A stretch of 37,909 nt of DNA from Acidobacteriota bacterium (lineage in GTDB: Bacteria; Acidobacteriota; Terriglobia; UBA7540): assembly GCA_902812415.1 (NCBI GenBank), contig CADDZJ010000036.1, forward strand, positions 1 through 37,909, given 5' to 3'. The translations under genes and the position numbers were made by a program. Positions 1 to 37,909 of the stretch are shown in pieces. The notes under the pieces are model-generated. The model saw nothing but the letters and a program-made list of their open reading frames with translations. It ran no database searches and was not told the DNA's origin. The first letter of the stretch is position 1, and each line of letters starts with the position of its first letter.

Positions 1-265
1 GCGCAGCGAAGAATCTTAACCCCAGTGATGAGTGGGAAAGTGGCGAGAAAGAAGCATCCCAAGCGCAGCAAGCGATTCTTTCTGTAGCGGCGATCTGGGA
101 TCGCCGAAGCTTGCGATCTGGGATCGCTGGGTTTTTGTTTTCAAAAACTTCGGCGAACATAGTTCGCCGCTACAACGGCGTGGATTAATTTATTTACTCC
201 TTCTCGCTCGTTACTGCCTTTCAGACTCTTCGTTGTCTTCGGCTCCTCCGACTGACAGAGTGGAT
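1..265. repeat. Family B mosaic repeat, cut by window edge, with a family A element nested inside
   Basis: The stretch begins with the repeat-type text GCGCAGCGAAGAATCTT and contains TGATGAGTGGGAAAGTGG at 26-43. It resumes after 174 with a segment (about 200-265) resembling the right part of the element at 10641-10757: both carry a TGCCTTTCAGA-like stretch followed by a CTGACAGAGTGGATG or ATGACAGACTGGATG type end. A complete family A inverted repeat (83-174) sits in the middle. A reading frame of 88 codons (32-298) runs through it, but its sequence is explained by the repeats. Confidence 0.6.
83..174. repeat. Family A miniature inverted-repeat element, copy 1
   Basis: The ends are TGTAGCGGCG (83-92) and its exact reverse complement CGCCGCTACA (165-174). 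The interior has extra direct repeats of a GCGATCTGGGATCGC unit. Similar ends recur at 6711-6780, 8912-9001, 10408-10474 and 13754-13823, always between genes. It has no coding capacity. Confidence 0.8.
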
Positions 266-297
266 GCATTTTCGGGTGGTCTGCGCTTTGAAACCTA

Positions 298-690
298 AAG
301 GAGCATTTCGATGGCATTTTCTGAAGAACGCCGGGTCAGCGCCCGGCGGCGGATTTGCCTATCGCGCCACCGCCCAAAATCCACCAACCGCTCCGGAAAA
401 AAAGAATGTTTAGGTTTGATGGGCGCAAAAAAAATCTATCGCATTGAAAGTAGCTAGGCTATTGGCTTCTTATTCAGACACCTTTTACAAACAATTTCCA
501 AAATTTCTTCTATCTAAAAGATTCTAAATGACTTAAGGATTTAATTTGTTCGTTGAATACTAACAAATAGAAAAGAATAGACTTAGCTGAAAAACAGGGA
601 AATTGTTCGTATTTTTGCGGCGCACAATCAGGCCAAAAATAGAACGTATGGCATGCGCCCTAAGCCAGAGAAGGCGAGCTCTCAAACCTA
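298..690. other. AT-rich gene-free stretch
   Basis: No convincing gene is visible. From about 400 to 620 the sequence is clearly richer in A and T than the rest of the window, with runs such as GCAAAAAAAATC and AGATTCTAAATGACTT. No ribosome binding site, tRNA-like fold or strong terminator could be recognised. It may be a remnant of foreign or degenerated DNA, or an upstream regulatory region for the CsgG-like gene. Confidence 0.4.
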
Positions 691-719
691 TTGCAACTTT
701 GTTTAACTCAGTCTATGAT
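691..719 (+). promoter_or_regulatory. Sigma-70-like promoter upstream of the CsgG-like gene
   Basis: TTGCAA (691-696) and TATGAT (714-719) are separated by 17 bases, matching the -35 and -10 consensus at 4 of 6 and 5 of 6 positions. Transcription would start near 726 and leave a leader of about 170 bases before the ATG at 898, which has the strong ribosome binding site AAGGGGGAG at 884-892. The leader contains a short dyad, GGTG-CACC, around 788-800. The motif match is seen; activity is inferred. Confidence 0.5.
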
Positions 720-897
720 TCGAGCCGTTGGACGTTGACCGGGTAGTCAGGGCATCCTCAGCTTATAGGGACATGATTTTATTCGCGGTGCGACGCACCA
801 AAGCGCCCCTGTAGCATGTCAGTTCTGCGCTGCCGGATGCTCCAGAACTCTGGTCAGGTTGCGATGCATTGCACTTTCAACTTAAGGGGGAGAATTC

Positions 898-1884
898 ATG
901 TCTCGCATATTCCGTACGCTTTTGGCGGGGCTTGTGGTGGTTGTTTTCGCCGCGAGCGCCACGGCTCAGCAAAAGAAGCGTGTGGCGGTAATGAACTTCG
1001 ACTATGCGACAGTCCGCAGCTTTGTCGCCTCGATCTGGGGAACTGATCAGGATGTAGGAAAAGGGGTTGCGGATTTGTTGATCACCCAACTGGTGAAAGA
1101 CGGGACCTATACGGTGGTTGAGCGAGCGGCTCTCGACAAGATTCTGGCTGAGCAGAACTTTTCCAACAGCGACCGCGCCGACGCCACAACGGCGGCGAAG
1201 ATCGGCAAACTTCTTGGCGTCAATGCCATCATCATTGGCTCGGTCACGCAGTTTGGCCGCGATGACCAAACGCGAACCTATGGTGGCGGAGCGATTGGCG
1301 GACTTACGGGCCGTTTCGGAATCGGCGGCATCCAGCGCCGCAAAGCGAAGGCGGTGGTCGGGCTTACGGCTCGCATTGTGAATGTCGATACCGGTGAAAT
1401 TCTGGCCGTTGCGGATGGGAAAGGCGAATCAACTCGATCCGGAGAATCGCTTCTGGGCGCCGGGGGCGGAGGCGGCGCGGCGGCAGGCGGCGCGGCGGAT
1501 ATGTCCAGCTCAAACTTCGCCAACACGCTCCTGGGCGAGGCCGTGCATCAGGCGGTCAACTCTTTATCGCAGCAACTGGTTTCGGACGCCTCCCGCCTGC
1601 CCACGACGACGGTCAGCATCGAAGGGCTCGTCGCGGACGCCTCATCGCCCAATGCCATTATCCTGAATGTCGGGTCGAAGGCTGGAGTGCAAACCGGAGA
1701 TCGCTTTGAAGTGAGCCGGAAGGTGCGGGATATTCGTGATCCGGCGACCGGGAAAGTCATTCACACGATCACGAACACCGTGGGGCAAATCACGATCACG
1801 TCCGTCGATGAGCTTTCGAGCGTGGGAACGTTTACCGGCAGCGCTCAGCCCAAAGTCGGCGATATGGTGAAAAAAGTTCAATAG
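898..1884 (+). CDS. Exported CsgG-family protein
   Basis: A 328-residue protein with an N-terminal signal peptide (about residues 1-24, ending ATAQ) and a CsgG-like domain at about 27-230. The family signature is visible as RVAVMNF near residue 28, a GVADLL helix near 55-61, YTVVERAALDKILAEQ at 71-86 and GKLLGVNAIIIGSV near 103-116. CsgG proteins form or assist outer-membrane secretion channels, but classical CsgG is a lipoprotein and no lipobox cysteine is present here, so this is a periplasmic or envelope relative rather than the curli pore itself. A glycine/alanine-rich linker (about 187-200) precedes a C-terminal part (about 235-328) with a beta-rich FlgT-like look. The kinase gene follows after 26 bases, suggesting one transcript. 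The exact role is unknown. Confidence 0.8.
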   Translation: MSRIFRTLLAGLVVVVFAASATAQQKKRVAVMNFDYATVRSFVASIWGTDQDVGKGVADLLITQLVKDGTYTVVERAALDKILAEQNFSNSDRADATTAAKIGKLLGVNAIIIGSVTQFGRDDQTRTYGGGAIGGLTGRFGIGGIQRRKAKAVVGLTARIVNVDTGEILAVADGKGESTRSGESLLGAGGGGGAAAGGAADMSSSNFANTLLGEAVHQAVNSLSQQLVSDASRLPTTTVSIEGLVADASSPNAIILNVGSKAGVQTGDRFEVSRKVRDIRDPATGKVIHTITNTVGQITITSVDELSSVGTFTGSAQPKVGDMVKKVQ

Positions 1885-1910
1885 CGAACAGCGTTTGCAG
1901 AGGGGGCTTT

Positions 1911-3647
1911 ATGGCCTTTCAAGTGGGGAGCACTGTCGGAGACTACGAGATCATGGCCGCGCTGGGCTCAGGCGGCATGGGCAAAGTCTACAAGGTGCGG
2001 AATGTGATTTCCGACCGTATCGAGGCCATGAAGATCCTTCTTCCCGATCTCGCCACCGAGCCTGAACTGGCTGACCGCTTCGTGCGCGAGATCAAGGTGC
2101 TCGCCAGCCTCAATCATCCGAACATTGCCGCCCTTCACACAGCGCTGCGAATTGAAAATCAGCTTGTGATGATCATGGAGCTGGTGGAGGGAATTACGCT
2201 GGAGGAGCGCCTGAAGCAGGGTCCAATTCCGCTCGGCGACACGCTTCGCTACATCGATCAGGTTCTGGCGGCGCTCAGCTACGCCCATGCGCGGGGCATT
2301 ATCCATCGGGATATCAAGCCTGCCAACATGATGCTGACCTCCGACGGCGTGGTGAAGCTGATGGATTTCGGAATCGCCAAGCCCGCCGGAGATCGCCGCC
2401 TGACCATGACCGGCACCACCATGGGATCGCTCTATTACATGCCTCCCGAGCAGGTGAAAAGCGAGACGATTGACGCGCGCGCCGACCTCTACTCGCTGGG
2501 GGTCTCGCTTTATGAACTGGTCACAGGCCGGCGGCCTTTTCAGGGTGACAGCAACTACGCCATCATGGCGGCGCATCTTCAGCAACAGCCCGCGCCCCCG
2601 ATGGAAGTCGCGCCGAGCCTGCCGCGTGGCTTGAATGACCTTATTCTCATGGCATTGGCTAAGGACCCCGGTCAGCGGTTCCAGTCGGCGGATGCATTCC
2701 GCGCCGCGCTTTCGAGCGTCAGTTCCAGCCTGGGCTCCATCACACCCGGCGTGCCAGCCGCGGCCCCCGAACCGGCCGGCGTTTCCAGCGCTTCAATGTT
2801 GATGTCGTCTCCTGAACCTCTTCCGTCAACCTCTGCTGCCACAACCCCCTTGCCTCCTATCCCAAACCCGGCTGTTGTTCCCACGCCCGCAATTACGCAA
2901 TCAGGCGCAGGCCATCGTGGGCTTTATATGGCGCTGGGCGCGGCGGTGGTCATTGTGGTTGTCGCTCTGACGGCGATGGAATTGCCGAAAACGCTCAGGA
3001 AGCGCTCGCCCGGCAATTCCAGTTCATCTCCGGTCAGCGTTCCTGCCGCCCCTCCATCTTCGTCTCAGGAAGTTGGGCAACCTGCCTCTCCCCCTGCGGC
3101 CTCCACTTCTACAATCCCGGCTCCATCACAATCGGCTCCAGCTAGTGCTCCGGAGGCGGAATCTCCGCGGGCCACTCATCAAGCCGCGGAAACCGCCGGA
3201 GCCACGGCGTCAGCTTTATCTTCGGCGCAGCATGCTGTCTCTAAGTCCGTTGCCAATCGCCGTCTAAAAGAGCGAGCGGCAACCGCGGCTGAGTCGAGCA
3301 GCGGGCAGGGAACGGCTGCGCAAGCCAGCCAGCCGGTTTCCTCGGCGCCACCCGCGCCCGACGTGAGCGCGGCGCAGGCGGAAAATCTCCAGAAACTCAA
3401 TGACCGCATGACGTTGCTGGCCGCGCGCGCCAACGCCGTGAAGAGCAACCTTGAAAATCTCGAGCGCCAGCAGCAGAGCCAGGGACTTTCCTTGCGCGGC
3501 GATATCGCCGCGTCGCTCAGCCGTATGGAAGCTTATATGGACGCCAGCGACAAGGCTCTTTCCGCCGCCAATGCAGAATCCGCCGGCAGAAATATGGATC
3601 TGGCGGAGCATGAAATCGATCGGCTGGAAAAGTTTCTGGGACGATGA
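1911..3647 (+). CDS. Transmembrane Ser/Thr protein kinase (Hanks/PknB type)
   Basis: A 578-residue protein. The kinase domain spans about 12-270 with all key residues: glycine loop GSGGMGKVYKV (19-29), Lys41, HRDIKPAN (132-139, catalytic Asp134), DFG (152-154) and MPPE (177-180). A proline/serine/alanine-rich linker surrounds one membrane segment at about 338-356, so the kinase faces the cytoplasm and the last 220 residues the periplasm. That outer part has a low-complexity stretch and then a helical, coiled-coil-like end (about 485-578). No PASTA repeats are present. The ribosome binding site AGAGGGGG lies 4 bases before ATG. It is 26 bases downstream of the CsgG-like gene, so it may sense or control that envelope component; this link is inference from position. 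Confidence 0.95.
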   Translation: MAFQVGSTVGDYEIMAALGSGGMGKVYKVRNVISDRIEAMKILLPDLATEPELADRFVREIKVLASLNHPNIAALHTALRIENQLVMIMELVEGITLEERLKQGPIPLGDTLRYIDQVLAALSYAHARGIIHRDIKPANMMLTSDGVVKLMDFGIAKPAGDRRLTMTGTTMGSLYYMPPEQVKSETIDARADLYSLGVSLYELVTGRRPFQGDSNYAIMAAHLQQQPAPPMEVAPSLPRGLNDLILMALAKDPGQRFQSADAFRAALSSVSSSLGSITPGVPAAAPEPAGVSSASMLMSSPEPLPSTSAATTPLPPIPNPAVVPTPAITQSGAGHRGLYMALGAAVVIVVVALTAMELPKTLRKRSPGNSSSSPVSVPAAPPSSSQEVGQPASPPAASTSTIPAPSQSAPASAPEAESPRATHQAAETAGATASALSSAQHAVSKSVANRRLKERAATAAESSSGQGTAAQASQPVSSAPPAPDVSAAQAENLQKLNDRMTLLAARANAVKSNLENLERQQQSQGLSLRGDIAASLSRMEAYMDASDKALSAANAESAGRNMDLAEHEIDRLEKFLGR

Positions 3648-3657
3648 TGAGGGACCT

Positions 3658-3673
3658 TGATGAGTGAAGAGTG
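3658..3673. repeat. Short copy of the TGATGAGTGAARAGTG motif
   Basis: TGATGAGTGAAGAGTG here matches TGATGAGTGAAAAGTG at 10641-10656 and TGATGAGTGGGAAAGTG at 26-42. It lies in the 79-base space between two convergent genes and looks like a remnant of the family B mosaic repeat. Confidence 0.4.
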
Positions 3674-3726
3674 GACCGTCGAATGGTGATGCGGGTCGCC
3701 CTTCGCTTCGGATGGGTCACAGCCTT

Positions 3727-4824
3727 TCACGCCCGCTTAAGCTGTAAGTACTCCTTCAGTTCCGGATCCTTCCGGACTTTCCAGATATGCCCGTCGATCC
3801 AGTAATGCAGCAAGCCGGGAGCGGCGAAAAATGAGAAGATAATCTGGTTGCGCAGGTTCGCGTCGCCCGGGCCGATATGGGGCTTTAAAACAAAATCCGG
3901 GACGAAATCAAAGAGGAGGGCGTAAAAAAGCGCGCAGGCCACATAGGCCAGCCAGCGGCTGTTGACGAGGGTGGCCAGGCCGAACCGTTTGGCGAGACTT
4001 TCGTTCTGGCCGTATTTGTTGTGATTGTAGAACCATACCAGCCGGTGATACTGAATGTTGTGATAAATGGTGACGGCAGCATAGACGCCGATCAGCGGCA
4101 TGGCGCTGCGGAAGAGAAGATAATTCACGGGAATCGCCGCCGCAAAGAGAATTTGCTTGGGCCAGTTCAGGGAAAGCCCTTCGCGCCATTTCTGCCATTG
4201 TCGCGCCAGATAGACGCACCCAATCAGGATCAGAACGAAGAGCAAAGCGTTCTCAAAGATCATGGCGGCGCGATGAGGGATGGGGAAGGGAATCATTTCC
4301 GCGGCGTCTTTGTTGTGCAAGGGATAAGTGAGGAACGGGAAGTAAAAGGCGGCGGCGAAGAAGAGCTTATCCAGACGATTGTCTTGAGGGTTCAGGTCGC
4401 TGTTTTTCGCTTTATAAATCATCATGAAGCCGTAATGCTGCTTGAAGATGTGATAGTAGCCCCAAAGCTCGGTGGCCAGCTCCAGCCAGTCTCCCAGATG
4501 CAGGAAGATTAGGATGGGCCCGATCGTAAAAAAGAAAGCCAGGCTGCCCCAGAGCCATCGGCCTCGGCGTTCCCGTTCCTCCGCATCGAGGTAGGTGCGC
4601 GAGATCGTGGCGAAGCCATGCGTTTCATCGAAAACGATCCCCCAAATGGCTACCAACAACAGCAGGGGAATGCTCGTATAACGCCAGAGGGCCCAGAAAA
4701 TATAACTGGCCGCGACGCCGCCGAGGGTGAACCATGCGAGGTCCGTTTTGCTCGAAATAATCCAGCGCGTCTGGAATCGCGCTTGAGCTTTAGTCTGGAT
4801 AGGCGTCCTCACCGTCGATGCCAT
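3727..4824 (-). CDS. Polytopic membrane protein of unknown function
   Basis: A 365-residue integral membrane protein with about eight hydrophobic segments, for example around residues 28-48, 52-66, 90-108, 190-206 and 222-240. I do not recognise the family. Conserved-looking polar motifs include DETHGFATISRTY (about 67-79), a histidine- and tyrosine-rich stretch YYHIFKQHYGFM (about 123-134), and YHNIQYHRLVWFYNHNKYG (about 254-272). Clusters of His and Tyr next to membrane helices could bind metal or haem, or could act on lipids, but nothing proves this. The start is supported by AGGAGG nine bases upstream of ATG. It converges with the kinase gene and diverges from the GH99-like gene. Confidence 0.75.
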   Translation of the reverse strand: MASTVRTPIQTKAQARFQTRWIISSKTDLAWFTLGGVAASYIFWALWRYTSIPLLLLVAIWGIVFDETHGFATISRTYLDAEERERRGRWLWGSLAFFFTIGPILIFLHLGDWLELATELWGYYHIFKQHYGFMMIYKAKNSDLNPQDNRLDKLFFAAAFYFPFLTYPLHNKDAAEMIPFPIPHRAAMIFENALLFVLILIGCVYLARQWQKWREGLSLNWPKQILFAAAIPVNYLLFRSAMPLIGVYAAVTIYHNIQYHRLVWFYNHNKYGQNESLAKRFGLATLVNSRWLAYVACALFYALLFDFVPDFVLKPHIGPGDANLRNQIIFSFFAAPGLLHYWIDGHIWKVRKDPELKEYLQLKRA

Positions 4825-5185
4825 GAATCCGAACCTCCTGAGTCAGTCTCCGATACCCTTGCTCCCGGGCGCTTTCTTCAGCGCGGCTTGATGATGGGCC
4901 GCGACTGCTGTGGTCTTACAGTTCAGAATGTCATCATTGTTTCATAAAAGTCTGTACGTCAAGTCGCATTTGAGTCAAATTTTCGTTGCCTTGCTCTCTC
5001 TGACGGGAGAGGATCACAGAGCGGCAGGGCCGCAACCCATGCGCCGCGCAAGGAAAATTTGTGCAAGCCGCAAACATTTTGATTATGAGTAAGACAACGC
5101 GGCAGGTGAGGATTTTTGTTTTGTAAAAAGCTGCTTTTCGGTAAATTGATCTGGATTGCCGAATGACTTTCTCTTCGGAGCCATT
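4825..5185. other. 361-base divergent intergenic region
   Basis: It lies between the divergent starts of the membrane protein (-) and the GH99-like lipoprotein (+), so it should hold promoters for both. I found no pair matching the -35/-10 consensus well on either strand. A weak candidate on the plus strand is TTGTGC with GATTAT 16 bases later, around 5060-5095. No gene or obvious RNA fold was seen. Confidence 0.4.
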
Positions 5186-6706
5186 ATGACTCGATATCGG
5201 TTGAGTGCGCTCGCATTATGGATCGGGCTCATTGCATGCCTCAGCGTTCTTTTTCTGACAGGTTGTGGCCATCGCGCTGTGAAGCAGGGCGGGGAAGAAG
5301 CCTCCTCAGCGCCGCCAGGGAGCATGCTGGATGCCGCAAATTTTCAGGGCTCGCTCATCGGCATGCAGTATGAAACCTGGTTCACTTCCAAAAATGCGAC
5401 ATGGGACACGGCGGAAGCGGTTCCCATTTTAGGGAAGTACAGTTCCTATGATGTGAACGTCGTCAAGAAACACGCCGAGTGGTTTCAGAATCTGGGAATC
5501 AACTGGCTTTTGATTGATTGGAGCAACATGCTCTGGATGCACCCTGCCTGGGAGGAGCACACGGGCGCAACTCGGCAGTTGGAGGAAACCACCGAGCTGC
5601 TTTTTGAGACCTACAGCCAGTTGCAGCAGCAGGGTCAGAATCCTCCGAAGATTGTTCTTCTTTTAGGGCTTGAGAACGGGCCACCGGTGGAAAACGGAGT
5701 GGAAAGGTTATCCGGAATCTTCACCTGGATTGACGCGCACTTCCTTGCCATTCCCAAGTATAAGAACCTCTGGCTATACGACCACGGCAAACCTCTGATC
5801 ACGATTTTGTACAATCCTGCCCATCCGTGCGAGCAACTTGAGCAGGTTCTGAAGGCCCATCCTCTTCATGAGCCGAAGTGGAGCATCCGCTGGATGGCTT
5901 CGCAACTGCAACTCAATCATGCCGAGCAGTGCGGCATGTGGTCGTGGATGGATGGAACCATCCAGCAGGTAGTGACAACACGCGACGGCAAGCCGGAAGA
6001 GGTGGTGGTGACGCCCTCGTGTTTTGCGCCGGATGGTTGGCTGGCCCCTGATGCCACGGGAAGGGACAACGGAGCGCCCTATCTCGAAAGCTGGGATGTG
6101 GCGTTCAAGGCCCGCCCCAAGTTTATTCAGATTCATCAATGGAATGAATTCGCCGGACAGAAAGAGGGGCAGGGCTTCGGCCCCAAACATCGTGTTTACG
6201 TCGATGAATACAACCTTCCCTTCAGCGATGACCTGGAACCCACCGAATTGCATGGCTGCGCCTATCGCGGATGCGGCGGGTGGGGATACTACTACATGAA
6301 CCTCACCAAGGCCATCCTCTCGCTCTATCGCGGGGAAACGCCGGATATCACCGTGATGGCGCTTTCCGGTCCTTTCGAGCCTCAAGTGGTGAAAACGACC
6401 AGGCTGCCGCTCACCTGGAAAACCCTGGGTGAGTCGCCGGTCAGCTACACGCTGAAATTGGATGATAAGACGATCAACGATGATCTTCACGGGCAAACCT
6501 ATACGCTTGATCTTCAGGGCGTATCTTCTGGAACGCATCGCGTGACGCTGATCGCAAACGGGGCGCATACTTACTTTGACTTGAATCCTGAGAAACAGAC
6601 TGAGAAATCGGCTGCGCCTTTGCCGGTGACTTCCACCATCGAGTTTCAATATCAGCCGTCGCATTCTGCGCCACATCGTCGGCCCCGGAGTCGCAGGCAT
6701 CGGTAG
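5186..6706 (+). CDS. Exported GH99/WbsX-like glycan-active lipoprotein (A)
   Basis: The start is ATG 5186, because CGGAG lies five bases upstream and the protein then opens with a lipoprotein signal peptide whose lipobox is LTGC (Cys27); the upstream ATG at 5156 would add ten residues and weaken this. The 506-residue protein has a TIM-barrel-like core resembling GH99 enzymes and WbsX-type proteins: MQYETWF, the KYSSYDVNVVKKHAEWF stretch, NWLLIDWSN (probable strand-end acid) and HQWNEF late in the domain. A C-terminal beta-sandwich-like tail (about 390-480) follows the barrel, and the last residues are Arg-rich. It is paralogous to the protein at 9025-10380. The reaction is probably hydrolysis or transfer on an alpha-mannose-type or related glycan at the cell surface; the substrate cannot be told from sequence. 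Confidence 0.75.
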   Translation: MTRYRLSALALWIGLIACLSVLFLTGCGHRAVKQGGEEASSAPPGSMLDAANFQGSLIGMQYETWFTSKNATWDTAEAVPILGKYSSYDVNVVKKHAEWFQNLGINWLLIDWSNMLWMHPAWEEHTGATRQLEETTELLFETYSQLQQQGQNPPKIVLLLGLENGPPVENGVERLSGIFTWIDAHFLAIPKYKNLWLYDHGKPLITILYNPAHPCEQLEQVLKAHPLHEPKWSIRWMASQLQLNHAEQCGMWSWMDGTIQQVVTTRDGKPEEVVVTPSCFAPDGWLAPDATGRDNGAPYLESWDVAFKARPKFIQIHQWNEFAGQKEGQGFGPKHRVYVDEYNLPFSDDLEPTELHGCAYRGCGGWGYYYMNLTKAILSLYRGETPDITVMALSGPFEPQVVKTTRLPLTWKTLGESPVSYTLKLDDKTINDDLHGQTYTLDLQGVSSGTHRVTLIANGAHTYFDLNPEKQTEKSAAPLPVTSTIEFQYQPSHSAPHRRPRSRRHR

Positions 6707-6710
6707 GGGT

Positions 6711-6780
6711 TGTAGCGGCGCTGTCCCCAGCGCCGAGACAATTGAAAAATAAAGCCGGCGGTGAGGAGACCGCCGCTACA
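6711..6780. repeat. Family A miniature inverted-repeat element, copy 2
   Basis: Ends TGTAGCGGCG (6711-6720) and CGCCGCTACA (6771-6780) are exact inverted repeats. The interior has GCTGTCCCCAGCGCC on one side and GGCGGTGAGGAGACCGCC on the other, so each arm can also fold on itself. It starts four bases after the stop of the GH99-like gene and could act as a terminator or RNA processing site. Confidence 0.85.
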
Positions 6781-6852
6781 AGGACGGTTTTTACATAGAC
6801 GACGTCGGCCCCTGCCGCTGGCCCGGCTTCTTGGTCGGCAAAAGGAGGAATC

Positions 6853-7866
6853 TTGTTCAAAAAAACTTTGGGGTGTCTCGCTGCATTCCTGCTTATAGAA
6901 GTGATACTTTGGCCCAGCTATCTTCCCGCGCAGAATCCTACGCCGGTGGATTTGCAGGCGGTGCGTGTGGGCTGCCAGGTGACGGATTACACCATGGAGC
7001 CTGGTCAGGTGGACCAGGCGGTGGTGATCAAGGACCCTGCGGGCGAGCAAACCGTGCTGTTTGATATTACGGAGGGTGGGGCGATTGTTTCGCTCAAGTA
7101 TCGGGGACTCGAACACATTTGGGGATATAACGGCGGCGGCCTTTTGCAAATGGCTTTTCATAATGCCCGAAAGGTTGGGAAGCTGACGGGTGACTATAAT
7201 CCCACGGAGGCGGGCGATGGCTCGGCCATGTCACCGGTCACCGGCGTGGCCTGTCACGGAACGGATTCGGTGGACATCCTGACCATGATGCTGGATTTCA
7301 ATCACAACAATTCTTTTTATCTGAATCCTCTCATTGCCGTCTGGGGCGGGCGGATGAACAGCAGCGTGCCGCTCAGCTATTTTTCTCCGTATACGCTCGA
7401 GACGCGTTCTCGCTGGGTCCGGAATCCATCAGGAGAACCGAAATACTACCTTCGGCTCGATGAACGCTTCACCCACCTGACGGACGAAAAGATCGGGCCG
7501 TTTGATTACGATTTCGCGGACTACGAGCCCTGGGAGTTCAGGTTTCGAGCCGTAAGCCCGGAGCATTGTCCGTGCGCTTCCTCCAGCACTACTTACATGG
7601 CGGGCGGATGGTATCGGGATGAGGCGCGCTCCTCAGGTTTGGCGGTCGCCATGCCGAGCAGCAACTTCCCAGGCCGCAAGGTGAATGGAGGGTTTAACAG
7701 CGACTACATTTGGCGCAATCGCAACTTCCATTTAGAGGCTCAGGAACCCCTGGATGGAATTGCCTCCAAGAGCTTCGTCTGGTATGTGATGGCGGGCTCG
7801 TGGCAGAACGCGCTGAGTTTTGCGCGCAACGTTGCGGGAAGCCGGGGAGGCAGCCATGAAAATTAG
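6853..7866 (+). CDS. Exported mutarotase-like beta-sandwich protein (B)
   Basis: The start is TTG 6853: AGGAGG at 6843-6848 is well placed and the protein opens with a signal peptide (about 1-26, ending LPAQ). The 337-residue product contains a stretch typical of galactose-mutarotase-like beta-supersandwiches, with DPAGEQTVLFDIT (about 57-69), GGAIVSLKYRGLEHIWGY (72-89) and GDYNPTEAGDG (about 109-119). A cysteine pair EHCPC occurs near 238. Such folds occur in sugar epimerases, polysaccharide lyases and carbohydrate-binding parts of glycosidases; no catalytic set could be assigned. Its stop overlaps the next gene by 11 bases, indicating translational coupling with its paralogue. The family is not one I can name. 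Confidence 0.75.
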   Translation: MFKKTLGCLAAFLLIEVILWPSYLPAQNPTPVDLQAVRVGCQVTDYTMEPGQVDQAVVIKDPAGEQTVLFDITEGGAIVSLKYRGLEHIWGYNGGGLLQMAFHNARKVGKLTGDYNPTEAGDGSAMSPVTGVACHGTDSVDILTMMLDFNHNNSFYLNPLIAVWGGRMNSSVPLSYFSPYTLETRSRWVRNPSGEPKYYLRLDERFTHLTDEKIGPFDYDFADYEPWEFRFRAVSPEHCPCASSSTTYMAGGWYRDEARSSGLAVAMPSSNFPGRKVNGGFNSDYIWRNRNFHLEAQEPLDGIASKSFVWYVMAGSWQNALSFARNVAGSRGGSHEN

Positions 7867-8893
7867 TCGCGTAATGGCTTTGCTGCTTGCTGGAGTTTTC
7901 TCCTTTGTTGTGAATCGTGCGGCGGCGCAAAGCTTTCCCAACGTTCGTTGTCATGTCGAGGACTACGCCCTCGACGCCGAAGCCGATTGGCAAGTGCACC
8001 AGCCGCTGCATAGCGTGGAAGCGGTGGTGTTGCGGGATCCGGCTGGTGAGCAGGAGGCTCGCTTTGACCTGATGCACGGGGCCTCGTTGATTTCGCTGAA
8101 GTATCAGGACAAGGAGTTGTTGTTTGGCCACAGCGCGGGCGCCGATGTGAGCATGTATGTGATTCGTCACGGAACTGAAGCCGAGTTGAAGGGTTTAAGC
8201 CCCTACTGGTCGGCCTTTCATCCGGATCAGGGAGGCACCAGCATGCGGGTTCCGGCAACCGTCGCGGGCGTGGGCTGTCGCGGCGAAAGCTCGATGCGGG
8301 CCTTCGCCATGATGATTGACGCCGGGGTCGATAGCGCTTTCGAGCGCGAGCCTCTGATTGGCGTGTGGAAAGGCCGCATCAGTGAGAATTTTCCGCCCGG
8401 ATATTCAACGCCCTACACGATCGAGACCGATGCAAGCTGGGTGCGAAATCCGGGAGGCAGCCCCCACTACTACCTGAAGCTCGATCAGACGGTGGTGAAT
8501 GTGCGGCCTGAAAGCTCAGGCCCCATGCAATGGTTCCTGCTGGGAGCGGCGCCTTGGAAGTTTGATCAGGAAGCAAGCTTCCCGGAGTCTTGCCAGGAAA
8601 AGACCCCTTGCACAAGCCAGAATACGCCCGCCATTGCAGCAGGCCGCTATCAGGACGTAGCCCATACCGAAGGCATTGCGATAGTAGTCTCAACGACTGT
8701 CTGGCATACGCAGGCGCTCTATCTGGGTGAATCTGTGAACCCTTATGGCGGCGCGCCCGTGGTGCGCAAGCGCTCCTTTGGCGTAATTCTGAATCATCCC
8801 CTCAGCGGCCTTACCGGCTTCCATTTCGCCTGGTATTTTTGCGCTGGAAGTTGGAACCAGGCAAAGGATTTTGCCGGGACTGTTCGGAATTAA
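7856..8893 (+). CDS. Exported mutarotase-like beta-sandwich protein (B')
   Basis: The start is ATG 7856, with GGGGAGG at 7844-7850, giving a 345-residue protein with a clean signal peptide ending RAAAQ. An in-frame ATG at 7820 would put charged residues before the signal and is unlikely. It is a paralogue of the preceding protein: shared blocks include DPAGEQEARFDL, SLISLKYQDKELLFGH, VAGVGCRGESS, PLIGVWKGRISENFPPGYSTPYTIET-type sequence, ASWVRNPGGSPHYYLKLD and a closing HFAWYFCAGSWNQAKDFA. The NPTEAGD motif of the first paralogue is replaced by a different loop (FHPDQGG), so the two may bind different ligands. Four cysteines are conserved or paired locally, suiting an extracytoplasmic location. 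Confidence 0.75.
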   Translation: MKISRVMALLLAGVFSFVVNRAAAQSFPNVRCHVEDYALDAEADWQVHQPLHSVEAVVLRDPAGEQEARFDLMHGASLISLKYQDKELLFGHSAGADVSMYVIRHGTEAELKGLSPYWSAFHPDQGGTSMRVPATVAGVGCRGESSMRAFAMMIDAGVDSAFEREPLIGVWKGRISENFPPGYSTPYTIETDASWVRNPGGSPHYYLKLDQTVVNVRPESSGPMQWFLLGAAPWKFDQEASFPESCQEKTPCTSQNTPAIAAGRYQDVAHTEGIAIVVSTTVWHTQALYLGESVNPYGGAPVVRKRSFGVILNHPLSGLTGFHFAWYFCAGSWNQAKDFAGTVRN

Positions 8894-8911
8894 TTGGTCA
8901 GGGTATGGTGC

Positions 8912-9001
8912 TGTAGCGGGAGTGTCCTCACCGCCGGTTTTTTTGATCTATCCGATGATGAGAACCTGCCCTGTATCGGGCGAAGAGACAACACCGCTAC
9001 A
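8912..9001. repeat. Family A miniature inverted-repeat element, copy 3
   Basis: Left end TGTAGCGGGAGTGTCC and right end CACCGCTACA are inverted with mismatches; the left arm carries GTCCTCACCGCCGG. It fills most of the space between the second beta-sandwich gene and the second GH99-like gene. Confidence 0.8.
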
Positions 9002-9024
9002 AAGTGATTTTCACATTGACTACG

Positions 9025-10380
9025 ATGCAACCCCCAACAAAATCGCTGATTCTAGCTTTGGCCACGGCGATTGCCGTGGCTTTCGTCGTCCGGATAACCG
9101 TTTCCGGCGAATCCTCTGCGCAATCGGCTGCAAGTATCACTATTCAATCAAACAGGACTGACATCGGCGAGGGCGAGAACGTGGTGATTTCCGCCATAGC
9201 TCGCAAAGCCGACGGCAAACCGGCAGCGGGCATTCGCCTGCACGCCCAGGTGAATGGAAAGGATTGGGGAGCGGAGTATCTCACCTTGCCTTCCGGCGTA
9301 GCCCATTTGACGCTGCCTTTGCCCGATCGTGGCGAGAACAGCATTGTGGTTACGGATGGGACGCATACTTCCACTCCCGTGACGGTGCAGGTTCATCCTC
9401 GGCATTTCAATATTGTGGATGACCCGAACCACCTGGTGATTATGGAGTACGAAACTTGGTTTGGTCCCGGTTACGCCCAGTGGGGCAAGGAAGAAGCTGT
9501 GCCGGTGCTGGGGCTTTATAGCTCGCTTGATGCGCGCATCCTGCGCCAGCACGCACTCTGGTTTAATGAGATGGGCTTCAACGCGGTGGAACTGGACTGG
9601 ACGAATAATCTCACTCGGCCGTTCCCCAGCCCTCAGGCCAAGGAATGCATTGCGGCCACCCATCTTCTGCTTCAGGTATACTCCACCATGGTGCAACATC
9701 CGAAAGTGCTCTTTCTGGTGGGGCCGGAGCACAATTTGTGGCGAAATCAGAAGGATGTTTATGCCGGGCCGTGGTTTAAAGAGCAACTGGACTTTCTCTA
9801 CGATCATTACATTCATAATCCCCGGTATCAGAACATGATGGTGACTTATCTTGGAAAGCCCCTGATGCTGCTTTACTTGAACGGGCCTCGCATGGGGCCT
9901 CCCCCGGAAATTCACGATCCGCGCTTCACCATTCGCTATGTGGGCGCTTGGTTGCAGACGACGCATCAGGAAAAATACGGCGTCTGGTCGTGGTACGACC
10001 AGACGCCCACTCCTGTTTATTGCCAGGGCCATGTCGAAGCGCTGACAGTTTGCGACGGATATCCTGCCACGAAGCCGCCAATGAAAGGCATGGACTACTG
10101 GCTCTCGCCGGATGCCGGCGGCAAAAATTACGGCGAGACCTATCGGCAACAATGGCACGCTGCGATGAAATACAAGCCGCGCTTCCTGTTTGTCAATCAG
10201 TGGAATGAGTTTGAGCCGCCTGACCAGTACAATGTGAATCTCAGCAATGATATGGAACCTACGCTGATCACCGAACGCGGCGACTCGCGCCCAAGCGGCT
10301 GGGGATTTTATTATCTTGATTTGACCCGCGCGGAGATCGAGGCTTATCGCCACGCGCTTAAATTCAGCGGAAACGATTGA
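9025..10380 (+). CDS. Exported GH99/WbsX-like glycan-active protein with N-terminal Ig-like domain (A')
   Basis: ATG 9025 is preferred over GTG 9004 because it places the hydrophobic signal or anchor (about 7-27) next to the start; GTG would add seven residues encoded partly at the edge of the repeat. The 451-residue protein has an Ig-like beta domain (about 35-125) followed by the same barrel as the protein at 5186: MEYETWF, GLYSSLDARILRQHALWF, NAVELDWTNNL, LGKPLMLLYLN, FVNQWNEFEPP and SGWGFYYLDLTRAE. It lacks a lipobox, so it is either secreted or membrane-anchored. Relative to its paralogue the accessory beta domain is moved from the C- to the N-terminal side. Substrate and reaction are unknown; aspartate of ELDW and glutamate of WNEF are the obvious acidic candidates. 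Confidence 0.75.
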   Translation: MQPPTKSLILALATAIAVAFVVRITVSGESSAQSAASITIQSNRTDIGEGENVVISAIARKADGKPAAGIRLHAQVNGKDWGAEYLTLPSGVAHLTLPLPDRGENSIVVTDGTHTSTPVTVQVHPRHFNIVDDPNHLVIMEYETWFGPGYAQWGKEEAVPVLGLYSSLDARILRQHALWFNEMGFNAVELDWTNNLTRPFPSPQAKECIAATHLLLQVYSTMVQHPKVLFLVGPEHNLWRNQKDVYAGPWFKEQLDFLYDHYIHNPRYQNMMVTYLGKPLMLLYLNGPRMGPPPEIHDPRFTIRYVGAWLQTTHQEKYGVWSWYDQTPTPVYCQGHVEALTVCDGYPATKPPMKGMDYWLSPDAGGKNYGETYRQQWHAAMKYKPRFLFVNQWNEFEPPDQYNVNLSNDMEPTLITERGDSRPSGWGFYYLDLTRAEIEAYRHALKFSGND

Positions 10381-10407
10381 GAATTAACAATGAGTCTGGG
10401 GCCTTGC

Positions 10408-10474
10408 TGTAGCGGCGGTGTCCCCCACCGCCGGTTTTTTCAATCCATCCGGCGCTGGAGACAACACCGCTACA
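10408..10474. repeat. Family A miniature inverted-repeat element, copy 4
   Basis: Left end TGTAGCGGCGGTGTCC and right end CACCGCTACA. The left arm contains GGCGGTGTCCCCCACCGCC, a hairpin by itself, followed by TTTTTT, which reads like an intrinsic terminator for the plus-strand genes ending at 10380. Confidence 0.85.
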
Positions 10475-10520
10475 GCTTGCTCTCCCTTCTTGGCATTGAG
10501 GGGAGCTGCAGCCGGATCGA

Positions 10521-10560
10521 TTGGAAAATAAAGACCGGCGGTGGGGACACCGCCTCGACA
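10521..10560. repeat. Family A half element in inverse orientation
   Basis: The stretch reads as the right arm of a family A element such as 6743-6780: AAATAAAGACCGGCGGTGG then GGACACCGCCTCGACA, with a degenerate end. Together with copy 4 it forms a head-to-head pair. Confidence 0.65.
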
Positions 10561-10566
10561 ATGGCC

Positions 10567-10757
10567 TGTCATTCTGGGCGGCAGCGAAAAATCCCTGCGT
10601 TTCTGTTCAGGATAAACACCGTGGGGAATCCCAAAGGCCGTGATGAGTGAAAAGTGACGAAGGAAAAAGCCACGGCGCCGAAAGCGAGTTTGCTCGTCAC
10701 TCATCTCTTTTCAGTGCCTTTCAGATTCCTTATCGCCTTGGATTCCTCGGAATGACA
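10567..10757. repeat. Family B element (TGTCATTCTG ends), copy 2
   Basis: Left end TGTCATTCTGGGCGGCAGCG and right end CTCGGAATGACA face each other as imperfect inverted repeats. Inside lies TGATGAGTGAAAAGTGACGA (10641-10660) and, after about 30 bases, CTCGTCACTCATCTCTTTTCA, which is nearly its reverse complement. No coding content. Confidence 0.65.
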
Positions 10758-10779
10758 GACTGGATGAGCTTTGCAGATC

Positions 10780-11763
10780 TTAAAGCTCGCTCTGAATTTT
10801 CCGGAACTGATTTAAGGCTTCAGCGGCCTGGGCCTTTTTGCCGTCTTTCTCATAGAGATGCGCCAGCAAGTACCAGGACTCTGCCCTGAAGGGGTCTTTT
10901 TTCACGCTTTGCTCAAGGTCGCGCTCGGCATTGACCTTGCGACCGAGCGCGTTTTCAATCTTGCCGCGCAGCGCCAGCGCTTTTGCTGCAAATTCCGAGT
11001 CTGATGCTTTCTCTCCCGGTGCTTCGGTCATTTGCGCTGCCAGATTGATATGAGTGAGGGCGCTCTCGATTTCTCCTTCATTCACTTCAATCTGGGCCAG
11101 CGTGTAGGGGGCCAGCGGGAAACGCAGATGATGACACGTCAGCGCTTCAACCGCATCGAGCAAGGTCCTTCTTGCCTTATCATTCTGTCCCAATCGCCAC
11201 TCGCAAAAGCCCAGATAATAGAGGCTGTGGAAGTCGTGAGGCTCGGTGGCGAGGACAGCGGAAAAGTCCTTGCGGGCCTGGCTGAAGCTTGCGGAAATGA
11301 ATTCAAGTCGACCACGCAAATAAAGCGCCAGCGTATTCTGCGCGTCAAGATGGAGCGCGCGTGCGATAGCATCCGCCGCGAGACTCCGCTGGTTCAGCAG
11401 GAAGTAATCGACAGCAAGCAAAGTTTCAACCACGCTGGTATCCTTGATGCGGGCGGATTGTTCCAGAGAGCGGATGGAGGCGAAAGTTTTTCGCTCGTGG
11501 AGCAGCAAAGCTCCTTCCCAAAGCCAGCGGTCGGCGGAGGGCGGTGTTGGGTGCAGGAGATTTTCCGCCTGAGTGAAATTTCCAGTTAGGATGGATTGCC
11601 GTATTGCGTTCCACGGCTCGGATTGAGCGGCCGGCAAGCCCAGGTTGGCCGTGAACGTGACGGACGGATCATTCGACGTGCAGGGCTGTGAAGCTGGCGC
11701 GTGCGTATGCAATAGGGTGAGCGCTGCCAGAATAAATAAGCTGATTGCCATCTTGCCGGTCAT
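10780..11763 (-). CDS. Exported TPR-repeat protein
   Basis: ATG 11763 gives 327 residues with a signal peptide (hydrophobic stretch about 5-20); ATG 11751 would give a 323-residue protein starting directly with MAISLF and is equally plausible. The open frame continues upstream to about 12717, but that part is antisense to the FG-GAP gene and has no protein-like composition. The mature region is built of TPR-like helical pairs, for example LLLHERKTFASIRSLEQSAR, LALYLRGRLEFISASFSQAR, SLYYLGFCEWRLGQNDKAR and, at the end, SWYLLAHLYEKDGKKAQAA. TPRs are protein-binding scaffolds, so an envelope adaptor is likely. No good ribosome binding site was seen for either start. Confidence 0.75.
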   Translation of the reverse strand: MTGKMAISLFILAALTLLHTHAPASQPCTSNDPSVTFTANLGLPAAQSEPWNAIRQSILTGNFTQAENLLHPTPPSADRWLWEGALLLHERKTFASIRSLEQSARIKDTSVVETLLAVDYFLLNQRSLAADAIARALHLDAQNTLALYLRGRLEFISASFSQARKDFSAVLATEPHDFHSLYYLGFCEWRLGQNDKARRTLLDAVEALTCHHLRFPLAPYTLAQIEVNEGEIESALTHINLAAQMTEAPGEKASDSEFAAKALALRGKIENALGRKVNAERDLEQSVKKDPFRAESWYLLAHLYEKDGKKAQAAEALNQFRKIQSEL

Positions 11764-11787
11764 GGATTGTCGAACTCTCTGAAATTC

Positions 11788-13737
11788 ATGATGAAGAAAA
11801 TCATCGCGAATGGTCTTGTCTTGGCGTGTCTTTTGTCGCTCGCGGCTGGCGCTGCGCTCTTTCTTTCGGTGCGAGTGCAATCCCAACTGCTCCCCAATCA
11901 TGCTGCCGGAAATCCTCAGCCTCCCGATCTGGCTCGCGCCAATGAGTCCCGCTCCCCGCTTCTCGCGGGTGATTTTGCCAGCGCTTTGCGAGCGCTGCCT
12001 GCGCAAATTGCCTCTCACCCCGGTGACGCAAGATTCCCTTATTCGCTGGCTACAGTTTACCTTCGTCTGATGCGCTACGCGCAAGGCATTCCATATGCGC
12101 TCGAAGCCGCCAGGGATGACCCTCTGGACGTTCGTTATCGCTGGATGCTGCGGGTTCTGACGATTCTTGCCGGAAAGCCGCTGGATAGCATTCCGCTGCA
12201 ATATCGTCTTGTGGTCCCTTCGCCAGCCCCTTCGCCGGTTCACTTTGTCAATGTCACGCAAAAGGCAGGCGTGGCTAACTTTGGCCTGGGGCGCGGGGTG
12301 GCCTGGGGAGATTTCGACAATGATGGCCGCGATGATCTGCTGGTGTGCGCGGAGCGCGCGCCTTTCCGCCTTTTCCGCAATCTCGGCGGCGGGAAATTCA
12401 AGGAGGTTGCTGAGCAACTGGGCCTTCAAGACCCGGTGGGTCTGGGCTGCTATGGAGCCTATTTCGTTGATTACGACAACGATGGCTTTGAGGATATCTT
12501 CCTGACCAGCAACGGGTGGGGAGGCGATAACCGGCTGTTCCTGTTCCACAATGATCACGGTCGTCGTTTTGAGGATGTCACGGCGAAAGCCGGGCTCGCC
12601 GGGAAGATCAATGCTTTTGGAGCGGCCTGGGCAGACTACGATGGCGACGGATACCCGGACGTGGCCGTTGCCGCGGGGATTGCGCACCCGGAAGGCGACC
12701 GGTTGCGACTCTATCACAATCAGCGCGATGGAACTTTCTCGGAAGTGGGACTCGAAGCCGGGCTTGCGAAGAAGGCTCGCTGGATGTCCGCCTGCTGGAT
12801 TGATGATGACGGTGACGGCCGCCCGGACTTATTCGCCGTGAGTTTCGATTCCGGCTGCGCGCTTTACCATAATCTGGGCCACGGGCGATTTCAGGATGTC
12901 ACCCAAAAGGCAGGACTCCGATGCCCGATTTCAAATTACACCTGCGATGTTCTCGATTACAACAACGATGGGCGACCCGACATTTTCGTTTCAACCTACC
13001 CCGTGGCTCACCTGGAATTGATGATCGCCCACCAGATCAGCGGAGCGCCTGCGCCCCCAAATGATCGGCAGCTTTTGTTTCGGAACAACGGCGACGGCAC
13101 GTTCTCGCGCGCCACTGAAGAAGCAGGCATCATGGGCTTGCACGGCGCCATGGCCTCGCAAGTGGCGGACATTGATAATGACGGCTACCCGGATATCGTG
13201 CTTGGGACTGGCAATCCCGCCTTGGATTGGGCTGAGCCGAAAGCGCTCTATCGCAATGACGGCCGGGGTCATTTTGCCGATATCGCGCAGTCTGCCGGAT
13301 TAATGGATTTTGGAATGTTGCACGGGACAGCGTTTTCTGATTACGACAAGAGCGGTAATCTGAGTTTTTATGGCTCGTTTGGCGGCTTTTACTGGGGTTC
13401 ACGGGAAGAAGCGCGCCTGTTTCGAAACTCAGGATGCAGCAATCACGCGCTGGAAGTGAAGCTGGTCGGGACGAAATCGAACCGCGACGCCATCGGAGCG
13501 CATCTGACGGCTGCTGCCGGAGATCAAAAATATCATGCATGGGTGGATGGCGGGTCAGGTTTTGGCAGCCTGAACTCACGGGTGGTGCATCTGGGCCTGG
13601 GTAGCCACCGGCAGGTTGATTTATTGGAAGTCGATTGGCCAAGCGGCCTTCATCAGCGTTTTGCGCGCATTCCCGCCGATGAGCGGATTGAGATTGTCGA
13701 GGGCGCTTCGAAATTCCATTTGCTGACGAAATTTTGA
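11788..13737 (+). CDS. Exported FG-GAP/ASPIC-UnbV repeat protein
   Basis: ATG 11788 (or 11791) starts a 649-residue protein with a signal peptide or anchor (about 3-28); TTG 11767 is an unlikely alternative. A short TPR-like region (about 55-125) is followed by a beta-propeller of FG-GAP blades with calcium-binding DxDxDG loops: DFDNDGRDD, DYDNDGFED, DYDGDGYPD, DDDGDGRPD, DYNNDGRPD, DIDNDGYPD and a degenerate DYDKSGN. The C-terminal 95 residues form an ASPIC/UnbV domain with GAHLTAAAGDQ, GFGSLNSRVVHLGLG and EVDWPSG. Such proteins are exported and thought to mediate adhesion or ligand binding. It diverges from the TPR gene with only 24 bases between the outer start codons, so the promoters must overlap coding sequence. 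Confidence 0.9.
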   Translation: MMKKIIANGLVLACLLSLAAGAALFLSVRVQSQLLPNHAAGNPQPPDLARANESRSPLLAGDFASALRALPAQIASHPGDARFPYSLATVYLRLMRYAQGIPYALEAARDDPLDVRYRWMLRVLTILAGKPLDSIPLQYRLVVPSPAPSPVHFVNVTQKAGVANFGLGRGVAWGDFDNDGRDDLLVCAERAPFRLFRNLGGGKFKEVAEQLGLQDPVGLGCYGAYFVDYDNDGFEDIFLTSNGWGGDNRLFLFHNDHGRRFEDVTAKAGLAGKINAFGAAWADYDGDGYPDVAVAAGIAHPEGDRLRLYHNQRDGTFSEVGLEAGLAKKARWMSACWIDDDGDGRPDLFAVSFDSGCALYHNLGHGRFQDVTQKAGLRCPISNYTCDVLDYNNDGRPDIFVSTYPVAHLELMIAHQISGAPAPPNDRQLLFRNNGDGTFSRATEEAGIMGLHGAMASQVADIDNDGYPDIVLGTGNPALDWAEPKALYRNDGRGHFADIAQSAGLMDFGMLHGTAFSDYDKSGNLSFYGSFGGFYWGSREEARLFRNSGCSNHALEVKLVGTKSNRDAIGAHLTAAAGDQKYHAWVDGGSGFGSLNSRVVHLGLGSHRQVDLLEVDWPSGLHQRFARIPADERIEIVEGASKFHLLTKF

Positions 13738-13753
13738 CGGGTTGCTGAAAACC

Positions 13754-13823
13754 TGTAGTGGCGGTGTCCTCACCGCCGGCCTTTATTTTCAATCGTTCGG
13801 CGATACAGACACCCGCCGCTACA
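13754..13823. repeat. Family A miniature inverted-repeat element, copy 5
   Basis: Left end TGTAGTGGCG and right end CGCCGCTACA are inverted with one mismatch; the left arm has GGCGGTGTCCTCACCGCCGG. It is preceded by GGTTGCTGAAAACC, a motif also found, inverted, at the border of the element at 37628-37794. A reading frame runs from 13742 across it into the TPR gene, but the repeat explains those codons. Confidence 0.85.
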
Positions 13824-13861
13824 AGAGCGTTCTTCGGCATCCTGCCAGGACGGTGGCGGTC

Positions 13862-14743
13862 ATGCGGTGGAGAAGAGGCTTTGTGGATCGTCGGAAATCT
13901 GAAGGCTTGTCTCGGCCAGCGCAGTGGCTTTGCTGGGTCTTTATGGGTTTGCTTTCGCTTGCGGCAGTCGAAGCGCAAGCCGCGGAAAATCCGCAGTCGT
14001 CCGCGCCTGACGCGGTTTTTGAATTTCCCAATACGCCTAACGGCCCGGAAGCCCGGAGCCGCGCGGAGTTGGATGCGTTCGGCCGGGTGATGGAGTCCAC
14101 CACGGCGGCGGAAGTTATCAGCGCGGCTGAATCTTTTGCCAGTGGCTATCCCGATTCTCAACTGCTGCCCATGGTCCGCCTCCGCGAGATGCGGGCTGAA
14201 ATGGCAGCCAATTCTTATGCAGGCGCGGTTGCCATCGGGCGCGAACTGCTCAGGAAAAATCCTGATAACCTGGAGGCTTTAGTCTTGATGGCGGAAACCC
14301 TGCCGGACTTTCCTCCATCTTATTCCTCAAAGCGAGAGGCCATTCTGGCGGAGGCTGAAAGGGATATTGGCTCTGCTCAGAAACTGTTGCAAGCATTTCA
14401 CCTGCCGCAGGGAGCCTCCACCGCGGAATTCCTGAGGAATAAGTGGCGCCTGGTCGCGTCTCTTGAAGAAGCATCGGCTTTTGTCGATCTGGTTGCCGGT
14501 CGTTATCCCGAGGCCGCGCGGAAATACGAGCAGGCTCTTGAACGTAGCGATGGCCGTTCGACGGTGAGTTTATTTCGCCTGGGGCTGGCCTATTATCGGA
14601 TGGGCGACCGGCAGAAGGCGCGCGCGAAGCTTGAGGAAGCCATGCGGTCAAATTCTCCTCTGATTCGCCAGAAAGCCGCTGCGCTTCTTCGGCAAATCGA
14701 TTCATCCCAGAGCGCAAGTCGCGCATCCGCTGCGAAACCGTGA
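13862..14743 (+). CDS. Exported TPR-repeat protein
   Basis: The start is placed at ATG 13862 because the frame upstream is repeat DNA; a hydrophobic signal segment (about 23-40, ending EAQA) follows a basic N-terminus. The 293-residue protein is mostly alpha-helical, with TPR-like units near LPMVRLREMRAEMAANSYAG, a long central helical stretch, and RLGLAYYRMGDRQKARAKLE near the C-terminus. The long N-terminal region of the signal (22 residues with many Arg) is a little unusual. Its stop codon overlaps the GTG start of the next TPR gene by four bases (GTGA), showing that the two are cotranslated. Function is inferred only as an envelope scaffold. Confidence 0.75.
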   Translation: MRWRRGFVDRRKSEGLSRPAQWLCWVFMGLLSLAAVEAQAAENPQSSAPDAVFEFPNTPNGPEARSRAELDAFGRVMESTTAAEVISAAESFASGYPDSQLLPMVRLREMRAEMAANSYAGAVAIGRELLRKNPDNLEALVLMAETLPDFPPSYSSKREAILAEAERDIGSAQKLLQAFHLPQGASTAEFLRNKWRLVASLEEASAFVDLVAGRYPEAARKYEQALERSDGRSTVSLFRLGLAYYRMGDRQKARAKLEEAMRSNSPLIRQKAAALLRQIDSSQSASRASAAKP

Positions 14744-16743
14744 GGATTATGACCTGGGTCGCACATCGAAGTTTGCTAAGTCTTCTGATGGCGCTGCTTC
14801 TTGTCACGGCATTGCCCAGAGCCAAGGGGCAAAACTCCCCGGACGCTGAGGAGGCTGCGGCTTTTGCGCAGGCCCAACAGGCTGAACGCGCGGGTGATTT
14901 CCAGACGGCGGAACAGATTTATCTTGAAGCTCTGCGCAAGCATCCGGGTGAGATGACGGCGGAATTGAATCTGGGGCTCGCCTATTACATGGATCATCGG
15001 TATGCCGAATCAAGAGAACACCTGCTCGAAGCCCTACGCGTCAATCCGGCCTTGTTTCCTGCGCTCATGGTGGCAGGGGTAGATGAGCTGAAACTCGGCA
15101 AGCCGAAACGCGCCATTCCCCTCTTGCGGCGCGCCCGCACCTTGCGACCCGACGATGAATACGTCAATCACAATCTGGCCAGCGCCGAATATCTGGCGGG
15201 CGATTACCTCGGCGCCTGCGCGGATTATGTGCGGTATTTGCGTCTCACAGGGCGAGTCAGGGACGTGCCTGCGTGGTATGGACTGGGAGAAACATCGCTC
15301 ATATTAAGCCGGCAAGCTTCCGCCCGGCTCGGCATCCAGCCTCCTTCCAATCCCTATCGGTTGCGTCTGCTAGCCATGGTCTACCGCGATCAGCAGGAAT
15401 GGGACCTGGCGATCTCGCGATTGAGACAATTGGAAACCCAGCCTGCTTGGAAGCATTGGGCGGAATTGCAGATCGGGGATATCGAGCTTCATCAAGGTCA
15501 GTTCTCTAAGGCGGCTGCGACATTTCGCCAGGCGCTTAGCGCTCAACCCGATTCAGCCCGCGCCCATTTCGGCCTTGGGGTCAGCCTGCTGTTTCAAGGA
15601 AACATGGCAGAAGCGCTGCCCGAACTGGTTGCCGCCTCGCAAACTCCCTGGCTGTTTGCTCATCCGGAATCGCTGATCGCCGAGGACGGTGCGCGACGGG
15701 AAGTCAAAATTCAGGACCTTGGGCGCGCAAAGAGCGGATCGGCGCTGGTGGATGCATTTCTGAAGCTGATTGGGCAAAGCCTATCGGGGAAAGATAGAGA
15801 GGTGGCGGGCGCTTTCAACCAGGCTTTTCAAGCGGCTTGTGATCGGCAACACGAGGCAAATGAGGCTCGCCTCCAGCAGGCGCTCAGAGATCATTCTTCT
15901 TCAAGAAATTTAATCTCGCTGGCCGACCAGTTTGTAGCTGAAGGCGATGTCCAGTCTGCATCTGACGCTTTGTCACACCTTCAGCCTGAAAGCAAGCCGG
16001 CTTTAATTTTACGGGCCCGCGTTCTTGCAGCCCAACAAGATGCGCTGGGGACGGCTGCAACACTTGTGCGGCTTTGCAAAAATGGGGAGGATCAGAGATC
16101 GCCCGAAACGGACTGGTGGGTTTCAACGCTCTTCCTGAAGGTTGCGGAGCTTACGCTAAACCAGGTTTTGACCCTTGATCCCGGGAGCGTTCAGGCCCAT
16201 TTGCTGCAGGCGCAAATGGACGATGCCCGCAATCAAACGGATGCGGCAATCCACCAATTTCAATTGGCTGCTCAAATGAATCCAAGCGATCCAATCACCC
16301 ATTTCCGGCTGGGTGAAGAACTCTGGCGGGCGGGCCGTTTTCAGGAGGCCATTTCGGCGCTGAAAGACGGGCTTCGCCTTGATTCTCACAACGCGGCCGC
16401 CTACTACCAGATTGGAGATAGCTACTTCAGTCTTGCTGAACCGGCGCGGGCGCTGCCGTTTTTGACCGCGGCTCTGAAGCAGGACCCTGACCTTTATGCC
16501 GCCTATAAAGACTTGGGATCGATCTACTTGAACCAGAATCAATTTCAACGAGCGGCAGAGTTGCTAGAAAAAGTGGCGGCGCGCGACCAGGACGGCTCCG
16601 TGCATTACCTGTTGTTCCGCGCCTATTCGCGGCTGGGGCAAACGACCCGCGCGGCTGCCTGTTTGCAGCAATTCAGGAAGCTCAAGTCTGCGGCTCAGGA
16701 TCGTGACCTTCTGAATGCCAGTCGGCCCGAGCGGGAGGAATGA
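14740..16743 (+). CDS. Large exported TPR-repeat protein
   Basis: GTG 14740 overlaps the previous stop; ATG 14749 is the alternative and would give 664 residues. A signal peptide (about residues 8-31, ending AKGQ) leads a 667-residue solenoid. TPR motifs are clear at the start (AERAGDFQTAEQIYLEALRK, LNLGLAYYMDHRYAESREH, HNLASAEYLAGDYLGA) and at the end (FRLGEELWRAGRFQEAIS, YQIGDSYFSLAEPARALPF, KDLGSIYLNQNQFQRAAE), with weaker repeats between. The protein probably acts outside the cytoplasmic membrane as an assembly or adaptor platform. Its neighbours, another TPR protein and the FG-GAP protein, suggest a shared envelope complex; this is inference from gene order. Confidence 0.85.
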   Translation: MRIMTWVAHRSLLSLLMALLLVTALPRAKGQNSPDAEEAAAFAQAQQAERAGDFQTAEQIYLEALRKHPGEMTAELNLGLAYYMDHRYAESREHLLEALRVNPALFPALMVAGVDELKLGKPKRAIPLLRRARTLRPDDEYVNHNLASAEYLAGDYLGACADYVRYLRLTGRVRDVPAWYGLGETSLILSRQASARLGIQPPSNPYRLRLLAMVYRDQQEWDLAISRLRQLETQPAWKHWAELQIGDIELHQGQFSKAAATFRQALSAQPDSARAHFGLGVSLLFQGNMAEALPELVAASQTPWLFAHPESLIAEDGARREVKIQDLGRAKSGSALVDAFLKLIGQSLSGKDREVAGAFNQAFQAACDRQHEANEARLQQALRDHSSSRNLISLADQFVAEGDVQSASDALSHLQPESKPALILRARVLAAQQDALGTAATLVRLCKNGEDQRSPETDWWVSTLFLKVAELTLNQVLTLDPGSVQAHLLQAQMDDARNQTDAAIHQFQLAAQMNPSDPITHFRLGEELWRAGRFQEAISALKDGLRLDSHNAAAYYQIGDSYFSLAEPARALPFLTAALKQDPDLYAAYKDLGSIYLNQNQFQRAAELLEKVAARDQDGSVHYLLFRAYSRLGQTTRAAACLQQFRKLKSAAQDRDLLNASRPEREE

Positions 16744-16882
16744 AAAGCAAGCCTTTGTCTGCCTCATCTCCCTAGCATCTGTTGAAACCTTCCCTCTCAC
16801 GCTTCGATGGTTTCGATGCCCTCATCCCTCAGCTCTTTCAAGACGAAGAAATTGGCCCGCGAAAATTTTTCCCACAATTGAC

Positions 16883-16911
16883 TTGACAAAAGAGGACTAG
16901 TTGTGTAGCCT
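16883..16911 (+). promoter_or_regulatory. Candidate sigma-70-like promoter
   Basis: TTGACA (16883-16888) is a perfect -35 box; 17 bases later TAGCCT (16906-16911) keeps the most conserved -10 positions T1, A2 and T6. Transcription would start near 16918, about 80 bases before the small reading frame and about 330 before the HEPN-like gene. Confidence 0.45.
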
Positions 16912-17000
16912 AATTGAGGGGAGCAACAATCTCTCCTTTGGCATAGGGGAGGATGAAGATCTGAATTCAACACGCATCGCGCCGGAGGAAAGGGTATGAT

Positions 17001-17144
17001 ATGTGTCCAGACGGCGTCCACAAAACACCTTCAGGCCAATACACAAGACCCGAGGGGGCGCAATCGTTAAAGTGGGTGCCTGTCAGTTTCAAAGAATCTT
17101 TATGGACAAGCCTCAGAATGCACACCCGAAATCGCGGTAAGTAA
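17001..17144 (+). CDS. Possible small protein, 47 residues
   Basis: ATG 17001 follows GGAGGAAAGGG (16984-16994) and runs 47 codons to TAA 17142-17144. The product starts MCPDGVHKTPSGQ, is basic, has no membrane segment and matches no family known to me. A competing frame starts at ATG 16996 with better spacing to GGAGG but has only 24 codons (to 17070). Either could be a leader peptide, a small antitoxin-like partner of the HEPN-like gene, or chance. Support is limited to promoter and ribosome binding site. Confidence 0.25.
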   Translation: MCPDGVHKTPSGQYTRPEGAQSLKWVPVSFKESLWTSLRMHTRNRGK

Positions 17145-17250
17145 CTGAAAACTTACAGCGGCCAGACTGACCTTCGTTTAGGTTCCGAAGAGGTCTCAGG
17201 AAGACTTCTTCATCGGCAGAACAAACTTGCACCTATCGGATTGACGCTCC

Positions 17251-18231
17251 ATGGCTGGATTTGATCTCCAGAGCTATCGCGACCGCTTTTCTGAGGCGAG
17301 TCGCGCCCTTTTCGGGCGGACCTACAGCTTTCAAACCCTGGAAAAGAATTTTGCGCACTTAAGGCGGGAGTCGAATTGGCTTACGATCGGTCACATTATG
17401 ACTCTCTACGATTCGACACAGACCCCATATGCGCGCTATTGGCCCCGGCCGGACGCGAAACATCTGGATTTGGCGCTTAAAAAAGAACGGGTGTCGCTGG
17501 CATCGCCAAAGGGATCTGATTGGGAAGTCGCGCAGAGAGTCTTGCGTGTTCTCCACAACTTGGGCCTGGCTTCGCTGGTGTTGAGATTTACTTACCCCGA
17601 GCGATTTGCTGTCTTCAACACATCGGTAGCCAGTCTGCTTCAGGTGCAGCGGCCGGGAACGCTGGATCTTTACATCGCTTTCTGCAAGGAACTGAGTGAG
17701 TGGCAACAGCATTTTCGAATGGCGAACGTGGCCGAAACCGAAATGGCCTTGTGGGCCTTTTTCCATCTCTCTTCAATGACCGATCAAAATGGCGATGCAG
17801 CGGGAGCTCGCCAGGCCTTTGACGCTGACATCTGGATTCAGCGGCGGCGTCTGTCGCAGGCGCTGGGTCCCTTTCTGCGAAGGTACGGCCCTTTGGAATT
17901 GGCGCGGTTGCTGGCCGAAGAGAATCCCAAACTCGCTGGTAAGCTGGCCGGCGAAGAGCATGAGCGGCTGCTCCACTGCGCGGCGCGCCAGTTTTACCCT
18001 CATTTCAATACGCGACAGAAAGGTTGGGCGGAAACTTTGTTAAACCTTTTGGCGCAGGATAACCGCATCTCTCTGGAAGAGAAAATCGTATTGCGAAAAG
18101 TCTGGAACGCGCGCAACCAGGCGGTCCATCCCGAGGGGAAGTTGGATGCTTCCGAAGTGGAAAACATGATCGACGCGATTGAACGCATCTGCCGCCGTTG
18201 GGAGAAGGAGCGCTGCCGCGAGATTTATTGA
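17251..18231 (+). CDS. Orphan protein with HEPN-like C-terminal domain
   Basis: A 326-residue soluble protein with no signal peptide. The C-terminal helical part (about 210-320) carries WNARNQAVHPEG: Arg288-Asn-Gln-Ala-Val-His293 fits the Rx4H motif of HEPN domains, including the polar residue right after Arg that marks ribonuclease-competent members, and it is flanked by the expected long helices. The N-terminal part (about 90-175) has a stretch reminiscent of helix-hairpin-helix glycosylase-like folds, with VLRVLHNLGLASLVLRFTYP, then FAVFNTSVASLL and later ALWAF; this resemblance is tentative. HEPN proteins are often toxins or phage-defence nucleases. No MNT-type antitoxin is adjacent. Base composition is like the neighbours. 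No ribosome binding site is visible before ATG 17251. Confidence 0.65.
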   Translation: MAGFDLQSYRDRFSEASRALFGRTYSFQTLEKNFAHLRRESNWLTIGHIMTLYDSTQTPYARYWPRPDAKHLDLALKKERVSLASPKGSDWEVAQRVLRVLHNLGLASLVLRFTYPERFAVFNTSVASLLQVQRPGTLDLYIAFCKELSEWQQHFRMANVAETEMALWAFFHLSSMTDQNGDAAGARQAFDADIWIQRRRLSQALGPFLRRYGPLELARLLAEENPKLAGKLAGEEHERLLHCAARQFYPHFNTRQKGWAETLLNLLAQDNRISLEEKIVLRKVWNARNQAVHPEGKLDASEVENMIDAIERICRRWEKERCREIY

Positions 18232-18257
18232 AACACGCTGCCCGGCGGCTTGCCTCG

Positions 18258-19325
18258 TCATGGGATGGGGCCTGAAGAATCCTGCAAGATGACCAGCTTG
18301 CGCTTGCGCAGGTGGAGATACACAATGCGCAGCACCGCGAGGGTTGGTACGGAGAGAAAGCTTCCGATGATGCCGGTGAGTTCCGCCCCTGCCAGGACGC
18401 CGAAAATGATGACCAGGGGATGCAGCTTCATTTCAGCGCTCATAATGTGTGGCGCGATCACATAGTCCTGAAAGAGGCGGAAAATGGCCATGAAAACCAC
18501 AATCCAGAGCAGGTGATGGAACCCGCTGAATCCGGCCACGAGAATAATAATGACGAATCCCACAAACGGCCCGACCATCGGGATCATCTCAAGCGGAAAA
18601 TCGATGGCGGCCAGCAAAATGGCATAAGGCGCCCGGATCAGAGAGAAAAACACCCCGTAGGCTGTAAAGGTCAGGGCGGCCAGAATGATCAAGGCCCGCA
18701 TATATTGCGCCAGCAGCACGTGGAGGTCTCTGCCTATTTCCTGCAATTGCTTACGGCGGACGCCCTCGGGAATTAATTCAAGAAATGAGCCCCACATGAA
18801 GTAACCATCTTTCAGGAAAAAGAAGCTGAGGATCGGCACCAGAATGATGAAAACCAGATTTCGAGCTGCTGAAATCACCTTCACAGCGGCTGTGGGAATA
18901 AAGGAAAAAATCTCCCGGGAATGCTCTGCGAGTTGCCTTTGCAATTCGAGAAGGATCATATCTCGAACGGACTGGACGGATTGGAGGGACGGCGGGGCCT
19001 TTGCCTGCTGTATTTTGGCCAGCAGCTTGGGAAACTGCGTCAGGAGCGCCTGAGCCTCAACGACCACGCGAGAGCCAATCTCAAAGATTCCGAAAAAAAG
19101 CAGGCCCATGAAGACGATGTACACTATCGCCAGGGCGGGAGCCCGCGACCTTCCCGGAAGGCGGCGATCGAGATAATTAACCAGCGGCCAGAGTAAATAG
19201 GCAAAGAGAAGCGCCACGATGAAGATGAAGAGCGTATCAAAGATGCGATAAAGGATGGCTAGAAGCAGAGCGATGAGCGCTACCGTCCAGGCATAACGCG
19301 CCGCGCGATTGTCGATGCCGATCAT
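18258..19325 (-). CDS. AI-2E/PerM family membrane transporter
   Basis: A 355-residue polytopic protein. Paired N-terminal helices (about 10-60, with YLLWPLVNYLDRRLPG at the end), a short loop, an amphipathic soluble region around 90-150 (VRDMILLELQRQLAEHS) and several C-terminal helices including the family's PMVGPFVGFV-like stretch and a last helix with FGVLAGAELTGIIGSFLSVP are typical of the AI-2 exporter (UPF0118) family, whose length is usually 340-370. The family exports small signals or drives ion-coupled transport, and the substrate here is unknown. AAGGA lies five bases before ATG. It is 102 bases downstream of the attH-like gene on the same strand and converges with the HEPN-like gene. 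Confidence 0.9.
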   Translation of the reverse strand: MIGIDNRAARYAWTVALIALLLAILYRIFDTLFIFIVALLFAYLLWPLVNYLDRRLPGRSRAPALAIVYIVFMGLLFFGIFEIGSRVVVEAQALLTQFPKLLAKIQQAKAPPSLQSVQSVRDMILLELQRQLAEHSREIFSFIPTAAVKVISAARNLVFIILVPILSFFFLKDGYFMWGSFLELIPEGVRRKQLQEIGRDLHVLLAQYMRALIILAALTFTAYGVFFSLIRAPYAILLAAIDFPLEMIPMVGPFVGFVIIILVAGFSGFHHLLWIVVFMAIFRLFQDYVIAPHIMSAEMKLHPLVIIFGVLAGAELTGIIGSFLSVPTLAVLRIVYLHLRKRKLVILQDSSGPIP

Positions 19326-19427
19326 GAGGTCCTTGTTACTCTGTAGTTTAAGGCAAAAGTTGAGCGGAAAATGATTCTGACTACCAGAACTTTCAAGCCG
19401 AAGTTCAAAAACCCCGCAGTCCGTAAT

Positions 19428-20504
19428 TCAGTAATTTACCTTCTCCAGAGGCTCGGCGTAGCCTGTCATTTCGAGATAGCCGACGCCTTTTAACGGTTTT
19501 CCGGCTTCTTTCCCGTTCAGGTCAATGGCTCCTTCCCAGTAGGTCGGCGAAAGGGCATTGCGGCTTACCAACTCTTGTGAGTCGAGAGTTGTGCTTGCGC
19601 TCAGGTGGAGTTGCAAGGACGGCACATCGATGCGCCATTGGACTGGATACCGGGCATGCGTGCGGGGACTCGTCCAGGTCTTCCCTGGGATCAGGCTGAA
19701 ATCGCGGGAGTTAAGAAAACGAGAGTGCCCGTCGGGCGCGACGTAAGTGCCGGAGGAGTAAGGGCTGATGCCGCCCTGCTTCAGCCGCAAGCGGTAGAAC
19801 ATAAACTCAGTGTGATTCGCAAGCTGAAGACAGAGCCAGTCCCAGCCGGTAATCGAGGGATCGAGTTGCTGCGTGAAGAATTCGTGGTCCATCCAGGCTG
19901 ATCCCGAGACCTGATAGGCTGTTCCTTCCAGCGTTATCTTGCCTGTGGTTTGCAGCCGCGTAAGTGAAATGTAGTAGGAAGCCTCTCCACGCTGGGGTCC
20001 CTTCCGGCTGATGCCATTCTGTCCATTGATGACTGGCGGCTTCAGCGAGGTCAATCGCAAATCCAGGGTAAACGCGTCCGTCACAGCCTGAAGGCGCTGA
20101 TCTTCGGTGAGCCCGCGGACGTTCCAGTTGCCGTTCCAAATCAAACGTCGCTCAAAATCGATGCCGGCAAATCCAGGACCTGCGCGGTTCAAGCGCTCGC
20201 GGTAAAAAAAGCGATGACCCGTAAGATCGCTGAGCGCGCAATGCGACATGTAAACATTGCGGACCGCCCAGGATGAGTCCTGTTGAGGATCATGCGAAGC
20301 CCCCAGGCGAAAAAAAGTAAGCTCAAAGCCAAATCGATGGCCGTTCGGAGCGCGCAAGTTTCCGGTGTAGTACCACCATTCAGTCTGAAATTGAGGATGG
20401 TTAAAGAAGTCGCGTGGAAACTGATATTGATAGCCTGGCGTCGCAATCCGATACTGGGGGAAAGCAGGGCAGGCCAGAAGAAGAATCCATAGCCAGCGCT
20501 TCAT
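19428..20504 (-). CDS. attH: Secreted AttH/CrtC-like lipocalin-type protein
   Basis: A 358-residue protein with signal peptide (about 1-17, ending FPQ). The motif TEWWYYTGNL (about 40-49) followed by FGFELTFFRLG is the hallmark of the AttH/hydroxyneurosporene-synthase (CrtC) fold, two lipocalin-like barrels; later SAWMDHEFFTQQLDP and GWDWLCLQLANHTEFMFYRLR fit the family. Its ATG overlaps the permease stop by four bases (ATGA), so it is cotranslated with the ABC transporter, an arrangement like attE-attFG-attH. AttH-type proteins may bind a lipid or other hydrophobic molecule delivered by the transporter. A true carotenoid hydratase role is unlikely, because no carotenoid genes are near. Confidence 0.85.
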   Translation of the reverse strand: MKRWLWILLLACPAFPQYRIATPGYQYQFPRDFFNHPQFQTEWWYYTGNLRAPNGHRFGFELTFFRLGASHDPQQDSSWAVRNVYMSHCALSDLTGHRFFYRERLNRAGPGFAGIDFERRLIWNGNWNVRGLTEDQRLQAVTDAFTLDLRLTSLKPPVINGQNGISRKGPQRGEASYYISLTRLQTTGKITLEGTAYQVSGSAWMDHEFFTQQLDPSITGWDWLCLQLANHTEFMFYRLRLKQGGISPYSSGTYVAPDGHSRFLNSRDFSLIPGKTWTSPRTHARYPVQWRIDVPSLQLHLSASTTLDSQELVSRNALSPTYWEGAIDLNGKEAGKPLKGVGYLEMTGYAEPLEKVNY

Positions 20505-23026
20505 TCTTCGTGGACCACCTCAATCGGATTGAGATTCATGCCGAGATGAGCGGGATAGAGTCCCGCCGCCAGCGTCGAGGTATAGACGATGAGCATGGCG
20601 CCGATGAGGGTCTGAACTGGCCAGTGGAATTCGATAGTCCAGCCAAAGCTCTGTTTATTGATCACGAAGATGAGAATGAAAGAAAGCAACACTCCCAGAA
20701 CAAAGCCGACCCAAACAGATAAAACGCCTAGGATGGCAGCTTCGGAAAGAATTATCCTGCGAATCTGACGGGTGGAAGACCCGAGAAACCGCAGTAGACC
20801 GATTTCCCGTCTTCGATCCACCACCAGCGCCACCAGCGCTCCTGCCATTCCGATAACGGCCACGCACAGCGCAATCGCCTCAAGAGCATAAGTAATTCTA
20901 AACGTCCGGTCAAAGACCTGAAGCGCCTGATCGCGAAGAGCGCGGTTGGAAAGCACCACAACCTTTCTGGGGACGCATGACTGCTCAATGGCCTGCCGCG
21001 CGACGTCAAGGTTCACGCCGGGCTTCAAATAGACGGCCAAATTTGAAGGAGCGGGATCCGGTAGATATTTCATCAGGGTTTCGCGGTCCATTACGACCAC
21101 GCCACGCGGATCAGAGTAATCGTGATAAATGCCGGCGACGCGAAAAGTCGCAGGGCCTTGCGGCATCTGCAGGCGAATCACACCGCCGGCATGGATTCCA
21201 TGCTTCACCGCAAAAGGCTCGCTCACAACCACGGCATGGCCTTTCTCAAGTTCCTTGAAAATTTCACGAGCGTTTTCGCCAGGAAGAAACGAAGGGCGGC
21301 CATATTGAGCTTCGACGCGGGTTGTGACGCCCGCCAGGGTGGCTGGTAAGCCTTGATAAGTGATGGAATAGGCGCGAAGGGCGTCAACCGAAGCCACCTG
21401 GGGAAGATCTGCGATGCGGGGGGCGAGGTCCGGCGAGAGCGTGGGATAGCGATCTACGGCATTGGGCTCCGCCGGCTGCACGTAAAAGTCAGCCCGCAAT
21501 TCGTTCTTCAACCAGGTAGCCACCGTTTCCCGAAAACTTCCCACCATAATGGCAACGCTCACCACCATCGAGATGGCAGTCGCCAGTGCGGCCAGCAGGA
21601 CAGAGGTGCGCCGAAGGGAGGCGGCAAGGCCGTGCAGCGCGAGAAAAGCTTCCGATCCGGCGACTCGGAGCAGCGAGCGCGAGGCGAGGGAAGCCAAGGC
21701 TGCCAGCAGCACTGGAATGGCGAATACGCACGCGGCGACCAACAACAGGGATGCCAGATATCCAAAAAGCGGCTTTCCACCTACCGCCGGCAGCTTAGAG
21801 ACTGCGGCCCCTGCCAGCCCGCAGGCCGCAGCCAACAGCAGAAGCCGGACTTTGTTGACTCGCACTCGATATTCGCGCTGGGCGCGCGCCATCGCTTCAA
21901 CGGGCGTTACCTGCGAAGCTTCGCGGGCCGGAAGCAGCGCTGACAGCAGTGAGACGCCGACCCCAACCGCAAAGGCGAGAAGAATGAGGCCAGGCGTGAG
22001 AGCTAGGGGCGCGGGGCGGCTGGTGAGGTAAAGTGATTCTACGGTCGTGGCGATCAATCCCACCATCCCTTGTGCCAGCAGCCTGCCCAGCACAATGCCC
22101 AGGCAAGCGCCAACCATTCCGTAACAAACCGCCTCTCCCAGGAATCCTGCGCTAATAAACCTTCGGCTGGCCCCTAAGGCGCGCAGAATGCCGATTTCGG
22201 CGCGGCGCCGGACGACCGAAACCGAGAGATTGTTATAGATCAGAAATGCGCCCACGAGGAGCGCAATGTAGCCTAGCACGCGAAGATTCCAGCGGAAGGC
22301 TTCGAGCATCCGCCGATTCTCTTGAGCCTCGGCGCCGCGCGGTTTCAGGAGAAGGCCCGGGGGCAGGGCACGCCGCAGGATTTCTTCCCATTGCGCCGTA
22401 CTCGCGCTCGTATGCCCGGGCGTTGTGATCAGAACACGATCGACGCGCCCGCGCCGGTTGAGTTCGGTCATGGCGAGGTCGATATCCATGACGATGGCAT
22501 CGCCGCGTTCGCTTGCGGCAAAGCTGTGGGGAAGAATCCCGCAGACCGTAAAACTTTGCAGGCGATCGTTAATCTGCAATTTCAGGCTTTCCCCTGGCTT
22601 TGTGGCAAGTCCCGAAGTGACCCATACGCAGCTCTGGTCTTCAATCCATCGAGGATTAGTCATGCTTCCGGTTGCTTGCGGGGCGTTGGCTACGAGATCG
22701 ATCCCAAGAAGGGGCACGAGCTCATGGCGGTTTGCTGCCACGGCATAATCCTCAATGCGCGGCTCGACCTTGAGCGGGTAGGGGAGCGTCACAAGCTTTG
22801 CGACAACCTCTCCAGGCACGCCGCCCGTGGCTGTGACTTCAAAATCTGCTTTGCCCGCGAGGCTCTGGACGGAGGAAAGGAACGATCCGGTCGCCGCTCC
22901 GCCGGCTAGATCGATAGCCAGGACGACAGCAACGCCGAGAGCCACGGCAAGAATGGCGAGCGAGGTTCGGAGCCGCTCGCGGAGCAGCGGTCGGAGGAAG
23001 AGCCGATAGAACAGAGGAAGGCTCAT
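20501..23026 (-). CDS. ABC transporter permease with two FtsX domains
   Basis: An 841-residue inner-membrane protein. It has one N-terminal helix (about 20-42), a MacB-like periplasmic domain (about 45-235), a first FtsX domain with RRRAEIGILRALGASRRF (about 272-289) and its three helices, further helices near 395-450, a helix near 478-495, a second periplasmic domain, and a second FtsX domain with RRREIGLLRFLGSSTRQI near the C-terminus. This doubled architecture is the AttF-AttG/LolC-like type that works by mechanotransmission and does not pump through the membrane. The ATPase gene lies 35 bases upstream and attH overlaps at the 3' end. It probably extracts or positions a lipid or lipoprotein for AttH. 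Confidence 0.9.
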   Translation of the reverse strand: MSLPLFYRLFLRPLLRERLRTSLAILAVALGVAVVLAIDLAGGAATGSFLSSVQSLAGKADFEVTATGGVPGEVVAKLVTLPYPLKVEPRIEDYAVAANRHELVPLLGIDLVANAPQATGSMTNPRWIEDQSCVWVTSGLATKPGESLKLQINDRLQSFTVCGILPHSFAASERGDAIVMDIDLAMTELNRRGRVDRVLITTPGHTSASTAQWEEILRRALPPGLLLKPRGAEAQENRRMLEAFRWNLRVLGYIALLVGAFLIYNNLSVSVVRRRAEIGILRALGASRRFISAGFLGEAVCYGMVGACLGIVLGRLLAQGMVGLIATTVESLYLTSRPAPLALTPGLILLAFAVGVGVSLLSALLPAREASQVTPVEAMARAQREYRVRVNKVRLLLLAAACGLAGAAVSKLPAVGGKPLFGYLASLLLVAACVFAIPVLLAALASLASRSLLRVAGSEAFLALHGLAASLRRTSVLLAALATAISMVVSVAIMVGSFRETVATWLKNELRADFYVQPAEPNAVDRYPTLSPDLAPRIADLPQVASVDALRAYSITYQGLPATLAGVTTRVEAQYGRPSFLPGENAREIFKELEKGHAVVVSEPFAVKHGIHAGGVIRLQMPQGPATFRVAGIYHDYSDPRGVVVMDRETLMKYLPDPAPSNLAVYLKPGVNLDVARQAIEQSCVPRKVVVLSNRALRDQALQVFDRTFRITYALEAIALCVAVIGMAGALVALVVDRRREIGLLRFLGSSTRQIRRIILSEAAILGVLSVWVGFVLGVLLSFILIFVINKQSFGWTIEFHWPVQTLIGAMLIVYTSTLAAGLYPAHLGMNLNPIEVVHEE

Positions 23027-23061
23027 GGTTTTTGGGAGTGGCGAACGCGTTCACGCAAACT

Positions 23062-23742
23062 CTACGGTTCCTGATTCACTTCAATGCGGCCATCGCGCAG
23101 GTGAAGAACTCGGTTCGCAAAAGCGACGGATTCTGAATTATGCGTCGCCATCAAAACCGTGACGCCTTGCTGCCGATTCAGGCGGCTCAGCAATTCGAGG
23201 ATGTGATGGCCCGTCTGGCTGTCCAGATTCCCCGTCGGCTCGTCAGCCAGCAAAAGCCTGGGTGAGTGAGCCAGGGCGCGCGCGATGGCCACCCGCTGCA
23301 TTTGGCCGCCTGAGAGCTGATGCGGCAGCCGGTTCGCCAAATCCTCCATCTCGACCCAGCGCAGACGGTCTAACGCCGCTTCGCGGGTCTTCTTCCTTTC
23401 GCCCGCAAGAAGCAGCGGCAACTCAACATTTTCAAGGGCGGTCAATGTGTGCAGAAGCTGGAAAGACTGAAAGATGAAGCCCACCTTGGTGCGGCGAAGG
23501 CAGGTGAGCGCCGGATCGTCCAGGTTGGACGTGCAGAGGCCGTCCAGGACGACCTGACCTGCCGTTGGGAAGTCCATGGCGCCCGATAAGTTCAGCAAGG
23601 TGGACTTGCCACATCCACTGGGGCCGATGAGAACGATGAACTCCCCATCTTCAATCTTAAGAGAAACACCGTCGAGCGCCCGCACCCCCCTGCCGTCATT
23701 AAGGTAATCTTTAATCACATGATGGAATTCAAGGACTGGCAC
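23062..23742 (-). CDS. ABC transporter ATP-binding protein (LolD/MacB type)
   Basis: A 226-residue ATPase with all motifs: Walker A GPSGCGKST (39-47), Q-loop FQS (near 91), signature LSGGQMQRVAIARALA (about 142-157), Walker B LLLADEPTGNLD (about 162-173) and switch ATHN (near 199). The LADEPTGNLD form is typical of the LolD/MacB/FtsE group that pairs with FtsX-type permeases. It is the first gene of a three-gene unit with the permease and attH-like protein. It should power the permease from the cytoplasmic side. Confidence 0.95.
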   Translation of the reverse strand: MPVLEFHHVIKDYLNDGRGVRALDGVSLKIEDGEFIVLIGPSGCGKSTLLNLSGAMDFPTAGQVVLDGLCTSNLDDPALTCLRRTKVGFIFQSFQLLHTLTALENVELPLLLAGERKKTREAALDRLRWVEMEDLANRLPHQLSGGQMQRVAIARALAHSPRLLLADEPTGNLDSQTGHHILELLSRLNRQQGVTVLMATHNSESVAFANRVLHLRDGRIEVNQEP

Positions 23743-23811
23743 AATATTTCACAACGCTCAGTTCATTATGCATTGAAGAGGAAAGCGTTGCCAACGCGCT
23801 GACTGCGGCTA

Positions 23812-25881
23812 TCACTCGTTCCCGCTGGCCCACTTTTTCCAAAGAGCGGCGTGGGTAAGCATCCTGATGTAGATTCCTCCCACCACGGGCCGCGCCTGGA
23901 ATCCCACCTGCGTGCCATCCACCGTCCAGTACCAGTCGCTGAGCGGCACGCGGGTGGGAGTGGCATTGGCGAAGTGGTAGAGTCCTGAAAAGAGCGAGCG
24001 AAAAAGGATATCCGATTCTGCCAGGCTCGCAGACCAGGCTTCCCAGTCGAGCTTGGTGAAAGCCGAGCGGCTATCCAGGGGGAAACCGAAAGCTGTTGCT
24101 TGTTTCCGGTAATAAGTCAGTTCCTGGCGGGCAAGACTCTCCGGAAACAGCTTCAATCCCAGCACGCGATCCCAGACCAGGTTGTACTTCTGGCTCCAGG
24201 TGTGAGGACGATCAAAGGCGAGGCGCGTGTGCCCGGCATCGGCAGCCATTCGCATCCATTTCAAAGCATAGTCTTCGGCGGTTTTGCGATACGTTTCCGC
24301 CGTATGTTTTTTGCCCAGCATCCCGGCCAGCATCGCATAGGAACCAAGCGCCTCAATGGCTTTTAGAGAGAGGTTGGCATTGTGCGCGAGCAGCCCGGTG
24401 AAATCATCGGTACAAAGCTGATTGCCGGGATCAAGACCATGGGCTTTGAGGTAGTCTGCCCATTTCGAAAGCAGTGGCCAATATCGGTTCGCAAAGGAAG
24501 CATTCCCTTCCGCTTTCGCAATGGCGGCGATCATCAGAAGCATATTCCCGGATTCTTCCACCGGCATACTCTCCATTTTGGAAGGCACGCGGGCGTTATC
24601 GATAGGATAAGTTCCGAGATCGTGCGGGGCGTAGGGATAAGGCCATCGATTCGACCGGGCGTAGTCGAGCAGAGGGATGAGCGAATATTCCAGAAGCTTG
24701 GGATTCAGCAAAAGCAGGATGGGCGCTTCAGGATAGATCACGTCGGCCGTCTGAGCGCAGCCGCAACTGGAGATTTCTTTCAGGAACATCAAAGGCTCAT
24801 CATTCGGCCCGAGTGCCAGCTTATTGGCGGCAAAGGCTTGTCGATAGGCGAGAGCGGCAACTTCAGCATATGGCTCGCCGCCAGTTCGCGTAAGGTCTGC
24901 CATCAGTTTCTGGTCAAAGGATTTGCTGCGCGCGTTCAAGGGGTTGTAGTCATGTTCCGCGCTTTCCAGAAGATCGCTGATTTTGGCATTTTGGTGTTGC
25001 CAGTAGGGACGCAAGCGCGTGTGAAAATATTCGATAGGGTAGATTTCATCGTAGGCCAGAATCAGGTGACGCGAGACAGCGGAGCGTCCGACGTTGCCAA
25101 GATTGAACGCAAAGGCGATTACAGGCCAGTGATCATTTGCAGGGCGTGGCATGCGCGTGTCGCTTGTAGCCGGCAGGCTGCCCGTTGAGGTAAAAGCCTG
25201 AATTGCAGCTCTTTCGTCGAGCACCGCGTTCTGCGTTGACTCGCTCTGCGGCGCGGCGACATAAAGATAACCCCAGTCGATGCGGATACGATCTCCAGCC
25301 TGCTTCAAGATTGGCTGGTCGGCCGTTCCCATCCTCAGAACGCTCAGATTCGTCGCGCTGGCCGCGCCCCAGACTACTTTTTCGTCCGGAGTGTTCACCA
25401 CCAACTCGGCTGTATTGTCGTAATAGATTGCAACCTGGTGACGCTTGCCATCCGTTGAACGCGCTTCCCAGGCGAGGTAGGTGACAGGGCGAGCCAGCAC
25501 ATCCAAGTCCTGAGGGAGATCAGGAGTTAGAAAGACGAGTTGAAGCCGGACGCCGCCTGCCTGGAATGCATAAACCGTGCGCGTGGGAAGCACGTTAAGG
25601 TTCAGTTGCCGCGCGGGAGTCACCTTGGAAGGCTCATTACCCATAATGCGATAGGTTTTGCCGTCCACTCTTACGAGGCTTTGCATCGTCATGCGCTCAC
25701 CGGTCCAGTGCCGCGTCGCGTCATAAGTTAAATGGTCTGCAAACGACCAGATGCTGAAATAGGGATCGACAGCGATCAAGGGGACGGCAGGCGGCCGGAA
25801 CGCGTTCTCGGCTGATCGCGCCGAGACGAAGGCGCAAGTTATGAAAAAAGGAACCATGAACGCGCGCAGTCGAAATTTCAT
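23812..25881 (-). CDS. Secreted glutaminase-A-like protein (DUF4964/5127/4965/1793 family)
   Basis: A 689-residue protein with a signal peptide (about 5-23, ending ARSAE). The layout matches fungal and bacterial glutaminase A relatives: N-terminal region with RPPAVPLIAVDPYFSIWS (about 29-46) and HWTGERMTMQSLVRVDGK, a beta-rich middle with VAIYYDNTAELVVN, then an (alpha/alpha)6-barrel-like half with AAIAKAEGNASFANRYWPLL, NANLSLKAIEALGSYAML and, near the end, SDWYWTVDGTQVGFQARPVVGG. These proteins are secreted and the characterised ones release glutamate from glutamine, but many bacterial members have unknown substrates. AGGAG lies before ATG. It sits between the response regulator and the ABC genes on the same strand. 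Confidence 0.85.
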   Translation of the reverse strand: MKFRLRAFMVPFFITCAFVSARSAENAFRPPAVPLIAVDPYFSIWSFADHLTYDATRHWTGERMTMQSLVRVDGKTYRIMGNEPSKVTPARQLNLNVLPTRTVYAFQAGGVRLQLVFLTPDLPQDLDVLARPVTYLAWEARSTDGKRHQVAIYYDNTAELVVNTPDEKVVWGAASATNLSVLRMGTADQPILKQAGDRIRIDWGYLYVAAPQSESTQNAVLDERAAIQAFTSTGSLPATSDTRMPRPANDHWPVIAFAFNLGNVGRSAVSRHLILAYDEIYPIEYFHTRLRPYWQHQNAKISDLLESAEHDYNPLNARSKSFDQKLMADLTRTGGEPYAEVAALAYRQAFAANKLALGPNDEPLMFLKEISSCGCAQTADVIYPEAPILLLLNPKLLEYSLIPLLDYARSNRWPYPYAPHDLGTYPIDNARVPSKMESMPVEESGNMLLMIAAIAKAEGNASFANRYWPLLSKWADYLKAHGLDPGNQLCTDDFTGLLAHNANLSLKAIEALGSYAMLAGMLGKKHTAETYRKTAEDYALKWMRMAADAGHTRLAFDRPHTWSQKYNLVWDRVLGLKLFPESLARQELTYYRKQATAFGFPLDSRSAFTKLDWEAWSASLAESDILFRSLFSGLYHFANATPTRVPLSDWYWTVDGTQVGFQARPVVGGIYIRMLTHAALWKKWASGNE

Positions 25882-25976
25882 CAGTTCAGCTCCTAAGGTT
25901 CATTAAGCGTTTTAGGATCACACAATGATATCGAAAGGACTTCGGTCATGGGAAATCCTGTTGTGAGGTTTCTTTC

Positions 25977-27353
25977 TCAGGGCTCGCCTTCGTCCGCCAC
26001 CCCGATTTTTGAGAGTCGATATCGTAAGGCGTTCCGCGAAAGGCCCAGCAAACGCGCCGCCTGGCTTTTATTGCCGTTGGCGCGCCGCAAGGCTTCCCGG
26101 ATGATTTCATCTTCAAACTGTTCAAGCGTCATGCCTTCAGGAGGGAACGGCACGCCTGAACTGGTGAGTTCTTTGGGAGCGATGGAAGGTGAGAGGTCCA
26201 GCCGGATATCGGATTCCTCAATCTGCGGGCGGCTGGTGAGCGCCACGGCCCGCTCGATGATGTTTTCCAATTCCCGCACGTTGCCCGGCCAGTGAAATTC
26301 CATCAGTTTCTTCATGGCGGCGGGCGTGATGCCGCTCACGCTCTTTCCGGCTTCCCCGGCAAAGCGTTCGATAAAAAGATGGACAAGATCGGGTATATCT
26401 TCCTTGTGCTCGCGGAGCGGGGGAATGTTAATCGGCACGACGTTCAGCCGATAATAGAGGTCTTCACGAAAGCTGCCCTGTTCGAGAGCGGCGCGAAGGT
26501 CGCGATTCGTAGCGGCCACCAAGCGGACATCGACCTTCAGGGTTTTCGTCCCGCCCAGCCGCTCGAATTCGCGTTCCTGAAGCACGCGAAGCAGCTTGAC
26601 CTGAATCGAGGGCGGGACGTCGCCGATCTCGTCGAGAAAAATGGTTCCTTTATCCGCCAGCTCAAACTTGCCGGGCTTGGCGCTGACCGCGCCGGTAAAA
26701 GCTCCCTTCTCGTATCCAAACAGCTCGCTTTCCAGCAGATTCTCCGGAATGGCGGCGCAGTTGATCTTGATGAAAGGCCCGGAGGAGCGCCGCGAATGCT
26801 GGTGGATGGCGCGCGCGATCAGGTCCTTGCCCACGCCGCTTTCGCCCCCCAGCAGAACGGTGGAGTTGGTGGGAGCCACGCGGTCCACCACCGCCAGCGC
26901 TTCCTGCATTTTGGCGCTGCGCGCGATGATGTTCCTGAACTGATAGCGTTTTCCCAGGGCTTCCCGCAGATCGCGGTTTTCCTCCTGCAGCCGCAGGACG
27001 TTGAGTTCCTTCTTGATGATCAGCTTGATTTCTTCCAGCGAGAAAGGTTTCAGCACGTAGTCGCTGGCGCCGGCCTTCATCGCCTGAACGGCGGTTTCAA
27101 TCGTTCCAAAGGCTGTCATCAGAATCACGGGAATGCGCGCATCGGTCCTTTTGACGGTTTGCAGAAATTCAAGCCCGTCCATGCCGGGAAGCTTGAGGTC
27201 GGTGATGGCAAGATCGAACTTTTCCTGCCGGAGCAGGCGCAATCCCTGTTCCGCGTCGGAGGCAGAGCGCGTGGTGTAGCCTTCCTCGGCAAGGCTGAGC
27301 TGGAGCAGCCGTTGCATCTTGGCTTCGTCTTCAACGATCAGAATGTTGGGCAT
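25977..27353 (-). CDS. NtrC-family sigma-54-dependent response regulator
   Basis: A 458-residue protein. The receiver domain (1-120) has acidic pocket EDE (8-10), phosphoacceptor Asp52 (TDLKLPG), and Lys102. The AAA+ domain (about 140-375) has Walker A GGESGVGK (169-176), the sigma-54 contact loop GAFTGA (217-222), Walker B GTIFLDEIGD (236-245) and the arginine-finger region near RLNVVPINIPPLREH. The C-terminal Fis-type helix-turn-helix (about 413-455) has NKSQAARLLGLSRNALRYRL. All functional residues are intact, so it should activate sigma-54 promoters when phosphorylated by the upstream histidine kinase, 156 bases away. A possible target sequence is at 29938-29953. Confidence 0.96.
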   Translation of the reverse strand: MPNILIVEDEAKMQRLLQLSLAEEGYTTRSASDAEQGLRLLRQEKFDLAITDLKLPGMDGLEFLQTVKRTDARIPVILMTAFGTIETAVQAMKAGASDYVLKPFSLEEIKLIIKKELNVLRLQEENRDLREALGKRYQFRNIIARSAKMQEALAVVDRVAPTNSTVLLGGESGVGKDLIARAIHQHSRRSSGPFIKINCAAIPENLLESELFGYEKGAFTGAVSAKPGKFELADKGTIFLDEIGDVPPSIQVKLLRVLQEREFERLGGTKTLKVDVRLVAATNRDLRAALEQGSFREDLYYRLNVVPINIPPLREHKEDIPDLVHLFIERFAGEAGKSVSGITPAAMKKLMEFHWPGNVRELENIIERAVALTSRPQIEESDIRLDLSPSIAPKELTSSGVPFPPEGMTLEQFEDEIIREALRRANGNKSQAARLLGLSRNALRYRLSKIGVADEGEP

Positions 27354-27509
27354 AGCGAAAGTTCAAGGCCAAATTTCAAATTCCAGATTCCAGAAAACAA
27401 TCCTTATGAAACAAGGGGACGCGGCTCGCATGAAAAAACTTTTTTCGGGCTCAGAATGACAAGCGAAGTAACCCGCATGGCATACGCAGGGAGTTTTTTT
27501 ATCGCTTGG

Positions 27510-28805
27510 CTAAACCTCCTGCCTGCCGCCCACAGACTTCTGCTTTTTGTCTTCCGCCTGCTCCGGCTCCCCCGGCAAGAACAGACGAAAACAGGCGCCG
27601 CTGGAAGGAGTTCTCACCAGCTGAATCCATCCATGATGATCATCCACGATTTTGGCAATAATTGAGAGCCCCAGCCCCAGCCCCGTCTTCTTGGTTGTGA
27701 AGAAAGGATTGAAGATGTGCTCGCGTTGTTCTTCCGGGATTCCCGGCCCGGTATCTTCAACCTCGATCCTGACTCCGCGACGGCCATCCGATTCGCCCGG
27801 CTCGGCCACTATGTGAAGTTTACCGCCTTCCGGCATCGCCTCGTAAGCGTTCAGAAATAAATTGGTGAACACGCGCTCGCAGAGTTCACCATCCAGAGGC
27901 AGGAGCGGCAGACTCCTATGGAATCGCCGCTCCACTTCGATTTTAGGATTCGGATGCTGTTCCTGGACAGATTTCAGCGCGCGGTCGATGATGGGAGTAA
28001 TTTCCTGGACTGCGGATTTCAGTTTCAGCGGGCGGGCGAAATCCAGGAATCGCCCCACCAGGTTGTTGAGCCGTTCGACTTCGCTTGAAATATATCCGGC
28101 GAGTTCAGCCGTGATGGGATCGGCGGGCTTCAACTTCTGATTCAGGATTTCGGCTGAGCCCCTGATGACTCCCAGGGGATTGCGAATCTCATGAGCCAGC
28201 CCCGCCGAAAGTTGGCCCAGGGCCGCAAGACGCTCCGAGCGCCTGGCATCTGCCTGAGCCTGCTCCAACCGTTGATTGGTCTCGCTCAGAGTCTCCGCCA
28301 GCTTCCGATAGCGAACAGCCTGCTGGCGGTTTACTGATACAAAGCGATTAACCACCACGGCTACGAGGAAGAAAAACAGATTGCGGATTGCAAGTTCAGT
28401 AGCGCCGCCAGCCGTGAGCCGATAGAACTGCAAAGCCCACACCAGGAACGAGCAGTAGGCGGCGCATGAAGCCAACGTCCAGAGAAGGGTAGCCCAGCCG
28501 CTATAAAGCATGGCCGCGGAGACCACGGGCAAATAATAGATGGGGTAATAGCTGCTGTTAATGCCGCCGGTATGCGCTACCAGCAGGCTGGCCAGCAGAA
28601 TCTTGATCAGCACGCTGTAAATATTCCGGCGCGGAGGCCCAACCGGCGCGAGAATCTTGGTCTCGAAGATTTGAAAAAGGCCGATTCCTACCAGGATCAT
28701 CTGCTTATGAATCTCAAACAGCGGCGGCAGAACGGCCAGCGCGGCCAGGAAAATCAGCCAGAGGATATCAATCCAGCGGAATGTGGAGGGTTCCTGATCG
28801 ACCAT
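27510..28805 (-). CDS. Membrane sensor histidine kinase
   Basis: A protein of about 431 residues if ATG 28805 is used; GTG 28823 would add six. The N-terminal half (about 10-165) holds five or six membrane helices with very short outside loops, so it probably senses within the membrane. A linker coiled coil (about 175-205) leads to the phosphoacceptor motif LAHEIRNPLGVIRGSAEIL. The ATPase part has N box FTNLFLNAYEAMPEGG, G1 box VEDTGPGIPEEQ, F box and G2 KKTGLGLGLSI. It is encoded just before the NtrC-type regulator. The last residues are rich in charged and polar amino acids. Confidence 0.93.
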   Translation of the reverse strand: MVDQEPSTFRWIDILWLIFLAALAVLPPLFEIHKQMILVGIGLFQIFETKILAPVGPPRRNIYSVLIKILLASLLVAHTGGINSSYYPIYYLPVVSAAMLYSGWATLLWTLASCAAYCSFLVWALQFYRLTAGGATELAIRNLFFFLVAVVVNRFVSVNRQQAVRYRKLAETLSETNQRLEQAQADARRSERLAALGQLSAGLAHEIRNPLGVIRGSAEILNQKLKPADPITAELAGYISSEVERLNNLVGRFLDFARPLKLKSAVQEITPIIDRALKSVQEQHPNPKIEVERRFHRSLPLLPLDGELCERVFTNLFLNAYEAMPEGGKLHIVAEPGESDGRRGVRIEVEDTGPGIPEEQREHIFNPFFTTKKTGLGLGLSIIAKIVDDHHGWIQLVRTPSSGACFRLFLPGEPEQAEDKKQKSVGGRQEV

Positions 28806-28926
28806 AGTTCCCGGAGGAAACACAATTCAACGGGCATGCCAGGGGGTTTTGTCACGCCGAGGGCGCGCCCGCAAAAGCCTCAATATGTTGACACTTCTGC
28901 ATTGATAATGCGAATGTATTTGACTG

Positions 28927-29886
28927 ATGGCTCCGAACGCAAGAGCAACCATGACGAAGGATCGCTCTGCACTCTCAGGTCCCCAGGATATTTTGTCGCT
29001 GATTGGCAACACACCGTTGCTTCGCTTTAGTCGGATCACGCGACAGTTTCCAGGCGTCGAGATTTACGCCAAAGCGGAATGGGAAAATCCGGGCGGGTCT
29101 GTCAAGGACCGCCCCGCGAAAAATATCATCCTGGAAGCTGAGCGGGCAGGGTTGATGAATCACGATAAGATCCTGATTGATTCCACGTCAGGCAACACCG
29201 GGATCGCTTACGCCATGATCTGCGCCGCGCGCGGCTACCGGCTGAAAATCTGCATGCCGTCCAATGTTTCGGCGGAACGAAAGCAGATTCTGGCAGCTTA
29301 TGGAGCGGAGATTATTTACACTGACCCGATGGAGGGCTCAGACGGAGCGATTCGCAAAGTGCGAGAGATGGCGGCTGAGAATCCGGAGCTCTATTTTTAT
29401 GCCAATCAGTACGATAACCCCGCCAACTGGCGCGCGCACTATGAAACAACCGCTCCGGAAATTTTTGAGCAGACTGAAGGCCGCGTGACGCATTTTGTGG
29501 CTGGGCTTGGCACCAGCGGGACATTTATGGGCACGTCGCGGCGACTCAAGGAATTGAACCCCTCTATCTGCTGCATCTCGTTTCAGCCGGATTCCGCATT
29601 CCATGGACTGGAAGGCCTTAAGCACATGGATACGGCGATCCTGCCGGCAATCTACGATCCTACGTTGGCGGATGACGATTTGGCGATTTCAACCGAGGAA
29701 GCCTATGCCATGACGCTGCGGCTGGCCCGCGAAGAAGGCTTGCTGGTGGGGGTTTCAGCCGGCGCCGCGATGGTGGCGGCCATGAAAGTGGCTGCCACCC
29801 TTGACGAAGGTGTGATCGTCACTATTTTTTCGGATAGCGGCGACAAGTATCTCAGCGAGCGATTTTGGACAGAAAGAGTGAAGTGA
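28927..29886 (+). CDS. cysM: Cysteine synthase, CysM type
   Basis: A 319-residue fold-type II PLP enzyme. Lys60 in GGSVKDRPA is the PLP lysine, STSGNTG (87-93) binds the amino-acid substrate and GLGTSGT (193-199) the cofactor phosphate. GLEGLKHMDTAILPAIYDP (about 228-246) resembles the region of actinobacterial CysM used with O-phosphoserine. In that pathway CysM forms a bond between aminoacrylate and a carrier-protein thiocarboxylate. The following genes encode the matching protease, carrier and activator, which strongly supports that role. ATG 28951 (MTKDRS) is an alternative start. TTGACACTT at 28888-28896 may belong to its promoter, but no good -10 was found. Confidence 0.9.
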   Translation: MAPNARATMTKDRSALSGPQDILSLIGNTPLLRFSRITRQFPGVEIYAKAEWENPGGSVKDRPAKNIILEAERAGLMNHDKILIDSTSGNTGIAYAMICAARGYRLKICMPSNVSAERKQILAAYGAEIIYTDPMEGSDGAIRKVREMAAENPELYFYANQYDNPANWRAHYETTAPEIFEQTEGRVTHFVAGLGTSGTFMGTSRRLKELNPSICCISFQPDSAFHGLEGLKHMDTAILPAIYDPTLADDDLAISTEEAYAMTLRLAREEGLLVGVSAGAAMVAAMKVAATLDEGVIVTIFSDSGDKYLSERFWTERVK

Positions 29887-29937
29887 AAGGCGCTTGCAGG
29901 CTTTGATCGCGAGTCCCGCTGGAACCTGTCCAGCCCA

Positions 29938-29953
29938 TGGCACATCTAATGCA
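29938..29953 (+). promoter_or_regulatory. Possible sigma-54 promoter in front of mec
   Basis: TGGCAC (29938-29943), five bases, then ATGCA (29949-29953) matches the -24/-12 consensus TGGCAC-N5-TTGCA at 10 of 11 fixed positions, with GG and GC correctly ten bases apart. Transcription would begin about at the ATG (29963), giving a leaderless message, which would agree with the lack of a ribosome binding site there. At this tolerance about 0.6 matches are expected by chance in both strands of the window, so the call is weak. Confidence 0.3.
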
Positions 29954-29962
29954 TTGACACTT

Positions 29963-30487
29963 ATGGCTCTGCGACTAACGCAAGGTCACATCGATTCCAT
30001 CGCTGCGCATGGGGCGCAGGAATATCCCAATGAATGCTGCGGGGCCATGCTCGGGGTGGAAGTGGATGGGGCCAAGGAAGTGCGGCAACTAGCGCCGCTC
30101 AGAAATCTGCGCCATGACCGGGCCCGGGCGGAAGAGTTGTTGCCGTTGAGCGAGCCTGAGAAGGAATCGGAGAAAAATCGCTTCCTGATCGATCCTGAAG
30201 ATATGTTGCGGGTTGAAAGAGACGCCCGAAAGCGCGGCTTGGACGTTGTAGGTTTCTACCATTCCCACCCCGACCACCCCGCTCGCCCATCACGTTATGA
30301 CCGCGAGCATGCGTTTCCGTGGTACTCTTATGTTATCATTTCCGTAGAGGCTGGAAAGCCGGGAACCTATACCTCCTGGACGCTGCAGGAAGACCGCTCC
30401 GAATTTGATCAGGAACTTATAGAGGTTCTTGGAGTTAATGTGCCTCAAGGGGCTACGGCGATTGCGGAAAGCAGACGACAGGGGTGA
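29963..30487 (+). CDS. mec: JAMM/MPN+ metalloprotease, Mec type
   Basis: A 174-residue zinc protease. The complete JAMM motif is present: Glu24 in PNECCGAMLG and HSHPDHPARPSRYD, where His100, His102, Ser110 and Asp113 match HxHx7Sx2D. Mec enzymes remove cysteine or extra residues from the C-terminus of MoaD/CysO-like carriers, releasing free cysteine and regenerating the Gly-Gly end. Gene order cysM-mec-cysO supports this. The start is ATG 29963, as the frame further upstream (to 29894) lacks family sequence. No ribosome binding site is visible; the gene may be read from the cysM message or leaderless. Here it likely has a second job, to trim the carrier's C-terminal extension. Confidence 0.92.
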   Translation: MALRLTQGHIDSIAAHGAQEYPNECCGAMLGVEVDGAKEVRQLAPLRNLRHDRARAEELLPLSEPEKESEKNRFLIDPEDMLRVERDARKRGLDVVGFYHSHPDHPARPSRYDREHAFPWYSYVIISVEAGKPGTYTSWTLQEDRSEFDQELIEVLGVNVPQGATAIAESRRQG

Positions 30488-30504
30488 GAATTGCATTTTG
30501 GGTA

Positions 30505-30525
30505 ACCCTCTGATTGCGAGAGGGT
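30505..30525 (+). promoter_or_regulatory. Hairpin between mec and cysO
   Basis: ACCCTCT (30505-30511) pairs perfectly with AGAGGGT (30519-30525) across a seven-base loop. It ends 17 bases before the AAGGAG ribosome binding site of cysO. No T-run follows, so it is not a classical terminator; RNA processing or stabilisation of the cysO part of the transcript is possible. Confidence 0.5.
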
Positions 30526-30553
30526 AAGCAGGCAAGCGTTAAAAGGAGACTTG

Positions 30554-30853
30554 ATGGCGGTTAAAGTGATTATCCCGACTCCCCTTCGGCAGTACACTGA
30601 GAAGCGGGATGCGATTGAGTTGGAGGCCGGCACGGTTGCCGAAGCCCTTGCCGGACTTACGAGCAAGTATCAAGGATTGCGCAAGCACCTTTACAATGAG
30701 GAAGGCAAACTGCGCAGCTTTGTGAATATTTATCTGAACGACGAAGACATTCGCTATTTGCAAAAGGACCAAACGCCTTTAAACGAGAACGACATCATCA
30801 GCATTGTTCCCTCCATTGCAGGCGGTCAAAATCTTCAGTGCATCTGTAGCTAG
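30554..30853 (+). CDS. cysO: CysO-like sulfur-carrier protein with C-terminal extension
   Basis: ATG 30554 (not TTG 30551) is five bases after AAGGAG. The 99-residue protein has the beta-grasp ubiquitin-like fold of MoaD/ThiS/CysO: VKVIIPTPLRQYTEK strand, then GTVAEALAGLTSKYQGLRKHL helix, SFVNIYLNDEDIRYL and the closing NDIISIVPSIAGG. In the pathway the Gly-Gly end is adenylated by MoeZ, turned into a thiocarboxylate and used by CysM. Unusually, eight residues, QNLQCICS, follow the Gly-Gly before the stop TAG. Related thiocarboxylate carriers that end beyond Gly-Gly (for example QbsE) require cleavage by a JAMM protease, and the neighbouring mec gene supplies one. Confidence 0.93.
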   Translation: MAVKVIIPTPLRQYTEKRDAIELEAGTVAEALAGLTSKYQGLRKHLYNEEGKLRSFVNIYLNDEDIRYLQKDQTPLNENDIISIVPSIAGGQNLQCICS

Positions 30854-30856
30854 CCT

Positions 30857-30889
30857 GGGTCCGGCAAGCCGGAATCCCGGGCATCTTTT
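30857..30889 (+). terminator. Terminator- or attenuator-like hairpin after cysO
   Basis: GGGTCCGG (30857-30864) pairs with CCGGA plus CCC (30869-30878, with bases AT bulged) across loop CAAG, and TCTTTT follows at 30884-30889 after a six-base spacer. Stop of cysO is at 30853. The T-tract is short and spaced, so partial read-through into moeZ is likely. It may lower moeZ expression relative to cysO. Confidence 0.4.
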
Positions 30890-30914
30890 CACCCGAGACT
30901 TCAATCCATTAAAC

Positions 30915-30984
30915 CCGATCATCCGATACGGCAACGTCAGAGCGCTGAACAGTGATGCGCTCAGCAGGCCGTTGCCATGATCGG
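30915..30984 (+). promoter_or_regulatory. Three-stem structured leader upstream of moeZ
   Basis: Perfectly complementary arms nest inside each other: CCGATCAT (30915-30922) with ATGATCGG (30977-30984); GGCAACG (30930-30936) with CGTTGCC (30970-30976); GAGCGC (30940-30945) with GCGCTC (30957-30962). The two outer stems are contiguous on the 3' side, with a seven-base bulge on the 5' side; the apical loop has 11 bases. It lies 26 bases before AAGGAAAA, the ribosome binding site of moeZ. The shape suits a cis-acting RNA; it does not match any riboswitch I could recall. It could also be a degenerate repeat. Confidence 0.55.
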
Positions 30985-31020
30985 CTAAAGCTATAGACAC
31001 TGGAGATTAAGGAAAAGCGT

Positions 31021-32190
31021 ATGGCTACATTGACGATAAGTCCCACGGCGCAGTTGAGCAAAGATGAAATTCTTCGCTACAGCCGCCATTTGATCATGCC
31101 TGAAGTTGGCATGGAAGGCCAACTCAAGTTAAAGCAGGCGCGGGTGCTTTGCATCGGAGCCGGAGGTTTGGGGGCTCCTTTGGCCCTTTATCTGGCCGCA
31201 GCGGGCGTCGGCACGCTGGGCATTGTGGATTTTGACGTGGTGGATTTTACCAACCTTCAACGCCAGGTCATTCACGACACGAACGACGTGGGCCGGCCCA
31301 AGCTTGAATCGGCGCGCGACACCATCCTGGACATCAATCCGAATGTGGAGGTCATTCCTTACGAAACCCGGCTCACTTCCGAAAATGCGCTGGATATTTT
31401 CAGGGATTTTGACCTGGTTGCCGACGGCACAGATAATTTCCCCACCCGCTACCTGGTGAACGATGCCTGCGTTCTCCTGGGTAAGCCCAACGTTTACGCC
31501 AGCATCTTTCGCTTTGAAGGTCAGGCGTCTGTTTTCTACGCCAAGGAGGGGCCGTGCTACCGCTGTCTCTATCCTGAGCCGCCCCCGCCCGGACTCGTGC
31601 CGAGCTGCGCCGAGGGCGGAGTGCTGGGCGTGCTGCCGGGCATTATGGGTTGCATCCAGGCGCTTGAAGCCATCAAATTGATCCTTGGCAAGGGTGAACC
31701 GCTCATTGGACGCTTGCTGATTTTTGACGCGCTGGGCATGAGATTCCGCGAATTGAAACTGCGTAAAAATCCGGAGTGCCCGGTTTGCGGTAAAAATCCC
31801 ACTATCCATGAGTTGATCGACTACGAGCAGTTCTGCGGCATTCGTGGCGAAGAGCACAAGCCTGACGTGCGTGTGCCCGAGATCACCGCGGTGGAACTCA
31901 AGGAACTTATGGATGAAGGCCGGACGCCGGTGCTGATTGACGTGCGCGAACCGCATGAGTACCAAATCTGCCGCATTCCGGGGTCAAAACTCATCCCGCT
32001 GGGGGAGGTTCCGGCGCGCATGCACGAGCTGAACTCCGCGGATGAGATTGTGGTTCACTGCCGCTCCGGAGCGCGAAGCGCGCAGGCGGTGGATTTTCTG
32101 ATGAAGTCTGGATTTCGCAAGATCCATAATCTGAAGGGTGGAATTCTGGCTTGGTCAGATCAGGTGGACCCCACCATGCCAAAGTATTAA
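31021..32190 (+). CDS. moeZ: MoeB/MoeZ-type adenylyltransferase-sulfurtransferase
   Basis: A 389-residue two-domain protein. The E1-like domain (about 10-250) has the ATP-binding GAGGLG (47-51 region), the aspartate of IVDFDVVDFTNLQRQ, Arg81, zinc cysteines CYRC (179-182) and CPVC (253-256), and Cys196 in PSCAEGG. The C-terminal rhodanese domain (about 285-389) has active-site loop CRSGARS (347-353, Cys347). MoeZ proteins activate carrier C-termini as adenylates and then add sulfur from their rhodanese cysteine. Being next to cysO, it is the likely CysO activator; it may also serve MoaD. The leader of 167 bases holds the terminator-like hairpin and a structured RNA. Confidence 0.95.
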   Translation: MATLTISPTAQLSKDEILRYSRHLIMPEVGMEGQLKLKQARVLCIGAGGLGAPLALYLAAAGVGTLGIVDFDVVDFTNLQRQVIHDTNDVGRPKLESARDTILDINPNVEVIPYETRLTSENALDIFRDFDLVADGTDNFPTRYLVNDACVLLGKPNVYASIFRFEGQASVFYAKEGPCYRCLYPEPPPPGLVPSCAEGGVLGVLPGIMGCIQALEAIKLILGKGEPLIGRLLIFDALGMRFRELKLRKNPECPVCGKNPTIHELIDYEQFCGIRGEEHKPDVRVPEITAVELKELMDEGRTPVLIDVREPHEYQICRIPGSKLIPLGEVPARMHELNSADEIVVHCRSGARSAQAVDFLMKSGFRKIHNLKGGILAWSDQVDPTMPKY

Positions 32191-32238
32191 ACAGCAGCGT
32201 GTCGCACAGCGCGGTTTTGCGGCCAGAACCAGGGGAAA

Positions 32239-32371
32239 TGTCATTCTGAGTGAACCCTTCGGCTTCGCTCTTCAGGAACTCAAGGGGAACTCGTGAAGCG
32301 AAGAATCCCTGCATTTGTAAAGCGAAATACGGGGATTCTTCCGCCTCGCTTTGCTCGGCGTCAGAATGGCA
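32239..32371. repeat. Family B element (TGTCATTCTGAG ends), copy 3
   Basis: Left end TGTCATTCTGAG (32239-32250) and right end GTCAGAATGGCA (32360-32371) are inverted with two mismatches. It includes GTGAAGCGAAGAATCCCTGC, the recurring core of this family, and lies between two convergent genes (moeZ and GH15), where its arms could also stop transcription. Confidence 0.7.
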
Positions 32372-32381
32372 GATGCAGGAC

Positions 32382-34241
32382 TCAACCCCTTACAGAAGAG
32401 CTAAAGTTACCCCCTCCACCGAGCGCTCGATCCAGATTGAACGCGGCGCTGATCAATCCCAAATGCGTGAACGCCTGGGGGAAGTTCCCCAGGGCTTCAC
32501 CGCAAGGTCCGGTTTCCTCACTGAACAGCCCCAGATGGTTCGCTTGCTTTAAAGACTTTTCAAACAACAGCAGAGCTTGGCCGATTTTCTGAGGGTTCGT
32601 CCGGCCCGCTCGTGTTAACGCCTCCACGTACCAGAAACTGCACATATTGAAGGTTCCTTCGCATCCTTCGACGCCGTCTTCGGTTTTTCCCAGGTCGTAA
32701 CGGGCCACTGCGCTGTCTGAGAGCAGGCCGCCCTGTTCTTTGCAGTGGCCGATGGCTTCCAACGTTTTCAGCATCCGGGGGTCTGTGGGCGACATGAAGA
32801 ACACCATGGACATCAGCAGGACGGAAGCATCAAGAGCGTCGCTGTCGTAATGTTGCACAAAAGTCTGGTGTTTTTCGTTCCAACCCCGGCTTAGAATCTC
32901 TTCATAAATCGCGTCGCGGGATTTCACCCACCGATCAAAGTCCGCTGGAAAAGAGCGTTTATGCGCCAATCGAATTGCGCGGTCCAGGGCCACCCAGCAC
33001 ATCAGTTTGGAATAGACGAAGTGCTTCGGTCCTCCACGCACTTCCCAGATTCCGTTGTCGGGCTGCCGCCAGTTGTCGGACACCCAATTGGCCATTCGAC
33101 GCAGATATCTCCAGAGATCAGAGGAAATGGGTTCCACATATTTGTTGTAGAGATAGACGGAATCCATCAACTCGCCGTAAATATCCATCTGGAGTTGCTG
33201 GCAGGCGGCATTGCCGATGCGCACCGGGCGTGAATCCTTGTAACCCTTCAGATGACTGAGGGTTTCTTCCGTCAGAGAATGGCGGCCATCGATGCCATAG
33301 ACCGTCTGCAAGGTTCCATTCGGCTCCATCTCGCGGCATCGCGACTCAATCCAGCTCATAAAGCGGGTGGCCTCATCCGCAAGCCCGACGCGGAGAAGGC
33401 CGTAGACGGTAAAGGAAGAGTCCCGAATCCAGCTACAACGATAATCCCAGTTGCGGACGCCGCCAATATCTTCCGGAAGGCTGGTGGTGGGCGCCGCGAC
33501 AACGGCTCCCGTAGGCTCATACGCCAGCAGTTCCAGAACCAGCGCTGAGCGATGAACCATCTCCCGCCAGCGCCCCTGATAGGCGCATCGTGAGAGCCAG
33601 TTGCGCCAATAGTCCACCGTTTGCCGCATCAAATCCAGCGCGTGCTCCGGCGCGAATGGCTGAAGTGGGTCGGAGGATGAGATGCCGCGCAAAAGAAACG
33701 CTCGCGTCTCTCCGGCCTCGATCGAGAACTCCGCAGTCACCGCGGCGCCTTGGGGCTTGAGTTCGCAATGAGTGATTAAGGCCAACTGCTGGCTAGGCGC
33801 GCAAAAGAATACGCCTTCGGGCCGAAGCTTGATCTCGTGTTGTTCGCGCGCGTAGTTGAACGCTGGCCGGCACTCCATGCGGAAGCGCATGCGCCCGCGT
33901 GTGGCTTGAACCACGCGGATCAAAGGCCGGGCCTCTTCCAGAGGCTGCTGGGCGAGCGACATCATGGGCATGAAGTCAATGACTTCACCTGAGGCGCTGG
34001 TTGAACGGAAACGCGTGATCAGAACATTGGTTGCGGGCCAGTAAAGTTGCTGCGATGAGAAGGGTTCTGTGGCTGGAGCAATCCGAAAGAATCCGCCCTT
34101 TTCGTCATCCAGAAGAGCGGCGAACACCGAGGGTGAATCGAAACGAGGAAAACAGAACCAATCGATGGACCCCGCTTTGCTGACCAGGGCTGCGGTGTGC
34201 ATGTTCCCGATGATTCCGTAGTCTTCAATACGCTGATACAT
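32382..34241 (-). CDS. Glycoside hydrolase family 15 enzyme (trehalase/glucoamylase type)
   Basis: A 619-residue cytoplasmic protein, no signal peptide. The N-terminal beta-sandwich domain begins [20 protein letters not shown] and [20 protein letters not shown]; the (alpha/alpha)6-barrel contains [20 protein letters not shown] with the RNWDYR sugar-binding motif, a middle GDxxxSxxxY-like [13 protein letters not shown] helix, [21 protein letters not shown] and, as expected for the catalytic base, [15 protein letters not shown]15 proteins of this length act on glucans or trehalose inside the cell, by inversion. It lies 23 bases downstream of the BrkB-like gene; GGAGG is 13 bases from ATG, which is far, so translation may depend on the gene before it. 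Confidence 0.93.
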
Positions 34242-34264
34242 AGATTTTCATGATCCTCCCATTC

Positions 34265-35254
34265 TTATTGAAGAGACTCGCGCGGCGCGCAATCACTCGC
34301 TGGCATGGGCGGTGATTCGATGGTCTGAACAGAGGATGTTGACAGCGGTCTCTGCGCGGAAAAGTAAGCGCCCCACAACATGACGATCGATCCTACATAA
34401 GCCCAGAATAACAGGGTGACGGGCACGGCAAAGGGCCCGTAAGTCTCATTGAAGTGCAATAGCGGGAGCGTTAAGAAATAAACCAGCTTGACGATTTCCG
34501 TGCTCACCCCAGCCAGCACGGCTGCGGGAAAGACTTTAACGGCCGGAACTTTACCGTTCGGCAACAGATAATAAATCATGAAATAGATCGCAATCATCAG
34601 CGGGATTGAAACAGCCTCCAGGACAATGCGCGAAAGGATTGCGACCAGAGTATGCCAGGGAAGCCAGCCAAAAAGAAATGCCACAGCTCTGACCAAAGCT
34701 CCGGCGACGGAGACAGAAAAGAAGGCGAGCACTCCCAAAAGCACGGCCAGCGCGAAAGAAATGAGCAGGTTATGGGCGAGCGTTCGGTTGCGACCAAATC
34801 CCCAGACTTTATTCAGAGCGACTTCAAGCGGCAGAAAGACTCCCGAACTGGTGTAGAACATCAAAAGCACCGTAATGATTTCCACCCGGCGCCTGCCTCT
34901 GACAAGCGCCACAAGCCCGCGAGTGACGAAATCTGCTCCTTGCGGCAGATTGCTATTGACGAGTTGCAGAATCGTGCCATAGGTTCCTTGCCAATGCAGC
35001 CAGTGCTGGCAGATATTCATGAGAATAAGAACGAACGGAAAGAAGGCAAGCAAGGCGTTGGCGGCAATCGAAAAGGCGTAGACGTGAGACTCGGAGGTGA
35101 GCAGATAATGGAAGCTTGGGAGAAATTGGCGAAGTCCCCACGAGGCGCGCACCTCCTCCCAGATGCTGGTTCTTACTTCCGCGTACTTTCCCAGAAAACG
35201 GTCGCGGAGTTGCGCTGGAAGTTTCTGAATTTGCTCGCCATATTTTGAATGCAC
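34265..35254 (-). CDS. YihY/BrkB family inner-membrane protein
   Basis: A 329-residue protein with a soluble, charged N-terminus (about 1-48) and six membrane helices: VYAFSIAANALLAFFPFVLI near 57-78, then around 125-140, 160-190, 200-230, 235-275 and 285-305. The stretch SIAANALLAFFPFVL and the TSSGVFLPLEVALNKVWGF segment are characteristic of this family, formerly called RNase BN-like or BrkB. The family's biochemical role is unsettled; it is often found in stress or envelope contexts. It is upstream of GH15 by 23 bases on the same strand. Confidence 0.88.
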   Translation of the reverse strand: MHSKYGEQIQKLPAQLRDRFLGKYAEVRTSIWEEVRASWGLRQFLPSFHYLLTSESHVYAFSIAANALLAFFPFVLILMNICQHWLHWQGTYGTILQLVNSNLPQGADFVTRGLVALVRGRRRVEIITVLLMFYTSSGVFLPLEVALNKVWGFGRNRTLAHNLLISFALAVLLGVLAFFSVSVAGALVRAVAFLFGWLPWHTLVAILSRIVLEAVSIPLMIAIYFMIYYLLPNGKVPAVKVFPAAVLAGVSTEIVKLVYFLTLPLLHFNETYGPFAVPVTLLFWAYVGSIVMLWGAYFSAQRPLSTSSVQTIESPPMPASDCAPRESLQ

Positions 35255-35498
35255 AATTCTATATTACCAACCGCCTGTTCCCGCATCATGTTTTCGGTGG
35301 TCTTCCCGAGATACGTCGAGCCCATCGAGGCGACAGTTTAACGATGTCCTGCGCGTTGGCGGGGTTTTGAGGTTATCGTGACTGCCCACTTGCGGAATCC
35401 ACAGGTGAGACAGCATGATATGCTTCGTTAACTGGAGGGTTGCAGGCGAGACCTTCCTCAGGAGAAGCGGCAAGGTGCGGGTGGTGCCTTGATTCGCT

Positions 35499-35526
35499 TG
35501 ACTATCCGTAGCTCAATTTTATCTTG
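35499..35526 (+). promoter_or_regulatory. Possible promoter close to the PIG-L gene
   Basis: TTGACT (35499-35504) and TATCTT (35521-35526) are 16 bases apart and match at 5 of 6 and 4 of 6 positions. It would give a leader of only about 15 bases with the ribosome binding site AGGAAGG (35534-35540) at its very start, so it is a weak call. The remaining 293 bases between the BrkB-like and PIG-L genes show nothing else. Confidence 0.3.
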
Positions 35527-35547
35527 CATCAAAAGGAAGGCTCTTTC

Positions 35548-36975
35548 ATGAAAACTTTTGTGCTTTTTCACTTCCGGCATTCTGCTCTTGGTATAGCTCT
35601 GCTAGTCTTTCTTTGTGTGGCCGGATATCCGTGGATTCTGTCGGCCCGGTCGCCCCAGGCTGCACCGCCGCCGAATCAGGCTCCGGCCAGTCCCGAGCCA
35701 GACGCCCGTTATAAAGCGGATATCCTCGTGGTGGTTGCCCATCCTGACGATGAAACCGAGATTGCGGCTTATCTCGCCCGGGCCATCTTCGACCAGCACA
35801 AGCGTGTTGCGGTGCTTTTTGGAACGCGCGGCGATTCAGGCGGAAACGTGATGGGCTATGAGCAGACTGCCGCACTCGGCGCCGAACGCGAGATTGAAGC
35901 TCGTCGCGCGCTGGCCTCGCTTGGCGTCAGCAACGTCTGGTTTATCGGCGCGCCGGATACGCCGGGGCAGAACGTTTTAGCCTCGCTTGAAACCTGGAAC
36001 CACGGCAATGCGCTTGAAGAGACGGTGCGGATTGTCCGACTCACGCGCCCGGACGTGATTCTCACCTGGCTTCCTGATTTTGTGGTGGGTGAGAATCATG
36101 AGGATCATCAGGCCGCCGGCGTGATTGCGACGGAGGCGTTTGACCTGGCAGGCGATCCCACAAAGTTCCCCGAGCAAGTCACTTTCCCCCGCGATCATTC
36201 CGGCATCGGCAATTTCACGGAAGGCCTTCGGCCCTGGCAACCTAAAAAGATTTATTACTTCTCGGACGCTTCGAATAAAGATTTCATGGCGGGCAGGGGG
36301 CCGGAATACTCTTCGACCGAAATCTCACCTTCACAGCACGTTCCGTACTATCGCCTGGCAGCCGTTGAGACCAGCTTCCACCTGACTCAAGGGGACACGG
36401 GCCAGGTGGGAAAAGAGGCGCTCGAAACGGGGAATTTCAAGGAATTCACTTCTCCTGTGCGTTTTGTTCTGGGAAAGTCCCTGGTGGGAGGGTCGGCCAC
36501 AAGTGACATCTTTGCTGGAATCAGCCCGGGCTCCATTCCCTTCGTTCCCGTACCCGGGTATCGTCCCCAGGCGAGCTCGACTCTTTCACTTGAGTTAGGC
36601 GGGCCGTGGGCCTTTTATCAGAAGTTCTGGAAGGCGCATGGCATCGACCAGCTTGCGCAGTTGATTCCAGTTCCGGAGGTGGGCGTTTATCCGGGAAACA
36701 CGCTGCACGTGCCTCTCCTGATTCATAACCATACCGATCAGGAGCAAATCGTGCGGCTTACCGCAAGGCTGCCTGCCGGATGGACGGAGCAGGCCGCGCC
36801 GGCGAACTATCCTGTGCGTTCTCGCGACGTCTATCCCGTTGAGGTTGTACTGACGCCGCCCACGAATGCGCAGGGGAAGTGGCAGGAGATTACCTGGCAG
36901 GCGGATACGCAGGGCAATATAATCGGCACGGTCACGATTCGCGCCTACGTCACGCCGGCGGCCATGCCGGAATGA
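35548..36975 (+). CDS. Exported PIG-L/LmbE deacetylase with C-terminal NEW3-like domain
   Basis: ATG 35548, with AGGAAGG seven bases upstream, gives 475 residues and a clear signal peptide or anchor (about 12-33); TTG 35524 is less likely. The deacetylase domain (about 55-310) has zinc motif AHPDDE (64-69) and the second metal ligand region NHEDHQAAG (about 183-191), both intact. The C-terminal region (about 380-475), with VYPGNTLHVPLLIHNHTD and VRLTARLPAGWT, resembles a NEW3-type beta-sandwich used in carbohydrate-associated proteins. The enzyme probably removes N-acetyl groups from a sugar or glycoconjugate outside the cytoplasm. It converges with the methyltransferase gene, only 11 bases apart. 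Confidence 0.88.
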   Translation: MKTFVLFHFRHSALGIALLVFLCVAGYPWILSARSPQAAPPPNQAPASPEPDARYKADILVVVAHPDDETEIAAYLARAIFDQHKRVAVLFGTRGDSGGNVMGYEQTAALGAEREIEARRALASLGVSNVWFIGAPDTPGQNVLASLETWNHGNALEETVRIVRLTRPDVILTWLPDFVVGENHEDHQAAGVIATEAFDLAGDPTKFPEQVTFPRDHSGIGNFTEGLRPWQPKKIYYFSDASNKDFMAGRGPEYSSTEISPSQHVPYYRLAAVETSFHLTQGDTGQVGKEALETGNFKEFTSPVRFVLGKSLVGGSATSDIFAGISPGSIPFVPVPGYRPQASSTLSLELGGPWAFYQKFWKAHGIDQLAQLIPVPEVGVYPGNTLHVPLLIHNHTDQEQIVRLTARLPAGWTEQAAPANYPVRSRDVYPVEVVLTPPTNAQGKWQEITWQADTQGNIIGTVTIRAYVTPAAMPE

Positions 36976-36986
36976 AGCCGGGTTTT

Positions 36987-37844
36987 CTAACGGGGCTTTT
37001 CAAAGAGGAAGTAAAACTTCTTTCCTTCCTCGGGATTCGTGAAGCCCGGTTCCTGGCGCACAAAATGAAAGCCCGCACGGGTGAGGTCAGTGCGTTCCAT
37101 CTCTTCCGGCATCCGGTGGCGCTCGTAGTAGTAGGATCGCGGATGGCCGGGCGGCGCAACCCCATCGATGAGGCCAAAAAGTCCTCCGGGTTTCAGGGCT
37201 TCGTAGAGATGCTTCAGCATGGAGTCGTATTGCCGCCATTCATGGAAGGTATTCATCGCCAGCACGGCGTCCAGGCTATTGGGCGGGAGATGCGGGTCGT
37301 CCGGCGAGCCGAGAATCGTGGTGATCTGCTTGAGTCCTTCTTTCCGGACCTCGCGGTCGATTTCATCCAGCCGCGATTGCAGGATATCAACCGCATAGAC
37401 ATGGCCGCTGGGGCCTACGCGGTCGGCGAGATGGAAAGTGAAGTACCCCGCACCACAACCGACGTCGGCCACCACGCTGCCTGCGTGAACTTCAATAGCA
37501 TCCATCACTTCTTCCGGATGCTGCCAAGCATCGCGCGCCGGACCGCTATCCTGTGCAAGCGCTCCCCAGGCGCAGATGATCGCTGCGAGAAGCGCCAGGT
37601 GCGCGCGTGCGAGTTGCCGTGAACGAGGTTGCTGAGAAGTCGTTCTGACGCCGAGCGCAGCGAGGCGAGCGAATCCCCGTAATTCGCTCAGGATAAACTC
37701 CGCAAGGAATCTCGCTCTGTAAATAAAAGACTTACGAGATTCCCTGTCTCCTGTGGCTCCCCAGAATGACAGGATGCTGGAGTTTTTCAGCAACCTGTAA
37801 CAGTACTGGGGAAATCGAGTCCATCGCATGGTGTAAGGAATCAT
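36987..37844 (-). CDS. Class I SAM methyltransferase with disturbed 5' end
   Basis: The core (about residues 100-285 of this frame) is a class I SAM-dependent methyltransferase: motif I VVADVGCGAGYF, acidic YAVDI after strand 2, SLDAVLAMNTFHEW as motif IV region and LKPGGLFGLID as motif V. It resembles exported acidobacterial methyltransferases with a signal peptide; here a hydrophobic signal-like segment (AHLALLAAIICAWGALAQ, about 81-98) is preceded by 80 residues that are largely translated repeat DNA (37628-37794). Between that repeat and the signal no ATG, GTG or TTG is in frame; CTG 37598 is the only near-start. ATG 37844 or 37829 lie beyond the repeat. The true start is unclear and the gene may be impaired. 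Confidence 0.7.
   Translation of the reverse strand: MIPYTMRWTRFPQYCYRLLKNSSILSFWGATGDRESRKSFIYRARFLAEFILSELRGFARLAALGVRTTSQQPRSRQLARAHLALLAAIICAWGALAQDSGPARDAWQHPEEVMDAIEVHAGSVVADVGCGAGYFTFHLADRVGPSGHVYAVDILQSRLDEIDREVRKEGLKQITTILGSPDDPHLPPNSLDAVLAMNTFHEWRQYDSMLKHLYEALKPGGLFGLIDGVAPPGHPRSYYYERHRMPEEMERTDLTRAGFHFVRQEPGFTNPEEGKKFYFLFEKPR
37628..37794. repeat. Family B element with GTTGCTGA borders, copy 4
   Basis: GTTGCTGA (37628-37635) and TCAGCAAC (37787-37794) are exact inverted ends. Just inside are GTCGTTCTGAC and CCCCAGAATGAC, the family B ends. It lies over the first 72 codons or so of the methyltransferase reading frame. The border motif, extended as GGTTGCTGAAAA, recurs at 13739-13749. 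Confidence 0.75.
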
Positions 37845-37909
37845 TGTCGTGATTTTCCAGCTTTTCTGCCCCGCGCCACTGCCTTTTTCGTTGGAACCTG
37901 CGGTTTCGC

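Follow-up and report, generated by a model that had tools for sequence, protein, structure and literature searches.

The stretch of DNA analysed here, which we call the window (37,909 nucleotides of an acidobacterial genome), carries four genes for exported proteins in the mirror order A-B-B'-A', wherein two paralogous glycosidase-like proteins flank a second pair of paralogues. This arrangement raises two linked questions, namely what the four proteins might do together and how their symmetric order came about. The original prediction had viewed them as GH99/WbsX-like and mutarotase-like proteins of a potentially undescribed extracellular polysaccharide processing or modification system, which may have emerged through the duplication of a two-gene unit followed by rearrangement, or else through stepwise duplication.

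Organization and conservation of the cluster

All four reading frames are open on the forward strand, at the positions and in the order first proposed for them, and are followed by a set of genes that figures in the comparison below:

A, 5186..6706, + strand: lipoprotein with a GH99-like (beta/alpha)8 barrel and a C-terminal beta domain, 506 aa
B, 6853..7866, + strand: secreted protein of an unnamed family, clade B of a putative obligate pair, 337 aa, TTG start
B', 7856..8893, + strand: secreted paralogue of B, clade B', 345 aa, overlapping B by 11 bp
A', 9025..10380, + strand: N-terminal Ig-like domain and GH99-like barrel, without the C-terminal domain of A, 451 aa
10780..11763, - strand: TPR protein, adjoining the cluster in the related genome G002 too, with a homologue after the A gene of G012
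11788..13737, + strand: FG-GAP/UnbV-ASPIC (CRTAC1-type) protein, kept beside the cluster in G002
13742..14743, + strand: TPR protein, retained at this place in G002 and also occurring close to A in G012
14740..16743, + strand: TPR-repeat protein, kept beside the cluster in G002

Export of all four cluster proteins, as originally proposed, is borne out by the lipobox of A (..LFLTGC) and, by inspection, by the hydrophobic N-termini of B, B' and A', which resemble those of secreted or anchored proteins; that of A' could be either a signal anchor or a signal peptide. The TTG start codon of B is preceded by AAAGGAGG and the ATG of B' by GGGGAGG, while A' has a possible alternative start at the GTG at position 9004. 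Given the 11 bp overlap between B and B' and the presence of a separate GGGGAGG before the latter, the two are probably translated together. The large antisense ORFs found no support and are frame echoes. Both pairs consist of diverged paralogues: A and A' share 33% identity over 345 columns (E 1e-53) and B and B' 34% over 315 columns (E 1e-60). The altered NPTEAGD loop that had been noticed in the second pair is real and, moreover, clade-specific, reading DYNPTEAGD in B and AFHPDQGGT in B', and it divides the two clades in all members.

We recovered the same set on contig C57 of G002, a genome of another species of the same genus, where the order A-B-B'-A'-TPR(-)-UnbV-TPR-TPR is repeated with an Oar-type outer-membrane receptor encoded directly upstream of A. 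The four cluster proteins are 67-77% identical between the two genomes, with dN values of 0.16-0.24 against a dS near saturation. This low dN relative to dS, together with the kept gene order, indicates that on sequence evidence the cluster genes are real and under purifying selection. It also answers the doubt, raised along with the original prediction, that the homologues might never occur together elsewhere, since G002 carries the whole set. Homologues of two of the window's TPR genes further follow an A gene in G012, a member of the same family. Elsewhere in the window, positions 23812-25881 encode a GtaA/DUF5127/DUF4964 protein (glutaminase A-like six-hairpin) that is unrelated to the cluster and adjoins genes for an ABC transporter, an FtsX/MacB protein and a CrtC-lipocalin protein.

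B and B' as an ancient pair

The family to which B and B' belong is rare: scanning about 85,000 genomes recovered only 9 loci, G002 among them, which with the window make 10. In our sample of 396 genomes of the window's phylum it occurs in the window's own genome only; 296 genomes of the phylum of the Bacteroidota locus L039 yielded no member beyond the genome of L039 itself, and neither plasmids nor IMG/VR yielded a relative. In every one of the 10 loci, which span three phyla, B and B' adjoin each other, in either order: B-B' in the window, G002, L038, L039 and L043, and B'-B in L040, L041, L042, L044 and L045. In three of the latter (L040, L042 and L044) the two form a single open frame, and in L045, which is cut by the contig end, the tail of B' runs in-frame into B, with a frameshift further on. 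In a phylogenetic tree B and B' form separate clades (support 100/100), each of which holds members from both Acidobacteriota and Bacteroidota/Ignavibacteriota. Thus, the strict pairing, the fusions and the separate cross-phylum clades suggest two subunits of one machine rather than a recent tandem copy: judged by sequence and gene order, B and B' form an obligate pair of ancient origin, and most likely make up a single functional unit of two halves that would operate as a heterodimer, or as a single chain where they are fused. As G452, G453 and G454 encode the B pair without any A-family gene, this unit is not dependent on A.

The placement of the pair outside any curated family holds up: none of 18 B/B' members matched a Pfam profile, including that of the aldose 1-epimerases (PF01263), at E-values up to 10. 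The characterization of these proteins as mutarotase-like, on the other hand, is unproven. A profile of B recovered hexose-6-phosphate mutarotase from the PDB (2ciq) at a weak E of 0.029, in the company of other weak or chance-level matches such as Nup43 (E 0.004) and methylamine dehydrogenase (0.14), and its profile-profile alignment with GalM covers only 36 columns with a probability of 8.5% (E 0.004 in a single comparison). An AlphaFold2 model of B computed from a 4-row alignment reached a pLDDT of 31, too low for a fold assignment. Hence, the aldose-epimerase resemblance, which consists of a short N-terminal motif and these weak statistics, remains an unproven indication of fold. B displays numerous invariant polar residues, which include H103, D114, D122, N150, H151, R205, H208, E212, D220 and H293.

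A and A' as relatives of GH99

Of the two families invoked for A and A' by the original prediction, the resemblance to GH99 stands, while that to WbsX found no Pfam support. A profile of the A family matched human MANEA with E 1.5e-8, and a structural model of A (pLDDT 74, pTM 0.78) retrieved GH99 structures at ranks 1-28 of a fold search (best Z 16.5, 3.8 A over 266 residues), with GH71 next (Z 14.6); none of the 14 A-family members matched the WbsX profile (PF14307) at E-values up to 10. The invariant residues of these 14 members include D111, E321 (within WNE[FW]), D349 and E351. Both GH71 and GH99 are characterized by a [D/E]xxE catalytic dyad, the first residue of which is typically Asp in GH71 (PMC12394665). 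In the A family the first catalytic residue is Glu in all 14 members, with no GH71-type Asp in any of them, and there is no acid at +3 in 13 of the 14, which thus lack the GH99-type ExxE dyad; the exception is G002_C128, with a Glu at +3 (WNEFAEQYN). Because of the reading in this member, D340 of A, the acidic residue of a D/E-x-Y-N motif, may represent the second acid displaced by a variable-length loop, in a region where the model is of low confidence (pLDDT under 50 for residues 320-366, which cover the catalytic region). The Pfam GH99 profile (PF16317) scores A at 16.2 bits against a gathering cut-off of 33, does not match A' and attains a best E of 0.004 among the 14 members; the GH71 profile does not match A. 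The absence of the second dyad acid at +3 makes the A family a sister group of GH99 and, together with the sub-cut-off score, led us to reject membership in GH99 proper. Both A and A' are predicted to be catalytically active glycosidases.

Their domain architectures point to a shared history. A Bacteroidota relative in G451 (631 aa) combines an A'-type N-terminal domain and an A-type C-terminal domain around the same barrel; thus, A and A' both seem to derive by truncation from a single ancestor with three domains, of which A would have lost the N-terminal Ig-like domain and A' the C-terminal beta domain. The window's own genome additionally codes for a third A paralogue on contig C45 (L029:8076-9586), which is about 60% identical to A and falls into two separate frames of 375 and 173 aa, probably as a frameshifted pseudogene or through an assembly error. 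Its neighbors encode a nucleoside hydrolase, an FGE-sulfatase-domain protein, a PfkB kinase and a ureide-permease-like transporter.

Origin of the mirror order

The symmetric order and the similar divergence within the two pairs (both about 33-34% identical) are what one would expect had an A-B unit been duplicated, in which case the arrangement would carry no functional meaning. We consider this origin highly improbable, as the divergence of B from B' is older than the dispersal of the pair over three phyla and the two kinds of gene have independent distributions: the B pair of G452-G454 lacks A and A', A-family genes occur without B in G012 and G034, as does A' in G016 and G029, and none of the genomes found has an isolated A-B or B'-A' unit. 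Accordingly, the symmetric arrangement fits a B pair flanked by an A-type gene on either side better than the copying of a unit.

REP/BIME-like intergenic palindromes of the TGTAGCGGCGGTGTCC...GGACACCGCCGCTACA type are present in the window at 6708-6785, 10408-10465 and 13754-13820, with what seems to be a more divergent copy at about 8908-9003. Allowing at most one mismatch, the pattern has 195 matches in the 4.8 Mb genome, as against 2 for the reversed control pattern. We rejected these repeats as the source of the mirror order, since in G002, which displays the same order, the cluster has a single repeat-like site nearby, located between A and B.

Gene neighborhoods of relatives

The richest context for these genes is seen in the Bacteroidota contig L039, where five A-family genes are situated within about 20 kb of a B-B' pair that is accompanied by genes for a TonB receptor, F5/8-type proteins and a GH78 rhamnosidase. 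There, one A-family gene is directly preceded by a gene for L-rhamnose isomerase (above the NCBIfam cut-off), with a rhamnulokinase-like gene further upstream. The locus of G451 has rhaA and a rhaB-like gene. Linkages of this kind include rhaA preceding the A-family genes in G455; GH78 genes adjoining A-family genes in G450 and G455; the N-terminal part of a GH78 enzyme following B' in L038; and, in G012, the series Oar receptor, A, TPR, TPR and GH106 alpha-L-rhamnosidase. GH78 genes lie in the flanks of the B pair in L039, L042 and L045 (0.034 expected, P 6e-6), a P value that overstates the independence of loci that are few and partly related. The A family is itself associated with the B pair, strong members being encoded in 4 of the 7 acidobacteria with a B pair as against 0 of the 395 other acidobacterial genomes sampled (p 3e-8, or 2e-6 with the window's genus counted once, the same relatedness of the loci again overstating their independence). 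Overall, the loci of the relatives feature TonB receptors, glycosidases of the GH78, GH106, GH2 and GH51 families and rhamnose catabolism, and a TonB/Oar-type receptor lies beside the glycosidases in G002, G012 and G451; none was found in the window. Among the neighbors scanned we noticed no alpha-mannan enzymes and found no glycosyltransferase or polymer export gene. Thus, the rhamnosidase and rhamnose-pathway neighbors agree in pointing to a rhamnose-containing glycan for the relatives. A literature search turned up no publication that connects GH99 with rhamnose loci in such a manner.

Certain other neighbors recur. Genes for URO-D proteins, closest to the MtaA/CmuA-type corrinoid methyltransferases, are found near the B pair in two phyla (L037:3-1118 and L039:14789-15898), which could hint at O-methylated sugars or be a coincidence. 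Likewise, enolase-superfamily genes resembling sugar-acid dehydratases recur near the B pairs of L041, L042 and L044, along with a DHDPS-type aldolase in L041 and an SMP-30-like protein in L042. None of these reaches an NCBIfam cut-off, and the enolase-superfamily and aldolase neighbors could not be assigned to rhamnonate, their best NCBIfam scores lying far under the cut-offs.

Proposed function and alternatives

By analogy to these relatives, we propose that the cluster encodes an exported module that degrades a rhamnose-containing polysaccharide outside the cytoplasm, a reading to which we assign a probability of about one half. Under this proposal, the lipid-fixed A and the secreted or anchored A' would both cut the rhamnose-containing polymer as GH99-like glycosidases; B and B' would act jointly on the polymer or its products, either as a two-part enzyme or as a binding or epimerising partner; and other enzymes of the genome, such as several GH78 proteins, would finish the breakdown. 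GH78 genes are common in such bacteria, and they are found elsewhere in both the window's own genome and that of G002. Several observations run against this proposal: neither in the window nor in G002 did the surroundings of the cluster yield a rhamnosidase gene or one of rhamnose catabolism, the B pairs of G452-G454 lack the A family, the C45 paralogue of A keeps company with nucleoside hydrolase, PfkB kinase and ureide-permease-like genes, the catalytic region of the A model is of low confidence, and the model of B yielded no fold. A more specific version, in which B/B' constitute a new family of heterodimeric (in some lineages single-chain) polysaccharide-active enzymes that, with a GH99-like family of rebuilt catalytic dyad, provide an undescribed route to a rhamnose-containing glycan, is tentative and on present evidence somewhat doubtful.

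The position of GH99 as the best fold match and the invariance of the first catalytic Glu would equally suit A and A' being true GH99 endo-alpha-mannanases, with the cluster directed against alpha-mannans, as the original prediction had entertained, and the rhamnose-related neighbors belonging to other systems. The sub-cut-off Pfam score and the missing +3 acid are at odds with this, as are the rhamnosidases and rhamnose isomerase around the relatives, with no alpha-mannan enzymes noticed among the neighbors scanned; we deem it decidedly improbable, and judged by those neighbors an alpha-mannan is a less likely substrate than a rhamnose-containing glycan. It is also conceivable that the substrate is extracellular polysaccharide of the cell itself, which the module would trim or modify, and not a foreign glycan. 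The membrane anchoring of A and the window's lack of transporter or sugar catabolic genes around the cluster are compatible with such a role, and the WbsX resemblance first suggested for A would have fitted it too. However, no A-family member matches WbsX in Pfam, the neighbors scanned offer no glycosyltransferase or polymer export gene, and the relatives reside in loci of a degradative character, rendering this role improbable as well. As for B and B', they might be no enzymes at all and instead a paired carbohydrate-binding or structural partner of the outer glycosidases: the lack of a catalytic family match in 18 members and the retention of the two as a pair or fusion would suit a binding scaffold, but the many invariant polar residues of B exceed what a plain scaffold would need, and we view this option as unlikely, though worth keeping in mind. 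We hence favor degradation of a rhamnose-containing polysaccharide.

Significance and relation to known systems

The setting of these genes is of a known type, the glycan degradation locus; the new parts are the unnamed obligate pair and a group that is related to GH99 and lacks its standard dyad. The B/B' pair, rare and without a curated family, combines strict pairing and fusion across three phyla, which makes the heterodimer a testable proposition, and the A family, in retaining one catalytic Glu and not the ExxE dyad, would show how the GH99/GH71 fold alters its catalytic pair. Both would enlarge the small repertoire of enzymes that act on rhamnose-containing polysaccharides.

With GH99 enzymes such as BxGH99 and human MANEA, the A family shares the (beta/alpha)8 barrel, the conserved N-E-[FW] that contains the first dyad Glu and the profile match on MANEA; it differs in the lack of a second dyad Glu at +3, in place of which there is a variable-length loop followed by the acidic D/E-x-Y-N, and in a further invariant motif, S-x-D-x-E, as well as in extra beta domains at the N- or C-terminus and a sub-cut-off Pfam score. 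The GH71 alpha-1,3-glucanases (e.g., AnGH71C and Agn1) display a related barrel against which a C-terminal beta domain packs, and the A model aligns to them over residues 57-492; unlike them, the A family has Glu rather than Asp as the first residue, lacks the ExxE spacing and has no Pfam match. In the case of the aldose 1-epimerase/galactose mutarotase-like superfamily (PF01263), the GG-A-I-V-S-L-x-Y-x-G-x-E stretch of B resembles its N-terminal motif, and the 2ciq match (E 0.029) falls in that register; B/B' are, unlike that superfamily, exported, paired and fused, with no Pfam match and profile-profile probabilities of 8.5% or less. Finally, Verrucomicrobiota that consume rhamnose- and fucose-containing polysaccharides are described as deploying GH78 and GH106 enzymes, sulfatases and microcompartments (PMC8857213). 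The term GH99 is absent from that paper, and we saw neither the B/B' pair nor a GH99-like set among the components it describes; what the loci of the relatives hold in common with those consumers are rhamnosidases, sulfatases, GH2 enzymes and the rhamnose pathway.
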